Assembly (NCBI RefSeq): GCF_014243445.1
Contig: NZ_JACLQD010000001.1
Location: 868,001-932,000 of the forward strand
Direction: 5' to 3'
Length of the DNA: 64,000 bases
From: Paragemmobacter straminiformis
Lineage (GTDB): Bacteria; Pseudomonadota; Alphaproteobacteria; Rhodobacterales; Rhodobacteraceae
Shown here: one piece after another, positions 1 to 64,000 of the stretch
Layout: each line of letters begins with the position of its first letter
How positions within the stretch are numbered: position 1 is the first letter of the stretch
Notes under the pieces: model-generated
Told to the model about the DNA's origin: nothing
What the model saw: the letters and a program-made list of their open reading frames with translations, nothing else
The model's database searches: none
Program-made: the position numbers and the translations under genes

Positions 1-76
1 CCTTCACCGCCTCGATCACGCGCCCGTCCTGCCGGAAGCGCACGGTCAGGTTTGCCACCTCGAGTACCGCGCTCAT
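1..76 (-). CDS. yejF: Peptide ABC transporter ATP-binding protein, N-terminus only
   Basis: Only the first 25 codons are in the window. They read MSAVLEVANLTVRF and onward, the usual opening beta-strand of an ABC ATPase, before any Walker motif. The ATG overlaps the stop of the permease gene upstream (ATGA), so the two are translationally coupled. By position it is the ATPase of the Yej-type peptide importer encoded by the next three genes. The family call rests on this short stretch plus operon order. Confidence 0.75.
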   Translation of the reverse strand, partial: MSAVLEVANLTVRFRQDGRVIEAVK

Positions 77-1182
77 CGGAAGGTCTTTCTCGGGTCAAAG
101 GCATCGCGCACGCCCTCAAAGACAAAGACGAGCAGGCTCAGCATGATGGCAAAGGTGAAGAAGGCGGTAAACGCAAGCCACGGCGCCTGCAGGTTCTGCT
201 TGGCCTGCTGCGTCAACTCGCCCAGCGACGGCGCGCTTTGCGGCAGACCGAAGCCAAGGAAATCCAGCGTTGCAAGCGACCCGATGGTGCCGGTGATGAT
301 GAAGGGCAGCATGGTCAGCGTCGCCACCATCGCATTGGGCAGCACATGCCGCACCATGATGACCCGGTCAGGCACCCCCAAGGCCCGCGCCGCGCGGACA
401 TATTCGAAATTCCTAGCCCGCAGGAATTCGGCCCTGACCACACCGACAAGCGAGGTCCAGCCGAACAGCACCATCAACCCGATCAGCAACCAGAAACTCA
501 TCTGGAAAATCGCCCCCACGATGATGATGACGTAAAGCGTGGGCGTGGCCCCCCACAGCTCGATCACCCGCTGGAACACCAGATCGACCAGACCGCCGAA
601 ATAGCCCTGCACCGCCCCCGCCGCTATGCCGACCACGCTCGTGATCAGCGTCACGATCAGCGCAAAGGACACCGACAGCCGGAAGCCATAGATCACCCGT
701 GCCAGCACATCGCGCGCGGTGTCATCCGTGCCCAGCCAGTGATTGGCATCGGGGGCCGAAGGGGCAGGCCCGTCCAGATCGTTGATCGTGTTGAACTTGT
801 AGGGAATGGGCGGCCACAGGATCCAGCCCTGCTCGACGGGTTCGCCCAGCGCCGTGCCCTTCTCGGTCGCCTCGGCCAGAATGCCCTCGGGATCGTCCCA
901 GCAGGCTTCGGACCCGCCCGCCACGATCAGGCAACGCACTTCCACATCGGAATACTTGGCCTCGGTCTTGAAATCGCCGCCAAAGGCCGTCTCGGGGTAG
1001 AACTTCAGGAAAGGCGCATGCAACTCGCCCCTGTAGCTGACGATCAGCGGGCGGTCGTTGGCGATGAACTCGGCAAAAAGCGACAGGCCGTAAAGCAACA
1101 GGAACAGCCACAGCGACCAATAGGCCCGCCGGTTGGCGCAGAAGTTCCGCCAACGCCGCTGGTTCAGGGGGGAAAGCGCCAT
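73..1182 (-). CDS. yejE: Peptide ABC transporter permease, YejE type
   Basis: Inner-membrane permease of 369 aa for a Yej/oligopeptide-type ABC importer. A first membrane segment near residues 20-42 is followed by a periplasmic insert of about 120 residues, which is typical of YejE and absent from DppC. A block of membrane helices follows. The cytoplasmic EAA loop that contacts the ATPase is visible near residues 250-285 (EYVRAARALGVPDR). The gene lies 3 nt after yejB and overlaps yejF, so it sits inside one leftward operon. Confidence 0.9.
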   Translation of the reverse strand: MALSPLNQRRWRNFCANRRAYWSLWLFLLLYGLSLFAEFIANDRPLIVSYRGELHAPFLKFYPETAFGGDFKTEAKYSDVEVRCLIVAGGSEACWDDPEGILAEATEKGTALGEPVEQGWILWPPIPYKFNTINDLDGPAPSAPDANHWLGTDDTARDVLARVIYGFRLSVSFALIVTLITSVVGIAAGAVQGYFGGLVDLVFQRVIELWGATPTLYVIIIVGAIFQMSFWLLIGLMVLFGWTSLVGVVRAEFLRARNFEYVRAARALGVPDRVIMVRHVLPNAMVATLTMLPFIITGTIGSLATLDFLGFGLPQSAPSLGELTQQAKQNLQAPWLAFTAFFTFAIMLSLLVFVFEGVRDAFDPRKTFR

Positions 1183-1185
1183 GTC

Positions 1186-2334
1186 CTACCCCCTTTTCCC
1201 GAAGTCGATGCGCGGATCGACCCAGACATACATCAGGTCCGAGACGATCCCCATCACCAGCCCGATCAGGCCAAAGAAGAACAGCGTGCCGAAGATCACC
1301 GGATAATCCCGCTCGACCGCCGCCTTGAAGCCAAGCTGCCCCAGCCCGTCGAGGCTGAAGATCGTCTCGATGATAAGGCTGCCGCCAAAGAACACGCTGA
1401 CGAACAGCGCCGGAAACCCTGCGATCACGATCAGCATGGCGTTGCGGAACACATGGCCGTAAAGCACGCGGCTTTCCGTCAGCCCCTTGGCGCGGGCGGT
1501 CATGACATATTGCTTCTTGATCTCTTCAAGGAAGGAGTTCTTCGTCAGCAGCGTCAGCGTGGCAAAGCTTGAAATCGTGCTGGCCACCACCGGAAGCGTG
1601 ATGTGCCACAGGTAATCCACCGCCTTGGCCCACCACGACAACTCTTCCCAATTGTCGCTGGTCAGCCCGCGCAGCGGGAACAGCCGCCAGTAGGACCCCC
1701 CCGAAAACAGCACAAGCAGCAGGATGGCGAAAAGAAAGCCCGGAATCGCATAGCCGACGATGATGGCCCCGCTTGTCCATGTGTCGAACTGCGACCCATC
1801 CCTGACAGCCTTGCGGATGCCCATGGGAATGGAAATCAGATAGGCGATCAGCGTCGACCACAGCCCGAGCGTGATGGACACGGGCATCTTTTCCAGCACC
1901 AGATCGAAAACGTCGATCGACCGGAAGTAGCTTTGACCGAAGTCGAAGCGCATGTAATTCCACATCATGGTGAAGAACCGCTCGGCGGGCGGGATCGCCT
2001 CTTTGCGGCACTCGGGCGCCTTGAGCGTGGCCTTGCCGGTATAGCCTGCGTCGCAGACGATGCGGGCAAAACCGAACTGCACTTCGAGCTGGGCAAGGAA
2101 TTCCGGCGGCAAGCCCCGCGCGCCGATGTAACCCTCGTCCTCGGCGGCCTGAATGCCTGCGTCGGCCCCGTTGCCCGACACGCTGTCGAGCGCGTCGCCA
2201 TTGCCTTCCAGCCGCGCCGCGACCTGTTCGATCGGGCCGCCGGGGACAAACTGGGTCAGCGCGAAATTGATCAGCATGATCCCGAACAGGGTCGGGACGA
2301 TCAGCAAGATCCGCCGCAGGATATAGGCGCCCAT
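1186..2334 (-). CDS. yejB: Peptide ABC transporter permease, YejB type
   Basis: Second permease subunit, 382 aa. It begins [20 protein letters not shown], the standard first helix of the DppB/YejB family, followed by a long periplasmic insert (residues 35-120). The EAA loop is near residues 270-300 ([11 protein letters not shown]). The protein ends [12 protein letters not shown], a typical YejB C-terminus. It lies 21 nt after the binding-protein gene and is the second gene of the operon. Confidence 0.92.
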
Positions 2335-2355
2335 CGGGTGCGTTGCCTTACATGC

Positions 2356-4257
2356 TCACTTGAAAACGCCTGCCGCCTTCAACGCTTCGCCCTTCTCGGC
2401 ATTGTACCACCAGAAATCAAGCTCGCCCGAGGAATAGGGCGGCAATTCCGCCGGATGTTCGTACATGTCGTAATAGGCGACCGTGTGCTTGTTCTTGTAC
2501 CATTGCGGCACCCAGAAGCGTTCGGCCCGCAGCACGCGGTCAAGCGCGCGGGTGGCGACCTTCATCTTGTCGTTGCTGTCCGCCGCCATGACCACGTCGA
2601 TCAGACGATCCACCGCAGGCGATTTCAGCCCCATCAGGTTGAAGGCGGAAACGTCGCTGGTTGCAGACCCGTAATATTGCTTCAGATCCGATCCCGGAAT
2701 GTAGTCGGACCGCGCATTGCCCGTGATCATGTCGAAATCATAGGCAGGCGGACGGGTGCGGCTTTCCATCTGCGCATCGTCGACCGTCGTCATATAGGCA
2801 TCCACGCCCAGCGCCTTGAGGTTCTCGATATAGGGCGTGATCACCCGGTCAAAGCTGGGGCTGTCGTTCAGGAACTCGACCCGCAGCGTCTCGCCCTTGG
2901 CATTGCGGCGGATGCCGTCATCGCCCACGGTCCAGCCCGCCTCGTCCAGCAGCGCCGATGCCGCGCGCAGGTTCTTGCGGTCAAGCTGCCGCTCGCCCGA
3001 CACGGGCGCCACCACGGCCTCGTCGGTCAGGATGCTTGCGGGAAGCGTGCCGTCATCGACAAGCGGTTGCAGGATGGCCGCCTCATCCGGCGAAGGCACA
3101 CCGGTCGCCGCCATGTCGGTGTTTTCCCAGACCGAATTGATCCGCGCGTATAGCGCATAGAACAGCGTCTGGTTCGACCATTCAAAGTTGAACATCATGC
3201 CCAAGGCCTCGCGCACGCGCGGGTCCTGGAATTTTTCCTTGCGCAGGTTGAACAGAAAGGCCTGCCCGCTGGCCTTGGCCCCCGAGGGCAGCTCGGTCTT
3301 GATCACCTGACCGCTGGCAACCGCCGGAAAATCGTAACCCGTGGCCCAGGTGATCGACGATGCCTCGTTGCGGAAGGTGTAGTTGCCCGCCTTGAACCCT
3401 TCGAAGGCCGCCTGATAGTCGCCGTAATACTCGACGCGGATGCGGTCGAAATTGTTGCGCCCCCTGTTGATCGGCAGGTCCTTGCCCCAATAGTCGGGGT
3501 TCAGCTTCCATGTGATCGATTTCGACATGTCCAGCTTGTCGAGGACATAGGGCCCCGAACCGAGGAAGGGCTTCATGCTGCTTTCCTCGAGGTCCAGCCC
3601 CTCGCGCTCGTATTGCGCCTTGGAAAACACCGAAAGCCCCCCGACCGAGGCCGGCAGATCGCGCGTCGGCACGCCGGGCTTGAAGGTGAACTTCACCCGA
3701 TGCGGATCAAGGATTTCGGCCCCCTGCACCTGCTGGCCGAAGATCGTGCGGAAATCGGTCAGGCCCTTTTCCAGAAAGACATTGTAGGAAAAGACCACAT
3801 CTTCCGCCGTCAGCGGCGTGCCGTCGGAAAACTTCGCCTCGGGCCGCAGGTTGAAGATCACCCATGACCGGTCGGCAGGATATTCCATCGTCGTGCAAAG
3901 CAGGCAATAGCTGGTCCCGATCTCGTCCGACGTTCCCGTCAGGATGGATTCGTAAGGGGCCGAGGCCAGCGCCGCCGCCCGCCCCTTGACCGAATAGGGG
4001 TTCAGCGAATCGAACCCGCCCGAGGTCCAGATCGAAATCTCGCCCCCCTTGGGCGCATCGGGATTGACGTAGTCGAGGTGCTGGAAATCGGCCGGATACT
4101 TCGGCGGGTCGCCGAATGTGGTGATTGCGTGGGAAACCGTCACCCCGTCCTCGGCCCGCGCGGCAACCGCAAACCCCGCAAGGACAAGCGCCAGAAACCC
4201 GGCCCCCGCCCAGCGGACAAAACCCCCGTCAATCGCCTTTGCCCGAACAACCGCCAT
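2356..4257 (-). CDS. yejA: Periplasmic peptide-binding protein (solute-binding family 5), YejA type
   Basis: Substrate-binding subunit of the Yej-type importer, 633 aa. I chose the ATG at 4257 (MAVVRAKAIDGG), which follows a GGGGAG ribosome site and places a signal peptide (hydrophobic to about residue 35, ending AVAARA) at the N-terminus. A longer frame to 4344 would bury the signal. Family 5 features include the PYSVKGRAAA segment and WVIFNLRPEAKFSDGTPLTAEDV. It is the first gene of the operon. The substrate is inferred to be peptides (microcin C-type in enterics) and is not shown by sequence. Confidence 0.92.
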   Translation of the reverse strand: MAVVRAKAIDGGFVRWAGAGFLALVLAGFAVAARAEDGVTVSHAITTFGDPPKYPADFQHLDYVNPDAPKGGEISIWTSGGFDSLNPYSVKGRAAALASAPYESILTGTSDEIGTSYCLLCTTMEYPADRSWVIFNLRPEAKFSDGTPLTAEDVVFSYNVFLEKGLTDFRTIFGQQVQGAEILDPHRVKFTFKPGVPTRDLPASVGGLSVFSKAQYEREGLDLEESSMKPFLGSGPYVLDKLDMSKSITWKLNPDYWGKDLPINRGRNNFDRIRVEYYGDYQAAFEGFKAGNYTFRNEASSITWATGYDFPAVASGQVIKTELPSGAKASGQAFLFNLRKEKFQDPRVREALGMMFNFEWSNQTLFYALYARINSVWENTDMAATGVPSPDEAAILQPLVDDGTLPASILTDEAVVAPVSGERQLDRKNLRAASALLDEAGWTVGDDGIRRNAKGETLRVEFLNDSPSFDRVITPYIENLKALGVDAYMTTVDDAQMESRTRPPAYDFDMITGNARSDYIPGSDLKQYYGSATSDVSAFNLMGLKSPAVDRLIDVVMAADSNDKMKVATRALDRVLRAERFWVPQWYKNKHTVAYYDMYEHPAELPPYSSGELDFWWYNAEKGEALKAAGVFK

Positions 4258-4362
4258 ACCCTGCTCCCCGACTTGTCTGACGGGTATGCTAGCGGAACAA
4301 TCGCCGCCCTCAAGTTGCGATTGCGTGAAAGGGTCCGGCGGCAAAACTCTTCGATGGGTTTT

Positions 4363-4386
4363 GCAAATTCCTTCAAGGGAATTTGC
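4363..4386. repeat. 24-nt imperfect palindrome between yejA and cytochrome gene
   Basis: The arms GCAAATTCC and GGAATTTGC (9 bp) flank a 6-nt loop. No T-run follows on either strand. The outer seven bases on each side match a perfect 24-nt palindrome at 54533-54556, so this may be a small dispersed palindrome family rather than a terminator. It lies downstream of the cytochrome gene and upstream of yejA. Confidence 0.5.
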
Positions 4387-4396
4387 CCCCGAAATG

Positions 4397-4430
4397 CGAA
4401 ACGCCGCCCCCGGACGGGAGCGGCGTTTCG
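4397..4430 (-). terminator. Probable terminator of cytochrome c-552 gene
   Basis: An 11-bp perfect stem (CGAAACGCCGC with GCGGCGTTTCG) encloses a 12-nt loop that can itself pair. It starts 19 nt after the stop codon of the cytochrome gene on the minus strand. There is no long U-run, which is common in GC-rich alphaproteobacteria. Confidence 0.6.
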
Positions 4431-4448
4431 TGAACCCGTCGGGTCCGA

Positions 4449-4973
4449 TTACTTCAGCGTCGCCAGATAGGCGATCACGTTGGCGCGGTCTTCGGGTTTC
4501 GGCAGACCGGCGAAGGACATCTTGGTGCCCGGCGCGTAATCCTTGGGGCTGTGCAGGAAGTTGAACATGTTCTCCGGGGTCCAGCTGTCGCCCGCCATCG
4601 CCTTCAGCGCGTCGGAATAGGCGAAATCCGGAACCGAGGCCTTGGCACGGTCAACCACGCCGTTCAGGTGCGGGCCGGTCGCGTTCGCGCCGTCGACCTT
4701 GTGGCAGGATTTGCACTTGGCAAACACCTTCTCGCCCGCGGCCACATCGGCTGCGGCGTAGACGGTGGCAAAGTCCACCTCGGCAGCGGCGGCATCCGCG
4801 GCGGGGGCCTCTTCCGCACCCGTGTCGATGCTGTAGGCTTGCGCCACTTCTTCGCCGTGGCCCTCGCCCCCGGTGTGATAGAGCGATTCCGCCGCCCATG
4901 CGCCCAGCAGGTAAACCAGAAGCGAGCCGCAGACCGCACCGGTCACCTTGGTCAGAGTCATCGTGTCGAACAT
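4449..4973 (-). CDS. cycM: Membrane-anchored cytochrome c-552 (CycM / cytochrome cy type)
   Basis: Electron carrier tethered to the inner membrane, 174 aa. It delivers electrons from the bc1 complex to terminal oxidases. The N-terminus MFDTMTLTK and an uncleaved helix at residues 10-28 match the Paracoccus c-552/Rhodobacter cy group. An Ala/Glu-rich linker (40-68) leads to a class I cytochrome domain with heme site CKSCH at 87-91 and axial Met152 in GTKMSF. The start at 4973 follows a GGAAGG site. A longer in-frame start at 5108 would overlap pheA and was rejected. It is divergent from pheA. Confidence 0.9.
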   Translation of the reverse strand: MFDTMTLTKVTGAVCGSLLVYLLGAWAAESLYHTGGEGHGEEVAQAYSIDTGAEEAPAADAAAAEVDFATVYAAADVAAGEKVFAKCKSCHKVDGANATGPHLNGVVDRAKASVPDFAYSDALKAMAGDSWTPENMFNFLHSPKDYAPGTKMSFAGLPKPEDRANVIAYLATLK

Positions 4974-5094
4974 GTCGCGCCTTCCCTTGGCCGTCGTTTG
5001 GCGCGGTATGTATCCGCTTCCACCACCCTCTTTCAAGGTGTACATGCGCGACCAATCGCCCCGATGCAGGGGTTTTCGCTTCAAGGACACATAA

Positions 5095-5925
5095 ATGCCC
5101 GGTCGCATCGCTTTTCAGGGGGAACCCGGTGCCTATTCGCATCAGGCCTGCCGCCAGTCGCGCCCCGATATGGAAGCGATCCCCTGCCCCACCTTCGAGG
5201 AGGTGATCGAACAGGTGCGCTCGGGAAAATGCGACCTCGGGATGCTGGCGGTCGAGAATTCTACCTATGGCCGCGTGGCCGATGTCCACACGCTCTTGCC
5301 CGAATCCGGCCTGCATATCATCGACGAGGCCTTCGTCCGCGTGCATATCAGCCTGCTTGCGGTAAAGGGTGCCAGCATCGACCAGATCAAGCGTGTGCGC
5401 TGCATGTCGATCCTGCACGGGCAGGCGCGCGGCTTCATCAAGCGCCACAACCTTGCCACCCTGAACTGGCACGACAACGCCGCCGCCGCGCGCGAGGTGG
5501 CCGCCCTGAACGATCCGGCCGAAGCGGCACTCGCCTCGGCGCTGGCGGGGGAAATCTACGGGCTCGACGTTCTGGCGACCGAAATCGAGGATCAGGCAAA
5601 CAACACCACCCGATTCCTCGTGATGTCGCGCAGCCCCGACCAGTCGCGTCGCGGCACGGGCATGATGATGACGACCTTCACCTTCCGCGTCCGCAACATT
5701 CCCGCCGCCCTCTACAAAGCGCTCGGCGGGTTTGCGACGAATGGCGTGAACATGACCAAACTGGAAAGCTACATGGTCGGCGGCAGCTTTACCGCGACCG
5801 AATTCTACGCCGACATCGAGGGCCATCCCGAAGATGCCAACGTAGCTCTTGCGCTGGAAGAGCTGCGCTATTTCACATCGCAGGTGAACATCCTCGGCGT
5901 CTATCCCGCCGACCGCCAGCGCTAG
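5095..5925 (+). CDS. pheA: Prephenate dehydratase
   Basis: Converts prephenate to phenylpyruvate in phenylalanine synthesis; cytoplasmic, 276 aa, the stand-alone (no chorismate mutase) form. It opens GRIAFQGEPGAYSHQA, the conserved start of the catalytic domain, and carries LAVENSTYGRV. A C-terminal ACT domain begins near residue 195, with the allosteric phenylalanine motif around NMTKLESYMVGGSF. The gene stands alone, divergent from the cytochrome gene with about 120 nt between the two start codons. Confidence 0.95.
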   Translation: MPGRIAFQGEPGAYSHQACRQSRPDMEAIPCPTFEEVIEQVRSGKCDLGMLAVENSTYGRVADVHTLLPESGLHIIDEAFVRVHISLLAVKGASIDQIKRVRCMSILHGQARGFIKRHNLATLNWHDNAAAAREVAALNDPAEAALASALAGEIYGLDVLATEIEDQANNTTRFLVMSRSPDQSRRGTGMMMTTFTFRVRNIPAALYKALGGFATNGVNMTKLESYMVGGSFTATEFYADIEGHPEDANVALALEELRYFTSQVNILGVYPADRQR

Positions 5926-5953
5926 GCTCCGCAGGGGCTGCGGCTTGGCCGCG

Positions 5954-6430
5954 TCAGGCCTGCCCGCCCGTCCCGCCCTGCCGAAGCTCGATATCCGCCG
6001 CCAGTTGCGACAGGCGCGTGTCGTAGCGCTTCTGCACCCGGCTTTTGGCCAGCTTCAGCGACTGGATGAACAGCCGCGCCGTCAGCGTGCGGGGCTTCAC
6101 CTCGACCTGCATCAGCAGGCGCGTCCGCTTGGCGGCAAGCGAGACCAGCTCGGCATTCAGATGCCCCTCGACCGCTGGCCCGTCGAAAGCCAGCGTCATC
6201 CGCCCCGCCGGGTCCAGTGTCACGACCTTGATCTGCAACTCGCGCTCGCGCCCCTTCCAGGCGAAGCGGACATGCCACGTCATCCCCGGCCCGGGTTTCT
6301 TGAGCTTGTCTGTCCGCGTCACATCGGCCCCGCGCCGCAGCGCCGAACGTTCCCAGCCATCGAAATCCGACAGGAAGGCAAAGACAAAATCGATCGGCGC
6401 GCCGATATCCGTTCTACCGCTCAGTTTCAT
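5954..6430 (-). CDS. SRPBCC (START-like) family protein
   Basis: A 158-aa protein with the N-terminal signature of polyketide cyclase/START-like folds (MKLSGRTDIGAPIDFVFAFLSDFDGWER). The family forms a ligand-binding cup for hydrophobic molecules; no substrate can be read from the sequence. The ATG at 6430 was chosen over an upstream start because GGCGGG precedes it and the domain begins there. It is convergent with pheA and lies about 64 nt after the nudC stop on the same strand. Confidence 0.8.
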   Translation of the reverse strand: MKLSGRTDIGAPIDFVFAFLSDFDGWERSALRRGADVTRTDKLKKPGPGMTWHVRFAWKGRERELQIKVVTLDPAGRMTLAFDGPAVEGHLNAELVSLAAKRTRLLMQVEVKPRTLTARLFIQSLKLAKSRVQKRYDTRLSQLAADIELRQGGTGGQA

Positions 6431-6494
6431 CCGACCCGCCTTTGACTGCCGCACCGTTTACGTCGGGTTTTGCACCCTTTTGTTTAATCTTGCC

Positions 6495-7445
6495 TCAATC
6501 GAGGCGGTCGGCAAGCCAGTTGGCAATAAGGAAATGCGCAATCGCGCCTTTTCTTGCCGGTTTCAGCCGGGGATGCAGCCCCGCCATCGCGGTGACCATC
6601 TCTTCGCGGCTGACCCAAAGCGCATCCTCAAGCTCGTTCGGGTCAAGCGTGATCGCCTCGTCCAGCGCCTCGCCCGCACAGCCGAACATCAGGCTTGCCG
6701 GAAAGGGCCAGGGCTGGCTTGCCAGATAGCGCACCGCACCGACGCGCACGCCCGCCTCCTCGAACACCTCGCGCCGCACCGCCGCCTCGAGCGTCTCGCC
6801 CGGTTCGACGAAACCTGCCAGCAGCGAATACATCCCCTCGGGCCAAGCCGCGTTGCGGCCCACCAGCACCCTGTTGCCCCGCGTCACCAGCATGATGACG
6901 ACCGGATCGGTGCGCGGGAAGTGGTGCGTTCCGCAGGCCGGACAGTCGCGCTGCCACCCGCCCTGCGCCATGACCGAGGGCGCGCCGCATGCCGCGCAAA
7001 ACCCGTGGCTGCGGTGCCAGTGCAGCACCGCCTTGGCCGTCGCCGCCAGTTCCGCAGCCCGTGGCGACAGTTGCACCATGACCCCGCGCAGTTCGAGAAA
7101 GACGAAGCTGTCGTCCAGCGCCGGATGCCGCTGCTCGCTTGCATCGAAGAACCCGGCCTCGACCCCCGCCGCCCCCGCCTCGGGCGACCAGTCCGAAATA
7201 TCCTGCGCAAAGCGCGCCACCCCGTCATCGAGGCCAAGGAACACCGCAGCCCCCGCGCCCGCCAGAACGGGGCTGTCCGCCGCCAGCCAGCCAAGGTCGT
7301 CGCCCTGCATCAGCGGTTTGCCGCGCCAGAGCGGAAGAACGCGCCCCCCGGCCAGCAGCCGCGCAAGCGCCGCGCCATCGCCGCGCAGATGCGCGGCACG
7401 GTCCAGCCCCGACCCGCCAAACGTCACCGTCTCGGCAATGCGCAT
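6495..7445 (-). CDS. nudC: NAD(+) diphosphatase / RNA deNADding hydrolase NudC
   Basis: Nudix hydrolase that cleaves NADH or NAD-capped RNA to NMN and AMP, 316 aa. Visible features: a four-cysteine zinc ribbon (C150, C153, C168, C171), a complete Nudix box at 211-233 (GFVEPGETLEAAVRREVFEEAG) and the NudC-specific SQPWPFPAS at 243-251. The start at 7445 has a GGGGAGAGG site; the longer frame upstream has no domain. It is divergent from the 5'-nucleotidase gene. Confidence 0.95.
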   Translation of the reverse strand: MRIAETVTFGGSGLDRAAHLRGDGAALARLLAGGRVLPLWRGKPLMQGDDLGWLAADSPVLAGAGAAVFLGLDDGVARFAQDISDWSPEAGAAGVEAGFFDASEQRHPALDDSFVFLELRGVMVQLSPRAAELAATAKAVLHWHRSHGFCAACGAPSVMAQGGWQRDCPACGTHHFPRTDPVVIMLVTRGNRVLVGRNAAWPEGMYSLLAGFVEPGETLEAAVRREVFEEAGVRVGAVRYLASQPWPFPASLMFGCAGEALDEAITLDPNELEDALWVSREEMVTAMAGLHPRLKPARKGAIAHFLIANWLADRLD

Positions 7446-7633
7446 CGCGCCTCTCCCCTTGAATCCGCCGCCCGTCTTGCCACGCATCATGCCGCCACGT
7501 AAAGCCGCCGCCGCATCGGCCGCGCCACACGCCAAGGTTGCATTAACCATGAATCCGTGCGACTCATGCGGCCGTCCGTGGTCCGGCCCCGACCCGCCTT
7601 GCAGGGTGTCCGGCCTTTTGCGATTGGTCCGTT

Positions 7634-9451
7634 GTGCATACCGACACGTCCGAACACCCGCCAGAAGCGCAATCCCGGCCGCGCTGCGTGGTGCATCTGC
7701 GGCTTCTGGCGACATCCGACCTGCATGCCCACCTGATGCCTTGGGACTATCTCGACGACCGCCCCGCCGCCTCGGGGCTGGCGCAGCTTGCCCCCCTGAT
7801 CCGCCGTCTGCGGGCCGAGGCGCCGAATTCCCTGCTGCTCGACAATGGCGACTTTCTGCAAGGCAGCCCCTTGGGCGACTGGGTCGAACAGCGCCCGCTT
7901 TCGGCCCCGCATCCGATGGTGCTGGCGATGAACGCGCTTGGCTATGACGCGGGCACGCTTGGCAACCACGAATTCAGCCACGGCCTGCCGCTGCTGCTTG
8001 CAGCCCTTGCAAGCAGCGGTTTTCCCGTCGTCTCGGCCAACCTGACCCGCCGCGACGGCCCGCTTGTCCCTGCCTTCACCCTTGTCGACCGCCCCGTCTC
8101 GGACAGCCACGGCAAGCGCCATCCCTTGCGGATCGCCATCACCGGCTTCGCCCCGCCCCAGACCGTAAGGTGGGAGGCGATGAAGCTTGGCGGTGCGATC
8201 GCCGCCGCCGATATCCTGCCCTCGGCCCGCGCGGTTCTGGCGCAGATCGCCGCCCTGAAGCCCGATCTGACCATCGCCCTCGCCCATACCGGCATCGCCG
8301 AGGCGCATGAGACCGCAGGCATGGAGAACGCGGCCCTGCCCCTTGCGGCGCTCGACGGAATCGACGTGCTGATCGCGGGCCACACGCATCTGACCTTTCC
8401 GGCACAGGCCGAAAGCCTGAACGGCAAACCCGCCGTCATGCCGGGCTTTCACGGCTCGCATCTGGGGGTGATCGACCTGACGCTTCACCAGACCGCCACC
8501 GGCTGGCAGGTGGCGTCCCACGAAGCGCGCGCCCTTCCCACGCCCGAGGCACCCGATGCCGATCCCGCCCTTGCCCGAAGCGCCCGCCCCGCGCATCACG
8601 GCACCCTGCGCGCCATGCGCCGCACGCTGGCGCAGACGACAACCCCGCTTCACAGCCATTTCGCGCTTGTCGCACCCAATGCGGCGCAATCGCTGGTCGC
8701 CGCCGCGCAAGCCGCGCATTTCCGCCCGCAGCTCTCCGGCGAACTGGCCCGCCTGCCGCTGCTTTCGGCCGTCGCACCCTTTCGCGCGGGCGGACGCGGC
8801 GGCCCTGCGAATTACACCGACATACCCGCAGGCCCCGTGTTGCAGCGCCATGTATCGGCGCTCTATCTGCACCCGAACACGCCCGTCCTGTTGCAGGTCA
8901 CGGGGGCCGAACTGGCCGACTGGCTCGAACGCGCGGCAATCCTGTTCCACAGGGTCCCGCCGCAAAGCCGCGATGCCCCCCTGATCCGCGCCGATATCCC
9001 CGGCTTCGACTTCGACCTGATCGAGGGGCTTTGCTTCACCATCGACCTTGCGCAACCGCCCCGCTTCGACGCGCGCGGGGTGCAGATCGCCGACAGCCGC
9101 CGCATCACGGGCCTCAGCCACGCGGGCGCAGCCCTGCGGCCCGAGGCCGACTTCCTTCTGGTCACCAACAGTTACCGCGCGGGCGGGGGCAGCTTTCCGG
9201 GCACGGCACGCGCGCCCGTCGCCACCGGCACCCGACCGATCCGCGACATCCTCGCCGACCATATCGCAGCCCTTGGCACCATCGCCCCCGCCCCGTCGCG
9301 GAATTGGCGCTTTGCCCCGATGCCCGGCACCACCGTCCTTTTCGACACGGGCCCCAATGCCGCAGCCCATATGGCCGAAATCGCCCATCTGCGCCCCGAA
9401 CCGCTCGGGCTGACGCCGCAAGGCTTCCTGCGCTTCCGCCTCTCGCCCTGA
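7634..9451 (+). CDS. 5'-nucleotidase / 2',3'-cyclic phosphodiesterase family protein (CpdB-like)
   Basis: Two-domain metallophosphoesterase of 605 aa, probably acting on nucleotides. The metal-binding motifs are in order: SDLHAH 28-33, GDF 72-74, GNHE 110-113, AHTG 217-220 and GHTH 249-252. The C-terminal substrate-binding domain contains the ring-stacking region near FDFDLIEG. No convincing signal peptide is seen, unlike most CpdB proteins, so it may be cytoplasmic or have another start. The chosen start is GTG, without a strong ribosome site. Confidence 0.85.
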   Translation: MHTDTSEHPPEAQSRPRCVVHLRLLATSDLHAHLMPWDYLDDRPAASGLAQLAPLIRRLRAEAPNSLLLDNGDFLQGSPLGDWVEQRPLSAPHPMVLAMNALGYDAGTLGNHEFSHGLPLLLAALASSGFPVVSANLTRRDGPLVPAFTLVDRPVSDSHGKRHPLRIAITGFAPPQTVRWEAMKLGGAIAAADILPSARAVLAQIAALKPDLTIALAHTGIAEAHETAGMENAALPLAALDGIDVLIAGHTHLTFPAQAESLNGKPAVMPGFHGSHLGVIDLTLHQTATGWQVASHEARALPTPEAPDADPALARSARPAHHGTLRAMRRTLAQTTTPLHSHFALVAPNAAQSLVAAAQAAHFRPQLSGELARLPLLSAVAPFRAGGRGGPANYTDIPAGPVLQRHVSALYLHPNTPVLLQVTGAELADWLERAAILFHRVPPQSRDAPLIRADIPGFDFDLIEGLCFTIDLAQPPRFDARGVQIADSRRITGLSHAGAALRPEADFLLVTNSYRAGGGSFPGTARAPVATGTRPIRDILADHIAALGTIAPAPSRNWRFAPMPGTTVLFDTGPNAAAHMAEIAHLRPEPLGLTPQGFLRFRLSP

Positions 9452-9487
9452 TCGGCTACAAGGCGCGGCACCTGAAAGGACGGCCCC

Positions 9488-10114
9488 ATGTTCGACGCAG
9501 TTTTCTTCGATCTCGACGGCACGCTGATCGACACGGAAAGCCTCGCGCTGACCTCGGGCCTTGCCGCCTTTGCCGCCTGCGGCCACGAGGTGGACGATAC
9601 CTTCATGCACGGGCTTGTCGGCAAGGCCGAGCCGATGGCCGCCGCGATCATCCGCGCCGCGCTGCCCACGCTGGACCTGACCGCCTTCAACGCCCATTGG
9701 CGGCAGGGCTTCAGCGCCGCGATGGAGGGCGGTCTGCCCCTGAAACCCGGCGCGGCCGAGTTGCTGGCGCGCATCCGCCAGCCGATGGCGCTTGTCACCT
9801 CGTCGGGCCGGACAGGGGCGCATCACAAACTGGGCCTTGCGGGCCTGACCGCGCATTTCCGCGAAGTCATCACCTTCGAGGATGTCACCCACCCCAAACC
9901 CGCGCCCGAACCCTATCTGCTGGCCGCAAGCCGCTTCGGCGTGTCGCCCGCCCGCTGCCTCGTGTTCGAAGACAGCGACATCGGGGCCGAGGCCGCCCAC
10001 CGCGCGGGCTGCACCGTGATCCAGATCCCCGATGTCGCCCCCACCAGCGGCACCTTCGCCGCCCATGTCGCCGCCGATCTGATGGCGGGGGCGCGGCTTG
10101 CAGGGCTGATCTGA
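9488..10114 (+). CDS. HAD family hydrolase, subfamily IA
   Basis: A 208-aa phosphatase of the phosphoglycolate/beta-phosphoglucomutase-like group. Motif I is FFDLDGTLIDTES (nucleophile Asp8, acid Asp10), motif II is VTSSGR, motif III includes the Lys in HPKPAPEPY, and motif IV is VFEDSDIGAEAA. A helical cap lies between motifs I and II. It starts 36 nt after the nucleotidase gene with a GAAAGGA site, so the two are probably co-transcribed. The substrate cannot be inferred. Confidence 0.88.
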   Translation: MFDAVFFDLDGTLIDTESLALTSGLAAFAACGHEVDDTFMHGLVGKAEPMAAAIIRAALPTLDLTAFNAHWRQGFSAAMEGGLPLKPGAAELLARIRQPMALVTSSGRTGAHHKLGLAGLTAHFREVITFEDVTHPKPAPEPYLLAASRFGVSPARCLVFEDSDIGAEAAHRAGCTVIQIPDVAPTSGTFAAHVAADLMAGARLAGLI

Positions 10115-10144
10115 CACAGGCAAACGGCCCGTCCGCACATCCGC

Positions 10145-10173
10145 TTGCGAATCCCGCCCACGCCCCCTATATC
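10145..10173 (+). promoter_or_regulatory. Sigma-70-type promoter of ffs
   Basis: TTGCGA (10145-10150) and TATATC (10168-10173) are separated by exactly 17 nt and end about 7 nt before the 5' end predicted for the SRP RNA. Confidence 0.6.
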
Positions 10174-10179
10174 CACCCG

Positions 10180-10277
10180 CGAGAGGTTGGCGCGGGCGAG
10201 CGCCTCGCCAACCCGGTCAGGTCCGGAAGGAAGCAGCCGTAACGAGCCCCGCTTGGGTCGTTGTCCAGCCTCTCACC
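10180..10277 (+). ncRNA. ffs: Signal recognition particle RNA (short bacterial 4.5S type)
   Basis: The RNA scaffold of the signal recognition particle, which binds Ffh and targets membrane proteins. The diagnostic apical segment GGTCAGGTCCGGAAGGAAGC is at 10215-10234. The ends close a long hairpin: GAGAGGTTGG (10181-10190) pairs with CCAGCCTCTC (10265-10274). The length of about 97 nt fits the small Gram-negative form. Exact 5' and 3' ends are estimates from pairing. Confidence 0.95.
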
Positions 10278-10381
10278 TTCTTCCTTCCAGCGCCCGAAAG
10301 GCTTGGCCGCATCCGGCGGGCCAGTCTTTTGCGGCTTGTCATTCGCGGGCCACCCGCCCCGCATGCGAAAAGGAAACCGCG

Positions 10382-10849
10382 ATGTTCAGCGCATGGAAGC
10401 AGGAAAAGGCAACCGCCGCTCTGGTCGAGGACGCGCAGGCGATGGCCGACAGGCTGTCATCGGCCAAGCCCCATGTCCGCGACAGCTATGCCGCGACCGC
10501 CCGCTTCTGGGAACTGTCCTATCTGGCCGAAGGTCACGCCCTGCACGATCTTTCGGCATGGAAACCCGCCGCCGTCGCGCGTTTCGTCACCTCGGCCCAA
10601 GGCAAGATCGCCGCCCTGCGCAAGGCGCGCGATTATGACAGCAGCGACGGTCTGGCCGTCTGGCTGCACACCGCCCGCGCCGTGACCGAACCGCGCATCG
10701 CCCCCGCCGTGCGCGACATCTGGCAGGCGCTTCTTGCCGCCGGTCCGAATGCCGCGTCGATGACGGCCGACCTTCTGGCCGACGCGGGCCTGACGGGCGA
10801 TCCCGCGCGCTCCATCCCCAAGGGGTTCGACGCCGACGACACGCCCTAG
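10382..10849 (+). CDS. Conserved hypothetical protein, 155 aa
   Basis: I do not recognise a family. The predicted protein is soluble, mostly helical and has no signal peptide or membrane segment; it ends PKGFDADDTP. The ATG at 10382 is preceded by AAGGAAA, and codon use matches its neighbours. It follows the SRP RNA gene on the same strand and precedes another unknown gene by 53 nt. Confidence 0.7.
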   Translation: MFSAWKQEKATAALVEDAQAMADRLSSAKPHVRDSYAATARFWELSYLAEGHALHDLSAWKPAAVARFVTSAQGKIAALRKARDYDSSDGLAVWLHTARAVTEPRIAPAVRDIWQALLAAGPNAASMTADLLADAGLTGDPARSIPKGFDADDTP

Positions 10850-10902
10850 GCCCGCCGCGCCGACCCGTTTACGCAACCGCCGTCACGAAAGGGGCCGACC
10901 CG

Positions 10903-11505
10903 ATGCTCTGGGACATCCGCACACAGATGAAACCCGCGCTGGCGGTGATCGACCTTATCCCCAACATCCACCGCACCCCCGCCCTTGCCGCCCTGCGGCG
11001 CGCGGTGCTCGAAGGCCGCCCCGCCACCTTTCGCCTGACCGACGAGGAACGCGAACTCGCCTTTCACGACGCGCATGTGCAGCTCACCTCGCCCATCGGC
11101 GCGCGGGTGCTGCGGGCGCTTTACGATGCGGGCCACCTCAAGCTGAAGAAGCCCGCCACGAAATCGCTGCCCGCGCTTGATGCCTATATCGCCACCGAAG
11201 CCGCCTTCCGCGCCGAGGTGGCCCGCCTTGTCGCCGCCGATGATGCACGGCGCAGCCGTCTGGCGGAAATCATCGCCGACCCGGCCTGCGCCCGCCCCGA
11301 CGAACTGACCGTCGATCTGGTCGACAAGGTCATCTCGGCCCGCCACGGCTATGCCGCGACCGGCACGGTGACGATTGCGGGCCTGCCCTGCCACCGCAGC
11401 CACAGCAGCGCCACCGCCGCCGATGATGCCCGCTACCGCAGCGAAGCCAGTTTCCGCTGCTGGTGGATCGACAGCGCGGGCCAAAGACAGGGCGACGCCG
11501 GATAA
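10903..11505 (+). CDS. Conserved hypothetical protein, 200 aa
   Basis: No family recognised. A helical protein with no export signal. The region from about residue 115 to the end (LTVDLVDKVISARHGYAATG and the final CWWIDSAGQ) looks like a compact C-terminal domain. Two cysteines are present late in the protein (about residues 162 and 187). It reads in the same direction as its neighbours and ends about 100 nt before the most likely start of the mechanosensitive channel gene. Confidence 0.65.
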   Translation: MLWDIRTQMKPALAVIDLIPNIHRTPALAALRRAVLEGRPATFRLTDEERELAFHDAHVQLTSPIGARVLRALYDAGHLKLKKPATKSLPALDAYIATEAAFRAEVARLVAADDARRSRLAEIIADPACARPDELTVDLVDKVISARHGYAATGTVTIAGLPCHRSHSSATAADDARYRSEASFRCWWIDSAGQRQGDAG

Positions 11506-11605
11506 GCCCCTTCTTCCCTGCGACCCGACGGCTTTTTCGCTTTCCGGCTATTGCGCAGGCCAATCCCTTGCGACGCTGCCCGCCCATGACCGGTCAGGGC
11601 AGAAC

Positions 11606-13906
11606 GTGACAGCGAAGTGGCGAGGCGGAGTTTTGCGAACGGCGCTTCTCGTGGCGCTGGCCCTGCCATGCGCGGCACGGGCCGAAACCGAAACGCCCCC
11701 CGACGCCGCCCGTATCGAAGACGCCGCCACCCGCGCCGAAGGGGCGATCCGCTCGGGCGGGGTCGAGCTGCACACCCTCGAAGCCCTGCGCGCCGAACTT
11801 GCCGGACTGCGCGATGCGCTGGCCGCCGCCGATGCGCGCGGCGATGTCGCGGTCAGGGCGTTGCGGGCGGAACTGGCGGAACTGCCCCCGCCCCCGCCTG
11901 CGGGTGAAACCGAACCCGCGCGGATCGCCGCCGAACGGGTCCGTCTGGCCGAAGCCGTAGCCGAAGCCGACGCGCCGCTTCTGGCGGGAAGGTTGGCCCT
12001 TGCGCGGTTGCGCGTGCTGATCGCCGATCTCGACCGGCAGTCGCGCGCCCGCACCCGCGCCGAAATCCTCGGGCGCGGCCCCTCGCCCCTCTGGCCCGAA
12101 ACCCTTGCCAAGGGCGCATCGGGCATCGCCGCCGAGGGGGCGCGCCTGCGGCAGGGCTTTGCGGCCGATGCCGCCCTCCCGTCGCGTCAGGACTGGCTGC
12201 GCACCGCGCTTGTCATGCTGGCGGTGCTTGTGCCGCTCTCGGTTCTGGGCTGGTTCATCGGCCTGCCCGCGCTGATGCGCCGCGTCGAGGCGGGCGAACG
12301 CGCGCCCGATGGCCGCCCGAGGCGGGCGCGCGTCGCCCTGTCGCTGGTCCTGCGCGCCGTGGCCGCCTATCTGCTGGCGGCGATCGGCGCCGCCGGACTT
12401 GCCGCGCCTTTCCTGCGGCCGGCCGGCATGCCCGAAACCGCCAGCGAACTTGTCGTGCTGCCGGTCATACTCATGGCGGCGCATTGGCTGGCGCATGCGC
12501 TTTTCGCCCCCGATGCCCCGCACCGCCGCATCATCGCGCTGACCGGCGCAGAGGCGCGGCGCGCCACGCGGCTTGTGCAGGGTCTGGGCCTTGTCGTGGT
12601 CCTCGAGATGTTCGCCGAAGCGGCCGAGGTCGAAGGCCGGCTCGGTGCCGAGGGCAACGCGCTTGTCGCTCTGGTGCTTCTGGCCACGGCCGCAGCATTG
12701 CTCTGGGCGCTGGCGCGCAGCCTGCTTGCCGCCGATGGCGCGGCGCGGTCGCACGATCTGCGCCGCGTGCTGGCGCAGGCCCTGCGGGCCGTGGCGGTCG
12801 CCGCGGTGGTGGCGGCGGTGCTTGGCTATTCCGCCCTTGGCCGCGCGATGATCGACCCCTGCCTGATCTCGCTCTGGCTCATCGGCATGACCATCGTCGT
12901 GCAACGCGCCATCCTTCTGGCCGCACGCGGCCTGACAGGTGCCGTCCGCCCCGAAAGCGACGCCACGGGGGCAAGCGTGGCGCTGACGGCCATCGCCGTC
13001 GGCACCGCGCTGGGGCTGCTGTCCCTGCCCCTGCATGCGCTCCTTTGGGGCGCGCGCCTGTCCGACCTGCGCGACGGCTTCCGGCTCTTGCGCGACGGGA
13101 TCGACCTTGGCGGCACGCGGCTCTCGCTTGGCGGGGTGGTCGTGCTGGTCGGAGTGTTCGCGCTGGGTGTGGTCCTGACGCGCTGGGTCCAGAAACTGCT
13201 GCGCTTCGACGTCCTGCCCAACACGCGCATCGACCGGGGCGGTCAAAGCGCCATCGTCACCGGCTTCGGCTATGCGGGCATCCTCGTCTCGGCGCTGGTG
13301 GCGATCACGATGGCGGGGATCAACCTTGCCAGCCTTGCCATCGTCGCGGGCGCGCTTTCGGTGGGCATCGGCTTCGGCCTGCAAGCCATCGTGTCGAACT
13401 TCGTCAGCGGCATCATCCTGCTGGTCGAGCGCCCGATCAAAGAGGGCGACTGGATCGAGGTCAAGGGCCACTCGGGCACCGTGCGCAAGATCTCGGTCCG
13501 CTCGACCCGCCTCGAAACCTTTGACGGCCATGACGTCATCGTGCCCAACGCCGACCTTGTCACCGGATCGGTGCGCAACATGACCTTGGGCAGTCTGTCG
13601 GGGCGGATCGACCTGCCGGTGGGCGTCGCCTATGGCAGCGACCTCGACCTTGTGCGCGAAACCCTGCTCGGGCTTGCACGGGCGCATCCGATGGTTCTGG
13701 CCCACCCCGAACCCGTCGTCTTTCTGATGAAACCGGGCGACAGCAGCGTCGAACTCGAACTGCGCTGCTTCGTGCGCGACATCGGCAAGGGGGTTCCGGT
13801 GCGGTCTGACCTCTATTTCTCGATCCTGCGCAGCTTTGCCGAAACGGGGGTCATCATTCCCTTCCCCGTGCGCGACCTGCGCGTGACGGCTGTTCCTTCA
13901 CCCTGA
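11606..13906 (+). CDS. MscS family mechanosensitive ion channel with DUF3772-type N-terminus
   Basis: Large tension-gated channel of 766 aa that relieves hypo-osmotic shock. A signal peptide (LLVALALPCAARA) is followed by a periplasmic coiled coil (residues 30-140, alternating Ala/Glu/Arg), about ten membrane helices, and the MscS pore and beta domains near residues 565-700 (LSVGIGFGLQAIVSNFVSGI; GHSGTVRKISVRSTRLETFDG). The start is uncertain: GTG at 11606 or TTG at 11633, the latter with a better GAGGCGGAG site. Longer in-frame extensions lack any domain. Confidence 0.88.
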   Translation: MTAKWRGGVLRTALLVALALPCAARAETETPPDAARIEDAATRAEGAIRSGGVELHTLEALRAELAGLRDALAAADARGDVAVRALRAELAELPPPPPAGETEPARIAAERVRLAEAVAEADAPLLAGRLALARLRVLIADLDRQSRARTRAEILGRGPSPLWPETLAKGASGIAAEGARLRQGFAADAALPSRQDWLRTALVMLAVLVPLSVLGWFIGLPALMRRVEAGERAPDGRPRRARVALSLVLRAVAAYLLAAIGAAGLAAPFLRPAGMPETASELVVLPVILMAAHWLAHALFAPDAPHRRIIALTGAEARRATRLVQGLGLVVVLEMFAEAAEVEGRLGAEGNALVALVLLATAAALLWALARSLLAADGAARSHDLRRVLAQALRAVAVAAVVAAVLGYSALGRAMIDPCLISLWLIGMTIVVQRAILLAARGLTGAVRPESDATGASVALTAIAVGTALGLLSLPLHALLWGARLSDLRDGFRLLRDGIDLGGTRLSLGGVVVLVGVFALGVVLTRWVQKLLRFDVLPNTRIDRGGQSAIVTGFGYAGILVSALVAITMAGINLASLAIVAGALSVGIGFGLQAIVSNFVSGIILLVERPIKEGDWIEVKGHSGTVRKISVRSTRLETFDGHDVIVPNADLVTGSVRNMTLGSLSGRIDLPVGVAYGSDLDLVRETLLGLARAHPMVLAHPEPVVFLMKPGDSSVELELRCFVRDIGKGVPVRSDLYFSILRSFAETGVIIPFPVRDLRVTAVPSP

Positions 13907-13920
13907 ACCGCGCCGCGCGC

Positions 13921-13941
13921 CCTTTCGCTTTGCGGATAGTG
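13921..13941 (-). promoter_or_regulatory. Copy 1 of shared motif CACTATCC-N7-CGAAA
   Basis: Read on the minus strand it is CACTATCCGCAAAGCGAAAGG. Related 21-mers occur at 16267, 16326 and 18900. This copy is about 100 nt before the start of an exported protein gene. Function unknown; a regulator site is an inference. Confidence 0.4.
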
Positions 13942-14039
13942 GCAGGCAGAGGCCGTCCCTACACTTCCGGATAGGTCGCAACCTGCGGTCCGGGCCCTGA
14001 CAGGCGCGGGCCGCCCCCTTCGGGACAGGAGATTTCCTG

Positions 14040-14582
14040 ATGAAGCATCACATCCTGCTGCTCGGCTCTGCCGCACTTTGCCTGACGGTCGCCACTGCTC
14101 CGGCACATGCCGAAATGACCGCGGGCGAGAAGGCCGCCGCCGCCATCGCAATTCTGGGCATCGCGGCCCTTGCGCATAACCAGCACCATTACCGCAACGG
14201 CTATTCCCCCGCGAATGCCATGCAGACGGCCGAGTTCGAACGCGGCTACCGCGACGGCGTCCACGGCTACAGCTACGACTCGCGCGGCAGCACCCGCCAC
14301 TATGCCGAAGGCTACGAAGCAGGCTTGGCCGAACGCGAGAATTCCACAGCCCACCTCCGCATTCCGGCCACGGGCCAAAAGGCCCCGCCGATGGCGCTGT
14401 CAGGCTGTGCCGATATCGTGGCGCAAAACTTCGATGTCGATACGGGCAGCGTGCATTTCGTCAAATCCCGCTCGCCCGGCAAACACCAATGGGAAATCGA
14501 AGCCGCGGTCGGGCATCAGCACATGGTCTGCAAGATGCGCGACACGGGAGAGCTGATCGACCTGCGCGGCGGCAAACTCTGA
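14040..14582 (+). CDS. Exported hypothetical protein, 180 aa
   Basis: Signal peptide at residues 1-24 ([19 protein letters not shown]) and predicted periplasmic location. The mature protein has a short helix ([16 protein letters not shown]), a Tyr/Gly-rich stretch (residues 50-100, [17 protein letters not shown] and YAEGYEAG) and a C-terminal domain with two cysteines ([22 protein letters not shown]). I do not recognise the family. A CACTATCC motif lies in its upstream region, which it shares with the SH3-like exported protein at 16400. Confidence 0.75.
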
Positions 14583-14659
14583 CACGCCCGCCCCGCGCCG
14601 CACCCCAGACAGGTGCTGCGCGGGGCAGGCCACCTTTCCCCCATTTTCAGGACATCCCG

Positions 14660-15349
14660 ATGAAACGAAAACTCGTGGCCGAGGCATTCGGCACCTTCTG
14701 GCTCGTGCTTGGCGGCTGCGGCAGCGCGGTTCTGGCAGCAGGCTTCCCCGAGGTCGGCATCGGCCTTCTGGGGGTGTCGCTGGCCTTCGGTCTGACGGTG
14801 CTGACAATGGCCTATGCGGTGGGCGGCATCTCGGGGGGGCATTTCAACCCCGCCGTCAGCCTTGGCCTCGCGCTTGCCGGACGGTTCGAGATGCGCAACC
14901 TTGCGGGCTATTGGGTCGCGCAGGTCGTGGGCGCGGTGCTCGCAGCGGCGGTGCTGGCCGTCATCGTCTCGGGCAAGGCCGATTTCGCAGGTCTGGGCGG
15001 GTTTGCCTCGAACGGCTACGGCGCGGCCTCGCCCGGCGGCTTCGGGCTTGTCGCGGCGCTGGTGACCGAGGTGGTGATGACCGCCTTCTTCCTGATCGTC
15101 ATCCTTGGCGCCACCGCAAAGACGGCACCCGCAGGCTTTGCCCCCATCGCCATCGGGCTTTGCCTCACGCTCATCCACCTCGTCTCGATTCCGGTGACCA
15201 ACACCTCGGTCAATCCGGCCCGCTCGACCGGCATGGCCCTTTTTGCCGAAGGGCCGGCGCTGGGGCAACTCTGGCTGTTCTGGATCGCCCCTCTGGCCGG
15301 CGCGGCCCTTGGCGCCCTGTTGTGGAAGGCGCTTCTGGCCGATGACTGA
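14660..15349 (+). CDS. aqpZ: Aquaporin Z
   Basis: Water channel of the inner membrane, 229 aa with six helices. Both pore NPA motifs are intact: HFNPAVS at 61-67 and SVNPARS at 183-189. The selectivity filter residues Phe43, His173 and Arg188 match water-specific AqpZ rather than glycerol facilitators. The ATG at 14660 follows CAGGACA. It is the second gene after the exported protein and convergent with a CPBP protease gene. Confidence 0.95.
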
Positions 15350-15366
15350 CGCCAAGCCAAGGCGGG

Positions 15367-15388
15367 CGGGCGGCAGCAAAGCCGCCCG
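15367..15388. terminator. Bidirectional terminator-like hairpin between aqpZ and CPBP gene
   Basis: Perfect 8-bp stem CGGGCGGC/GCCGCCCG with loop AGCAAA, placed between two convergent genes. It lacks a T-run. Confidence 0.55.
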
Positions 15389-15404
15389 TCACCCTGTTCT
15401 GTCG

Positions 15405-16199
15405 CTAGCTGTCGGGGTCGCGATGCGTCGTGCCGATGCGGCGCATCAGCCAAATCCCGTAGATCGCATTGGGCAGCACGACCAGCACGGGCAGGAACAT
15501 CGTCCAGCCTGACACAACCGCGACATCCGTCCCCCCGCCCTGCGTCCCCCCGTCCTGCGCCCCCCCGCCCTGCCCCCCCGCCGCACCCAGCAGGAACGTG
15601 GCGAAATCCCACAGCCCGTGCAGAATGACCGGCGGCCAAAGCGACCCCGTGCGCAGCCGCAGGGCGATGAACACAAGCCCGCTCATGAAGGCCGCCGTCG
15701 ACTGGATCAACGCCGCCGCCAGATCGCCGGTGACAAAGACGTTCAGGCTATGCACCGCCCCGAAGGCGACCGAGGTCAGCATCACCGCGCCCCAGACCGG
15801 CACGCTGCGGCGAAAGGCCTGCAAAAGCACCCCCCGGAACATCAGCTCTTCCGAAAAGCCCACGAAAAGCGTGTTGACCAGAATGATCCCCATCACCCCC
15901 GCAGGCGGCAGGCCGGCCGCAGCCGCTACGGCCAGGGCCCCCGCGATGTAAAGCGCGGGCAGCCAGACCAGCCGCCACGCCCGCAAGGACGCGCCCCGCG
16001 TCAGCCCCACATCGTGCCACTGCTGCAACAGCGCGACCGTCAGGATGAAGGCCGAGGCCAGCACCCAAGTCCAGCCGATGCCCCGCGTAACCCCGTCCTG
16101 CAACGACATCTCGCCGCCCGAGGCAAGGTTGCCGCCGATGATCGTGACCATCGTCCAAAGGACAAAGGCCGAAAGCGCAATGGCGAGCCGCCTGTTCAT
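15405..16199 (-). CDS. CPBP family intramembrane metalloprotease
   Basis: A 264-aa membrane protein of the Rce1/CAAX-protease-like (ABI) family. The catalytic motif EELMFRG with its EExxxR core is near residue 135, followed by the metal-ligand histidines in FGAVHSLN and HGLWDF. About seven helices are predicted. The loop before the last helix holds a Gly/Gln-rich repeat (three 15-nt DNA repeats at 15531-15575). The start at 16199 (MNRRLAIA) was chosen because the first helix begins there. Substrate unknown. Confidence 0.85.
   Translation of the reverse strand: MNRRLAIALSAFVLWTMVTIIGGNLASGGEMSLQDGVTRGIGWTWVLASAFILTVALLQQWHDVGLTRGASLRAWRLVWLPALYIAGALAVAAAAGLPPAGVMGIILVNTLFVGFSEELMFRGVLLQAFRRSVPVWGAVMLTSVAFGAVHSLNVFVTGDLAAALIQSTAAFMSGLVFIALRLRTGSLWPPVILHGLWDFATFLLGAAGGQGGGAQDGGTQGGGTDVAVVSGWTMFLPVLVVLPNAIYGIWLMRRIGTTHRDPDS
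15531..15575. repeat. Three tandem 15-bp repeats inside the CPBP protease gene
   Basis: Units of the form CCCCCCGYCCTGCGY start at 15531, 15546 and 15561. On the minus strand they encode GGGxQDGG-like repeats in a loop. Homopolymer runs of C make copy number prone to slippage, and because the unit is 15 bp changes stay in frame. Confidence 0.8.
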
Positions 16200-16266
16200 T
16201 TCCTGCCCCCGTCCGCCCACCCGCCACGGGCCGCGATGCGACCAGCCTAACGCGTTGATGCAGCGT

Positions 16267-16287
16267 CACTATCCGTTACGCGAAACC
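16267..16287 (+). promoter_or_regulatory. Copy 2 of shared motif CACTATCC-N7-CGAAA
   Basis: CACTATCCGTTACGCGAAACC on the plus strand, in the 200-nt region between the divergent CPBP and SH3-like genes. A weaker inverted copy is 39 nt away at 16326. Confidence 0.4.
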
Positions 16288-16325
16288 GGGCCGATGCGGA
16301 GCTTGCACAAGACGGCGCCCGCCCG

Positions 16326-16346
16326 CGCTTCGCCTTTCGGATAGCG
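16326..16346 (-). promoter_or_regulatory. Copy 3 (weaker) of shared motif
   Basis: Minus-strand reading CGCTATCCGAAAGGCGAAGCG keeps CTATCCG and GCGAA. It faces copy 2, forming an inverted pair upstream of the SH3-like gene. Confidence 0.3.
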
Positions 16347-16399
16347 CGGTGCCGCCATTGCCGGAACAGTCGGCCAAAGCCCTGCATCAGGAGAAGCCG

Positions 16400-17404
16400 A
16401 TGCCTTTTGCACCCGCCCGTCCGACTCTGGCCGCAAGGTCCGTTCCGGCCCTCGCCCGGTCGCTGGCCCTGTCACTGGCCCTCTCGCTCGCCCTGTCGCA
16501 TCCCGTCTTGGCGCAGGCCGAAACCGTGGCGGCCGATGCGCGCGGAACCCTTCTGACCGGCAGCCTCAGGGGTGACGAAACCGATGAATATTCCGTTGCC
16601 GCCGAAGCGGGACAGACGCTTTCGGTCGACCTTGCGACATCGAACGCCAGCCTCTCTTTCAACATCCTGCCCCAAGGCGGGGCCGAGGCGCTGTTCGTCG
16701 GCTCGACCTCGGGCGCTGTCGCCGACATTCCGCTTCCCGCAGCCGGAACCTATGTCGTGCGGGTCTCCCTCATGCGCAACGCGGCGCGGCGCGGCGAAAG
16801 CGCCGACTACAGCGTGTTGATCGGGCTTGGCGGCGCCGATTTCGCCGATGGTCTGGCGGGCGGCCCCGACTGGTGGGCCGTCTCCGGCGTGACAGGTGGC
16901 GCGCTCAACATCCGCTCGGGCCCCGGCACCCGCTACCCCGTCACCGGCAAGGCCCAGAACGGCGAGGTGATGCAGAACCGCGGTTGCCGCATGTCGGGCG
17001 CGACCCGCTGGTGCAGCGTCCGTGTCGACGGATCGGGCGTGCAGGGCTGGGTCGCGGGGCGCTATCTGGTCGAAACCGCAGCCCCGATGGCCGCCGAGGT
17101 GCCCCCGGGCGGGCCCAAGGGCAACGGCCTGCCCTTCGACGCCACCGGAGAAATCCCCTGCGCGGCCAGCGGCGACACCTTGGCATCCTGCCCCTTCGGC
17201 GTGGTCCGCGACGGCCCCGGCAATGCCGGCGTCTGGGTCGTGCTGGACGATGGCACCGAACGCGCGATCCTGTTCGAGGGCGGCAAACCCGTATCGGCTG
17301 ACGCGCCCGCCGATGTCACCTTTGACAAGTCGGGCGACATGTTCCGGATCCGCATCGGGGCCGAACGCTACGCCATTCCCGAAGCCGTGGTGAACGGCGG
17401 CTGA
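16400..17404 (+). CDS. Exported protein with bacterial SH3 domain
   Basis: A 334-aa protein with a signal peptide (to about residue 40, ending VLAQA) that contains a short ALSLALSLALS repeat. Residues 45-140 resemble a pre-peptidase C-terminal beta domain (RGDETDEYSVAAEAGQTLSVDL). Residues 165-225 form an SH3b domain (LNIRSGPGTRYPVTGKAQNGEV, then GWVAGRYL). The last 110 residues are an unrecognised beta-rich domain with two cysteines. It probably works in the periplasm, possibly binding peptidoglycan. The ATG at 16400 follows CAGGAGAAG. Confidence 0.82.
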   Translation: MPFAPARPTLAARSVPALARSLALSLALSLALSHPVLAQAETVAADARGTLLTGSLRGDETDEYSVAAEAGQTLSVDLATSNASLSFNILPQGGAEALFVGSTSGAVADIPLPAAGTYVVRVSLMRNAARRGESADYSVLIGLGGADFADGLAGGPDWWAVSGVTGGALNIRSGPGTRYPVTGKAQNGEVMQNRGCRMSGATRWCSVRVDGSGVQGWVAGRYLVETAAPMAAEVPPGGPKGNGLPFDATGEIPCAASGDTLASCPFGVVRDGPGNAGVWVVLDDGTERAILFEGGKPVSADAPADVTFDKSGDMFRIRIGAERYAIPEAVVNGG

Positions 17405-17709
17405 CAGCGCCTTGCATGGCGACAGGCCCGTGGCTGTCTGTCGGCGTCACGATTCGCCCATAAATTGTGCAATCGCCGAAGGCAGCCGTCAGGTCGCACC
17501 GCCCCACAACCAAGGCGAGAGCCTTTCGGCAAAAAACACGTGCATTTCGCGAAACCTGCTGAATAATAATGGTTAATATCACCTGCCCGTTTTTCCGGCT
17601 GGCCGCGCCGCGCAGCGATCACCGCCACGGGCAAGGCGCGTAACACGTTGCGTATTTTCAGGTTTCCCGTTGTCCGCACATCCGTTTCGACGTCACGAGG
17701 CATTTTCAG
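17405..17709. other. Intergenic region upstream of AraC-type regulator
   Basis: 305 nt without a gene. An AT-rich block at about 17527-17585 (TGAATAATAATGGTTAATAT) stands out from GC-rich surroundings and is the likely promoter or control region of the AraC-type gene. Near 17420-17445 a CGACAG/CTGTCG pair could terminate the SH3-like gene. No RNA gene or conserved small frame was seen. Confidence 0.4.
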
Positions 17710-18687
17710 GTGATCGAGTCCCCCGCCCAGTTCCGGATGCATCGCGCCTACGGGCGCGACATGGACCCCGCGCGCGGGTCCGTCATGTTCACCGAAACCC
17801 TGCGCCTGTCGCTGCTGTCCGAACGCGGGATGATCACCACCGAACTGCTGACCCTCGGCGACACCGGCATCACCCTTGGCCGCGTCCGCTCGACCGGGCA
17901 CGAGGTCGCGCTTCGCGAAGCCGAAACCGTCACCTTCCTCTTGCCGCGATCCGGCAGGCTCGACATCGCGATCCGCGATCGCGACTACAGGGTGTCATCC
18001 GGCAACTTCATGGCCTTTCGCCCGACCGAACGGCGCACCCGGTCGACACCTGATGCCACGGGCCTTTTCCACGCCGCCACGCTGCAAATACCGATGGCCC
18101 GCCTGCGCGAACTGGCACAGCGCGACGGCACATCGGCCGACACTGCCTTTGTCCTCGACGGGGCAAAGGTGCAGGGCGACACGGGCCGTTTCCTCGCCCG
18201 CACCCTTGCGCAACTCTGTCAGGACCTGTTCCAGCGCCCGCCCGAATTCCTGCCCGCCAAGATCGTCTCTGCGATCCGCGTCATGATCGACGACACCCTG
18301 TCCGAGATGATGGGCGACGCCCCGCCGACACAGCCCTCGCGGCGGACCCTTCCGGCCTTTCACCGTGTCCGTCAGGCCGAAGAGATCATGCACCTTCACA
18401 GCGACGACCCGCTGTCGATGGTCGAGGTCGCCCGCACCCTCGGCGTCAGCCTGCGCAGCCTGCAACTGGCCTTCAACGAGGTCTATGGCGGTCTCAGCCC
18501 GCGCGATGCGCTCAACCGCATCCGTCTGCACAAGGCGCGCCACCGCCTGCTTGCGGCCGATGGCGCGGATATGGTGACCAAGGTCGCGCTCGACAGCGGC
18601 TTTTTCCATCTCAGCCGCTTTGCGCAGGCCTATGCCCGCACCTTTGGCGAAAGGCCCAGCGAAACCCTCGCCCGCCGCCGCGCCTGA
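17710..18687 (+). CDS. AraC family transcriptional regulator
   Basis: A 325-aa regulator. The N-terminal 200 residues form a cupin-like sensor resembling the AraC-binding-like group. The C-terminal AraC DNA-binding domain (about residues 225-320) contains both helix-turn-helix units: SMVEVARTLGVSLRSLQLAFNE and DMVTKVALDSGFFHLSRFAQAYARTFGERPSE. The start is GTG at 17710, with CGAGG about 10 nt upstream. Targets are unknown; neighbouring genes are exported proteins and a LuxR-type regulator. Confidence 0.88.
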   Translation: MIESPAQFRMHRAYGRDMDPARGSVMFTETLRLSLLSERGMITTELLTLGDTGITLGRVRSTGHEVALREAETVTFLLPRSGRLDIAIRDRDYRVSSGNFMAFRPTERRTRSTPDATGLFHAATLQIPMARLRELAQRDGTSADTAFVLDGAKVQGDTGRFLARTLAQLCQDLFQRPPEFLPAKIVSAIRVMIDDTLSEMMGDAPPTQPSRRTLPAFHRVRQAEEIMHLHSDDPLSMVEVARTLGVSLRSLQLAFNEVYGGLSPRDALNRIRLHKARHRLLAADGADMVTKVALDSGFFHLSRFAQAYARTFGERPSETLARRRA

Positions 18688-18952
18688 CGGCCCCGCGCTG
18701 GCCCATAGCACTGGCCAACCCGCACCTTCGGCCCCGCAACCGCCCACGAGGACAGGACAAGTCGCGGGGCCATCACTCTTTACGATGCGAAATCCGCGCG
18801 GGTCCGGACCGGACCGGGGCGACCCGCCCTTCGATGACCGCACTGCCGCAGGGGCATCCGCGCCCGCATGGCAACAGGATTCCGCAACGCGGGCAGGGCC
18901 ACTATCCACTATACGAAAGGCGTGGTCATTTGGCCGCCCTCCGGCCAGCCGG
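18688..18952. other. Intergenic region between convergent regulators
   Basis: 265 nt between the AraC-type and LuxR-type genes, which converge. The only feature seen is a CACTATCC motif at 18900-18920. No open frame with a ribosome site was seen. Confidence 0.4.
18900..18920 (+). promoter_or_regulatory. Copy 4 of shared motif CACTATCC-N7-CGAAA
   Basis: CACTATCCACTATACGAAAGG on the plus strand. It matches the copy at 13921 at both conserved ends (CACTATCC and CGAAAGG). It lies between convergent gene ends, so it is not an obvious promoter element. Confidence 0.4.
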
Positions 18953-19738
18953 TCACCGCAGCGACGACAGGGTCGAGATGAAGCGCGAGAACAGCTCGCC
19001 CTGCGATCCGATCTGCAACTTGGTGTAGATGTTGCGCTTGTGAATGCGCACCGTCCCCGGCGTGATCCCCATCGCCTGCCCCGTCGCCTCGGCGGAATAG
19101 CCCTTGAGCGTGTATTCCACCACCTCGGTCTCGCGCGCCGTCAGCAGGTTGCGCCCGAGGCTGCGAAAGGCGTGGTCGATCAGCGAGGTCAGCGCAGGCC
19201 CCGAACCGGCCGCCGGCCCGTCCTCGAACTGCCGCGCCAGATCCGACCAGTTGCGCCGCGCCACGGCAGCGACGAAGGGCAGCACCGCCGCAAGGTCACG
19301 AAACTCGCGCGCGGTAAAGGCCCGCGAGCTGCGCATCGCCGAGATCACCACGCTGACCCCTTGGCCCGCATCGACCATGAAGCCGATTTCCTCGGCCAGT
19401 TCGGTCTGGATGTAGTAATTCCGGAAGTATTCGCCCTGATAGAAACGGTCCGGCGCCAGATCGCGCAGCCGCACGATGCGGGGCAAGGCCGTGGTCGTGG
19501 CGTTCAGGTAGAACGGGTCCAGCAGATAGGGACCGGCCTGATAGTCGGCCACCATCACCTTGCGCTTCCAGTCCGGAAATTCGTCATGCAGCGCCAAGGG
19601 GCGCTGGTCGCCGCGATAGGCAAAGGTGACGCTATGCTCGAAAGGCGCGATGCAGCGCAGCGCGCCGACCAGTTCGGGCGCGAATGCGGGGCTGTTCAAC
19701 GCCTCCACGACGCGGGCGCTTGCCACGTGCCAGTCCAT
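18953..19738 (-). CDS. LuxR-type transcriptional regulator (solo)
   Basis: A 261-aa regulator. The C-terminal LuxR/FixJ helix-turn-helix is at about residues 195-255 (LTARETEVVEYTLKGYSAEATGQAMGITPGTVRIHKRNIYTKL). The N-terminal domain (DPFYLNATTTALPRIVRLRDLAPDRF, YYIQTELAEEIGF) looks like a ligand-sensing domain, but no luxI-type synthase is present. It is divergent from the polyamine-type ABC operon with about 133 nt between starts, so local control of that operon is likely. Confidence 0.85.
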   Translation of the reverse strand: MDWHVASARVVEALNSPAFAPELVGALRCIAPFEHSVTFAYRGDQRPLALHDEFPDWKRKVMVADYQAGPYLLDPFYLNATTTALPRIVRLRDLAPDRFYQGEYFRNYYIQTELAEEIGFMVDAGQGVSVVISAMRSSRAFTAREFRDLAAVLPFVAAVARRNWSDLARQFEDGPAAGSGPALTSLIDHAFRSLGRNLLTARETEVVEYTLKGYSAEATGQAMGITPGTVRIHKRNIYTKLQIGSQGELFSRFISTLSSLR

Positions 19739-19770
19739 CTGCCTCGTTCCGCCCCTTTTGCCCCGATCTA

Positions 19771-19792
19771 TGCCTTTTAGGGTATATACAGG
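19771..19792. promoter_or_regulatory. AT-rich palindrome in LuxR/ABC divergent promoter region
   Basis: The block TTTTAGGGTATATACAGG contains the palindrome GTATATAC (19782-19789), midway between the divergent starts at 19738 and 19872. It could be a -10 element or the operator of the LuxR-type protein. Inference from position only. Confidence 0.35.
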
Positions 19793-19871
19793 CTTTGCCG
19801 CCCTTCATAGGCTGAAGGCCACGAAAGGAATAGGCACCCGCGCGTGCCCAATCACAGGGAATGCCCGCCAG

Positions 19872-21005
19872 ATGACGGCTCCGACCCGAGGCGAAGACGA
19901 AAGCCAAGCGCCCGTGATCGCCGAATTCGTCGATACGACGAAGCGGTTCGGCGACATCGTGGCGGCAGAGCGGCTCAACCTGCAAATCCGGCGGGGAGAG
20001 TTCCTGTCCTTTCTCGGCCCGTCCGGCTGCGGCAAGACGACGGCGCTGCGCATGCTGGCCGGGCTTGAAACCCCGACCGAAGGGCGCATCCTGATCGACG
20101 GGCAGGATATGGGCGACGCCCCCGCGCACCGCCGCCCCGTGAACATGGTGTTCCAGCAATACGCGCTCTTTCCGCATATGACGGTGGCCGAAAACGTGGG
20201 CTACGGCCTGCGCCAGCGCCGCCCGCGCATGGACCGCGCCGAAATCGCCCGCCGCGTCGACCGCGCGCTTGAAACCGTGCGCCTTTCGGACTTTGGCCCG
20301 CGCCGCATCTGGCAGATGTCGGGCGGCCAGCAACAGCGCGTGGCACTGGCCCGCGCCATCGTCAACGAACCCAAGGTGCTGCTTCTCGACGAACCGATGG
20401 CCGCACTCGACGCCAAACTGCGCGGCGAGATGCAGATGGAACTGCTGTCGCTGCAACGTGTGCTGGGCATCACCTTCATCCTTGTGACCCATGACCAGCA
20501 GGAAGCCCTGTCCATGTCGGACCGCATCTGCCTTATGGGTCAGGGGCGCATCGTGCAGATCGGCACCCCGCGCGACCTTTATGACCGCCCCGCCAACCGC
20601 TACGCCGCCGGTTTCGTCGGCAGCGCGAACATGCTCGACGCCACAGTGCAATCGACCGCCGACGGTCAGGCCCGCGTCGCGCTGGCCGACGGATCGTCGG
20701 TCACGGTCTTTTCTGCCGGCGACCGCGCGGCGGGCGACAGGGTGGCCATCGCCGTCCGCCCCGAAGCCCTGCGCCTCTCGGTCTCGGACAGTGTCGACGC
20801 GGGGGCCACGGGTTTTGCCGCGACCATCACGCACAAGACCTTTCTCGGCGAACATATCGAATGCCTGCTGCATCATCCCGTGCTGGGACAATTGCAGGTC
20901 AACGTGCCCAGACAGGCCGAAAGAAGCCTGCCGGGTGCCGACGTGGGAAGAACCGTCCACGTCCTCTGGGATCACGGCAGCGGCCTGATCCTCGGTCAAG
21001 ACTGA
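19872..21005 (+). CDS. Polyamine-type ABC transporter ATP-binding protein (PotA-like)
   Basis: ATPase subunit, 377 aa. Walker A is GPSGCGKTT (near residue 49), the Q-loop is VFQQYALFPHM, the ABC signature is MSGGQQQRVALARA, Walker B is VLLLDEPMAALD and the switch histidine is in LVTHDQQEA. The C-terminal TOBE domain (residues 270-377) is typical of the Pot/Fbp/Mal group. The ATG at 19872 was chosen over an upstream extension that precedes any domain. First gene of a five-gene rightward operon. Confidence 0.9.
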   Translation: MTAPTRGEDESQAPVIAEFVDTTKRFGDIVAAERLNLQIRRGEFLSFLGPSGCGKTTALRMLAGLETPTEGRILIDGQDMGDAPAHRRPVNMVFQQYALFPHMTVAENVGYGLRQRRPRMDRAEIARRVDRALETVRLSDFGPRRIWQMSGGQQQRVALARAIVNEPKVLLLDEPMAALDAKLRGEMQMELLSLQRVLGITFILVTHDQQEALSMSDRICLMGQGRIVQIGTPRDLYDRPANRYAAGFVGSANMLDATVQSTADGQARVALADGSSVTVFSAGDRAAGDRVAIAVRPEALRLSVSDSVDAGATGFAATITHKTFLGEHIECLLHHPVLGQLQVNVPRQAERSLPGADVGRTVHVLWDHGSGLILGQD

Positions 21006-21029
21006 CACCTCCAACAAGGGAACGGACAC

Positions 21030-22184
21030 ATGCAAGACGACAAGGCTCCGATCACGCGTCAGAAGTTCATCGAAGAGTTGCTCCGGTATCGCAAAGGGTC
21101 GGTCACGCGACGGCATTTCCTTGGCGTGACGGGCCTTGGCACCGCCATGGCCGTGATGGGGGGCGCCATGCCTCTCTTGTCACCGCGCCGCGCCTTTGCC
21201 CAGGACATCGGCGGCGAGGTGGTGCTGGCCACCTGGCCCAACTACCATGACCCCGCCAACTTCGACGCCTTCGCCGCCGAAACGGGGGCCGCCGTGCAGG
21301 TCAACGTCTTCGGCTCGAACGAGGAGATGCTGGCCAAATTGCAGGCGGGCGGCTCGGGCTGGGATGTGTTCGTGCCCACCAACTACACGATCACCACCTA
21401 TGTCGATGCCGACCTGATCGAACCCCTGGACCTGTCGAAACTGCCCAATTACGACGCGGCCGCGTTCGAGGCGCGCTTTGCGGATGCGGGCACCGTCGGC
21501 GGCAAGCTCTATGCCGTGCCCAAGAACTGGGGCACCACCGGCATGGCCTGGGACAGCAGCAAGGCCAAGGCCCCCTTCACCAGCTGGAAGGAATTCTTCG
21601 ACGTCACCATGACCGATTTCTCGGGCCGGACGATGGTGCATGACTACCAGCTCACCACCATCGGCAACGCGCTGAAATACTTCGGCTATTCCTTCAACTC
21701 GATCGACGCCAAGGAACTTGCCGACGCCGAGAAGCTGCTGATCGACGTCAAGCCCCACCTCTTCGCCATCACCTCCGACTACCAGCCCGCCATGCGCAAC
21801 GGCGACGCGTGGCTGACCATGTGCTGGACCGGCGAAGGCAAGCAGCTCAACCGCGACATCCCCGAAATCCAGTTCGCCGTGGGCAAGGAAGGCGGCGAGA
21901 TCTGGTCGGATTACTACGCCATCCCCAAGAACGCCCCGCACCGCGACGCGGCCTATGCGCTGATCAACTACCTGATCGACCCGCAGGTGAACGCGAAAGA
22001 GGCGCTGGCCCACGGCTTCCCGGTCGCGGATTCGCGCGTCAACGCGCTTCTGCCGCCCGAGCTGCTGGCCGACCCGATCCTGCACCCCGCCGCCGAATTG
22101 CTGAACGCGCTCGAATTCGGCGCGGCGGTCACCCTGACCGATCCGAACCGTGCCGAGCTTATGGCGCGGTTCAAATCGGCCTGA
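21030..22184 (+). CDS. Periplasmic polyamine-type solute-binding protein (PotD-like)
   Basis: Binding subunit, 384 aa. A twin-arginine (Tat) signal is visible: TRRHFLG near residues 27-33, then a hydrophobic stretch ending RRAFA, which suggests export of the folded protein. The mature part has the PotD/PotF fold signatures VLATWPNYHDPANF and VPKNWGTTGMAWD. The ribosome site is AAGGGAACGG. The exact substrate (spermidine, putrescine or similar) is not readable from sequence. Confidence 0.9.
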   Translation: MQDDKAPITRQKFIEELLRYRKGSVTRRHFLGVTGLGTAMAVMGGAMPLLSPRRAFAQDIGGEVVLATWPNYHDPANFDAFAAETGAAVQVNVFGSNEEMLAKLQAGGSGWDVFVPTNYTITTYVDADLIEPLDLSKLPNYDAAAFEARFADAGTVGGKLYAVPKNWGTTGMAWDSSKAKAPFTSWKEFFDVTMTDFSGRTMVHDYQLTTIGNALKYFGYSFNSIDAKELADAEKLLIDVKPHLFAITSDYQPAMRNGDAWLTMCWTGEGKQLNRDIPEIQFAVGKEGGEIWSDYYAIPKNAPHRDAAYALINYLIDPQVNAKEALAHGFPVADSRVNALLPPELLADPILHPAAELLNALEFGAAVTLTDPNRAELMARFKSA

Positions 22185-22218
22185 GGCAGCGGCGCGGCAA
22201 AGGGGAACGGACAGGACG

Positions 22219-23076
22219 ATGGCGATCTCGCGGCACAAGGCGCGGCTTTTGCTGCTGGGTCCGGCAGGGCTGTGGTATGCGGCCCTGCTGGTGCTGCCGC
22301 TTGCCGTCGTCCTTGTCTATTCCTTCGGAGAACGCGCGGCGGCGGGCGGATACGCCCCCGCCTTCACCCTTGCGCAATATGCCAATCTCGGCAGCCGCTG
22401 GGCCGCCTTCAAGAACACGCTGGTCCTTGCCCCCGCCGGCACGCTGGCCGCGCTGCTGATCGCCTATCCGCTGGCCTATTTCCTTGCTGTCCGCGTCAAC
22501 CCGAAATGGCGCACGGCGCTTCTGGTGCTGGTGATCGTGCCCTTCTGGACCTCGATCCTGATCCGCTCCTACGCCTGGATCTACCTGCTCGGCGGGCGCG
22601 GCATCCCGACACTTCTGGCCGACCTCGGCCTTGGTGACTGGCGGCTGATCAACACCCCCTTCGCGGTGCTGGTGGGCATCGTCTACGGCTACCTGCCGCT
22701 GATGGTCTTTCCGGTCTATGTCAGCCTCGAGAAACTCGACAAACGCCTTCTCGAAGCGGCAGCCGACCTTGGCGCGCCGCCGTGGCGCAGCTTCCTGCAA
22801 GTGACGCTGCCGCTGTCGCTGCCCGGCGTGGCGACGGGGTCGATGCTCGTCTTCATCCTTTTGATGGGGGAATACCTGATCCCGCAGATGCTTGGCGGCG
22901 GAAAGGTCTTTTTCGTCGGCAACGCGCTGGTCGATCTGTTCCTGCAATCGCGCAACTGGGCCTTTGGTTCGGCCATGTCCGTGACGCTGGTTGCAACCAT
23001 GCTTGTCGTGGTCACGCTTTACATGCGCTTCCTGAAACGCATCGGCGCGGCCCGCGACGACATCGGCGTGATGTAG
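22219..23076 (+). CDS. Polyamine-type ABC transporter permease (PotB-like)
   Basis: Inner-membrane permease, 285 aa with six helices. The EAA loop is near residues 180-205 (LLEAAADLGAPPWRSFLQVTLPLSLPG). The ATG at 22219 follows AGGGGAACGGACAGGA. It lies between the binding protein and the second permease, the standard potABCD-like arrangement. Confidence 0.92.
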   Translation: MAISRHKARLLLLGPAGLWYAALLVLPLAVVLVYSFGERAAAGGYAPAFTLAQYANLGSRWAAFKNTLVLAPAGTLAALLIAYPLAYFLAVRVNPKWRTALLVLVIVPFWTSILIRSYAWIYLLGGRGIPTLLADLGLGDWRLINTPFAVLVGIVYGYLPLMVFPVYVSLEKLDKRLLEAAADLGAPPWRSFLQVTLPLSLPGVATGSMLVFILLMGEYLIPQMLGGGKVFFVGNALVDLFLQSRNWAFGSAMSVTLVATMLVVVTLYMRFLKRIGAARDDIGVM

Positions 23077-23084
23077 GGGGCCGC

Positions 23085-23888
23085 ATGCGCATTTACGCCA
23101 CGCTCGTCTACCTGTTCCTGTACCTGCCCATCGGGATCATCGCGCTGTTCAGCTTTTCGGCAGGCCGCTCGGCCAGCCAGATGCAGGGCGTCTCGGTCGT
23201 CTGGTATGGCAAGGCGCTGTCCAATCCCTTCGTGATCGACGCGCTCAAGACTTCGGCCTCGGTCGCCCTCACCTCGGCGGTCCTCGCCTCGGTTTTCGGC
23301 ACGATGGCGGCCCTTGCCCTGACCGGCATGAAAGGCCGCCTGCGCGTGCTGTTCGACGCGATGGTCTACATCGCCATCATGATCCCCGGCATCGTGATCG
23401 GCATCGCCACCCTCATCGCGCTTGTCACCGTCTTCGACAGCGTCAACCCGTGGCTCGAACCGCTGACCGGCTACCGCCTGTCGATGGGCTTTGCCAGCCT
23501 GACAGCCGCGCATGTCCTGTTCACCATGTCGCTGGTCATCGTCATCGTCCGCGCCCGCATCGAGGCGATGGACCGCAGCCTGATCGAGGCCTCGTCGGAC
23601 CTCGGGGCAAGCCCCCTCGCCACCTTCTGGCAGGTGACGCTGCCGCTGCTCTTTCCCGCCATCCTCGCGGGCTTCCTGCTCGCCTTCACCTTCAGCTTCG
23701 ACGACTTCATCATCGCCTTCTTCGTCGCAGGCTCTGAAACCACGCTGCCCATCTACATCTTCTCGTCGATCCGCCGCGGCGTGACGCCCGAAATCAACGC
23801 CATCGGCACGATGGTCATGGCCACCTCGCTGCTGCTGCTCGTTCTGGCCCAGACGATGCTGCGGCGGGCCGGCACCTCCAAACAATGA
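23085..23888 (+). CDS. Polyamine-type ABC transporter permease (PotC-like)
   Basis: Second permease, 267 aa with six helices. The EAA loop is LIEASSDLGASPLATFWQVTLP near residue 165, and FSFDDFIIAFFVAG further on is a PotC signature. It begins 9 nt after the first permease gene. Its stop lies close to the start of the SDR gene, so all five genes are probably one transcript. Confidence 0.92.
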   Translation: MRIYATLVYLFLYLPIGIIALFSFSAGRSASQMQGVSVVWYGKALSNPFVIDALKTSASVALTSAVLASVFGTMAALALTGMKGRLRVLFDAMVYIAIMIPGIVIGIATLIALVTVFDSVNPWLEPLTGYRLSMGFASLTAAHVLFTMSLVIVIVRARIEAMDRSLIEASSDLGASPLATFWQVTLPLLFPAILAGFLLAFTFSFDDFIIAFFVAGSETTLPIYIFSSIRRGVTPEINAIGTMVMATSLLLLVLAQTMLRRAGTSKQ

Positions 23889-23902
23889 CAGGAGCGCACC
23901 CC

Positions 23903-24667
23903 ATGTCCGGATGCCTGCAATCACGCGTCGTTCTGGTGACGGGCGCAGGCTCGGGCATCGGGCGGGCAGGGGCGATCGCGATGGGCGGCGAAGGTGCGAC
24001 CGTCATCGTGACCGACCTCGACCCCACCCTTGCCGAGGCAACCGCCGCCGCCATCCGCGCGGACAGAGGCAAGGCCGAAGCCCTGCCCCTCGACGTGCGC
24101 GACGATGCCGCAATCGACGCCGTCGTCGCCGATATCACCGCCCGCCACGGACGGCTTGATGTGGTGCATTCGCACGCGGGCATCCAGATCGCCGGAAAGC
24201 TGGAAGAGGTGAGCCCCGCGCAGATGGACCTGTCTTGGGCGCTGAACGTGCGGTCGCATTTCGTGCTGTCGCGCGCCGTGCTGCCGCAGATGCGCGCGCA
24301 GGGCGGCGGGTCGGTCATCATCACCGCCTCCAATTCCGGCTGCCAATACGACCGCGGCATGATCTCTTATGCCACGACCAAACACGCCGCCGTCGCGATG
24401 GTGCGCCAGATGGCCGCCGACTACGCGCGCGAGAAGATCCGCTTCAACGCCCTGTGCCCCGGTTTCGTGGACACCCCCTTCAACGCAGGGTTCGAACGGC
24501 AGATGGGCGGGCGCGCGGCGCTCGAATCCTACATCAGCGACACCATCCCGATGGGCCGCTGGGCCACGCCGCAGGAAATCGCCGACGGCATCGTTTTCCT
24601 CGCATCGGACCGTTCGTCCTTTGTGACCGGCCTCGCGCTGGTCATCGACGGGGGCGAAATCCTCTAG
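23903..24667 (+). CDS. Short-chain dehydrogenase/reductase (SDR)
   Basis: NAD(P)-dependent oxidoreductase of 254 aa. The cofactor motif TGAGSGIG is at residues 13-20, followed by Asp in VTDLDP (NAD preference likely). The catalytic Tyr-Lys is in ISYATTKHA (near residue 154). The glycine of the usual NNAG motif is kept but the motif itself reads HSHAGI, which is unusual. Last gene of the polyamine-type operon, so it may oxidise a product of the imported compound. Its stop codon marks the left border of the prophage remnant. Confidence 0.88.
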   Translation: MSGCLQSRVVLVTGAGSGIGRAGAIAMGGEGATVIVTDLDPTLAEATAAAIRADRGKAEALPLDVRDDAAIDAVVADITARHGRLDVVHSHAGIQIAGKLEEVSPAQMDLSWALNVRSHFVLSRAVLPQMRAQGGGSVIITASNSGCQYDRGMISYATTKHAAVAMVRQMAADYAREKIRFNALCPGFVDTPFNAGFERQMGGRAALESYISDTIPMGRWATPQEIADGIVFLASDRSSFVTGLALVIDGGEIL

Positions 24668-24668
24668 C

Positions 24669-24956
24669 CGCCCGGCCGCCTGCCGCGTCGATCGGGAGGG
24701 CGTGCTGTTCTACCTCGACCCGCCCTATTGGGGCTGCGAGGACGACTATGGCCGGACCCTCTTCAGCCGCGAGCGGTTCGAGGATTTGGCGGGCCTTTTA
24801 CGGGGCCTTAAAGGCCACTTTATCCTGTCGCTGAACGACTTGCCCGAGGTGCGGGAATGCTTCGCCGGATTGCAGATATCCGAGGTCACCACGACCTACA
24901 CCATCGCGGCCGGCGCGGCCCAAGGCGGGCGGCGCGAGCTGCTGATCAGCAACTGG
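24669..24956 (+). pseudogene. D12-class adenine DNA methyltransferase, C-terminal fragment
   Basis: The frame reads REGVLFYLDPPYWGCEDDYG, the catalytic DPPY region of Dam-like N6-adenine methylases, and continues to RRELLISNW, the usual end of these proteins. The N-terminal half with the AdoMet-binding FxGxG motif is missing: the fragment begins exactly where the SDR gene ends. No stop codon follows the natural end, because the frame runs into the antisense of the endolysin fragment. It is broken at both ends and presumably inactive. Confidence 0.85.
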
Positions 24957-25229
24957 AGGTTGCCTTCGGCTGCCTGCGTCGAACTCCCACTGATTGGCGC
25001 GGCCCATCACGGCGTTGACCGTCGGCTCGTAATTCTTCGCCAAGGCCTGCTCTGTCATGACCCGGGCCTGATCGAGGGTGATCTGCATGCGCGGCCCGAC
25101 CTTGCCCACACCCGCGGCGCTGGTGATGCCGGGGCCGATGGTCCACTTGCCTGCGGGACAAAGATACGACCGAAGGACCATACCGTCTTCGAGTTCGAGA
25201 GCGGCCAGACCCTTCTGTGACGTGCGCAT
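24957..25229 (-). pseudogene. Phage endolysin (GH24 lysozyme), N-terminal fragment
   Basis: Residues 1-86 match the T4/R21-like lysozyme fold: SQKGLAALE, YLCPAGKWTIG, ITLDQARVMTEQAL, NAVMGRANQWEFDAG. The protein then runs into unrelated sequence, which is the antisense of the methylase fragment. The C-terminal half is therefore lost. At the position of the catalytic Glu (nine residues before Cys24 and fifteen before Thr30) there is Asp15, and the GYG that follows TI in relatives is GPG. The start codon lies directly after a terminator U-run. Confidence 0.8.
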
Positions 25230-25230
25230 G

Positions 25231-25254
25231 AAAAATCCCCGCTGAGCGGGGCTT
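25231..25254 (-). terminator. Rho-independent terminator of prophage early operon
   Basis: Minus-strand stem CCCCGC/GCGGGG (25237-25251, loop TCA) followed by ATTTTT. It lies 78 nt after the stop of the HTH gene and would end the leftward early transcript just before the endolysin fragment. Confidence 0.8.
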
Positions 25255-25331
25255 CAACCCCCGGTTTCAGGGGTCAGGATGCAATGCGAATTTCGGGAAA
25301 TTAGCCCGCAACGGCGTGCGGGGTGGCGAAG

Positions 25332-25709
25332 TCAGAAGAGACGCATCTGGCGGCTGTCGGGGGCGGCATCGGTGCTGGCGGGGACAGCGGCAAGCCAGCG
25401 GCGCACGGCCACATCCGACGCGTGCAGTCTGCGTGCAATTTCTGCAACGGGCAAGCCCTGAGATTTCCAGAGCTGCGCAAGCCACGGTTTGGGCATCGGA
25501 ACGCGGCGGGGCAGGTGGACGCGGTCGGCCAGATCGGCCAGACGGCGGGCAGTCTCGACCCCCAGCTCGCGCTCGACCATGCCGCGCCCTTTGGGATCGC
25601 GGGCGATGTAAAGCTCGGCCCCGCCGAAGGCCACAAAGAACCGGACGGCCTCATCCTCGCCAAGGGCCATGACATAGGGTTCAACATGGGCGGGGGGACG
25701 CACGGTCAC
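25332..25709 (-). CDS. Phage helix-turn-helix protein at the middle-regulator position
   Basis: A 125-aa protein with a C-terminal helix-turn-helix (about residues 74-107: KPWLAQLWKSQGLPVAEIAR then HASDVAVRRWLA). GTG start overlapping the stop of the upstream gene (GTGA). In Mu-like phages the last early gene after GemA is a Mor-type activator of late genes; this gene holds that place, but the sequence is not clearly Mor. Most likely a DNA-binding regulator or a conserved small phage protein. Confidence 0.7.
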   Translation of the reverse strand: MTVRPPAHVEPYVMALGEDEAVRFFVAFGGAELYIARDPKGRGMVERELGVETARRLADLADRVHLPRRVPMPKPWLAQLWKSQGLPVAEIARRLHASDVAVRRWLAAVPASTDAAPDSRQMRLF

Positions 25710-25918
25710 GACCGCACCTCGCGCTGCAGCGAGTTGACCTTGGCCTTCAGCATCTCGATATGGCTGCGAAGCCCACGCTGTGCCCGCTCGTTCTTCAGGA
25801 CCTCGCGCTGGAATGCCTCCTCCAGCACACGCAACCGATCGAAGAGGTGGAGGATGGCCACCTGCTCGGGGTTAAGCGTCAGGGCCCCCAACGGCGGGAA
25901 TTCGGGGCGCTCCGTCAT
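25706..25918 (-). CDS. Small coiled-coil phage protein, 70 aa
   Basis: Starts MTERPEFPPLGALTLNPEQV and ends with a heptad-like helix (VLEEAFQREVLKNERAQRGL, then LKAKVNSLQREV). ATG chosen at 25918, where it overlaps the methylase stop (ATGA); a longer start adds only a Gly/Arg-rich stretch. Function unknown; part of the early operon. Confidence 0.6.
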   Translation of the reverse strand: MTERPEFPPLGALTLNPEQVAILHLFDRLRVLEEAFQREVLKNERAQRGLRSHIEMLKAKVNSLQREVRS

Positions 25919-26502
25919 GCCACGCCCTCGAACTTGCCCGCCTCGTTGCCCCAACCCGCCCAGCCCGCGCGCGGCTGGCGGCTGAACAGCTCGATCCTCT
26001 GCGCCTGTGGCATCAGCGCCTCGGCCGCTGCAAAGGCCTCGTCCGGCTTCCGGCTATGCTCGCGCTTCGGCGCCATCACGACCGACCGCACGCATTTCTC
26101 GGTGCGGGGCGCGCCTCGTGTGGCGATCAGGAAGGGCTCGCCCGCGTTTCGCAGCAGATAGCCGGTGCCGAAGGCGAGCTTCCCCGCCGACTTCGCCGTC
26201 TTCACCCAATGCCCGCCTGTCTTGTACTCGAACCCCCACGCCTCGATCACCTGCAGCGCGGCGGGCAGCATCGGCGACACCGCCCAGAGCCACAGCAGGC
26301 AGTTTTCAGCGGCAAGGATCGACACGGGCAGGGCGGCGATCTCGTCGAGGGTCATGCATTCGTAATGTGCCTGCGGCGCGCGCTCGTAACCCTTGGGGCT
26401 GCGCATCTCGTAGGCCCAAGGCGGGTCGGCCATGATCATCTGGAACCCGCCAGCGGGGCGGCGGTCGATGAACTGCCGCGTAACGATGCGGGGGTCAGCC
26501 AT
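25915..26502 (-). CDS. MT-A70 family N6-adenine methyltransferase
   Basis: A 195-aa AdoMet-dependent methylase. The catalytic DPPW motif (MIMADPPWAYEM) is near residues 24-34, followed by the MT-A70 blocks LLWLWAVSPMLPAALQVIEAWGFEYKTG (residues 69-96), AFGTGYLLRNAGEPFLIATRG and the C-terminal ELFSRQPRAGWAGWGNE. No restriction gene is adjacent, so it is an orphan phage methylase, probably protecting phage DNA or affecting gene control. ATG at 26502 is favoured over a TTG three codons upstream. Confidence 0.9.
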   Translation of the reverse strand: MADPRIVTRQFIDRRPAGGFQMIMADPPWAYEMRSPKGYERAPQAHYECMTLDEIAALPVSILAAENCLLWLWAVSPMLPAALQVIEAWGFEYKTGGHWVKTAKSAGKLAFGTGYLLRNAGEPFLIATRGAPRTEKCVRSVVMAPKREHSRKPDEAFAAAEALMPQAQRIELFSRQPRAGWAGWGNEAGKFEGVA

Positions 26503-26596
26503 ACGCTTCAACCTGCAAGGTCTTTAACTTGTACGATGCCGTGCCATCATGTCGGGGCGAATCGTTCTCCGGCGTCATAGAAAAGGAACACCGACC

Positions 26597-27076
26597 ATGG
26601 ATTTTGATGGCATTGTCAGCAGCACGCAGGCCGTGGTCGGTCTGGTTGGCGGAGGCATCGATCTTGCCAAAAAGATTGGCGGCGTTCTGAAGAGCGAAGG
26701 TGAAAAAGTCGACCCGCAAACCGCTGAGCTCTTGAGACAGCTTCAAGAACAACTCGTCGAAACAAAGCTCGCGCAGATAAACCTTCTCGATGTCCTGCTC
26801 AAACACAGAACTGAGATGGCTCAGGCTGATCGCCGCGCCGAAATGATGCGCGATTACGTGCCGTTCCATACTCCGGAAGGTGCGATCGTCCTTGCCGCCA
26901 AAGACGCCGTGAATGGTTCGCCGTCGCACTACCTTTGCCCACAATGCGCGGAGCATGGCGTTCGGACATTCCTGCAGCCGGCCGGATCGGGCAAACGGTG
27001 CCATCCGTGCCAGGTCTTTTACGACTTCGAGCGGGAAACCCCCATTCGCAGAAACCGCACTGGAGACTACTACTGA
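26597..27076 (+). CDS. Zinc-ribbon protein encoded against the prophage operon
   Basis: A 159-aa protein read opposite to all surrounding early genes. The start at 26597 follows AAAAGGA. An N-terminal Gly-rich helix (VVGLVGGGIDLAKKIGGVLK) is followed by a long helical region (DPQTAELLRQLQEQLVETKLAQ) and a C-terminal zinc ribbon (CPQC near residue 125, CHPC near 147). The base composition is lower in GC than the neighbours. It looks like a separately acquired cargo gene (moron). The function is not recognisable. Confidence 0.75.
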   Translation: MDFDGIVSSTQAVVGLVGGGIDLAKKIGGVLKSEGEKVDPQTAELLRQLQEQLVETKLAQINLLDVLLKHRTEMAQADRRAEMMRDYVPFHTPEGAIVLAAKDAVNGSPSHYLCPQCAEHGVRTFLQPAGSGKRCHPCQVFYDFERETPIRRNRTGDYY

Positions 27077-27126
27077 GCTCGAGGCAAGTGCAGGGGCCAA
27101 CTCTGGGTCGGCCAAACGATCAACCA

Positions 27127-27579
27127 TCACCGCGCCTCCACCTTGATGCCCGCCCGCGCACACATGCCCTTCAGCGCCTCGATCACCGATGCGATCTGCT
27201 TCCAGTCGCGCATCTGGTCGACGTCGATCGGGACAGCGCCCCAGCTCTTCTCGAAGCGGGCGCGGACAAAGGCGTTCAGCCCCTCGGCCCCCGGCACGGC
27301 GACGGCACCGGCATGGACCAACTTCGACCAGAGCACATGGCAGAAGCGCACGTCGCTCCGGCTGGCAAAGGGGCGCGGGGCGCGGGCCTTGGTGCCCTTG
27401 GCCTCGGGCTTGAACCCGCGCGCCTTCAGCGCATCGACCACCGCCTCCAGTTCGGTCGTGGAACAGGCGCGCAAGCTATCCTTGCCCACGACCTGCAGCG
27501 TCAGGTCGCGGCGGGTTTCCTCGTCGATGCCCAACTGCCGACAGCCGACATGGATCTTGCGGATGACGGATGCCGACAT
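27127..27579 (-). CDS. gemA: Mu-like phage GemA / gp16 family protein
   Basis: A 150-aa member of the GemA (DUF1018) family, found in the early operon of Mu-like phages and linked to host gene and DNA gyrase effects. Features: IRKIHVGCRQLGIDEETRRDL at the N-terminus, then the central LRACSTTELEAVVDALKARGF and a C-terminal MRDWKQIASVIEALKGMC. It is one of the best markers that this region is Mu-like. The ATG at 27579 overlaps the stop of the previous gene by one base. Confidence 0.88.
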   Translation of the reverse strand: MSASVIRKIHVGCRQLGIDEETRRDLTLQVVGKDSLRACSTTELEAVVDALKARGFKPEAKGTKARAPRPFASRSDVRFCHVLWSKLVHAGAVAVPGAEGLNAFVRARFEKSWGAVPIDVDQMRDWKQIASVIEALKGMCARAGIKVEAR

Positions 27580-27905
27580 CACAAGGCCTCCGTCTTGGTC
27601 GGCAGGGCAGGCTCCGCCGAGGGGCGGAACATGCACAGGAACGCGCTGGTCTGCACATCGGTGACCTCGGCGCGCTGCAGATGCATCAGCCACGTCCGGT
27701 CGATCAGGCGGACCGCATTGTCGTTGGGCGCGGGCCAGGCGACCAAACGCAGCCCACGTACGACTACGCCTGCATCCAAAGCCGCATTGACATCAGCCGG
27801 AGTAGCAAAGGGCAGCGCCACCAGTTCGAATTGGGCGCGGCGGCTTGGCGCAAAGTCGGGATGAAGATAGACGCGGAAAACGCGAAGAGGGATCAACTCG
27901 GACAC
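27579..27905 (-). CDS. Phage early protein of unknown function, 108 aa
   Basis: GTG start with GAGG about 7 nt upstream. No family recognised; a soluble alpha/beta protein without cysteine clusters or membrane segments. It is coupled to gemA by a one-base overlap. Between it and the upstream gene (27939-27962) lies a CCCCC/GGGGG hairpin that could attenuate the operon. Confidence 0.6.
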   Translation of the reverse strand: MSELIPLRVFRVYLHPDFAPSRRAQFELVALPFATPADVNAALDAGVVVRGLRLVAWPAPNDNAVRLIDRTWLMHLQRAEVTDVQTSAFLCMFRPSAEPALPTKTEAL

Positions 27906-28005
27906 TGTGTAACCTCACTGTCAGCTGGGCTGGAAAGGACCCCCCGACCGAAGCCGGGGGCAGTCATGGGAGGTTGGCGCGGATGGTCCGTCGCGCCGCC
28001 GGTTG

Positions 28006-28356
28006 TCAGTCTACGGTGGCGGGCATCGGATGGCCCGTCAGCGCGGCGTCGAGCTCGTCGCCGGTCAGACCGAACGACCTGCACAACCGCCGCCGGATGG
28101 CGGACAGGTCCGCACTGGACGGCACGCCGCCGATCCAATGCCGCCGTGCGGTCTCGACCGCCGTATCGAAAGCCAGCCGCAGGCCACGCGTGACCATCTC
28201 GGCATCGTCCGACGACAGGGTCGGGTCGAGGTCGCGAACAGCCTGCACCGCCCGCGCCGTCGCCAGCTGGTGAACCGTCGCCGCGTCCCGATGATCAGGC
28301 GTCGGCTTCGGGATCAGGTGGCGCACCTCGCGGATGAAGTTACGGCGGGCCATCAT
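28006..28356 (-). CDS. Phage early protein of unknown function, 116 aa
   Basis: Begins MMARRNFIREVRHLIPKPTP; two adjacent ATG codons make the start ambiguous by one residue. A helical protein, no family recognised. Its start overlaps the stop of the DUF550 gene, typical of tightly packed Mu-like early operons. Confidence 0.6.
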   Translation of the reverse strand: MMARRNFIREVRHLIPKPTPDHRDAATVHQLATARAVQAVRDLDPTLSSDDAEMVTRGLRLAFDTAVETARRHWIGGVPSSADLSAIRRRLCRSFGLTGDELDAALTGHPMPATVD

Positions 28357-28673
28357 GCACCCGCCCTTTCCGCAAGGTGCTCGCGCGCCTCGCCTTCCTT
28401 GGGTTCCGGCCACAGGCGGCTCTGGTTCACCGCCAGTTTGATGCGGATGGCCTGCGCCAGCCGCTCGTCGCTAATACCGGCACGGCGCTGCATGTCCCAC
28501 ATCAGCATCTGGCAATCGGCCAGTTCCATGACGTCGGTCGGGTCGGAGGCGAACTCCAGCGCTTCCTTCGACAGGTGCTTGGCAGGGCCGATGGCCGAGA
28601 CTTTGCCGAAGGTCTCCTCCGACCACTTCGCATGCTCCTCGCGCAGCATGGCAAGACGGTTTTCGGTGTTCAT
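28353..28673 (-). CDS. DUF550 / MazG-like dATP/dGTP pyrophosphohydrolase domain protein
   Basis: A 106-aa single-domain protein. The pattern WSEETFGKVSAIGPAKHLSKEALEF, then ELADCQMLMWDMQRRAGIS and KLAVNQSRLWP matches the DUF550 family of phage nucleotide pyrophosphohydrolases related to MazG, in which the E-A-L-E and E-L-A-D residues bind metal. It may clean or rebalance nucleotide pools during phage growth. ATG at 28673 chosen because the domain begins there. Confidence 0.85.
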   Translation of the reverse strand: MNTENRLAMLREEHAKWSEETFGKVSAIGPAKHLSKEALEFASDPTDVMELADCQMLMWDMQRRAGISDERLAQAIRIKLAVNQSRLWPEPKEGEAREHLAERAGA

Positions 28674-28677
28674 GCCC

Positions 28678-29442
28678 TCACCCCCGCGCCAGATCGATGG
28701 TGATCGGCTGCCACGGCGCGTCCTGCGTGTCGCGGCGGTAGAGCCGGACATAGGACTTCGAACCGACGATCCGCATGGCGTCGCGGATGGCCTGCATCGC
28801 GGCCTTCCAACGCGGGTCCTCGATCTCCAGCCGCAGCAGCATGAAGATCTCCGACCGGTTCACCTTGCCCGGCTTGTCTGTGTTGAACGCGCGGGTGACG
28901 ATCATGCGCAACTCGTCGCGCGCGCCGGCCGCCCATTCGTTCATGCACTCGTCGAGCAACTCCTTCGCGGTCTGAAGCTCGGGGCCGAAGTCGATGTAGT
29001 CGGCGACCTGAACGGTCACCTTGAACAGGCCGTCATGGGTCATCAGGGTCTTGTTGCCCTTCTTTCCACCGACCGTCGCGCCGTATTCCTGCGCCAAGAG
29101 CGCCTCGAACCCGCCGATGTCGTCGAAGGTGTGACCGAGGAACCGGCTGACCTGTTCCGAGAGTGCGATGCCGTAGCCGGCCACTTTGCGGACCAGTTCG
29201 TCCTGCAGAAGGTGCTGCGGTTTGATCAGGGACACGGCCAGACGGTGCCCTCCGGCAAGAAGGTGCAGGCTTCCGTCCTTCTTCTGGCGAATATGGATTG
29301 GGTCCTTGATCCCGAATTCCTTTGCCGACTCGAGGATCGAATTGACCCCAGCCTCGGTGACGGGGCGCATGCGATCCTTGACGATGATCTTTGCGCGCTC
29401 GACGCGCGTCAGAACAGGCTCGGGGATTTCGTTACTCTTCAC
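28678..29442 (-). CDS. Chimera: ParB N-terminal-like domain fused to DUF3164
   Basis: A 254-aa protein. Residues 1-72 look like a ParB/Srx N-terminal domain (VNSILESAKEFGIKDPIHIR, LLAGGHRLAVSL). Residues 74-254 look like the whole of DUF3164, a standard Mu-like phage early protein (KPQHLLQDELV, YGATVGGKKGNKTLMTHDG, GSKSYVRLYRRD, ITIDLARG). In typical Mu-like phages a ParB-like gene and DUF3164 lie on either side of the transposase A and B genes. The fusion may mark an in-frame deletion of both transposases; see findings. Confidence 0.8.
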   Translation of the reverse strand: MKSNEIPEPVLTRVERAKIIVKDRMRPVTEAGVNSILESAKEFGIKDPIHIRQKKDGSLHLLAGGHRLAVSLIKPQHLLQDELVRKVAGYGIALSEQVSRFLGHTFDDIGGFEALLAQEYGATVGGKKGNKTLMTHDGLFKVTVQVADYIDFGPELQTAKELLDECMNEWAAGARDELRMIVTRAFNTDKPGKVNRSEIFMLLRLEIEDPRWKAAMQAIRDAMRIVGSKSYVRLYRRDTQDAPWQPITIDLARG

Positions 29443-29669
29443 AGGGTCGGCTCCTTCGTCATGGTGTAGAAAAACCGCCGCGCGCCGTTCACCACGCGGG
29501 GCTGGCAGATGATCTCCGCGCCGTGCTGGCGCAGCTCGGCGACACAGGCGTTGACCGCCATGACACCTGCCCTCCGCACGATCTGGCGTGTGGTCACGGG
29601 CTTGCCCTCACGCAACACGCGAAGGACCTTCTGCAGGCGGGGCGAATGAAGCGGGGCTGCGTTCATCAT
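29439..29669 (-). CDS. Small winged-helix-like phage protein, 76 aa
   Basis: Residues 10-65 form a helix-turn-helix pattern (LQKVLRVLREGKPVTTRQIV, then GVMAVNACVAELRQHGAEI) followed by a beta wing (ICQPRVVNGARRFFYTM). Probably DNA-binding. Two adjacent ATG codons at the start; it overlaps genes on both sides by a few bases. Confidence 0.7.
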   Translation of the reverse strand: MMNAAPLHSPRLQKVLRVLREGKPVTTRQIVRRAGVMAVNACVAELRQHGAEIICQPRVVNGARRFFYTMTKEPTL

Positions 29670-29950
29670 GACGGCTGATGCCCCCGACCGTTGCAGCGCC
29701 CGCAAAGCCGGTTGTGGATGCCGTCCGACATGAATTTGTTGCCGCAACACATGCAGCTTCGGGTCCCGCGCTTCTTGCGGGCGTCGGCCTCGCGCTGCTT
29801 CGTGGAACGCAGGTTCTCGACGTACTCGCTGCTCGGGCTCCACGGCGACACCTGGCGCCCATCCGGCCCGAACACGGCATAGCCCTGTCCCATGCGATAT
29901 CGAATGTCGAACTGGTTCGGCTTGGGCTTGCTATAGGCGACCGAGGTCAT
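29666..29950 (-). CDS. Small zinc-finger phage protein, 94 aa
   Basis: A C-terminal four-cysteine cluster (CMCCGNKF, then CGRC) resembles a treble-clef or DksA-like finger. The N-terminal half contains YRMGQGYAVFGPDGRQVSPWS, a short beta motif. Function unknown. Its ATG overlaps the stop of the small membrane protein gene. Confidence 0.65.
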   Translation of the reverse strand: MTSVAYSKPKPNQFDIRYRMGQGYAVFGPDGRQVSPWSPSSEYVENLRSTKQREADARKKRGTRSCMCCGNKFMSDGIHNRLCGRCNGRGHQPS

Positions 29951-30081
29951 CAGACACCCCCGCCCAGACCGAGGGTCACAAAGACCGCCACCGTCAACAG
30001 GATCAGTCCGCAGACCGCTTCCAGCACTTCGCTGGAGGACATGCGGGCATAGACCTCAAAGCACTCGCGGATCGATTGCAT
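29950..30081 (-). CDS. Tiny single-helix membrane protein, 43 aa
   Basis: Reads MQSIRECFEVYARMSSSEVL, then one membrane helix (LEAVCGLILLTVAVFVTLGLG) and a stop that overlaps the next gene. The ribosome site AGGTGG lies 6 nt before ATG. Coupling by TGATG on the downstream side supports its being real. Unknown function; could be a small membrane effector of the phage. Confidence 0.6.
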   Translation of the reverse strand: MQSIRECFEVYARMSSSEVLEAVCGLILLTVAVFVTLGLGGGV

Positions 30082-30277
30082 CGGAACCACCTACACACTC
30101 ACGCCCCGCAACATGCGGAGCGGACAAATCGGAAATCCGGCACATGCCGGCATCGACAGCGCGGACTGCCATAGCGGCATCCCCTTCGCTGATCAGATGA
30201 TGGACGAACGCGCCCCGCTCTTCGGGCGACATGCGCGCGACCAATGCCAAAGCGATGAGGCGGGGACCGACGGCCAT
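30056..30277 (-). CDS. Small phage early protein, 73 aa
   Basis: Starts MAVGPRLIALALVARMSPEE, followed by a helix and FVHHLISEGDAAMAVRAVDAG. Overlaps the tiny membrane protein gene by 26 nt and begins at the stop of the Ner-like gene. No family recognised. Confidence 0.5.
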   Translation of the reverse strand: MAVGPRLIALALVARMSPEERGAFVHHLISEGDAAMAVRAVDAGMCRISDLSAPHVAGRECVGGSDAIDPRVL

Positions 30278-30543
30278 CAGGCGGCGCGCCCCTGCTCGCG
30301 GGTCATCCGGCTGCGGTACAGAAGGGCGAAAAGGTCCGGCCCGATCTCGGCAATCATCTGGGCGCGCAGTTCGCGCGCCTTGGGGCCGTTCCAACCGCCA
30401 GTGGCAGCCAGCTTGGCATTCGTCGGATCGACGCCGTGGGCCGCGCTCCACTCCTTAAGGTTGGTCCCGAACACACGGAGCGCCCCGAGGAACGTATCGT
30501 AGAAGATCGTGCCGGGCTGAAGCGAGGGGGCGGAGGCTGTCAT
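30277..30543 (-). CDS. Ner/Cro-like small DNA-binding protein (BcepMu gp16-like)
   Basis: An 88-aa protein, first gene of the leftward early operon and divergent from the repressor, the place of ner/cro. A helical DNA-binding pattern is visible in LRVFGTNLKEWSAAHGVDPT, then AKLAATGGWNG and ARELRAQMIAEIG, resembling the BcepMu gp16 type. It probably down-regulates the early or repressor promoter. ATG at 30543 has a CGGAG site. Confidence 0.65.
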   Translation of the reverse strand: MTASAPSLQPGTIFYDTFLGALRVFGTNLKEWSAAHGVDPTNAKLAATGGWNGPKARELRAQMIAEIGPDLFALLYRSRMTREQGRAA

Positions 30544-30631
30544 ACTGTTCTCCGTTAGGATAAACTTCGCGTAACGTAGTTTGCGTTCACGTTCACTTTT
30601 GAACGTTAAATGCGATCTAGTCAACTGGGGC
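30544..30631. promoter_or_regulatory. Repressor/early operator-promoter region
   Basis: An AT-rich 88-nt region between divergent starts. Repeated half-sites are visible: GTTCAC at 30585-30590 and again at 30591-30596, the inverse GAACGTT at 30601-30607, and GTAACGTAG at 30571-30579. Another GAACGTT lies just inside the repressor gene at 30643. These are candidate CI/Ner operators. Confidence 0.6.
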
Positions 30632-31375
30632 GTGCGTGCTTTGAACGTTTTTTACGGTCAGCGGCTTTTGGAGTGGCGAAGAGCGTCTGGCTTGAGCCAG
30701 CGAGCACTCGCCTCCGCTCTAGGCGTGAGCCAAGGTTTTATTGGCGATATCGAGAGTGGGCGGTCAGCGCCGTCGCGCAATTTCCTGCAAGCCTTGAGCG
30801 AGCATTTCAGGGTCAATCCGGCGTGGATTCTGGAAGGCCGCGAGCCTCAAATCTTCGAGGACGGCCCCGGATTTTCGTCCGACGTTGGCCGAATCGCACC
30901 CCCTCAAAAGGGCAAGCCGCTGGCCGGTCATCTGACCATCGACGGGCAGGATTTCAGTCTGATCACCCGTCACAAAGCGCATGTTTCGGCTGGAAAAGGC
31001 CTCGCCGCTGTTGACGGATTGGAAAAAGACGGTCTCGCCTTTTCGAACAGTTGGCTCCTTAAAGCCGGTCTTGTCGCCGATCTCTCCGCCTTGGTCCGCG
31101 TTCGCGGCGACAGCATGTCCCCTGCCATACCCGACGGCGCGACCGTTCTGGTCGATCTCCGCGGGATCACGGCCGAGCAGCCCGGCGTCTACATCTGCAT
31201 CCTCGACGACGACGTCTTTGTGAAGCGTGTCCACCAGCTGCGCGATGACAAGACTGTCGTCGGCCACGTGCTCGTATCGGACAACCCCCAATATCCGCCA
31301 GTTGTGGTCTCCGGCCGAGACAACTACCGATTGCGAATCGTCGGAAAGGTCGTGCTCGCGATGCACACCGTGTAA
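30632..31375 (+). CDS. Phage CI/LexA-like repressor with S24 peptidase domain
   Basis: A 247-aa lysogeny repressor. XRE helix-turn-helix at residues 10-60 (GLSQRALASALGVSQGFIGDIESG). Self-cleavage site Ala120-Gly121 in VSAGKG, catalytic Ser161 (RGDSMSPAIPDG) and Lys198 (FVKRV), so it should be RecA-inducible. The start is GTG at 30632 after GGGG; TTG at 30641 is an alternative. It appears intact although the phage is not. Confidence 0.9.
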   Translation: MRALNVFYGQRLLEWRRASGLSQRALASALGVSQGFIGDIESGRSAPSRNFLQALSEHFRVNPAWILEGREPQIFEDGPGFSSDVGRIAPPQKGKPLAGHLTIDGQDFSLITRHKAHVSAGKGLAAVDGLEKDGLAFSNSWLLKAGLVADLSALVRVRGDSMSPAIPDGATVLVDLRGITAEQPGVYICILDDDVFVKRVHQLRDDKTVVGHVLVSDNPQYPPVVVSGRDNYRLRIVGKVVLAMHTV

Positions 31376-31406
31376 GGTTCAACCGTACCCAGTTCAGGAG
31401 TTACCC

Positions 31407-31721
31407 GTGCGTCACGCCTCTGCTCTCTGCCTTTGCCTTTTCACCATCTGCCTCTCCTGTGGTGCCAAAGCCGCCGATCTTGATTGCAAGGACATCGCCT
31501 GGAAGGCGCGGCTCATCATGACCGCTCGTCAGATGAACGGCGACATCGTGAAATTGACCGCCGATACCGAGCGGGAAGGCTGGCCCTTCGCCCGAGAAAT
31601 GATTCTCGAAGCATACGCGCTGCCGCTGGAGACCAAGGCCGAAAAACAGCGCCCGACTGGCGCTATGGAGGCTTTCGGTAACGAGTGGGGTCGCCGCTGC
31701 CTCGCAGGCGAACTGGATTGA
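31407..31721 (+). CDS. Small exported protein downstream of phage repressor
   Basis: A 104-aa protein starting at GTG after AGGAG. The signal peptide (SALCLCLFTICLSCGAKA) could be cut by signal peptidase I after AKA or, through LSCG, act as a lipoprotein signal. The mature part is helical with two cysteines (DLDCKDIAWKARLIM; GRRCLAGELD). Co-directional with the repressor and 31 nt after it, so probably expressed in the lysogen. No family recognised. Confidence 0.7.
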   Translation: MRHASALCLCLFTICLSCGAKAADLDCKDIAWKARLIMTARQMNGDIVKLTADTEREGWPFAREMILEAYALPLETKAEKQRPTGAMEAFGNEWGRRCLAGELD

Positions 31722-31854
31722 ATCGCTTCCCACTTCGCTATGGTCACAACCGCACTCTGATAGACAAGCATTTATCGTCTTTTCAGTGGCTTAAGGCCTA
31801 ACTGGGAAGCGCGGCACGAACTTTCCACCCGATTTCCCATTTCCGCCGGATCGT

Positions 31855-31970
31855 TTGCATGTTCGCTGGGCATAATCTGCCGCTCGTCAAAGCGGTTTGT
31901 CTCAGTATTTCAACGGTTTATGCCGAACATGCAACCGTCCGTCCGATCTTGCAGCCCCATTTGCATGTTC
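31855..31970. repeat. Three copies of TTGCATGTTC at prophage end, one inverted
   Basis: TTGCATGTTC at 31855-31864 and 31961-31970 on plus, and GAACATGCAA at 31925-31934 (minus). The first and second copies share further bases (GGCATAA after the core). The arrangement resembles transposase-binding end sites of Mu-like phages. Confidence 0.6.
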
Positions 31971-32303
31971 TGGCCTCCGCGAACCGTCGCTTTTCCCGTT
32001 CAACCCGTGGCAAGCGGTCGTGAAAACCCCTGTTTTCCTTGGCTTTAAACGGCCCTTTTCGGCTAGTCGGCAGCCCGCCCGCCACATCGGCGTTCAGCCG
32101 TCGCACCATGCCGAGTGCAACTTTCCCCGCGCCGCCGTCACCATCCACCAGCAACCCGCTAACCCTGCGGCCTGCCACGCTTTTTCAGACAATCCCACCC
32201 ATTCTCGGATGTTCCCGCGTCACTGCAGATATGTCTGTCAACGCACAGGCAGATTCCCCCTTTTGCCGCCATTGACCTGCGGGCCGTGCGGCCCCATAGT
32301 AAC

Positions 32304-32316
32304 AATGATAATCATT
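32304..32316. promoter_or_regulatory. Fur/Mur-like operator of mntH
   Basis: Perfect 13-bp palindrome AATGATAATCATT, the core of a Fur-family box, 18 nt before the mntH start codon. In alphaproteobacteria the Fur homologue Mur commonly represses manganese uptake genes. Confidence 0.7.
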
Positions 32317-32333
32317 CGCAAAAATGGACGGAC

Positions 32334-33668
32334 ATGACGCAACCAACCCCAGGCTGGCGCAGTGGCAGCGAGACCCCCTCGCTTTCCGAGGTGTTCCGCA
32401 GCATCGCGGTGCCGACGGGCCGCTCTTCCTTCCGCAGGTTCTTTGCCTTCATCGGGCCGGGCTATCTGGTAGCCGTGGGCTACATGGACCCGGGCAACTG
32501 GGCGACCTCGCTCGCGGGGGGGGCGAAGTTCGGCTACACGCTGCTTTTCGTGGCGCTCCTGTCCAACATCATGGCGATCCTGCTGCAATCGCTCTGCGCC
32601 CGCCTTGCCATCGCCTCGGGACGCGATCTTGCCCAAGCCTGCCGCGATGCCTTTCCGCGCTGGGTCTCTGTCCCGCTCTGGCTTCTGGCCGAGGCCGCGA
32701 TCATCGCCACCGACCTTGCCGAGGTGATCGGCACCGCCATCGGCCTGAACCTGCTTTTCGGCATCCCACTCGAAATCGGCGTGTTCATCACGGCGGCCGA
32801 CGTGTTCCTGATCCTCTGGCTGCAAAACCGCGGCTTCCGCTATGTCGAGGCCTTCATCATCGCCATGCTGGGGGTCATCGCCGCCTGTTTCTTCATCCAG
32901 ATCGCCATGGCCGATCCCGACTGGAACGCCGTGATCCTCGGCTTTGCGCCGTCGATCGAAATCGCAACCAATCCTGAAATGCTCTACATCGCGCTCGGCA
33001 TCATCGGCGCGACGGTCATGCCGCATAACCTCTACCTGCATTCCGGCATCGTGCAGACCCGCGCCTTCGGTCAGGCCCCGTCCGAAAAGCGCCAGGCCCT
33101 GCGCATGGCGACATGGGACAGCACCATCGCCCTGATGTTCGCGCTGACGATAAACGCCTCGATCCTGATCCTCGCCGCCGCAACCTTCCACGCCTCGGGC
33201 AATACCGAGGTGGTCGAGATCGACAAGGCCCACGCCCTGCTCTCGCCCCTGCTTGGCGGGTCGCTTGCCCCCATCCTCTTCGGCCTTGCGCTGCTCTGCT
33301 GCGGGCTGAACGCCACGATCACCGCCACGATGGCGGGCCAGATCGTGATGGAGGGCTTCATCCGCTGGCGCATAAGCCCCGTCGCGCGCCGCCTGATCAC
33401 CCGCGTCTTCGCCATCGTTCCGGCCATCGCCGTGATCCTGTGGTGGGGAAGCGAGGGGACGGGGCGGCTTCTGATCCTGTCGCAGGTCGTGCTGTCCTTC
33501 CAGCTTCCCTTTGCCATCGTGCCGCTGGTCATGTTCACGGCCAGCCGCAAGAAGATGGGCGACCTCGTGGCCCCGCGCTGGCTTACGGCTCTTTGCGCCC
33601 TGATCGCGGTGACGATCATCGCGCTGAACCTGAACCTGCTCTGGTCGGTGGCGACGGGCGGCTTCTAG
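32334..33668 (+). CDS. mntH: Nramp-family manganese transporter MntH
   Basis: Proton-coupled Mn(II) importer, 444 aa with eleven helices. Metal-binding motifs are intact: DPGN in helix 1 ([10 protein letters not shown]) and the helix 6 motif MPHNLYLHS. The ATG at 32334 has GGAC upstream and follows the Fur/Mur-like box. Its TAG stop shares bases with the stop of the convergent phosphatase gene (CTAG). Confidence 0.95.
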
Positions 33669-34120
33669 GCCCGCGCCGCCCAGGCAAATTGCGCGTCCGT
33701 TTCCACCGCGCAGGGCCGCACCCCGCGCAGACGCGCAAGCGCGGCGGCAGGTTCTTCGCCCGCATCCACCATAAGCCGCAACACGGCCGCCCCCGACCGC
33801 CCGCACCCGCCCATGCAATGCACCAGCACGCGGCCACCCCGCGCGAGGGTCGCTGCGATTTCGGGCGCGACCGCATCCCAGCCTGCGTCCGGCACCCCGT
33901 AGTCCGCCACCGGACAGTGCAGCCACGCCACCCCTGCCGCGCCCAGCGCCCGGCCCATGCCGCCCGCGCCGACGCGCTCCATCTCGGCGGCGGTGGTCAT
34001 GGAAACCACCAGCGCGGGCCCCCAGTCCAGCCATGCCGCCAGATCGCCCGCAAAGTCCCCGCCGCGCCCGGCACAAGGCGCAACCATCACCGCGCCGCCC
34101 CCCACCGACAGAACCGCCAT
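33665..34120 (-). CDS. Dual-specificity / tyrosine phosphatase-like protein
   Basis: A 151-aa protein with the CX5R active-site loop [10 protein letters not shown] (Cys near residue 102, Arg near 108) and a general-acid Asp candidate in [11 protein letters not shown]. This is the cysteine-based phosphatase fold. It overlaps the mntH stop by 4 nt at convergent ends. The substrate cannot be inferred; links to the neighbouring mntH or dnaX genes are not evident. Confidence 0.85.
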
Positions 34121-34193
34121 TTCCCCTCCTTCGGGTTTACGCCGCCCGCGCCCCGCCCTACTGTGACCGCTGATTCAGGTGAAAGCGGTTCCC

Positions 34194-35948
34194 ATGTCCG
34201 AGACCACGGAAAAAGCCTATCAGGTGCTTGCCCGCAAGTATCGCCCGCAAACCTTTGCCGACCTCATCGGCCAAGAGGCGATGGTCCGCACCCTGAAGAA
34301 CGCCTTCGCCGCCGACCGCATCGCCCATGCCTTCGTGATGACCGGCGTGCGCGGCGTGGGCAAGACGACGACCGCCCGCATCATCGCCAAGGGGCTGAAC
34401 TGCATCGGCCCCGATGGCACGGGCGGCCCCACGACCGAACCCTGCGGCACCTGCGAACCCTGTCGCGCCATTGCCGAAGGCCGCCACGTCGACGTGATGG
34501 AAATGGACGCAGCCTCGCGGACCGGCGTGGGCGACATCCGCGAGATCATCGACTCGGTCCACTATCGCGCCGCCTCGGCCCGCTACAAGATCTACATCAT
34601 CGACGAAGTGCACATGCTTTCCACCAGCGCCTTCAACGCGCTGCTGAAAACGCTCGAGGAACCCCCGGCGCACGTCAAATTCATCTTCGCCACCACCGAA
34701 ATCCGCAAGGTGCCCGTCACGGTCCTGTCGCGCTGCCAGCGCTTCGACCTCAAGCGCATCGAACCCGAAGTGATGATGGCCCATCTTACCCGCGTGGCAT
34801 CGGCCGAAGGCGCGACCCTCGCCCCCGATGCGCTGGCGCTGATTACCCGCGCCGCCGAAGGCTCGGTCCGCGATGCCATGTCACTGATGGATCAGGCCAT
34901 CGCCCACGGCGCGGGCGAAACCTCGGCCGCGCAGGTCCGCGCCATGCTCGGCCTTGCCGACCGTGGCCGCGTTCTCGACCTGTTCGACCTTGTGATGACC
35001 GGCGATGCCGCAGGCGCGCTGTCCGAACTCGCCGCGCAATATGCCGACGGTGCAGACCCGATGGCCGTGCTGCGCGATCTGGCCGAAATCACCCATTGGG
35101 TCTCGGTTATCAAGATCACGCCCGATGCCGCGAACGACCCCACCACCCCGCCCGACGAACGGACGCGCGGGCTCGACATGGCCGAAAAGCTGCCGATGCG
35201 GGTGCTGTCGCGCATGTGGCAAATGCTGCTCAAGGCGCTCGAGGAGGTGCCGCTTGCCCTCAACGCCATGATGGCCGCCGAAATGGCGGTGATCCGGCTG
35301 ACCCATGTGGCCGACCTTCCCGACCCCGAAACCCTGATCCGCAAGCTGCAATCACAGCCCATGCCCTCCGGTCCCGCAGGCGGCGCACCCGCAGGCGGTG
35401 GCGGTGGCGGCGGCGGCATGGTCCACGGCGCTGCGCGGATGGCCCCCGCCGGCCCGATGCGCGGCCCCGTGATGCAGGGCGGACAGGCCCTCGCACTGGC
35501 CGAAGACCAGCTTCAGGTCTACGCAACCTTCGATGCGGTCGTGGAACTGATCCGCCAGAAGCGCGACATGAAACTGCTGTTCGAGGTGGAAACCAACCTC
35601 CGCCTCGCCCGCTATTCCCCCGGCCGGATCGAATTCCAGCCCACGGGTGACGCCGCCCCCGACCTTGCCGCACGGCTCGGCCAACGGCTTCAGGGCTGGA
35701 CCGGCGCGCGCTGGGGTGTCTCGGTCGTAAGTGAGGGCGGCGGCGCCACCCTTGCCGAAGAACGCGACAAGGACCGTTTGGCCGCCGAAGCCGAAGCACA
35801 GGCCAACCCGCTGGTGCAGGCGGTGCTGGCCGCTTTCCCCGGCGCGAAGATCACCGAAATCCGCACCCCCGAAGCCCTCGCCGCAGCCGCGCTGACCGAA
35901 GCCCTGCCCGAGGTCGAGGATGAATGGGACCCCTTCGAAGACAGTTGA
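34194..35948 (+). CDS. dnaX: DNA polymerase III subunit gamma/tau
   Basis: Clamp-loader ATPase, 584 aa. Walker A GVRGVGKT at 51-58, zinc cysteines C70, C84, C87 and C90, Walker B IIDEVH at 135-140, and sensor/arginine-finger region LSRCQRFDL. A Gly-rich linker near residue 402 (GGGGGGG) separates the motor from the tau-specific tail. The ATG at 34194 is chosen; a GTG five codons earlier is possible. First gene of dnaX-ybaB-recR. Confidence 0.96.
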   Translation: MSETTEKAYQVLARKYRPQTFADLIGQEAMVRTLKNAFAADRIAHAFVMTGVRGVGKTTTARIIAKGLNCIGPDGTGGPTTEPCGTCEPCRAIAEGRHVDVMEMDAASRTGVGDIREIIDSVHYRAASARYKIYIIDEVHMLSTSAFNALLKTLEEPPAHVKFIFATTEIRKVPVTVLSRCQRFDLKRIEPEVMMAHLTRVASAEGATLAPDALALITRAAEGSVRDAMSLMDQAIAHGAGETSAAQVRAMLGLADRGRVLDLFDLVMTGDAAGALSELAAQYADGADPMAVLRDLAEITHWVSVIKITPDAANDPTTPPDERTRGLDMAEKLPMRVLSRMWQMLLKALEEVPLALNAMMAAEMAVIRLTHVADLPDPETLIRKLQSQPMPSGPAGGAPAGGGGGGGGMVHGAARMAPAGPMRGPVMQGGQALALAEDQLQVYATFDAVVELIRQKRDMKLLFEVETNLRLARYSPGRIEFQPTGDAAPDLAARLGQRLQGWTGARWGVSVVSEGGGATLAEERDKDRLAAEAEAQANPLVQAVLAAFPGAKITEIRTPEALAAAALTEALPEVEDEWDPFEDS

Positions 35949-35959
35949 AAGGACGAACG

Positions 35960-36313
35960 ATGCTGAAAGGTATCCCCGGTCTCGGCGCCTTGGGCGACAT
36001 GGCCGGAATGATGAAAAAAGCGCAGGAAATGCAGACCCGCATGGCCGAGATGCAAGAGCAGCTCGCCAATACCGTCGTCATGGGCGAATCCGGCGCCGGC
36101 CTCGTCAAGGCCCGCGTCACCGCCAAGGGCGAGGTGACGGGCCTTGATATCGACCCCTCGATCCTCGTGGCTTCCGAGAAAGAGGTCGTCGAAGACCTGA
36201 TCCTCGCCGCGATCAAGGACGCGCAGGTCAAAGGCCAGCAACGCATGTCCGACGAGATGCGCAAGATGACCGAATCCCTTGGCCTGCCTGCCGATATGAA
36301 GCTGCCCTTCTGA
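35960..36313 (+). CDS. ybaB: YbaB/EbfC family nucleoid-associated protein
   Basis: A 117-aa DNA-binding protein forming tweezer-like dimers. The family core [20 protein letters not shown] and [17 protein letters not shown] is present. 11 nt after dnaX and overlapping recR by one base, the conserved bacterial order. Confidence 0.93.
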
Positions 36314-36915
36314 TGGCCGATGACGCCCCGCGCGAGATCGAGGCGCTGATCGACCTCATGGCACGGCTGCCGGGGCTTGGCCCCCGCTCGGCCCGCCGTG
36401 CGGTTCTCACGCTGTTGAAAAAGCGCGGGCAACTCATGGCCCCCTTGGCGCAGGCGATGGCGAACGTGGCGCTCACCGCCCGCGATTGCGTCGTCTGCGG
36501 CAATATCGGCACGTCGGACCGCTGCGCCATCTGCACCGACGACCGCCGCGCAACGGGGGAAATCTGCGTCGTGGAAAACGTCGCCGACCTTTGGGCGATG
36601 GAACGGGCCGGCGCGTTCAAGGGCCGCTACCATGTGCTGGGCGGCACGCTTTCCGCGCTCGACGGCATCGGGCCGGACGAGTTGCGCATCCCCGCCCTCA
36701 CCCGCCGCATCGCCGACGAAGGCATCACCGAGGTCATTCTCGCCCTCAACGCCACGGTCGACGGGCAGACCACCGCGCATTACATCGCCGACAGCCTGTC
36801 GGGCAGCGGCACCAGCATCACCTCGCTGGCCCAGGGCGTGCCCATCGGGGGCGAGCTGGACTATCTCGACGACGGCACGATCGGCGCGGCACTTCGGGCG
36901 CGGAAACGGTTCTGA
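36313..36915 (+). CDS. recR: Recombination mediator RecR
   Basis: A 200-aa RecFOR-pathway protein. It has an N-terminal helix-hairpin-helix ([11 protein letters not shown]), a four-cysteine zinc finger (C59, C62, C71, C74), a TOPRIM domain ([14 protein letters not shown]) and a C-terminal Walker-like segment. Start ATG overlaps the ybaB stop (TGATG). Followed by a striking hairpin array. Confidence 0.96.
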
Positions 36916-36919
36916 AGAC

Positions 36920-37027
36920 GCGAAATCTGACGCAGATTTCGCGCCGTTTTTTGGCGCAAAAAACGCCCCCACCCCGCGCGCCCGGAATTTGCGTCAAATT
37001 CCGTCCCGTTTTCTGCGTCAGAAAACG
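36920..37027. repeat. Array of four hairpins after recR
   Basis: Hairpins at 36920-36942, 36945-36965, 36984-37002 and 37007-37027. Stems are 8-10 bp and every stem closes with TG/CA around a 3-nt loop (ACG, GCG, CGT, CGT). Hairpins 1 and 4 share CTG/CAG next to the loop, hairpins 2 and 3 share TTG/CAA. None alone has a terminator T-run. Confidence 0.8.
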
Positions 37028-37029
37028 CA

Positions 37030-37055
37030 AAGGCCCCGACCGTGGTCGGGGCCTT
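37030..37055. terminator. Bidirectional terminator between recR and trcR
   Basis: Perfect 12-bp stem AAGGCCCCGACC/GGTCGGGGCCTT with a 2-nt centre, between convergent genes. Confidence 0.8.
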
Positions 37056-37079
37056 GTCCGTCTCGGGTCGGGGCAGCAC

Positions 37080-37838
37080 TCAGCGGCGGCGGGTGCCTTC
37101 GCCCTCGTCCTCGTCCTCGTCATCCTCGTCCGCGGCGGGCAGGTTGAAGAAGCTTTCCGCATCCGAGAAGTCGGCAGGCTTCTCTTCCCGCTCGGTCCGC
37201 GCGAATTGCTCGAGTCCCGAAGGCATCTTCGGCTCGGTATCCATGCCCAGCGACTGCTCGGTCGACACCAGCTTGCGCCGCTCGTCATCGGTCATCACGG
37301 TGCCTTCCGCGGCCTTCTTGCGCGCGGCAGCCTGCACGGCGGCGTCAAGCTCCGACTGGCGGCACAGGCCAAGCGCCACGGGGTCGATCGGGTTGATGTT
37401 GTTGATGTTCCAATGCGTCCGCTCGCGGATCGACTGGATCGTCGGCTTGGTCGTGCCGACCAGCTTGCCCACGGCCCCGTCCGACAGTTCGGGGTGGAAC
37501 TTCACCAGCCACAGAATGGCCGCCGGACGGTCCTGACGCTTCGACAGCGGCGTGTAGCGCGGGCCACGGCGCTTTTCCTCGCCCACGGCGGCGGCGTTGA
37601 ACTTGATCTTCAGCTTGTAAAGCGGATCGGCCTGACCGCGTTCGATCTCGACCGCGTCGAGCTGGTTGTTGCCGACGGGATCGAACCCCTTGACGCCGGT
37701 CGCCACATCACCATCGGCGATGCCCTGCACCTCAAGCTCGTGCATCCCGCAGAAATCGGCGATCTGGCGGAAGGACAGCGTCGTGTTGTCGACCAGCCAG
37801 ACAGCGGTGGCCTTGGCCATGAGCGGCTTCGTCGTCAT
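37080..37838 (-). CDS. trcR: Cell-cycle transcriptional regulator TrcR (DUF1013)
   Basis: A 252-aa alphaproteobacterial DUF1013 protein. The N-terminal part (MTTKPLMAKATAVWLVDNTT, then LSFRQIADFCGMHELEVQGI) and the central segment (DRPAAILWLVKFHPELSDGA, then KLVGTTKPTIQSIRERTHW) are helix-turn-helix-like. The C-terminus is acidic (DEDDEDEDEGEG). The ATG at 37838 follows GAGGAGCCC; the upstream extension is rejected. Convergent with recR. Confidence 0.88.
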   Translation of the reverse strand: MTTKPLMAKATAVWLVDNTTLSFRQIADFCGMHELEVQGIADGDVATGVKGFDPVGNNQLDAVEIERGQADPLYKLKIKFNAAAVGEEKRRGPRYTPLSKRQDRPAAILWLVKFHPELSDGAVGKLVGTTKPTIQSIRERTHWNINNINPIDPVALGLCRQSELDAAVQAAARKKAAEGTVMTDDERRKLVSTEQSLGMDTEPKMPSGLEQFARTEREEKPADFSDAESFFNLPAADEDDEDEDEGEGTRRR

Positions 37839-37963
37839 CTGGGGCTCCTCTACAATATCTCTCAAGCGCCGGGAACTCGGCTGCGGCCTGGGCCGCCTTT
37901 CCACGATTTCGGGGAAGTTCAATCGCGCATATAGTCAGTTTCGCACGATTAGGAAAGTGACAA

Positions 37964-38599
37964 ATGACAGGCTTGCGATTGCTCCTTGTGGCGCTTCTGC
38001 TGCTGCCGCTTCCGGCCGGGGCCGAAGGCGAGCGTGCGGGGGATTTCGACTATTACCTGCTCTCGCTCTCGTGGTCGCCCACGTGGTGCGCCCTGACCGG
38101 CGATGCGCGCGGCGATCCGCAATGCGACCGCCCCCTCGGGTTCACGCTTCACGGTCTCTGGCCGCAATATGACGCGGGATATCCCAGCTATTGCCGAACC
38201 GGCGCGGCCGACCCCGCCCGCAGCGAAACCGCCGCGATGGCCGATATCATGGGCGGCGCGGGCCTTGCCTTCTACGAATGGAAGAAGCATGGCCGCTGCA
38301 CGGGCCTTTCGGCGGCCGATTACTTCTCTACCGCCCGCCGCGCCCATGACAGCATCACCATCCCCCCCGTCCTGCGCCGCCTGTCGAAAGACGTCACCCT
38401 GCCCGCCAGCGTGGTCGAGGACGCCTTCCTCGAATCGAACCCGCAGTTGTCGGGCGACATGCTCACCGTCACCTGCGACGCCGGCATGATCGAAGAGGTC
38501 CGCATCTGCCTGACCCGCGATCTGGAGCCGAGGGCCTGCGGCGCCGATGTGGCCCGCGATTGCCGGATGAAAGACGCGGTGATGGAGCGGGTGCGGTAG
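37964..38599 (+). CDS. Exported ribonuclease T2 family enzyme
   Basis: A 211-aa secreted RNase with a signal peptide (LLLVALLLLPLPAGA). Both catalytic blocks are intact: CAS1 FTLHGLWPQ near residue 61 and CAS2 YEWKKHGRC near 103, with six or more cysteines for disulphides. It probably degrades RNA in the periplasm or outside. A structured 100-bp element begins 41 nt after its stop. Confidence 0.93.
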   Translation: MTGLRLLLVALLLLPLPAGAEGERAGDFDYYLLSLSWSPTWCALTGDARGDPQCDRPLGFTLHGLWPQYDAGYPSYCRTGAADPARSETAAMADIMGGAGLAFYEWKKHGRCTGLSAADYFSTARRAHDSITIPPVLRRLSKDVTLPASVVEDAFLESNPQLSGDMLTVTCDAGMIEEVRICLTRDLEPRACGADVARDCRMKDAVMERVR

Positions 38600-39009
38600 C
38601 GGGCGGAAGGCAAATTGGCGCGTCACAAGCGCAACGACAAGGATTGCCCCGTGGCCCCAAGCCACGGGGCGCGCCCGACCCGCCCCCACGGGGCGGGCGC
38701 ACGTATACGTGCACCCACCCCTCGGGTCGGTCGCGCCCCTGACGTTGCGCGATCCGAATCCGGAGCCGGGACATTCTGCTGACGCCCGGGCAGACAATAA
38801 CGAGAGGGCTTCGGCAGACGCAAACCCTTCGTTTGGTGAACGGGGGATTGCCCCCCCACTCCACCGTCGGTCAACGCACTCCCGACCGCCACGACCTTGC
38901 CATCAATCTCCGTAGGGTGCGCACGCGCGGCGCACCATTACCGCCCCCTCACTCCACCCTCGGTCAGGTAGGGTGCGCACTCGCTGCGCACCGCCCCCAC
39001 CAACGCCCC
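38600..39009. other. Repeat-rich intergenic region between RNase T2 and quinone oxidoreductase genes
   Basis: 410 nt without a gene. It contains the 100-bp structured repeat (38641-38740), a middle stretch with no recognised feature, and two tandem GTAGGGTGCGCA repeats (38927-39000) that run into the end of the next gene. Confidence 0.7.
38641..38740 (+). repeat. Structured 100-bp dispersed element, copy 1
   Basis: 95 of 100 bases match copy 2 (60788-60887, minus) without gaps. Element positions: hairpin A 6-15/21-30; long stem B 26-40/85-99 (14 of 15 pairs); hairpin C 41-46/50-55; palindrome GCACGTATACGTGC at 59-72. A and B exclude each other. It lies 41 nt after the RNase T2 stop. Confidence 0.9.
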
Positions 39010-39020
39010 TCACTCCACCT
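38927..39020. repeat. Tandem imperfect repeat including the 3' end of the quinone oxidoreductase gene
   Basis: GTAGGGTGCGCA followed by a self-complementary TGCGCACC-type arm and CTCACTCCACC occurs twice (starting about 38927 and 38970). The second CTCACTCCACC is the last codons of the oxidoreductase gene. A third, isolated CCCACTCCACC is near 38858. Confidence 0.65.
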
Positions 39021-39999
39021 TCAGCACGATCTTGCCCACATGGCCCGAGCTTTCCATCCGCGCATGCGCCTTCGCGGCATCCTCGAGCGCGAATTCGCTG
39101 TCCATCACGGGGCGGAACTTTCCGGCCGCGATCATCGGCCAGACATGCGCCTCCACCTCGGCGGCGATGCGCGCCTTGGCAAGGTCGCTCTGCGGGCGCA
39201 GGGTCGACCCTGTGATCGTCAACCGCCGCATCATCACCTCGGCAAAGTTCAACTCCACCTTCGGCCCCTGCAGAAAGGCGATCTGCACCAACCGCCCCTC
39301 CGTCGCCAGGGCCTTGACGTTGCGCGGCAGGTAGCTGCCCCCGACCATGTCGAGGATCAGTTGCGCCCCCCCCTCGTCATGCATCATCGCCACGAAATCG
39401 CCGGTGCGGTAATTCAGCGCCTTGTCGGCCCCCAAATCCTCGCAGGCGGCGCATTTCTCGTCAGAGCCCGCGGTGGTGAAAACCCGCGCCCCCAGCGCCT
39501 TGGCGATCTGGATGGCCGTCGTGCCGATTCCCGACGATCCGCCATGCACAAGAAAACGCTCGCCCGCCCGCAGGCCCCCGCGCATCACCACATTCGACCA
39601 GACGGTGAAACAGGTCTCGGGCAGGCAGGCGGCCTCGCGCATCCCCATCCCCGCCGGCACCGGCAGGGCATGCGCCTCGGGCGTCGCCACATATTCCGCG
39701 TATCCCCCGCCCGGCAGCAGGGCGCAGACCTTGTCGCCGATCTGCCACCGCGTGACGCCCGGCCCCACCTCGACCACCGTCCCCGACGCCTCGAGCCCCG
39801 GCAGGGGCGAGGCATTGGCAGGCGGCGCATAGCTTCCCGCCCGTTGCAGCGCATCGGGGCGGTTCACGCCGGCATAGGCCACGCGGATCACGATCTGCCC
39901 GTGTTTCGGCACTGGCACCGGCTTGGTCGCCGGCACCAGCACCTCGGGCCCGCCGGGTTCGCGGATCTCCACGGCGCGCATCGTGTGGGAAAGTTCCAT
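39010..39999 (-). CDS. NAD(P)H quinone oxidoreductase, PIG3-type zinc-independent MDR
   Basis: A 329-aa medium-chain reductase. The N-terminal half has the family pattern VKIRVAYAGVNRPDALQRAG with small changes; the cofactor motif is VHGGSSGIGTTAIQIAKALG near residue 150. The STLRPQS segment is typical of PIG3-like quinone reductases. Followed upstream by coq9, 16 nt away, so the pair may serve quinone metabolism. Confidence 0.9.
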   Translation of the reverse strand: MELSHTMRAVEIREPGGPEVLVPATKPVPVPKHGQIVIRVAYAGVNRPDALQRAGSYAPPANASPLPGLEASGTVVEVGPGVTRWQIGDKVCALLPGGGYAEYVATPEAHALPVPAGMGMREAACLPETCFTVWSNVVMRGGLRAGERFLVHGGSSGIGTTAIQIAKALGARVFTTAGSDEKCAACEDLGADKALNYRTGDFVAMMHDEGGAQLILDMVGGSYLPRNVKALATEGRLVQIAFLQGPKVELNFAEVMMRRLTITGSTLRPQSDLAKARIAAEVEAHVWPMIAAGKFRPVMDSEFALEDAAKAHARMESSGHVGKIVLKVE

Positions 40000-40015
40000 G
40001 TCTCTGGCCTTTATC

Positions 40016-40726
40016 TCAGCGGAAGCGGTCCATCACCCTGCCCGGAAGATCATCCGGCACGGCAGGCACGCGCCATTTCTCCATCAGCTTCATCGGCCCT
40101 GCAAGCAGCGCTTTCCCGAGAGGGTTGTCGCGGATCGCGGCCTTGGCCTTTTCGATCTGCATCACATCCCCGATCCGCCGGTCGAGGAACTCCCACGTTG
40201 CCTGATGCCCGGGACTGTCGTCGCCCAGCCAGTAAAGCACCGTCGAGCCGTAAACCGCCGACAGCGTGGCGCGCTTCGAATACCAGTTCAGATCCCGCGT
40301 GGTGTCGCCCAAAGCCACCCATATCGCATCCGCCGTGCCCCAGACCAGTTTCGCCCCCTCGGCCGCGTGCTGCGGCAGGGCGAATAGCGTGGTGCCGCGC
40401 CGCACCAGCTCGCGGTCCTCGACCGCTTCCAGCCGCAGACGCACCGCATGGGCGATCCGGTCGCGGAACCGCATCGACGACAGATCGCCTGCCGCCAGCG
40501 CCGCCCGCATCTGCGCATCGCCGCGCAGATGATAGGCCACGGCAAGGTCGATCCCGCCCCGCGGGAACAATGCCCGCGCCAGCCCCGCCGACACGCCCGA
40601 ATCGGCAATCGCCTCTTTCAGCGTGGTTTCCGACCAGCCGTCAAAGGGCACATGGGCCAGCGCCGCCGTCAGAACCGCGTCTTTCCAGTCGATCGCAGCC
40701 CCGTCTGCCGGATTTTCCGATGTCAT
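40016..40726 (-). CDS. COQ9 family ubiquinone biosynthesis protein
   Basis: A 236-aa lipid-binding protein of the COQ9/TetR-like fold, which aids ubiquinone hydroxylation. Family segments: HVPFDGWSETTLKEAIADSG, DLAVAYHLRGD, DLNWYSKRATLSAVYGSTVLYWLGD and FLDRRIGDVM. The ATG at 40726 follows GAAAGGAAG. Divergent from rpsU. Confidence 0.9.
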   Translation of the reverse strand: MTSENPADGAAIDWKDAVLTAALAHVPFDGWSETTLKEAIADSGVSAGLARALFPRGGIDLAVAYHLRGDAQMRAALAAGDLSSMRFRDRIAHAVRLRLEAVEDRELVRRGTTLFALPQHAAEGAKLVWGTADAIWVALGDTTRDLNWYSKRATLSAVYGSTVLYWLGDDSPGHQATWEFLDRRIGDVMQIEKAKAAIRDNPLGKALLAGPMKLMEKWRVPAVPDDLPGRVMDRFR

Positions 40727-40749
40727 CGCCGCTTCCTTTCCCGCTTTGG

Positions 40750-40778
40750 TGGACAAGCCCGTCACCGCTTGTTATAGG
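40750..40778 (+). promoter_or_regulatory. Sigma-70-type promoter of rpsU
   Basis: TGGACA (40750-40755) and TATAGG (40773-40778) separated by exactly 17 nt, about 55 nt before the rpsU start. Confidence 0.6.
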
Positions 40779-40833
40779 GCGCACGCCTGCACACTGTAGT
40801 GCAACTCTAACTTAGGAAGGTGGTGACAACCAC

Positions 40834-41040
40834 ATGCAGGTCAGCGTCCGCGACAATAACGTCGAACAGGCACTCCGTGCCCTCAAGAAAAAGCTCCAGC
40901 GCGAAGGCGTGTTCCGCGAAATGAAGCTCAAGCAGCATTTCGAGAAACCCTCCGTCAAAAAAGCGCGCGAGCAAGCCGAAGCCGTTCGCCGTGCGAGGAA
41001 ACTCGCACGCAAGAAGCTCCAGCGCGAGGGCGGCCTCTGA
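40834..41040 (+). CDS. rpsU: 30S ribosomal protein S21
   Basis: A 68-aa basic protein: [20 protein letters not shown], then [17 protein letters not shown] and an Arg/Lys-rich tail. Ribosome site AGGAAGGTGG upstream. Own promoter and terminator, so a single-gene transcript. Confidence 0.97.
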
Positions 41041-41351
41041 GCCGTTAGCGACACTGGGGAACACTCCGCAAGGATTGCGCCCAAACGATCAACCCCCGTC
41101 CGTCAGGCCGGGGGTTTTTCTTTGGCAAGCCAAGCACCGCCCCAGCCCGCTTCGGCGGCCTTCAGGGAGCTGGGCAAAGGGCAAGGTCCGCACAGACGCC
41201 CTCGCCCGCCCTTACCACCCGCCCTGACCGCTTGGGCAGGGGGCGCAGCAAGGGCGGTCTGTCTGCAAAGGCTGCCGCCATGCCGCACTTTCCCGACCGC
41301 CCAGCCAGTTGCGACCCGCTACGCCGGTCTTTCTGCAACCGTCATCCCCCT
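41041..41351. other. Intergenic region between rpsU and chemoreceptor gene
   Basis: 311 nt. Holds the rpsU terminator; the rest (41120-41351) is GC-rich with no recognised gene, RNA or repeat. Confidence 0.5.
41091..41119 (+). terminator. Rho-independent terminator of rpsU
   Basis: 8-bp stem AACCCCCG/CGGGGGTT followed by TTT, 51 nt after the rpsU stop. Confidence 0.85.
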
Positions 41352-43058
41352 TCAGGCCCTGCGCCGGAAACTCAGCGGCGCTTCCTCTTGCACGCGGAAC
41401 TGGGCGACCGTTCCCTGCATTTCGTCGGTCACCGAAACCAGCGTCTGGCAGGCGGCTGACGTCTCCTCGAACATCGACGCGTTCTGCTGCGTCACGCGGT
41501 CCAGATCGGCAATCGCGGCGTTCATTTCGGCCAGCCCGCGCGATTGCGATTCCGCCGAGCGGGCGATGGTCGCCACATGCCCCGCCATCTCTTGGACCGA
41601 GGTCGTGATCTCGCCCAGCGCCTCGCCCGTGCGGCCGACCAGAAGCACGCCGTCGCGCACCTGTTCTCCGCTTTCCTCGATCAGCTGGTTGATCTCCTTG
41701 GCCGCATCCGAACAGCGCTGCGCCAGTGCCCGCACTTCCGATGCGACCACGGCGAACCCGCGCCCCGCTTCGCCCGCGCGCGCCGCCTCGACCCCCGCGT
41801 TCAGCGCCAGAAGATTGGTCTGGAAGGCAATCTCCCCGATCACATCCGTGATCCGCGCGATCTTGGTCGCGCTTTCGGAAATGCGGTTCATCGACCCGAT
41901 GGCCTGACCGACGACCTCGCTGCCCTGCACCGCACTGCGCCGCGCCCCGTCGGTCGCCCCTTCGGCCTGCACCGCCAATGCGGCCGAGGCCTGCACCGTC
42001 GTCGTCAACTCGGTCATCGCGGCCGAGGTCTGCTCGAGCGTTGCCGCCTGCCGTTCGGTCCGCCGCGCAAGATCACCCGCCGCCTCGTTGATGGCGCGGG
42101 CCTCCGACCGGATCTGCCCTGTCACCTCTGACAGACGCCCGATCGCCCCTGCCAGCATTGCGGCGGCCTGATTGAAATCGACCCGAAGCCCTTCGTATTC
42201 CGGTGCCAGCGGATCATGGATCGTCACCTTCAGGTCACCCGAAGACAGGCGCGACAACCCTGCCCGCAACGCCTCGACCGCCGCTGCCGCCTTGGCCGCG
42301 GCCTCGGCCCTTATCTGTTCCTGCCGCGCCTCGGCCAGACGCACGGTTTCCGCCGCCGCCGCCGCGCGGGCCTGTTCGGCGCGCATCTCGGCCTGCGCTT
42401 GCTCGGCATGGGCGGCCTGCACCTCGGCGGCCGCCTTGGCGGCTTCGGCCAGGCGCAAGGCCGCGACAGCCTCGCCCTCGGCCCGATGCACCTGCGCCAT
42501 CGTCTCGGCCAGCTTTTCCTGCCGCGCTTCGGCTTCGGCGATCAGGCCCCGCACACGGTGGACCGCCAGCAACAGCGCCGCCGTCTCTCCTGCGAGAATG
42601 GCACCATGCATCAGCGTGCGCTCTATATCGGTCAGCAGGCCGATTGACGGGTAGACCAGCACGGGCCACGCCACGCTCAGCACCAGATGGTGCAGCACCA
42701 CCAGACCCGCCGCGACCAGCAGGGCCCGCATGTCGGTCATCGCGACCAAAGCCGCCATCGCGGCAAAGAAAAGCATGTGCAGATCGACCTGCCACGGATG
42801 CCCCGCCAGGGCCGCCGTCATCGCAACAGGCTGTCCGATCACGGCCAAAGCCGTCGCCACCCGCGCCACGGGTGCGGCCTGCCGCTGCCCCGACAGGCCC
42901 AGCGCCAGAAATCCGGCCGAAACCAGCGCCGCGGCAAACCCGTTGCCGACCGCCCAGCCGCTTGCCGCCGTCACAGGCAGAAAGACCGCCGCCGCCCAGA
43001 CCAGCTTGCGCGCCGCTTCCGCCTGCGTGGCCGCAAAGGCGTTTCCAAGTTCACTCAT
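41352..43058 (-). CDS. Methyl-accepting chemotaxis protein with integral-membrane sensor
   Basis: A 568-aa chemoreceptor. N-terminal 5-6 membrane helices (residues 15-160) instead of a periplasmic domain, then an Ala/Glu-rich coiled coil (180-270), a HAMP-like segment (LSSGDLKVTIHDP) and the signalling domain with its tip RITDVIGEIAFQTNLLALNA and EAGRGFAVVASEVRALAQR. The ATG at 43058 overlaps the stop of a small upstream gene. The signal is unknown. Confidence 0.9.
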   Translation of the reverse strand: MSELGNAFAATQAEAARKLVWAAAVFLPVTAASGWAVGNGFAAALVSAGFLALGLSGQRQAAPVARVATALAVIGQPVAMTAALAGHPWQVDLHMLFFAAMAALVAMTDMRALLVAAGLVVLHHLVLSVAWPVLVYPSIGLLTDIERTLMHGAILAGETAALLLAVHRVRGLIAEAEARQEKLAETMAQVHRAEGEAVAALRLAEAAKAAAEVQAAHAEQAQAEMRAEQARAAAAAETVRLAEARQEQIRAEAAAKAAAAVEALRAGLSRLSSGDLKVTIHDPLAPEYEGLRVDFNQAAAMLAGAIGRLSEVTGQIRSEARAINEAAGDLARRTERQAATLEQTSAAMTELTTTVQASAALAVQAEGATDGARRSAVQGSEVVGQAIGSMNRISESATKIARITDVIGEIAFQTNLLALNAGVEAARAGEAGRGFAVVASEVRALAQRCSDAAKEINQLIEESGEQVRDGVLLVGRTGEALGEITTSVQEMAGHVATIARSAESQSRGLAEMNAAIADLDRVTQQNASMFEETSAACQTLVSVTDEMQGTVAQFRVQEEAPLSFRRRA

Positions 43059-43338
43059 CCTGTGCTCCACACATGCGGGCCAAGCCCGTGCCATCGGCCA
43101 CGGCCCAAGCACCGCCAGCCCGCAACCTTTCAGGAAAATCCGCAGCCTCGCCCTGCGCCAGCACCGCAAAGGCGGCGCGTTCCGGCCCGACCAGCCGCCC
43201 GCCTGCCGCACCGACCAGCGCCACGGCATCGGCCCAGGGCGGCAGCAGCACCAGCACCGGCCCGCGCCCCGCCGGCGGCAGCGCCGCCAAGGGGGCTGCC
43301 AGCACCAACATACCTGCCATCCCGAAAAACCGGCCCAT
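43051..43338 (-). CDS. Small hypothetical protein upstream of chemoreceptor, 95 aa
   Basis: Starts MGRFFGMAGMLVLAAPLAAL, a possible signal peptide or single helix, followed by an Ala/Gly-rich region. A GTG seven codons upstream (43359) is an alternative start. It overlaps the chemoreceptor start by 8 nt, so the two are coupled. No family recognised; it may be a periplasmic partner of the receptor. Confidence 0.55.
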   Translation of the reverse strand: MGRFFGMAGMLVLAAPLAALPPAGRGPVLVLLPPWADAVALVGAAGGRLVGPERAAFAVLAQGEAADFPERLRAGGAWAVADGTGLARMCGAQDE

Positions 43339-43401
43339 CCGCGCGCCCCAAGGGTTCACCTCGGCCCGTTCTACGCCAAGCGGGTTAACGCTTTGTCACC
43401 G

Positions 43402-43863
43402 TCACACGGCCAGCGCCGTCGTCTTGACGACCGTCCGCAAGGCAAAGCTGGAATGCATCTGCCGCACCCCCGGAAGGCGGCTCAGATACTGGCGGTGGAT
43501 GCGGGCGAAATCCTCGGTATCCTCGGCCATGATCTTGATCAGGTAATCCGCCTGCCCCGCCATCAGATGGCATTCCAGAATGTCGGGTATCTTCGCCACC
43601 TCGCGCTCGAAGGCGTCGAGCAATTCGTCCGCCTGCCCCTGCAAGGTGATCTCGACGAAAACGGTCGTCGGCCGCCCGAGGCGCCGCGCATCCAGCAGCG
43701 CCACATAGCCCGCGATGAACCCCTCTTCCTCAAGCCGCTGCGTGCGGCGGTGGCAGGCCGAAGGCGACAGGTTCACCCGCTCCGACAGTTCGGCATTGGT
43801 GATCCGCCCTTCCTTCTGCAAGACGGTAAGGATCCGGCGGTCGGTTGCGTCAAGCTCGGACAT
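43402..43863 (-). CDS. Lrp/AsnC family regulator, likely of alanine dehydrogenase
   Basis: A 153-aa regulator. N-terminal helix-turn-helix ([20 protein letters not shown], then [19 protein letters not shown]) and a C-terminal RAM ligand domain ([20 protein letters not shown]). It is divergent from ald, the arrangement seen for AldR-type activators responding to alanine. Confidence 0.92.
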
Positions 43864-44005
43864 GGCGGCAGGTTCCTGCGTGAATTCGTGTGATTGCCGA
43901 AGATTCTACCGCCCAAGCCCATGCGCGTCACCCAGAATTCAAAGCATCTGCGCCAAAGATGAACAAAGCTGGCCCCAAGGACAAAAGTCCAAGGGAGGAA
44001 CGTCC
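43864..44005. promoter_or_regulatory. Divergent lrp/ald control region
   Basis: 142 nt with GAATTC-containing AT-richer patches near 43880 and 43937 in a GC-rich setting; candidate Lrp-type binding sites. Inference from layout. Confidence 0.4.
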
Positions 44006-45124
44006 ATGAAAATCGGTTGCCCGAAAGAGATCAAACCGCAGGAATTCCGGGTCGGCATGACGCCGGGCGCGGTGCATGAAGCCGTGGCGCATGGCCACAG
44101 CGTGATGGTCGAAACCAACGCAGGCACGGGGTCGGGCTTTTCCGATGCCGATTACCTCGCCGCGGGGGCGCAGATCGTCGGCACCGCCGAAGAGCTGTTT
44201 GCCAAGTCCGAGATGATCGTGAAGGTCAAGGAACCCCAGGCCGTCGAACGCGTCCGCCTGCGCGAAGGGCAGCTTCTCTTCACCTATCTCCACCTCGCCC
44301 CCGATCCGGAACAGACCGCCGATCTGCTGAAATCCGGCGTCACCGCCATCGCCTATGAAACCGTGACCGACGCGCGTGGCGGCCTGCCCCTGCTTGCCCC
44401 CATGTCCGAGGTTGCGGGCCGTCTGGCCCCGCAGGTCGGGGCGTGGACGCTGCAAAAGGCCAATGGCGGGCGCGGCGTTCTGCTTGGCGGCGTGCCGGGG
44501 GTCGCTCCGGCCCGCGTCGTCGTGCTGGGGGGCGGGGTCGTCGGCACCCATGCCGCACGGGTCGCCGCCGGAATGGGCGCGGATGTGACCGTGCTCGACC
44601 GCTCGATCCTGCGCCTGCGCTACCTTGATGACACCTTCGGCGGGCTGTTCAAGAACGGCTATGCCAGCGCCGCCGCCACGGCCGAGCTGGTGCGCGATGC
44701 CGATATGGTCATCGGGGCCGTGCTGATCCCCGGTGCCGCCGCGCCGAAACTTGTCACCCGCGCACAGCTTTCAACCATGAAACCGGGTGCAGCCATCGTC
44801 GATGTCGCCATCGATCAGGGCGGCTGTTTCGAGACGAGCCACGCCACCACCCATCAGGACCCGATCTACACCGTCGACGGCATCCTGCACTATTGCGTGG
44901 CGAACATGCCGGGGGCCGTGGCCCGCACCTCGACCCAGGCGCTTGGCAACGCGACCCTGCCCTTCCTGCTGGCACTGGCCGACAAGGGCTGGAAAAAGGC
45001 CTGCGCCGACGATCCGCATCTGATGAACGGGCTCAACACCCATGCGGGCAAGCTGACTTACGAAGCGGTCGGCACAGCACTTGGCCTGCCCACCATCGCG
45101 GCAGCCGAAGCCCTGCGCCTGTAA
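44006..45124 (+). CDS. ald: Alanine dehydrogenase
   Basis: NAD-dependent L-alanine dehydrogenase, 372 aa, interconverting alanine and pyruvate plus ammonia. Starts [20 protein letters not shown]; catalytic Lys and His regions are in MIVKVKEPQ and [11 protein letters not shown] site [24 protein letters not shown] has a strong GGGAGGA site. Probably controlled by the divergent Lrp-type gene. Confidence 0.96.
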
Positions 45125-45133
45125 CGGGCAAAA

Positions 45134-45160
45134 CGCCCGCCCCGTCATGCGGGGCGGGCG
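45134..45160. terminator. Bidirectional terminator between ald and mscL
   Basis: Perfect 11-bp stem CGCCCGCCCCG/CGGGGCGGGCG with loop TCATG between convergent genes. Confidence 0.8.
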
Positions 45161-45167
45161 CATCCGG

Positions 45168-45593
45168 TCACTTCTTCAGCGCATCGCGGATCTGCAACAG
45201 AACGTCCAGTTCCGTCGGACCGCTCGGCGCGGCCGCCGCTGCGGCGGCTTCTTTCTTGGTGGTCGCGTCCTTCAGCTTGTTCACCGCTTTGACCAGCAGG
45301 AACACCACCCATGCGATGATCAGGAAGTTGATCACGGCAGTGATGAACGACCCATAGGCAAAGACCGGTGCCCCTGCCTCGCGCGCGGCGGCAAGAGACA
45401 CGGGTGCTGTGCCCGACAGATCGAGGTAGAGGTTCGAAAAATCGACGCCGCCGGTGATCAGGCCGATGATCGGGTTGATCAGGTCAGCTACCAGCGAATT
45501 GACGATCGCCGTAAAGGCCGCGCCGATGATGATACCCACCGCCAGATCGACGACGTTGCCTTTGGCGATGAATGATTTGAACTCGTTCAGCAT
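45168..45593 (-). CDS. mscL: Large-conductance mechanosensitive channel
   Basis: A 141-aa inner-membrane emergency valve. Helix 1 contains the gating segment [20 protein letters not shown]; helix 2 is [20 protein letters not shown]. The C-terminal bundle is [15 protein letters not shown]. The periplasmic loop is of usual length. Confidence 0.96.
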
Positions 45594-45716
45594 ATCCCAC
45601 GATTCCCTTGTTGTTATGCATTGCCCCGTTCATCCGAGGGGCTTCCTGCAACCGCGCCGAAGCGCAGCGCGACTATGGCACAACCAAGGGCTTCCGATAA
45701 ACCGCTTTCACAACCT

Positions 45717-46295
45717 CTACAGGTTTCGCACCATCGTATGTGCCTCGCGGAACCCGAACACATAGCGAAGCGGGCCGATGGGCGTGCTGCGCTCAAGCGC
45801 GAAACCGCGCCGCTCGTACAGCGCCCGCGCCCGCGCGTTGGTGTCCACCACGTCCAGCCGCACCGCCCCGTAGCCCCGCGCCCGCCCTTCGTCGCAGATC
45901 GCCGCCAGCAGCGCCGTGCCGATGCCCTGCCCCCGCTGGTCGGGCCTGACGCACAGCCCGTCAAGAAGGAACCGCGTCTGGTCGCCGTCGCCGCCCAGCA
46001 ACTGCATCACGCCGCTGCGCCATGCCCCGCCCCATGCCCCATAGACCGCGCGCAGATCGGCGGGCGTGCCGCCGGCGAAACTGCCGGCCGGAGTCTTGAA
46101 CCCCGCAAGCCCGACCAGCCCCCCGGGGCCGACGGCGATGATGCAATGATCCGCCCGCATCACCCGCTCGACAAAGGCCAGCGCCAGAGGCTCCGGCCCC
46201 AGCACGCGCCCGAGCTTGCCGCCAAAAGCCTGCCAGTACAGCGCCGCCGCCTCGCGCCGCATCGCCTCGGGCAGGCCAAGCGCGCAGCGGATCAT
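45717..46295 (-). CDS. GNAT family N-acetyltransferase
   Basis: A 192-aa acetyltransferase. The acetyl-CoA motif A is VRPDQRGQGIGTALLAAICDEG near residues 116-137, followed by DVVDTNARARALYERRGF. Acceptor unknown. Its start overlaps the stop of the next gene upstream by 4 nt (ATGA), joining it to the mob operon. Confidence 0.88.
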   Translation of the reverse strand: MIRCALGLPEAMRREAAALYWQAFGGKLGRVLGPEPLALAFVERVMRADHCIIAVGPGGLVGLAGFKTPAGSFAGGTPADLRAVYGAWGGAWRSGVMQLLGGDGDQTRFLLDGLCVRPDQRGQGIGTALLAAICDEGRARGYGAVRLDVVDTNARARALYERRGFALERSTPIGPLRYVFGFREAHTMVRNL

Positions 46296-47164
46296 GCGGC
46301 CTCCAACGCGGCGCGCAACGCCGCCTCGTGGCCCGCACCCAGAATCCAGCCCTCGTCCGGCGGCAGGCCCGATGGCACCCGCATCAGCGCAGCGATCTGC
46401 CCCGCCCGCGCCAATCGCCGCAGCGACCGCGCCAGCAGCCGCACCTGCGCCGCATCCTTGATGCCCCCTTCCGCTGCCACCCGTGCCGCCAGAAGCGAGG
46501 GGTAGATTTCCGCCAGAACCACCCCCGCCCGTTCCGTCTCTGTCGCGTCAAAGGGCCAGACCGCCACGCCCGCGCCTTGCGCCAACCTGTGGACCATCGG
46601 CAGACCCATCAGCACCTGCGACCCGACCGACCCCGTGGTGTAAAGCTTCCACACCGGCTGCGCGCGCGGCACGACCTGCTCGACCGCCCGCCGCTCGGGC
46701 AATCCCAGCGCCGCATAATCCACAGCCTTGGTCGCGGGCAACGCGGGCAGCTCCAGCCCCGCCGGACGCCCCCAGAACGGCCCCGCCCCGCCAAAGGCAC
46801 GGTTGATCTCTGCGGCCACGACGAACCGGTTGTTGCGGTTGCCTGCATCATCCGCGATGCGTCCGGCCATCCACGCCCAGACCGCCCGCGCCTCGGCCCG
46901 CCCCGTCAGCCGCGCGGCAAACCCCGCCGGATAGCCCAGCGCGAAATCGAAGCCGACCAGAACCCGCCGCCCCGCCGCCCGCTCGGCCGCCAGAACCGCG
47001 GCAAGCGCCGCCTCGGCCGCCGCCCGCGTGCGGAAATATTCCACCCGCTCGGCCTCGCCCGCCACACCGATCCAGATCGCATCCGCCGAAGGTCTGGCGG
47101 GCGACGGCGCCGAGGCCGCCGACCAGTCCACCACCACCACCGTATCGAATGCTGGGCCCGTCAC
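46292..47164 (-). CDS. Uncharacterised protein in the mobAB operon
   Basis: A 290-aa protein starting VTGPAFDTVVVVDWSAASAP at a GTG that overlaps the mobB stop. The opening VVVVDWSAAS, VLVGFDFALGYP and EIYPSLLA pattern resembles RNase H-fold DUF429-like proteins with conserved acidic residues. Its tight coupling to mobB and a GNAT gene suggests a role linked to molybdenum cofactor, but no function is established here. Confidence 0.7.
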   Translation of the reverse strand: MTGPAFDTVVVVDWSAASAPSPARPSADAIWIGVAGEAERVEYFRTRAAAEAALAAVLAAERAAGRRVLVGFDFALGYPAGFAARLTGRAEARAVWAWMAGRIADDAGNRNNRFVVAAEINRAFGGAGPFWGRPAGLELPALPATKAVDYAALGLPERRAVEQVVPRAQPVWKLYTTGSVGSQVLMGLPMVHRLAQGAGVAVWPFDATETERAGVVLAEIYPSLLAARVAAEGGIKDAAQVRLLARSLRRLARAGQIAALMRVPSGLPPDEGWILGAGHEAALRAALEAA

Positions 47165-47661
47165 GCGCCCCCCGTCAGGCCGACTTCGGCCAGAATGAAA
47201 TCGGCCACCGCCTTGGCATCGTTCAAATCCAGCACCGGCACGGGCAGCGACATCGCCTCGTCCGTCGCCACCGCCCGCACAAGGGGGTCGCCGGGCTGGA
47301 TCAGCTCGTGCCCTGTCTCGCGCCGCCACACCTCGACCTTGGCATGGGGATCACGCTTGTAGCCCTCGACCAGCACCAGATCGACGGGCGCCATCCGCGC
47401 CAGCACCTCGGCCAGTTCCGGCTCGGGTCCGCGATGCTCGTGCAGGATGGCGAAGCGATGGGCCGAAGCCAGCACCACCTCCGATGCCCCTGCCGCCCGA
47501 TGCCGCCACGTGTCCTTGCCGGGCTGGTCCAGATCGACATCATGATGCACGTGCTTGACCGTAGACACGGTAAAGCCGCGCCCCGTGATCTCGGCCACCA
47601 GCCGCTCCATCAGGCCCGTCTTGCCAGAGTTCTTCCAGCCGATGACGCCGTAAACCTTCAT
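47161..47661 (-). CDS. mobB: Molybdopterin-guanine dinucleotide biosynthesis adapter MobB
   Basis: A 166-aa GTP-binding protein. Walker A is GWKNSGKTGL at residues 8-17; switch region VKHVHHDVDLDQPGKDTWRH; VEGYK further on is typical. Works with MobA in attaching GMP to molybdopterin. Overlaps mobA by 4 nt. Confidence 0.93.
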   Translation of the reverse strand: MKVYGVIGWKNSGKTGLMERLVAEITGRGFTVSTVKHVHHDVDLDQPGKDTWRHRAAGASEVVLASAHRFAILHEHRGPEPELAEVLARMAPVDLVLVEGYKRDPHAKVEVWRRETGHELIQPGDPLVRAVATDEAMSLPVPVLDLNDAKAVADFILAEVGLTGGA

Positions 47662-48251
47662 ATCCCCGCCCCGATCATGGCCTCCGCCCGCGCCAGATCA
47701 TCGGGCGTGTTCAGATTGCCGAAAGCCCCGTTCCCTGCAAAATCCGCCCGCGCGGCACCCTGCATGTCGGCAAAGGCCCGCACCCGCGCCTTCTCGCCGC
47801 TCGCCAGAAAATCGCGCAGCGCCCCGCGCAGGCCCACGGGCCAAAGACCAAAGGTCGGGTGGTCATCGCCCCCCGACCGCGCCAAGGCCACGCCCCCCGC
47901 CGACCGCTCGGCCGCCAGCGCCAGTTGCGGCACGAGATCGCCCGGAAAAAAGGGGCAATCCACCGCCACCGTCACGATGGCCGTCGCCCCCAGCGGTGCC
48001 GCCCAGTCCAACCCCGCCAGCACCCCCGACAGCGGCCCCTGCGGCGCGTCATCCGCCAGCACGGGCAGGCCAAGCCCGCCGAAGCGCGCCGCATCGCCAT
48101 TGGCGCTGATCGCCAGACGCTCCACCTGCGGCTCCAGCCTGTCGACCGACCGCGCGACAAGCGTGCGTCCCGCCAGACGCAGCAACGCCTTGTCGGCACC
48201 GCCCATCCGCCGGCCCTGACCGCCCGCAAGGATCACCCCGAAAAGCCGCAC
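47658..48251 (-). CDS. mobA: Molybdenum cofactor guanylyltransferase MobA
   Basis: A 197-aa nucleotidyltransferase adding GMP to molybdopterin. The N-terminal LAGGQGRRMGGADKALL signature and metal-binding VAVDCPFFPGDLV are intact; ends NTPDDLARAEAM. First gene of a four-gene leftward operon, divergent from azlC. Confidence 0.94.
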   Translation of the reverse strand: MRLFGVILAGGQGRRMGGADKALLRLAGRTLVARSVDRLEPQVERLAISANGDAARFGGLGLPVLADDAPQGPLSGVLAGLDWAAPLGATAIVTVAVDCPFFPGDLVPQLALAAERSAGGVALARSGGDDHPTFGLWPVGLRGALRDFLASGEKARVRAFADMQGAARADFAGNGAFGNLNTPDDLARAEAMIGAGI

Positions 48252-48321
48252 CCGTTTTGCCCTTTTCCTCCGCCCCCGAAAGGCCTAAGCCGAAGCGCCC
48301 TCAAGGTAAAGCAGCGCCCGC

Positions 48322-49023
48322 ATGTCACCCGTCCGTTCCGCCTATTTCCGCGGCCTCCGAGCCTCGCTCCCCTTTACTGTGGTGGCGATTCCCTTCGGCA
48401 TGCTTTTCGGCGTGGTTTCCACCGAAGCGGGCCTGCATGTCTGGGAGACGATGGTCTTTACCATCGCCGTTTTCGCGGGCGCCTCGCAATTCGCGGCGAT
48501 CCAGACCATGCAGGAACAGGCGCCCGTCGTGATCGTGCTGCTGACCGCGCTGGCCGTGAACCTGCGGATGCTGATGTATTCCGTCGCCCTCGCCCCGCAT
48601 TTCGGAACCACGCCGCTCTGGCTCCGCGCGGTGATGAGCTATTTCCTTGTCGACCAGACCTTTGCCACCACGATCGTCGAGGTGGAAAAGAACCCCCGCC
48701 TGACCCAGTCCGAAAAGGTCGCCTTCTTCTTCGGCACGGTGACACCCATCGTTCCGGCATGGTTTGCCGCAGCCCTTGCCGGGGCCATCGTCGGCCGCGC
48801 CGTGCCGCCGGAATGGGCGCTCGACTTCGCGCTGCCCATCACCTTCCTCGGCATGGTGGCCCCCATGCTGCGCAGCCTGCCCCATGTCGCGGCTGCGGCA
48901 ACCGGCATCGCGCTGTCGCTGGCGCTGGCGTGGATGCCCTTCGGCACCGGCCTTCTGGTCGCAGCCAGCATCGCCATGACCGTGGGCGCCCTGCTCGACG
49001 CTTGGACCGAGGCGCGCAAATGA
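48322..49023 (+). CDS. azlC: Branched-chain amino acid exporter subunit AzlC
   Basis: A 233-aa membrane protein of the AzlC/YgaZ family; large subunit of a two-component amino acid exporter. Signatures: LPFTVVAIPFGMLFGVV, FAGASQFAAI, LTALAVNLRMLMYSVALAPH. About eight helices. Its stop overlaps azlD. Confidence 0.93.
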   Translation: MSPVRSAYFRGLRASLPFTVVAIPFGMLFGVVSTEAGLHVWETMVFTIAVFAGASQFAAIQTMQEQAPVVIVLLTALAVNLRMLMYSVALAPHFGTTPLWLRAVMSYFLVDQTFATTIVEVEKNPRLTQSEKVAFFFGTVTPIVPAWFAAALAGAIVGRAVPPEWALDFALPITFLGMVAPMLRSLPHVAAAATGIALSLALAWMPFGTGLLVAASIAMTVGALLDAWTEARK

Positions 49024-49343
49024 TCGACCGCAGCACGCTTTACATCGTCATTCCCGCGCTCGCGCTCGGCACCTATCTCATCCGCTTTTCCTTCCTCGGC
49101 ACGCTGGGCAACCGCCCGCTGCCCGCATGGCTGACCCGCGCGCTGAAGTTTACCGCCGTGGCGATCCTGCCCGCCCTTGTCGCCCCCGGCGTGTTCTGGC
49201 CTGCCGCGACGAACGGCCAGACCGATCCCGCCCGCCTGACCGCAGCCATCGTCACGCTGGCCGTGGGCATCGCCACAAGGAACACGCTCGCCGCCATCAC
49301 CGCAGGGGCTGTGGCGCTCTATGCGATGCTGGCGCTGTTCTGA
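49020..49343 (+). CDS. azlD: Branched-chain amino acid exporter small subunit AzlD
   Basis: A 107-aa four-helix protein of the AzlD/YgaH family (TYLIRFSFLGTLGNRPLPAW, LKFTAVAILPALVAPGVF, IATRNTLAAITAG). The ATG overlaps the azlC stop (ATGA), ensuring paired synthesis. Confidence 0.93.
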   Translation: MIDRSTLYIVIPALALGTYLIRFSFLGTLGNRPLPAWLTRALKFTAVAILPALVAPGVFWPAATNGQTDPARLTAAIVTLAVGIATRNTLAAITAGAVALYAMLALF

Positions 49344-49350
49344 AACGCAA

Positions 49351-49377
49351 AAGGGCGCGCAACATCTGCGCACCCTT
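49351..49377. terminator. Bidirectional terminator between azlD and lipoprotein gene
   Basis: 11-bp stem AAGGGCGCGCA/TGCGCACCCTT with one mismatch and loop ACATC, between convergent genes; 7 nt after the azlD stop. Confidence 0.7.
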
Positions 49378-49406
49378 CCTGTCGACCGTCCGGTCCTGTT
49401 GCGGGC

Positions 49407-50015
49407 TTACTTCGGGCCTTCGCCCGCCTGCACCAGCAACACCCCGTGGTTGTTGTCGGCGTCCTCGTCGCGGATTTCCTTTTCCACGACACCGGGCAGC
49501 TTGGCAAAGGCGTCATGCAACTTGTTCGGGAACCACGTCGACGGCAGGTCTTCGAACCCCGGCACATCGCGCAGGATGCTGGAAATCGAATTGGCGCATT
49601 GGGCCTTGGGCACCGCCCCATAGGCCTTGGCCCGTGCGGCGACCATTTCGGCCACGGCGGGGCTGACGGTCACCGTCTGCTCCTGCACGCGAAAGGTCTC
49701 GCGGGCGTGGTAGTCGATGTAGAACAGCACCATCTTGTCGGTGATGCCGTAATGCACGTCATTGCGCTCGGGGATCGCGGGGTGATGCCAGGTCCCCGCC
49801 GGATCGAACATGATCCGCTCCGACGCGTTTATAAGCAGCCCGCTATGCGCGCCCGCGCCCGAATTGTTGTTGACCACCGTGAACAGCGTGATGGTCTTTG
49901 GCCCCTCGGCCACGAAATGCGCGGCTGCAACCGCCTCGTCAGGCGCCCAGACGGGTTCGGCCCCGCAGGCCGAAAGCGTCAGGGCCGCCGCACAAAGAGC
50001 CAGCGCGCGCATCAT
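49407..50015 (-). CDS. Predicted lipoprotein with permuted papain-like (NlpC/P60-type) pattern
   Basis: A 202-aa protein with a lipoprotein signal (lipobox LSAC near residue 16). A His in GAHSGLLI and a later Cys in AQCANSISSIL occur in the His-before-Cys order of circularly permuted NlpC/P60 (YaeF/YiiX-like) enzymes. It may cleave amides in the cell envelope. This is my inference from motif order. GTG at 50033 is an alternative start. Confidence 0.65.
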   Translation of the reverse strand: MMRALALCAAALTLSACGAEPVWAPDEAVAAAHFVAEGPKTITLFTVVNNNSGAGAHSGLLINASERIMFDPAGTWHHPAIPERNDVHYGITDKMVLFYIDYHARETFRVQEQTVTVSPAVAEMVAARAKAYGAVPKAQCANSISSILRDVPGFEDLPSTWFPNKLHDAFAKLPGVVEKEIRDEDADNNHGVLLVQAGEGPK

Positions 50016-50033
50016 GGACAAGGGGTTTTCCAC

Positions 50034-50177
50034 TTAGCCGTTCACGATCGCCATGAAGATCAGGATGCAGATCACCAGCACGGCGCCGCGGCTTACGAAC
50101 CACATGAAATTGTCGAAGGTCTTTTCCTGCACACGGATATCCATGTTGCCCGGCTTGTAGTCGCTATGATCGGCCAT
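50034..50177 (-). CDS. aa3-type cytochrome c oxidase subunit IV
   Basis: A 47-aa single-helix subunit: MADHSDYKPGNMDIRVQEKT, FDNFMWFVSRGAVLVICILI and onward. This is the small bacterial subunit IV found in Paracoccus/Rhodobacter aa3 oxidases. ATG at 50177 follows AAAGGGAACC; the longer frame is rejected. Not next to the other oxidase genes, which is usual for it. Confidence 0.92.
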   Translation of the reverse strand: MADHSDYKPGNMDIRVQEKTFDNFMWFVSRGAVLVICILIFMAIVNG

Positions 50178-50267
50178 GACGGTTCCCTTTCGTATCGTTT
50201 TGCCGCGACATACCCGATTCACCGCGCGCTGTCACGGGTGCATCGCCCGCCACGGGGTCGCATCCCC

Positions 50268-50783
50268 TCAGGCCGAGGCATCGCCCGACTCGCCCCCCGC
50301 CCATTGCTGCATCATGGTAAATCCGATGCGCCGCGGCGGTTCGGCAGGGCTTTCCTTGGGCACGGCGCGCAGGATCACGTTCAACTGGCTGACATGCTGG
50401 ATCATCTGGGTCTTCAGCCCGTCCTCGTCGCGCCCGTAGAACGTGACAAGATCGGGTTCGAAATATCCCACACCCTCGATCTGCAACACGCCGCCCGCGC
50501 CGCCGGTGAAGCCCATCGCCACCTCATGCGCGGCGTCGAGCTGCGCCTCGAAGTTCTGGATATACAGGATCAGCCGGTCATAGGCCCATTCGGCGGGGCT
50601 TTTGTCCCTGACCGGACGTTTCGACATCACCTGCGGCAGGGGCGCGTTTTCCACCGTGACCGCCTGCGCCGGGTCGCAATGCACCGCACCCGAGCGCGGC
50701 GCCACCGCGCCCGCCTCTTTCTGTGTCCCCGCCGCCTTCGCGCCCGCCACCTTCGCGCCCGCCGCCTTCGTCTTGCCGCTCAT
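50268..50783 (-). CDS. Conserved hypothetical protein with Lys/Ala-rich tail
   Basis: A 171-aa protein. Residues 1-25 are a low-complexity Lys/Ala/Gly stretch encoded by short DNA repeats; residues 58-170 form a conserved-looking domain (RLILYIQNFEAQLDAAHEVA, FYGRDEDGLKTQMIQHVSQL, RRIGF). I recall similar proteins in Rhodobacterales but no function. Overlaps the metallo-hydrolase gene stop by 4 nt. Confidence 0.7.
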   Translation of the reverse strand: MSGKTKAAGAKVAGAKAAGTQKEAGAVAPRSGAVHCDPAQAVTVENAPLPQVMSKRPVRDKSPAEWAYDRLILYIQNFEAQLDAAHEVAMGFTGGAGGVLQIEGVGYFEPDLVTFYGRDEDGLKTQMIQHVSQLNVILRAVPKESPAEPPRRIGFTMMQQWAGGESGDASA

Positions 50784-51802
50784 GCCCTTCCCTCCGCTTG
50801 CCACAGCCACGCCCCCGCTTGCGACAGATGGCGCGTGACCAGCCCCCGTGTCGCCAGACAGTTCAGATGCGCCACCGCCTCGACAAGCGCGAGCCCCGCC
50901 TCGGCCCCGCCGATCTCGCGCTTGAACAGTGGCAGGAAACACTCCACCGCAGGGCGCGGCGTGGCAAGATGCTCGATCAACCGCTCCAATGCGGCCTCGT
51001 GGTTCTCGATCATCTGCACCAGACGGAAGGGCAAGCCCGTAAAGGGCAGCTTGTGCCCCGGCAGGATCACATCTTCCTCGCGCGCGACGGTCTGGAACCT
51101 GCGGCAACTGTCCAGCCATTCGCTCAGCGGGTCGGCATCCGGCTCGGTCGGGTAGACCCCGATATTGGCCGATATCCCCGGCAAAAGCTGGTCCCCCCCA
51201 AGCACAAGGCCATCGGTCCAAAGCGTCGCATGTTCGGGCGCGTGCCCGTCGCCGCAGCGCACCCGCCAGTCGCGCCCGCCTGCGGTGATGCTGTCCCCCT
51301 CGCGGATGCGGCGAAAGCCGGGCGGCAATGCCTCGACCACGTCGCAGAAATTGAACGGGCGCTCCGCCGCCCGCCGCGCCAGCTCGGCCGCCGGAATGCC
51401 CGCCAGCCTTTGCCATGACAGCGCCTCGGCCGAAGGCACCGCCTGCTCGTCCAGCACCAGCATCCGCGCGTAAAGCCAGCTCGTGCGGGTTGTCACCAGC
51501 TCGGCCCCCCGCGCCTGAAACCATCCGGCAAGGCCGATGTGGTCGGGGTGGTAATGCGTCACGATCACCCGCCTGACGGGCCTGCCACCCAGCGGCCCCG
51601 CCATCAGCGCCTCCCAGATCGCCTTGCCGCGGCGCGAGGAAAAGCCCGTGTCCACCACGGTCCAGCCATCGCCGTCGTCCAGCGCAAAGACATTGACATG
51701 GTCCAGCGCCATGGGCAGCGGCAGGCGCATCCACAAAATGCCCTCGGCCACCGCGATGGCCTCGCCCTCGGCGGGTGCGGTCCCGAACGGATGCCGGATC
51801 AT
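50780..51802 (-). CDS. MBL-fold metallo-hydrolase
   Basis: A 340-aa metallo-beta-lactamase-fold hydrolase. Metal ligands: THYHPDHIGLAG near residues 82-93, the His in GDGHAPEHATLW, Asp in LGGDQLLP and His in ILPGHKLP. Ends with a winged-helix tail (HLNCLATRGLVTRHL) typical of the LACTB2-like group. Sits 4-nt overlapped between an acyl-CoA dehydrogenase and an unknown gene, so a thioester or lactone substrate is possible. Confidence 0.88.
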   Translation of the reverse strand: MIRHPFGTAPAEGEAIAVAEGILWMRLPLPMALDHVNVFALDDGDGWTVVDTGFSSRRGKAIWEALMAGPLGGRPVRRVIVTHYHPDHIGLAGWFQARGAELVTTRTSWLYARMLVLDEQAVPSAEALSWQRLAGIPAAELARRAAERPFNFCDVVEALPPGFRRIREGDSITAGGRDWRVRCGDGHAPEHATLWTDGLVLGGDQLLPGISANIGVYPTEPDADPLSEWLDSCRRFQTVAREEDVILPGHKLPFTGLPFRLVQMIENHEAALERLIEHLATPRPAVECFLPLFKREIGGAEAGLALVEAVAHLNCLATRGLVTRHLSQAGAWLWQAEGRA

Positions 51803-53472
51803 GCCACCACCGCATAAAGGTCGGCGGCCCCCAGCCGCACCTGCGCCAGCAGCCCCGCATATTCCGGCAACATCCGCCCCAGCGCCACCCGCGCCAGCGC
51901 CGCCCGCGCCGGATCGGCCAAAGCCGCCCGCACATGGAAATGCGCGCCCAGCACCAGCGCAAAGGCGCGCAGGTAGGCCACCGCCCCGGCCTGACGGTCG
52001 ACCATCGGCATCGCCAACAGCTCTTTCGTCACCGCCCGCAACTCTTGCGCCGCAAAGGCAAGGGCCGGCGCGCCACCCGCTTCCGCCTCGACCTCGTCCA
52101 GCAGCGCAAAGGCCGCGGCCCCGCCATCGGCCAACTTGCGCCCGACAAGGTCCATCGCCTGTATCCCGTTGGTGCCTTCGTAAATCCGCGTCACCCGCAC
52201 ATCGCGCAGCAACTGGGCGACGCCGGTTTCCTCGATGAACCCCATCCCGCCATGCACCTGCACCGCCATATCCGCAACACGGCTGCCCGCATCGGTGCCA
52301 TATGCCTTGGCGATCGGCGTCAGAAAGGCCGCCCGCGCCGCCCATCCGGCCGCGCCACCCGCCTCGCCCGAAGCCCGCGCCATATCGCCCGCCACGGCAC
52401 AGGCCAGCGCTATGGCCCGCGCCGAAAACACCTCGGCCCGCATCTCGGCCAGCATCCGCCGCACATCGGCATGTCCGGAAATCGGCCCCTCGCCCAGCGG
52501 GGTCCGCCCCTGCACCCGCGCCGCCGCAAAGGCCTCGGCCGCCTGCAAGGCCGCCTCTGCCACGCCCACGCCCTGCACCGCCACACCAAGCCGCGCGTTG
52601 TTCATCATCGTGAACATCGCCGCCATCCCCCGATGCGGCGCCCCCACCAGCCAGCCCACCGCGCCCGCGAAGTCCATCACGCAGGTGGGCGACCCGTGCA
52701 GCCCCAGCTTATGCTCCAACCCCACGACCGACAGCGCATTCGGCCGTGCCGGACGCCCTTGGGCATCGGGCAGGACCTTCGGCACAAGGAACAGGCTGAT
52801 CCCGCCCGTCCCCGCAGCCGCATCGGGCAGACGCGCCAGCACAAGATGGCAGATGTTCGGCATGAACGCCGCATCGCCCCAAGTGATGTAGATCTTCTGC
52901 CCCGTTACCGCATAGGTGCCGTCGCCCAGCGGCTCGGCCCTGCACCGCAGCGCGCCGACATCCGACCCCGCCTGCGGCTCGGTCAGGTTCATCGTCCCGC
53001 TCCATTCGCCCGAAACCAGCTTCGGCAGATAAAGCGCCCTGATCGCCTCCGACCCGTGATGCTCCAGCGCCTCGATCTGCCCCTGCGTGAGCAAAGGGTT
53101 CAGTTGCAGGGCCAGACAGGCCCCCGAGAACATCTCGTTCACCGCCATCGCCACGGTCACGGGCAACCCCATGCCGCCATAGGCTTCGGGCGCGGCCATG
53201 CCGACCCATCCGCCTGCGGCAATGGCCCGATAGGCCTCGGCGAAGCCCGCAGGGCCGCGAACGCCGCCCGCTTCAAGCCGCGCGCCCTCGCGGTCGCCGC
53301 TGCGGTTCAGCGGTGCCAGAACCTCCTCGGCCAAGCGCCCCGCCTCGGCCAGAATTGCCCTGACCGTCGCCGACCCCGCCTGCCCGAACCGCTCGGTTGC
53401 GGCCACCTGCGGCAGTCCCACCACCCGATCCAGCAGGAACTGCAACTCCTCCAGCGGCGCGCGATAGGTCAT
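51799..53472 (-). CDS. Acyl-CoA dehydrogenase (long C-terminal form)
   Basis: FAD-dependent acyl-CoA dehydrogenase of 557 aa. Family features: MNLTEPQAGSDVGALRCRAE (FAD/substrate loop), ITWGD, the arginine in NNARLGVAVQGV and the catalytic Glu in RIYEGTNGIQAMDLVGRKL. The 557-residue length and extra C-terminal helical domain fit the FadE12/AidB-like large class. First gene of the operon with the MBL hydrolase; divergent from the Sua5 gene. Confidence 0.93.
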   Translation of the reverse strand: MTYRAPLEELQFLLDRVVGLPQVAATERFGQAGSATVRAILAEAGRLAEEVLAPLNRSGDREGARLEAGGVRGPAGFAEAYRAIAAGGWVGMAAPEAYGGMGLPVTVAMAVNEMFSGACLALQLNPLLTQGQIEALEHHGSEAIRALYLPKLVSGEWSGTMNLTEPQAGSDVGALRCRAEPLGDGTYAVTGQKIYITWGDAAFMPNICHLVLARLPDAAAGTGGISLFLVPKVLPDAQGRPARPNALSVVGLEHKLGLHGSPTCVMDFAGAVGWLVGAPHRGMAAMFTMMNNARLGVAVQGVGVAEAALQAAEAFAAARVQGRTPLGEGPISGHADVRRMLAEMRAEVFSARAIALACAVAGDMARASGEAGGAAGWAARAAFLTPIAKAYGTDAGSRVADMAVQVHGGMGFIEETGVAQLLRDVRVTRIYEGTNGIQAMDLVGRKLADGGAAAFALLDEVEAEAGGAPALAFAAQELRAVTKELLAMPMVDRQAGAVAYLRAFALVLGAHFHVRAALADPARAALARVALGRMLPEYAGLLAQVRLGAADLYAVVA

Positions 53473-53565
53473 GTCCGTCCTCGTCTTGCTTGTGAAACAG
53501 GGATCACGGGGCTATGCCGTGGAACCTACCCCAAGCCCCGACCGCCACAAGCCAAACCTCGCGTC

Positions 53566-54510
53566 ATGACCGAAACCCTGCTGCCCACGCCCCAAGGACT
53601 GATCCGCGCCGCAGCCATCCTGTCGGCGGGCGGACTCGTGGCCTTTCCGACCGAAACGGTCTACGGCCTTGGCGGAGATGCGCGGTCCGACCATGCCGTG
53701 GCGCGGATCTTCGATGCCAAGGGCCGCCCCCGTTTCAACCCGCTGATCGTCCACGTGCCCGACCTTGCGGCCGCCCGCCGCTATGCCCGCTTCGACGCCC
53801 GCGCCGAGGCCATCGCCGCTGCCTTCTGGCCCGGCCCGCTGACGCTGGTCCTGCCGCTGCGCGAGGATGCGGGGCTTTCCCCCCTCGTCACCGCAGGGCT
53901 CGATACCGTGGCCATCCGCGTTCCGGCCCATGCCACCGCGCGCGCCCTGCTCGCGGCCTTCGACGGCCCGCTTGCCGCGCCCTCGGCCAACCCCTCGGGC
54001 AAGGTCTCGCCCACCCGCGCCGACCATGTGGCCGCAGGGCTGACAGGCCGGATCGACGCCATCCTGAACGGCGGGGCCTGTGCCGTAGGGGTGGAATCCA
54101 CCATCCTCGGCCTTGCGGGCAAAGCGCAGCTGCTGCGCCCCGGCGGCATCCCCGCCGAAGTGCTGGAAGCCGCCCTCGGCCAGCCACTCGCCACGGGCGG
54201 CAGCGCCGAGACGCCGAACGCGCCGGGGCAATTGGCCAGCCACTACGCCCCCGCAGCCCCCCTGCGCCTGAACGTGACAGAACCGGCAGCGGGCGAAACT
54301 TGGGTCGGCTTCGGCCCCTGCGCGGGTGCGGCGCTCTCGCTCTCGGCCACGGGCGATCTGGTCGAAGCCGCCGCCAACCTGTTCCACATCCTGCGCGAGG
54401 CCGACCGCATCGCTGGCCCCGCAGGCATCGCCTTTGCCCCTGTCCCGCAAACGGGCCTTGGCCGCGCGATCAACGACCGCCTTGGCCGCGCCGCAGCCCC
54501 CAGACCCTAG
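53566..54510 (+). CDS. sua5: L-threonylcarbamoyladenylate synthase (Sua5/YwlC type)
   Basis: A 314-aa enzyme making threonylcarbamoyl-AMP for the t6A37 tRNA modification. YrdC domain residues 1-200 (VAFPTETVYGLGGDA, KGRPRFNPLIVHV, APSANPSGKVSPTRADHV, STILGL) plus the C-terminal Sua5 domain (SHYAPAAPLRL to LGRAINDRL). The long upstream open frame is antisense to the acyl-CoA dehydrogenase and rejected. Confidence 0.93.
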   Translation: MTETLLPTPQGLIRAAAILSAGGLVAFPTETVYGLGGDARSDHAVARIFDAKGRPRFNPLIVHVPDLAAARRYARFDARAEAIAAAFWPGPLTLVLPLREDAGLSPLVTAGLDTVAIRVPAHATARALLAAFDGPLAAPSANPSGKVSPTRADHVAAGLTGRIDAILNGGACAVGVESTILGLAGKAQLLRPGGIPAEVLEAALGQPLATGGSAETPNAPGQLASHYAPAAPLRLNVTEPAAGETWVGFGPCAGAALSLSATGDLVEAAANLFHILREADRIAGPAGIAFAPVPQTGLGRAINDRLGRAAAPRP

Positions 54511-54512
54511 CC

Positions 54513-54556
54513 AGATCCGTTCGGACGGATCTGCAAATTTCTTGCAAGAAATTTGC
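54513..54556. terminator. Hairpin pair after sua5
   Basis: Two hairpins: AGATCCGT/ACGGATCT with loop TCGG (54513-54532), then a perfect 24-nt palindrome (54533-54556) with arms GCAAATTTCTTG/CAAGAAATTTGC. Located between convergent genes, they probably end transcription both ways; the second resembles 4363-4386. Confidence 0.6.
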
Positions 54557-54564
54557 CCGCGCCC

Positions 54565-55581
54565 TCAGTCGAAGGTTCCCGTCACCCGACCGAACAGCAT
54601 GAAGGCCCGCGCCGTGCGCGTGTCGCCCAACTCGGCAAGGTCAGAATCCGAGGCATTCGGCTCCACCTCCTGGAACACCTTGTCAAAGGTCCGCAGGAAA
54701 TGATGCCCCGCATCGCGGAACACCGGGTCCTCGCGCATCCGCCCAGCGGTCAGCGCCAGCGACGAGCGGTCGCGAATCCCGCCAAGGCCCGCAATCGCCC
54801 GCCCGCGCTCTCCGGCGGCGAACTTGCGCCACAACTCGGGCCGCGCCCGCTCGGGGCGCAGGTCATCCATGTAGATGCCTTCCTGCGACAGAAGGGTCAG
54901 CACATCCTGCGCCGCCCGCACCAGCTTGGCGGCGCTGCGGTCCTCCAGCGCCAGACGCAAGGCGCGGAACCCCGCCTTGTCATCCGGCCCTTCGGGAAAA
55001 TTCATCGCGCGGATGAAGTCGGCCACCGCCAGCGGCGGGCGCAGCGCATCCGCAGGTGTCCCGAGCGCAAGCGTCGGCTCGTCATCGGCCGACGGTTTCG
55101 GCGCAACCAGCGCGGCCTTGCGGTCGGCGGACGGCACCGTCAGGCTGCCATCCCGCCGCGTCTGGAACGAGGCCAGCGCCACCCCCGCCTCCTTGGTCAC
55201 AGCCGCAATCTCGTCAAGCCGCTGCTCGACCACCGGCTTCATCGAGGCCGCCGATTGCTGCCCCACCAGATAGGCGTTGCGCATCGCGTCCACCGTGGCC
55301 TGCAACCGTGCCGCCTCGGCCCGCAGCACCCGCACCGACCGCAGCGTCGTCACCGCCGCCCAGATCAGCGCCAGCGGCAGGAACACCACCAGCAGCGTCA
55401 TCACCAGCCCCAGCAAGCCCGCGCCATCCGACGGCGGCGACACCAGCGCATAGGCGATCACCGCCACCACCCAGACCACCGCCAGTCCGGCGGCAACCAG
55501 CTCGGTCGCGCCCAGCCCCGTGGGCTCATCCGCCCGAAGGAAGACTCCCAGCCCCGGCTTAGGTCTTTCGTCGTCGGTCAT
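54565..55581 (-). CDS. Conserved membrane protein of unknown function, 338 aa
   Basis: Two membrane helices near residues 28-48 and 56-78, then a coiled-coil stretch (ALIWAAVTTLRSVRVLRAEA, ARLQATVDAMR) and a soluble C-terminal domain (residues 185-338). No family function recognised. It follows greA by 12 nt, so it is probably co-transcribed with it. Confidence 0.75.
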   Translation of the reverse strand: MTDDERPKPGLGVFLRADEPTGLGATELVAAGLAVVWVVAVIAYALVSPPSDGAGLLGLVMTLLVVFLPLALIWAAVTTLRSVRVLRAEAARLQATVDAMRNAYLVGQQSAASMKPVVEQRLDEIAAVTKEAGVALASFQTRRDGSLTVPSADRKAALVAPKPSADDEPTLALGTPADALRPPLAVADFIRAMNFPEGPDDKAGFRALRLALEDRSAAKLVRAAQDVLTLLSQEGIYMDDLRPERARPELWRKFAAGERGRAIAGLGGIRDRSSLALTAGRMREDPVFRDAGHHFLRTFDKVFQEVEPNASDSDLAELGDTRTARAFMLFGRVTGTFD

Positions 55582-55593
55582 CCCCATCCCCGA

Positions 55594-56064
55594 TCAGATG
55601 TAGCGGATGCTCAGGATCTCGTAGCTTTTCTGCCCGCCGGGGGTCTTGACCTCGACGCTGTCGCCCTCGTCCTTGCCGATCAGCGCGCGCGCCAGCGGCG
55701 AGCGGATGTTCAACAGGCCGCGCTCGATATCGGCCTCGGCCTCGCCCACGATCTGGTAGGTCTTTTCCTCGTCGCTGTCCTCGTCCACCACCGTGACGGT
55801 CGCGCCGAACTTGACCGCGCCCGACAGTTTGGTCGGGTCGATCACCTCGGCCAGCGACACCAGCGCCTCAAGCTCCTTGATGCGCCCCTCGATGAAAGAC
55901 TGCTTTTCGCGCGCCGCATGGTATTCGGCGTTCTCCGACAGGTCGCCATGCTCGCGCGCTTCCGCAATCGCGCGGATCACGGCGGGCCGCTCGACCGATT
56001 TCAGCAGTTTCAGCTCGTCGTCCAGCGCGGTGAAGCCCGCACGCGTCATCGGAATCTTTTCCAT
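55594..56064 (-). CDS. greA: Transcription elongation factor GreA
   Basis: A 156-aa factor that rescues backtracked RNA polymerase. N-terminal coiled coil with the tip acidic pair in [20 protein letters not shown]-terminal FKBP-like domain ([20 protein letters not shown]). ATG at 56064 chosen; the upstream frame is antisense-like. Confidence 0.95.
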
Positions 56065-56351
56065 CGGCTCCAACACAAACAAAAAGGAAGCCACGGTCCC
56101 GACAAGGGACAGTGGCAAAGGGCAGTGTTGCGCCCACCTGACCCGACCAAGATCGCAAATGCAAGGGGGCGCGCCCGCCGAAATTGCGCCCCGCCCGCCC
56201 AATGCGCGGCCCGATGCCGCAATGCGACATGCGAATGCCGCGATCCGATTGACCCTTTGCCGCGCGATGGGCTAGGGGAATGCAGCGGCGGCGCAACTTT
56301 ATTGCTTGATTGCGTGCCGCGTGGGCAGGACAGAACAGGGAAGCGCACGAG

Positions 56352-58001
56352 ATGGCCGAGATCGTCCGGGAATCGATGGAATATGACGTCGTTATCGTCG
56401 GCGCAGGACCTGCGGGCCTTTCGGCGGCGATCCGCCTGAAACAGCTCGACGCCAATGTTTCGGTCGTCGTGCTGGAAAAAGGCTCCGAGGTCGGCGCGCA
56501 TATCCTGTCGGGCGCGGTGCTTGACCCTTCGGGCCTCGACGCGCTGATCCCCGACTGGCGGACCCGTGGCGCCCCGATCAAGACCGAGGTGGTCGAAGAC
56601 AACTTCTACGTCCTCGGCCCCGCCGGACAGGTCCGCATCCCGAACTGGCCGATGCCGCCCCTGATGAACAACCACGGCAATTACATCGTCTCGATGGCCA
56701 ATGTCTGCCGCTGGATGGCGGGGCAAGCCGAAGAACTCGGCGTCGAGATCTTCCCCGGCATGGCGGCAAGCCAGCTTGTCTATGAGGGCGACCGCGTCAA
56801 AGGCGTGGTGGCGGGCGAATTCGGGCGCGACCCCGAAACCGGCGAACCCGGCCCCTCCTATGAACCGGGGATGGAACTGCACGGCAAATACGTCTTCCTG
56901 TCCGAAGGCGTGCGCGGCTCGCTGTCGAAAGAGGTCATCGCGAAATACGACCTGTCCAAAGGCCATTGCCCGCAGAAATTCGGCCTCGGCATGAAGGAAA
57001 TCTGGGAGATCGACCCGGCCAAGCACCGCCTCGGCACCGTCACCCACACGATGGGCTGGCCGCTCGGGTCCAACGCGGGCGGCGGGTCGTTCATCTACCA
57101 CCTTGAAAACAATCAGGTCTATGTCGGCTTCGTGGTCCATCTGAACTACGAAAACCCCTACCTCTACCCCTATATGGAATTCCAGCGCTTCAAGCACCAT
57201 CCGATGGTTGCCGAACTGCTGAAGGGTGGCAAACGCGTGGCCTATGGCGCGCGCGCGATTTCCGAGGGCGGCTGGCAGTCCATTCCCAAGATGGTCGCCC
57301 CCGGCGTGGCGCTGCTGGGCTGCTCGGCGGGCCTTGTGAACGTGCCGCGCATCAAGGGCAACCACAACGCCATGCTTTCGGGCAAGGCCGCCGCCGAAGC
57401 CGCCTTTGCAGCACTGCAAGCGGGCCGCATGGGCGACGAGCTGACCGATTACGAAACCGAGGTCCGCAGCGGCGCCATCGGCCGCGACCTGAAGCGCGTG
57501 CGCAACGTCAAGCCGCTCTGGTCCAAATACGGCCTTGTCGCCAGCCTCATGGGCGGGGGCATCGACATGTGGACCAATACCGTCGGCTTCTCGCTTTTCG
57601 GCACGATCAAGCACGGCAAATCCGACGCTGCCGCCACGGGCCTTGCCAAGAACTTCAAGCCCATCGACTACCCCAAACCCGATGGCAAACTGTCCTTCGA
57701 CCGCCTGACCAACGTCGCCTTCAGCTTCACCAACCATGACGAGGCGCAACCCGCCCACCTCAAGCTGAAAGACGCCTCTGTCCCGATCTCGGTCAACCTG
57801 CCCAAATACGCCGAACCCGCGCAGCGTTACTGCCCCGCAGGCGTCTACGAAGTCGTGTCGGAAGAGGGGAAAGACCCCCGCTTCGTCATCAACTTCCAGA
57901 ACTGCGTCCATTGCAAAACCTGCGACATCAAGGACCCGTCGCAGAACATCAACTGGACAACCCCGCAGGGCGGCGGCGGGCCGAACTATCCCAACATGTG
58001 A
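56352..58001 (+). CDS. Electron transfer flavoprotein-ubiquinone oxidoreductase
   Basis: A 549-aa inner-membrane iron-sulphur flavoprotein passing electrons from acyl-CoA and other dehydrogenases, via ETF, to ubiquinone. FAD motif VGAGPAGLSAA near residue 16, membrane-associating segment in the middle, C-terminal 4Fe-4S cluster cysteines CPAGVYE, CVHCKTCDIKDP. Functionally linked to the acyl-CoA dehydrogenase in this window. Confidence 0.95.
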   Translation: MAEIVRESMEYDVVIVGAGPAGLSAAIRLKQLDANVSVVVLEKGSEVGAHILSGAVLDPSGLDALIPDWRTRGAPIKTEVVEDNFYVLGPAGQVRIPNWPMPPLMNNHGNYIVSMANVCRWMAGQAEELGVEIFPGMAASQLVYEGDRVKGVVAGEFGRDPETGEPGPSYEPGMELHGKYVFLSEGVRGSLSKEVIAKYDLSKGHCPQKFGLGMKEIWEIDPAKHRLGTVTHTMGWPLGSNAGGGSFIYHLENNQVYVGFVVHLNYENPYLYPYMEFQRFKHHPMVAELLKGGKRVAYGARAISEGGWQSIPKMVAPGVALLGCSAGLVNVPRIKGNHNAMLSGKAAAEAAFAALQAGRMGDELTDYETEVRSGAIGRDLKRVRNVKPLWSKYGLVASLMGGGIDMWTNTVGFSLFGTIKHGKSDAAATGLAKNFKPIDYPKPDGKLSFDRLTNVAFSFTNHDEAQPAHLKLKDASVPISVNLPKYAEPAQRYCPAGVYEVVSEEGKDPRFVINFQNCVHCKTCDIKDPSQNINWTTPQGGGGPNYPNM

Positions 58002-58028
58002 CCAAGGGGCCGTTTTGCGGCCCTGAAA

Positions 58029-58067
58029 GCGGCCCCGCGTCAGGCGCGGATGCGGGGCCGCCGTTTT
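58029..58067 (+). terminator. Terminator of ETF-QO gene
   Basis: 10-bp perfect stem GCGGCCCCGC/GCGGGGCCGC followed by CGTTTT, 28 nt after the stop. Confidence 0.8.
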
Positions 58068-58235
58068 GCGGTGCCTCGCCCCCCTCTATGCCTGCGGCAG
58101 AAAAGCCCGCGATTTCCGCGCTGCCTGCCGCGCACGCTCTGACATTCGCGCGAGCATCCGCATTTCCGCCCCGCGCCGATTGCCTTGGCCCACCGCCGCG
58201 TCTAGCCTGCGCCGAAGCCCTCTGCCGGAGTCGCC

Positions 58236-59948
58236 ATGCCCCTTCGCCTCGCCCGACCCATTCTCGCGCTGACGCTGGCAGCCTTCACGCTGCCCGCCCT
58301 CGCGCAGGACAAACCGTCAGGCGAGGATGCGGGCGCCTATCTCGCCGCCCGCGTCGCCGCGACCGAGAACGACTATGCCGAAGCCGCCGCGTGGTATGAC
58401 CGCCTGCTGCAATCGGCCCCGAACGACCCCGCCCTTCTCGAAGGGGCCGTGATCTCGAACATGGGCCTTGGCGACGTGGCGAAAGCCGCCGGATTTGCCG
58501 ACCGTCTTGCCAAGGCGGGTGGCACCTCGCAGGTGGCATGGACCGCGACCATCGCCGAAAAGGCGCAGAAAGGCGACTTCAAGGGCATCATCGACGACCA
58601 GAAAGCCGGTCGCACGGCGGGCAAATTGCTCGACGGTCTGGTGACCGCATGGGCTGCCTTGGGCAACGGCGACATGACCGACGCGCTGGCAGGCTTCGAC
58701 GCCCTGTCCAAGACGCAGGGCCTCGAAGCCTTCGGCCTCTATCACAAGGCCCTCGCCCTTGCCTCGGCGGGCGATTTCGAAGGGGCCGACGACATCCTGT
58801 CCGGCAAGGACTCGGGCCCCATCGCCGTCATGCGCCGTGGGGTGATCGCCCATGTGCAGATCCTGTCGCAACTCGAACGCAACCCCGACGCCATCGCCCT
58901 GCTCGACCGCAACTTCGGGACCGAGGCCGATCCCCAGATCGACGCCCTCCGCACCCGTCTCAAGGCGGGCGAGGTCTTGCCCTTCGACATCGTCACCAAC
59001 GCCAAGGACGGCATAGCCGAGGTGTTCTTCACCCTTGCCGCAGCCCTGCGCGGCGAAGCCGATGACGGTTTCACCCTGCTTTACACCCGCATCACCGCCT
59101 ATCTGCAACCCGGCCACGGCGAAGCCCTGCTGCTTTCGGCGGCCCTGCTCGAATCGCTGGGCCAACCTGCCTTGGCCGAAGAAACCTACGCGCTGATCCC
59201 CGCCGACAGCCCCAGCTACCACATCGCGGAAATCGGCCGCGCCGACACGCTTTTTGCCCAAGACAAGTCCGATGCCGCGATCGAGGTGCTGCAATCGCTC
59301 GCCCGCACGCATGGCAACCTTGTCGCCGTGCAGACCGCCCTTGGCGATGCGCTGCGCCGCGAGGAACGCTTCAAGGAAGCCATCCCCGCCTATGACGCCG
59401 CCATCGGCCTGATCGGCAAACCCGAACGCCGCCACTGGGGCCTGTTCTACGCCCGCGGTATCAGCCACGAACGCAGCGGCGATTTCAAAACCTTCGAATC
59501 CGACCTGCGCCGCGCGCTCGAACTCGAACCCGACCAACCGCAGGTGCTGAACTACCTCGGCTACAGCTTCGTCGACCGGGGCGAGAACCTCGACGAGGCG
59601 ATGAAGATGATCCAGACCGCCGTCGCCAAGCAACCCGACGCGGGCTACATCATCGACAGCCTCGCTTGGGCCTATTTCCGCCTGGGCAAATACGAAGAGG
59701 CTGTCGAACCGATGGAGAAGGCCTCGCTCCTCGAGCCGGTCGATCCCATCGTCACCGACCATCTGGGCGATGTCTACTGGGCCGTCGGCCGCCAACGCGA
59801 AGCGCAGTTCCAATGGCGCCGCGCCCTGTCCTTCGACCCCGAAGAGAAGGACGCCACCCGCATCCGCGCCAAGCTGGAAAAGGGTCTCGATGCCGTGCTT
59901 GCGGCCGAGGGTGCAAAGCCCCTGACCGACGTGGCGGATGGCAACTGA
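58236..59948 (+). CDS. Exported tetratricopeptide-repeat protein
   Basis: A 570-aa periplasmic or lipid-anchored TPR protein. Signal peptide ending [12 protein letters not shown] units are clear in the last third ([55 protein letters not shown]). Acts as a protein-binding scaffold; partner unknown. Its stop overlaps ispE by 11 nt. Confidence 0.88.
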
Positions 59949-60768
59949 ATTCGCACCGGCCAAGATCAATCTCGCGCTGCACGTCACAGGGCAGCGCGCC
60001 GATGGCTACCACCTGCTCGACAGCCTCGTGGTCTTTGCCGATACGGGCGACCGCATCACGGCAAAGGCCGCGCCCGACCTGACCCTTTCGATCACCGGCC
60101 CCCGGGCAGCAAGCCTGCCTGCCACGGATGACAACCTTGTCCTGCGCGCCGCCCGCGCGATCGGGGTGACGGCGGCGATCACGCTCGACAAGCACCTGCC
60201 CATCGCCTCGGGCATCGGCGGCGGCTCCTCGGACGCTGCGGCAACCCTGCGCGCCCTTGCCCGCCTGTCGGGCAAGGCCATGCCCGATGCGGCGGCGATC
60301 CTGTCTCTGGGCGCGGATGTTCCGGTCTGCCTCGCGCCGCGCCCGGTCCGCATGACGGGCATCGGCGAGACGCTCGCGCCCCTTGCCCATGCGCTGCCCC
60401 CGTCATGGCTGGTGCTGGTGAACCCCGGCGTTGCCGTCTCGACGCCGCAGGTGTTCAAGGCGCTGGCCCGCCGCGACAACGCAGGCCTGAAGCCTTTGCC
60501 GAAACTGGCCAACACCGCCGAATTCGCCGCTTGGCTTGCCATGCAACGCAACGACCTCGAGGCCCCCGCACAAGGTCTTTTGCCCGAGATCGCGGCCATG
60601 AAATCCGCCCTCACCGCGCAGCAAGGCTGCCTGCTCGCCCGCATGTCGGGTTCGGGCGCCACCTGCTTCGGCCTGTTCGCCGACCCGCTTTCCGCCCATG
60701 CCGCGGCAACGGCGATCCGCCACGCGCAGCCCCTGTGGTGGGTGGCCGACGCGGCGGTTATGGCCTGA
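59938..60768 (+). CDS. ispE: 4-diphosphocytidyl-2-C-methyl-D-erythritol kinase
   Basis: A 276-aa GHMP kinase of the MEP isoprenoid pathway. Features: [21 protein letters not shown] at the N-terminus, ATP loop [20 protein letters not shown] and C-terminal [12 protein letters not shown]. The isoprenoid theme continues with the convergent polyprenyl diphosphate synthase gene. Confidence 0.95.
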
Positions 60769-60787
60769 CATATTTGCCGATTGCGGT

Positions 60788-60887
60788 AGGTGCGCGCCCG
60801 AACCGAGGGGTGGGTGCACGTATACGTGCGCCCGCCCCGTGGGGGCGGGTCGGGCGCGCACCGTGGCTTGGGGCCACGGTGCAATCC
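60788..60887 (-). repeat. Structured 100-bp dispersed element, copy 2
   Basis: Ungapped 95% match to 38641-38740. Read on the minus strand it begins 56 nt after the stop of the polyprenyl synthase gene, the same orientation relative to the upstream gene as copy 1. Changes at element positions 8, 28 and 97 keep both alternative helices paired. Confidence 0.9.
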
Positions 60888-60943
60888 CTGCCGATGTGCA
60901 ACATGTCTGGACCGCCATTGGGGCGAAGCCCACAACCCCGCGC

Positions 60944-61945
60944 TTAAGCGATCCGCGCCACCACATAGCCCGCCAGATCGTCCAGCATCGCGCGCAGCGG
61001 ATGCTCGGGCATCACGGCCAAAGCCGCCCGCGCCTTGGCGACCCATGCCAGCGCCTCGGCCCGTGCGGCCTCCATCGCGCCATGCTTGGCCATCAGCGCC
61101 CGCGCATGGGCCAGATCGCCCTCGTGCTGGTCGCCCTTTTCGATCACCCGCACCCAAAAGGCCCGCTCTTCGGCATCGGCCTTGGCCACGGCCTTGATCA
61201 CCGGCAGCGTCAGCTTGCGCTCGCGGAAATCGTCGCCGGTGTTCTTGCCGATGGCGGCATCGGTCCCGCCGTAATCCAACAGGTCATCGACGATCTGGAA
61301 GGCGATCCCCAGCGCATCGCCATAATCGCGCAAGGCCAGCACCTGCGCCTCGGGCACGCCCGAAATCACGGCGCCCACTTCCGTCGCCGCAGCGAACAAA
61401 GCCGCCGTCTTGCCGCGCACCACCGTCAGATAGATCGCCTCGGTCGTCGCCAGATCCTGCGCCGCCGTGAGCTGCAAGACCTCGCCCTCCGCGATCACCG
61501 CCGAGGCATTCGCCAGAATGTCCATCACCCGCAGCGATCCTGTCTCCACCATCAACTGGAAGGACCGCGCGAACAGGTAGTCGCCCACCAGAACGCTCGA
61601 CTTGTTGTCCCACAGCAGGTTCGCCGTCGGCCGCCCGCGCCGCCGCTCGCTTTCATCCACCACGTCGTCATGCAGCAGCGTGGCGGTATGGATGAACTCG
61701 ACCGTCGCCGCCAGCTTCACATGGTTGTCGCCCGCATAGCCGCACAGCCGCGCCGCCGCCAGGGTGAGCATCGGCCGCAACCGCTTGCCACCCGCTTCCA
61801 CCAGATGCGCCGTCACCTCGGGAATACGCGGCGCATGTTCGCTTGCCATCCGCGTGCGGATCAACGCATTGACCGCCGCCATGTCGTCGGCCAGCCACGC
61901 CGCCAGCCTGTCATGCGGTTTCTGCGAAGCGTCCATCAAACCCAT
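60944..61945 (-). CDS. ispB: Long-chain polyprenyl diphosphate synthase
   Basis: A 333-aa trans-prenyltransferase making the ubiquinone side chain. First aspartate motif LLHDDVVDES near residue 91, second FQIVDDLLDY near residue 218; KRLRP and the GRPTAN region are present. Small residues upstream of the first motif fit a long product. ATG at 61945 follows GGGGGAAG; the upstream extension is antisense to the DUF2007 gene. Confidence 0.93.
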   Translation of the reverse strand: MGLMDASQKPHDRLAAWLADDMAAVNALIRTRMASEHAPRIPEVTAHLVEAGGKRLRPMLTLAAARLCGYAGDNHVKLAATVEFIHTATLLHDDVVDESERRRGRPTANLLWDNKSSVLVGDYLFARSFQLMVETGSLRVMDILANASAVIAEGEVLQLTAAQDLATTEAIYLTVVRGKTAALFAAATEVGAVISGVPEAQVLALRDYGDALGIAFQIVDDLLDYGGTDAAIGKNTGDDFRERKLTLPVIKAVAKADAEERAFWVRVIEKGDQHEGDLAHARALMAKHGAMEAARAEALAWVAKARAALAVMPEHPLRAMLDDLAGYVVARIA

Positions 61946-62005
61946 CTTCCCCCGACCCCCGAAGCACCCTCGACACCACCGGTGCGAAGCCCTTAACTCT
62001 TGCCC

Positions 62006-62224
62006 ATGAAAGAACTTCTGCGCAGCACCGACCCCACGGTCATCGCCTATGCTTCGGCCCTTCTGTCGGGCGAGGGTATAGACGTGTTCGAGTTGGACGT
62101 CCACATGAGCATCCTCGACGGATCCCTCGGCATTTTGCCGCGCCGCCTGATGGTGCGCGATGCCGATCACTTCATGGCGGCGGCCATCCTGCGCGACCTC
62201 GACATCCCCACGGGCCGCGATTGA
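62006..62224 (+). CDS. DUF2007 domain protein, 72 aa
   Basis: Short alpha/beta protein (MKELLRSTDPTVIAYASALL to RRLMVRDADHFMAAAILRDL) matching the DUF2007 putative signal-transducing family. Followed 10 nt later by a methyltransferase gene on the same strand. TTG two codons upstream is an alternative start. Confidence 0.85.
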   Translation: MKELLRSTDPTVIAYASALLSGEGIDVFELDVHMSILDGSLGILPRRLMVRDADHFMAAAILRDLDIPTGRD

Positions 62225-62234
62225 GGGCGCGCGC

Positions 62235-62996
62235 ATGATCTTCCCGGACGAGGCGCTCTCCGACGACAAATTCCTGATGGGCCGCCTGCGCCTGTTGCAG
62301 CCGCGTCAGGGCTACCGCGCCGCGACCGACCCCGTGCTTCTTGCCGCAGCCTGCCCCGCCACCGCCGGCCAATCGGTGCTCGACCTCGGTTGCGGGGCGG
62401 GGGCTGCCGCGCTTTGCCTTGCCGCCCGCGTGCCGGACCTGTCGCTTGCGGGTCTGGAACTGCAACCCGGATATGCCGACCTCGCCCGCCGCAACGCGGC
62501 CCGCAACTGCGTGGCGATGCAGGTGGAATGCGGCGATATCGCAGCGATCCCGCGCGCCTTGCGCCGTGGCTTCGACCATGTCATCGCCAACCCGCCCTAT
62601 TACCACGCGGCAGGCTCTCCCTCGCCCGTCGCCGTCCGCGACACCGCCCTGCGCACCAATACCCCCATTGCCGAATGGGTCGCCGCCGCCGCCACGCGGC
62701 TGAACCCCGGCGGCTGGCTGACGATGATCTTCTCGACCCCCAACCTGCCCGAAGCCCTTGCCGCCCTGCCGCCCAAGCTTGGCTCGCCGCTCGTCCTCCC
62801 CCTCGCCCCCCGCGACGGGCGCGAGGCGCCGCGCCTCATCCTGCGCGCCCGCAAGGGCGGACGTGCCGCCTTCCGCCTGCTGCCGCCCTTCGTGCTGCAC
62901 CAAGGCCCCGCCCATGATGGCGACCGCGAGAATTATACCCCCGCCGCAAACGCCGTCCTGCGCGATGGCGCCGACCTGTCGGCTGCGTTCCGCTGA
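62235..62996 (+). CDS. Methyltransferase of the tRNA1(Val) N6-adenine (TrmN6/YfiC-like) family
   Basis: A 253-aa AdoMet enzyme. Motif I is VLDLGCGAGAAALCLAARVP; the catalytic NPPY is in VIANPPYYHAAG near residue 120, the N6-adenine/amine methylase signature. Likely modifies tRNA adenine-37 or a similar substrate. Ends close to a DUF465 gene. Confidence 0.88.
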   Translation: MIFPDEALSDDKFLMGRLRLLQPRQGYRAATDPVLLAAACPATAGQSVLDLGCGAGAAALCLAARVPDLSLAGLELQPGYADLARRNAARNCVAMQVECGDIAAIPRALRRGFDHVIANPPYYHAAGSPSPVAVRDTALRTNTPIAEWVAAAATRLNPGGWLTMIFSTPNLPEALAALPPKLGSPLVLPLAPRDGREAPRLILRARKGGRAAFRLLPPFVLHQGPAHDGDRENYTPAANAVLRDGADLSAAFR

Positions 62997-63095
62997 TCCG
63001 CTTCAAACTGTCCGAAAGTCTGTAAGACAATTTCGTGACACGACTCATCTTCTGTGTTGCACTGGTCCCATCTGGAACCAAACAGGAGGATGGAC

Positions 63096-63260
63096 ATGAC
63101 GATTGCTTCGCATCTGCAGGAACTGCGTCGGAAGCATGAGACCCTCTCGGATCTGGTCGAACGCGAGCAGCGAAGCCCCGGCTCGGATGCCATGCGGATT
63201 GCCGAGCTTAAGAAGCAAAAGCTCAAGCTCAAGGAAGAAATGAACCGCCTTCAAGGCTAA
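63096..63260 (+). CDS. DUF465 (YdcH-like) protein, 54 aa
   Basis: A small coiled-coil protein (MTIASHLQELRRKHETLSDL, then MRIAELKKQKLKLKEEMNRL) of the YdcH/DUF465 family. An AGGAGG site lies 6 nt before the ATG at 63096; the ATG at 63090 is too close to that site. Confidence 0.88.
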   Translation: MTIASHLQELRRKHETLSDLVEREQRSPGSDAMRIAELKKQKLKLKEEMNRLQG

Positions 63261-63268
63261 TCGGGCTT

Positions 63269-64000
63269 CTAGCCCGCGGCGCTGGCCCCGGATCTAGCGA
63301 CAGCACTCGCTCTGGCTGCCAGCGCCGCCCCTCCGGTTATCAGGACGGCCGCCGCAAGGATGGTCCATGACGGGCTGGTGACGCCTGCCCCGATCAGCGC
63401 GAGAGTAGACAACAGCGGCGCCGCATACGAGGCGACACCCAAAAGCTGTATGTCCCCCTTCTTCATCCCGATATCCCATGTAAAGAACGCGGCCCCCACC
63501 GGCCCGATCCCCAGCGCAAGCACCGCAAGCCAGCCGCCCGTGCCTTGGGGCCAAAGCGTGTCCTCCACGGCAAGATGCACCGCCAGCGACAGGATCGCCG
63601 TGCCGATGCAATAGACCGTCACGCTTTCGGTCGGCACATCGCCCAGCCGCCGCGACAGCGTGGAATATCCCGCCCAAGTCAGCGCACACAGGAAACCGAG
63701 CGCCAGCCCCGCGCCCGTCGCCGCCCCGCCCGCATCGCGCCCCAGCACGATCAGCGCCGCCCCGGCAAAGGCAACCAAAGCGCCCAGAACCGCCAGCGGC
63801 CGCAAACGCTCGCCCGGCAGAAATCCCGCAAAGATCACGATGAACAGCGGCCAAAGATAGGCCATCAGCCCCGTCTCGGCCGCAGGCGCAATGCGGAACG
63901 CGGTGAAGTAAAGCGCATGATAGCCGAACAGCCCGACGATCCCGAAGGCATAGACCCGCCACGAAATCCCCCGCAGCCGCCCGATTCCGTTCCGCAAGGT
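63269..64000 (-). CDS. EamA/DMT-family transporter, N-terminus outside window
   Basis: At least 242 residues with about eight helices; the open frame continues past the window end, where the first one or two helices of the usual ten should lie. Segments such as LWPLFIVIFAGFLPGERLRP and GFLCALTWAGYSTLSRRLGD mark the end of the first and start of the second EamA repeat. Probably exports metabolites; substrate unknown. Convergent with the DUF465 gene, 8 nt apart. Confidence 0.85.
   Translation of the reverse strand, partial: TLRNGIGRLRGISWRVYAFGIVGLFGYHALYFTAFRIAPAAETGLMAYLWPLFIVIFAGFLPGERLRPLAVLGALVAFAGAALIVLGRDAGGAATGAGLALGFLCALTWAGYSTLSRRLGDVPTESVTVYCIGTAILSLAVHLAVEDTLWPQGTGGWLAVLALGIGPVGAAFFTWDIGMKKGDIQLLGVASYAAPLLSTLALIGAGVTSPSWTILAAAVLITGGAALAARASAVARSGASAAG

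Follow-up and report, generated by a model that had tools for sequence, protein, structure and literature searches.

A folded intergenic repeat of the Rhodobacteraceae with persistent sites and changing occupants

Two copies of a folded repeat and their neighbours

The window, that is, the whole stretch of 64,000 nucleotides that was analysed, contains two closely similar copies of a folded element, each located between convergent genes. Copy 1 with its tails (CGCAACG ... CGTTGCG) occupies positions 38630-38756 of the plus strand, where it matches positions 1-127 of model R1 with 125.4 bits. It is preceded by a gene of the RNase T2 family on the same strand (37964-38599; PF00445, E 4e-16) and faced by a minus-strand gene of the alcohol/zinc-binding dehydrogenase family (39010-39999; PF00107, PF13602 and PF08240). 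Copy 2 with its tails lies on the minus strand at 60772-60898 (model R1, 124.8 bits), downstream of a polyprenyl synthetase gene (60944-61936, minus strand; PF00348, E 1e-75), and its convergent neighbour is a GHMP kinase gene on the plus strand (59938-60768; PF00288 and PF08544), which we take to be of the IspE type. The cores, as delimited in the first-pass annotation, extend from 38641 to 38740 (copy 1, plus) and from 60788 to 60887 (copy 2, minus); they lie 41 and 56 nt from the upstream stop codon, respectively, and that of copy 2 is 19 nt from the end of the GHMP kinase gene. No repeat listed for the window is longer than the one formed by the two copies (112-nt arms, 92% complementary), whose GC contents are 0.76 and 0.72.

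Consistent with the first-pass annotation of this DNA, the two cores align without gaps over 100 nt and differ at exactly five positions (copy 1/copy 2: 8 C/A, 28 G/T, 86 G/T, 91 T/G and 97 C/A), all of them inside predicted helices. Hairpin A (6-15 with 21-30) is paired at every position in both copies, and stem B (26-40 with 85-99) has a single mismatch per copy, at pair 34-91 in copy 1 and at pair 39-86 in copy 2. Both copies fold better than all of 200 dinucleotide shuffles (z -5.8 for copy 1 and -6.3 for copy 2). On inspection, neither window copy has a T run after its stems, whichever strand is read, hence no intrinsic-terminator pattern. The region 38500-38850 gave three Rfam matches (E 1.9-8.5), all far below the gathering scores, and eight loci with copies gave no match with E up to 0.1; in the window, the gathering score was reached by SRP RNA only. 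The latter, a bacterial small SRP RNA (RF00169, 56.6 bits), is located at 10181-10277 on the plus strand.

Distribution, fold and strand polarity of the repeat

The repeat comprises a core of about 110 nt, or about 127 nt with tails, and occurs as intergenic units of about 80-130 nt. The genome that includes the window (G000) has four closely similar copies (93-100% identity to copy 1), two in the window and one each on contigs C9 and C12, the latter two with 94-95% identity to copy 1, as well as several diverged copies. On contig C12 of this genome, two copies (139410 and 141484) lie about 2 kb apart with called genes between them. Nine of the 19 genomes of the genus, G000 included, carry the repeat with 7-51 blastn matches per carrier, palindromic copies being partly counted on both strands, and a second model detects it in the same nine genomes. 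In the family, a model built from 87 genus copies has matches at E <= 1e-6 in at least 87 of the 295 genomes drawn, again including G000; since 11 candidates were scored per genome, the family copy numbers, and perhaps the genome tally too, are lower bounds. The first-pass annotation had proposed such a covariance-model search, which did bring out further copies; the reading as a switchable 3' element that went with it did not hold. A class-wide draw of 289 genomes gave five with a match, namely G000, three further members of its family and one genome from a different family.

Seven family matches and 47 family loci, all read directly, have a common architecture, and the plus-strand consensus is composed of hairpin A (of varied sequence), GCGCCCGAACCG, CCCCCA, CGGGGCGGGCGC, a short loop, CGCCCACCCC, T, CGGTTCGGGCGC and often GCCC. 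Two of the 80 RNase T2 loci of the family have, as at copy 1, a weak match 3' of the gene, at about 60 and about 120 nt (E 7e-5 and 0.002); model R2, made from reversed copies, gave weaker E-values than R1 for these RNase T2 loci, plus one extra match far from the gene (L073). Distant blastn against plasmid and phage collections gave no match to the repeat, and an exact 30-base core pattern gave none in viral contigs. No paper on the repeat was found in a literature search that was judged by titles and abstract openings and whose coverage leaves most subscription journals outside.

Three alignments were used to describe the fold. From 123 match rows in the genus, 113 span most of the core and 110 were aligned (minus two edge rows and one duplicate); 87 of these were kept in alignment A1, copies with internal insertions, deletions or odd hairpins being left out. 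Alignment A2 contains 41 of the 47 family loci (two of the 47 come from G000), and A3 combines 38 family and 7 genus copies. On copy 1, hairpin A spans 38646-38670 (arms 38646-38655 and 38661-38670, plus strand) and stem B spans 38666-38739 (arms 38666-38682 and 38723-38739, plus strand), residues 38666-38670 being common to both; 98.7% of the cells of A and 92.6% of those of B are paired in the 87 genus copies. Hairpin E', assigned to the minus strand, spans 38690-38721 (arms 38690-38703 and 38708-38721) and caps stem B, beside which hairpin A is placed. An alternative plus-strand hairpin D at 38671-38700 (arms 38671-38682 and 38689-38700), which excludes B and E', is paired at 93.4% in the genus.

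The covariation scores in the genus (A 0.395, B 0.277 and D 0.205), which may be inflated by related sequences, are above those of all slid versions and reached by none of 500 shuffles. Pairs changed on both sides are not unusually numerous for A and B (their number is reached by 106 and 53 of the 500 shuffles, respectively), so that the evidence from the genus rests on the joint distribution. At the level of the family, 10 pairs of B and E' are changed on both sides in the 41 copies vs 2.1 in shuffles (reached by 0/500), and the inner 12 pairs of stem B are paired at 95.5%. In 37 of these copies, hairpin A forms a perfect stem of 5-11 bp with very different sequences, the other four having no perfect one. 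Hairpin D is weak there, two columns being mostly A.G (38/41 and 23/41), and we therefore consider A, B and E' as the supported fold. Indeed, these three helices covary.

The first-pass annotation had described A and B as mutually exclusive helices that share a strand. This three-way covariation is real in the genus, where residues 37-41 (genus alignment numbering) are able to pair with either neighbouring strand and the triple 18-40-107 across A and B reads CGC in 58, GCG in 11 and ATA in 8 of the 87 copies. Only 17 of the 41 family copies have at least five consecutive pairs that join the shared strand to the third one, so that the A/B competition does not define the repeat family. In the part of the family concerned, hairpin A and the base of B would compete for one strand and may thereby give two foldings, in a manner comparable to the hairpin and clover proposed for REPINs.

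The mismatches of the fold are polarised between strands. On the plus strand, the family copies contain 47 A.C vs 4 G.T cells in E' and 12 vs 0 in B, and the genus copies 149 vs 2 in E' (outer nine pairs) and 41 vs 9 in B. An A.C cell of the plus strand corresponds to G.U on the minus strand, and one pair is U.G in 39 of the 45 rows of A3. Since the C.A mismatches conserved on the plus strand, as in E', become G.U on the opposite one, the better fold is that of the minus strand, on which the share of standard pairs in B and E' increases from 90.4% to 97.5% (overlapping, non-identical copy sets). RNAfold gives a more stable minus strand in 85 of the 87 genus copies, a count not to be read as a probability because the copies are related (mean -78.4 vs -69.3 kcal/mol). 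Helices A and D lean to the plus strand, with 7 G.T vs 0 A.C in A and 28 vs 5 in D, and the argument for the minus strand thus rests on B and E'. The strand favoured by the wobble pattern in B and E' is not the one folded in the first-pass annotation but its complement; the pattern is compatible with RNA or single-stranded DNA and indicates which strand to look for.

Genomic sites and their occupants

The gene setting was called with a home-made codon-usage gene caller for 118 of the 123 match rows, a few of these segments being halves of one element and one coming from an overlapping locus. None of the 118 overlaps a called gene by more than 30 nt. Among the 105 segments with both neighbours called, 39 lie between convergent genes, 55 between tandem genes (31 and 24) and 11 between divergent genes; the 47 family loci comprise none inside genes, with 10 convergent, 16 tandem and 1 divergent setting and 20 with a missing neighbour. 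Compared with the background, divergent spacers are under-represented (11 seen vs 34-47 expected), convergent (39 vs 26-32) and tandem ones (55 vs 32-41) over-represented; this background is only a rough guide, because it derives from 80 loci around one gene plus the window, i.e. one neighbourhood repeated. The copies are mostly near gene ends, in either orientation, and the neighbour genes of those examined belong to unrelated families. A same-strand gene end lies upstream of 70 of 112 segments and an opposite-strand gene end downstream of 75 of 111, hence no orientation preference. With copies in either orientation relative to genes, the switchable 3' cis element proposed in the first-pass annotation had to be abandoned.

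Comparison of flanks revealed 61 pairs of loci at shared sites: 51 share both flanks (27 in the same orientation and 24 flipped), 8 share one flank (6 same and 2 flipped, one of the 6 consisting of two overlapping loci of one genome) and 2 are odd pairs. Both orientations occur in 13 of the 25 site groups, two of the 13 resting on one flank only. These orthologous sites, at which the orientation is opposite from one species to another, contradict the constant orientation supposed for a cis-regulatory RNA. Among three related genomes, for which 21 (G006), 27 (G014) and 19 (G015) loci were retrieved, the pairwise comparisons gave 13, 9 and 12 shared pairs, an odd one being included in the 13. 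For the three pairs among these genomes, Chapman estimates of the site number are 43, 43 and 42, figures that are approximate with loci picked by similarity to the window copy. In these three species, the occupied sites are roughly one common set of about 43.

Copies at a shared site resemble each other little more than any others. The core identity in G006, G014 and G015 is 0.885 at shared sites (28 pairs, of which 17 exceed their own mean) vs 0.873 for other copies, and 0.813 vs 0.810 in the other genomes (23 pairs). The arm type, whose frequencies differ between genomes, agrees in 11 of 28 shared-site pairs vs 356 of 1161 cross-genome pairs. Some flipped site pairs are nearly identical in the core (0.98-0.99), and some unrelated copies equally so; the turnover of occupants is incomplete, since a few site pairs keep a nearly identical core (0.96-0.99). 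The tails of flipped site pairs are no more alike (0.69 and 0.52, 12 pairs) than those of 1221 random pairs (0.66 and 0.50), so that inversion in place could not be demonstrated; the 17 same-orientation site pairs gave 0.75 and 0.52. This shared-site pattern is concerted evolution, orientation included.

One site, flanked by a LysR gene and an aldehyde dehydrogenase gene, was inspected by eye in the 19 genomes. The repeat is present in eight of the nine carriers, in one orientation in G000, G016, G013, G014 and G015 and in the opposite one in G002, G001 and G005; the ninth carrier (G006) has a 74% match to the query only, with no clear ortholog. Nine non-carriers have a short spacer without repeat at this site. 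In locus L289 of G010, a reduced genome of 1.5 Mb, a seeming decayed remnant of the repeat was noted by eye. On a tree of two regions (two genes) with a midpoint root, the nine non-carriers group together, and the node joining all carriers has a support of 0.21. Given that the repeat is present elsewhere in the family, its loss in the group of nine is the simpler reading, with the root set at the midpoint. These nine grouped congeners without the repeat represent a natural comparison by which the question of what maintains such repeats becomes testable. The copy-2 site (330 nt examined in 18 of the 19 genomes, G008 left out) contains the repeat in G000 only and another hairpin in G016, G013 and G014. 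The latter, which includes CCCCGGACCCCC followed by a TATTT-like or TACTTTT stretch, is present at this site in three congeners and also elsewhere, with 7 matches in 7 of 316 loci (L294, L295, L302, L058, L066, L120 and L202).

Ends, related repeat systems and interpretation

No target-site duplication was detected in 102 copies, the mean longest direct repeat in the flanks being 5.48 vs 5.43 for mismatched flanks, and inverted repeats in the flanks show no excess over the null. Terminal repeats are short and imperfect: 41 of the 102 copies start with CGCAAC, and 31 have a GTTGC, CGTTG or TTGCG string at most 25 nt after the core. As possible partners, we rejected the Y1 transposase (RAYT), for which none of the 19 genus genomes passes the PF01797 cut-off and the nine carriers have no match (one weak match is in the non-carrier G007), as well as the Y2 (IS91-type) transposase, present in only one of nine carriers, and the reverse transcriptase, absent from the nine carriers and present in three non-carriers. 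No related IS was thus found among the Y1, Y2 and reverse-transcriptase families searched, and inspection by eye of ten loci around closely spaced copies revealed no mobiliser, the genes looking ordinary. With neither an excess of flank repeats nor a Y1, Y2 or reverse-transcriptase gene common to the carriers, exchange among copies at persistent sites is a process that we infer only.

REP hairpins have a GTAG-type tetranucleotide at their foot; none was seen on inspection of the A1 and A2 consensus. RIME and other intergenic palindromes of Alphaproteobacteria are palindromic intergenic repeats of about 100 bp; set beside RIME by this general description, our repeat had a model match in one genome of another family among the 289 drawn class-wide. 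Like REP and REPIN sequences, the repeat is short, palindromic, extragenic and present in many copies (PMC3116915), but it consists of one asymmetric unit and not of two inverted REPs, with tens of matches per genus genome at most. The part of the REPIN paper considered proposes two foldings, a stable hairpin whose recognition is unlikely and a clover that is likely recognised by the transposase (PMC3116915), and this duality is formally similar to the A/B competition. In size and foldedness, the repeat is like the MITE-type repeats ERIC, RUP, BOX and Correia (PMC3049150, PMC10969869). In the passages used, RUP and BOX are described as over-represented between convergent genes, which is read as a sign of parasitic elements (PMC3049150), and inversion is reported for Correia elements (review, PMC10969869). 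The repeat differs from this type by the lack of target-site duplication and by occupied sites that are largely common to related species; moreover, it is GC-rich (0.72-0.76 in the window copies), whereas MITEs are described, in the part of the source considered, as AT-rich (PMC3049150). One folded strand is thought to be the active form in attC-type single-stranded DNA and in the OTH-22-1 motif, according to the section used (PMC8632094); the integron attC ends RYYYAAC and GTTRRRY are absent here, the repeat ending, by inspection of the alignment, in CGCAACG and CGTTGCG-like sequences. Finally, the HRC-8-4 motif of Rhodobacterales belongs to the same bacterial order and is described in that section as a terminator-like motif that has a U run and is found near cco operons and hvrB (PMC8632094). 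One repeat site also borders a LysR-family gene, but this description sets HRC-8-4 apart from our repeat, which is dispersed, without U run and faces an aldehyde dehydrogenase gene at the LysR site.

The repeat is real, structured and family-wide. It is ordinary in kind, and what is unusual is the association of persistent sites, random orientation and strand-specific structure. Short repeats of bacteria are commonly regarded either as insertions whose sites vary or as sites that are inherited; in the present case, the site persists, and its occupant and orientation are shuffled. We consider it probable that the copies are short, non-autonomous, dispersed repeats of the MITE/REPIN-like kind in Rhodobacteraceae, with persistent sites and changing occupants. 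Copies would be exchanged or rewritten among these sites by recombination acting on the folded single strand, possibly through ectopic gene conversion, inversion in place or some enzyme, and their position near gene ends may correspond to tolerance or to a modest role as a 3' barrier that acts in both orientations.

A useful function would likewise be in line with this persistence of the sites. The repeat may be a functional, orientation-independent 3' element, i.e. an exonuclease barrier or an aid to bidirectional (Rho-linked) termination selected at gene ends, with occupants rewritten by recombination. Most copies being near gene ends without orientation bias, the retention of sites in several species and the presence of another hairpin at the copy-2 site in G016, G013 and G014 are in keeping with it, but in the two window copies neither strand has a T run after the stems, divergent genes flank 11 of 105 segments, the LysR site with its eight species among them, and nine genomes that group on the two-gene tree live without the repeat; we hold this function possible, if doubtful. 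Far less can be said for a switchable cis-acting 3' RNA, with the mRNA of the upstream gene alternating between helix A and stem B. Although the three-way covariation in the genus and the stop codon before both window copies suggested it, the copies are oriented at random to genes, with a difference between species at one and the same site, only 17 of the 41 family copies pair the third strand and the examined neighbours are of unrelated families, which together make it extremely improbable. More generally, covariation between two genomic copies alone is no evidence of a cis-regulatory RNA. A putative multi-copy small RNA made from the minus strand with its own promoter would account for the wobble pairs of B and E', but single-stranded DNA fits this pattern as well, the polarity of helices A and D points to the plus strand and the tails, where a promoter could be located, are poorly conserved, so we regard it as very unlikely.

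Other explanations concern the history of the copies. The first-pass annotation saw in the matched changes selection on RNA or cruciform structure. Some process does preserve pairing (A and B at the levels given above in the 87 copies, scores beyond all 500 shuffles), but the matched changes could also come from exchange of copies or from quasi-palindrome correction. Such covariation without selection, in which template switching or copy-to-copy conversion would change all arms at once, agrees with arm types that are genome-specific and often different between co-located copies. We regard it as rather unlikely, since the family-wide fold, the very different hairpin A sequences and the conserved wobble column suggest a constraint on the folded strand too. 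Independent insertion into limited hot spots with frequent loss, in place of inherited occupied sites, would produce shared sites with random orientation, mixed arm types and random tails. It would, however, require near saturation in each species, the estimated sites (about 43) being close to the 31-51 matches per genome, and the LysR site is occupied in eight of nine carriers, the ninth being without clear ortholog; we judge it unlikely. A bolder variant of our preferred interpretation, i.e. dispersed repeats at persistent sites, is an exchange of cassettes, where each genome would have about 40 persistent intergenic addresses and the folded minus strand, as DNA or RNA, would be the substrate of some factor that replaces or inverts the occupant, the address being inherited and sequence type and orientation redrawn. 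This we think quite unlikely.

Several copies depart from the common architecture. In a second class (L197, L199, L201, L207, L209, L211, L213, L214, L215, L243 and L244), an additional 3' hairpin is formed around TCCACTGGA or a similar sequence, its stems varying from copy to copy; with two mismatches allowed, stems of 9-17 bp are present in 11 of the 15 distinct matches in the loci, and exact TCCACTGGA is absent from the window. An insert of about 12 nt between the segments X and X', mostly of the GAGTCTGA or GAGTCAGA type, is present in L172, L175, L178, L181, L190, L191, L196, L198 and L200. In the family copies L241, L247 and L256, the E hairpin has a long insert, which measures about 65 nt in L247. 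Finally, L212 (1201-1261) is a short copy that, by eye, resembles a deletion between the GGGCGC stretches of X' and X''.
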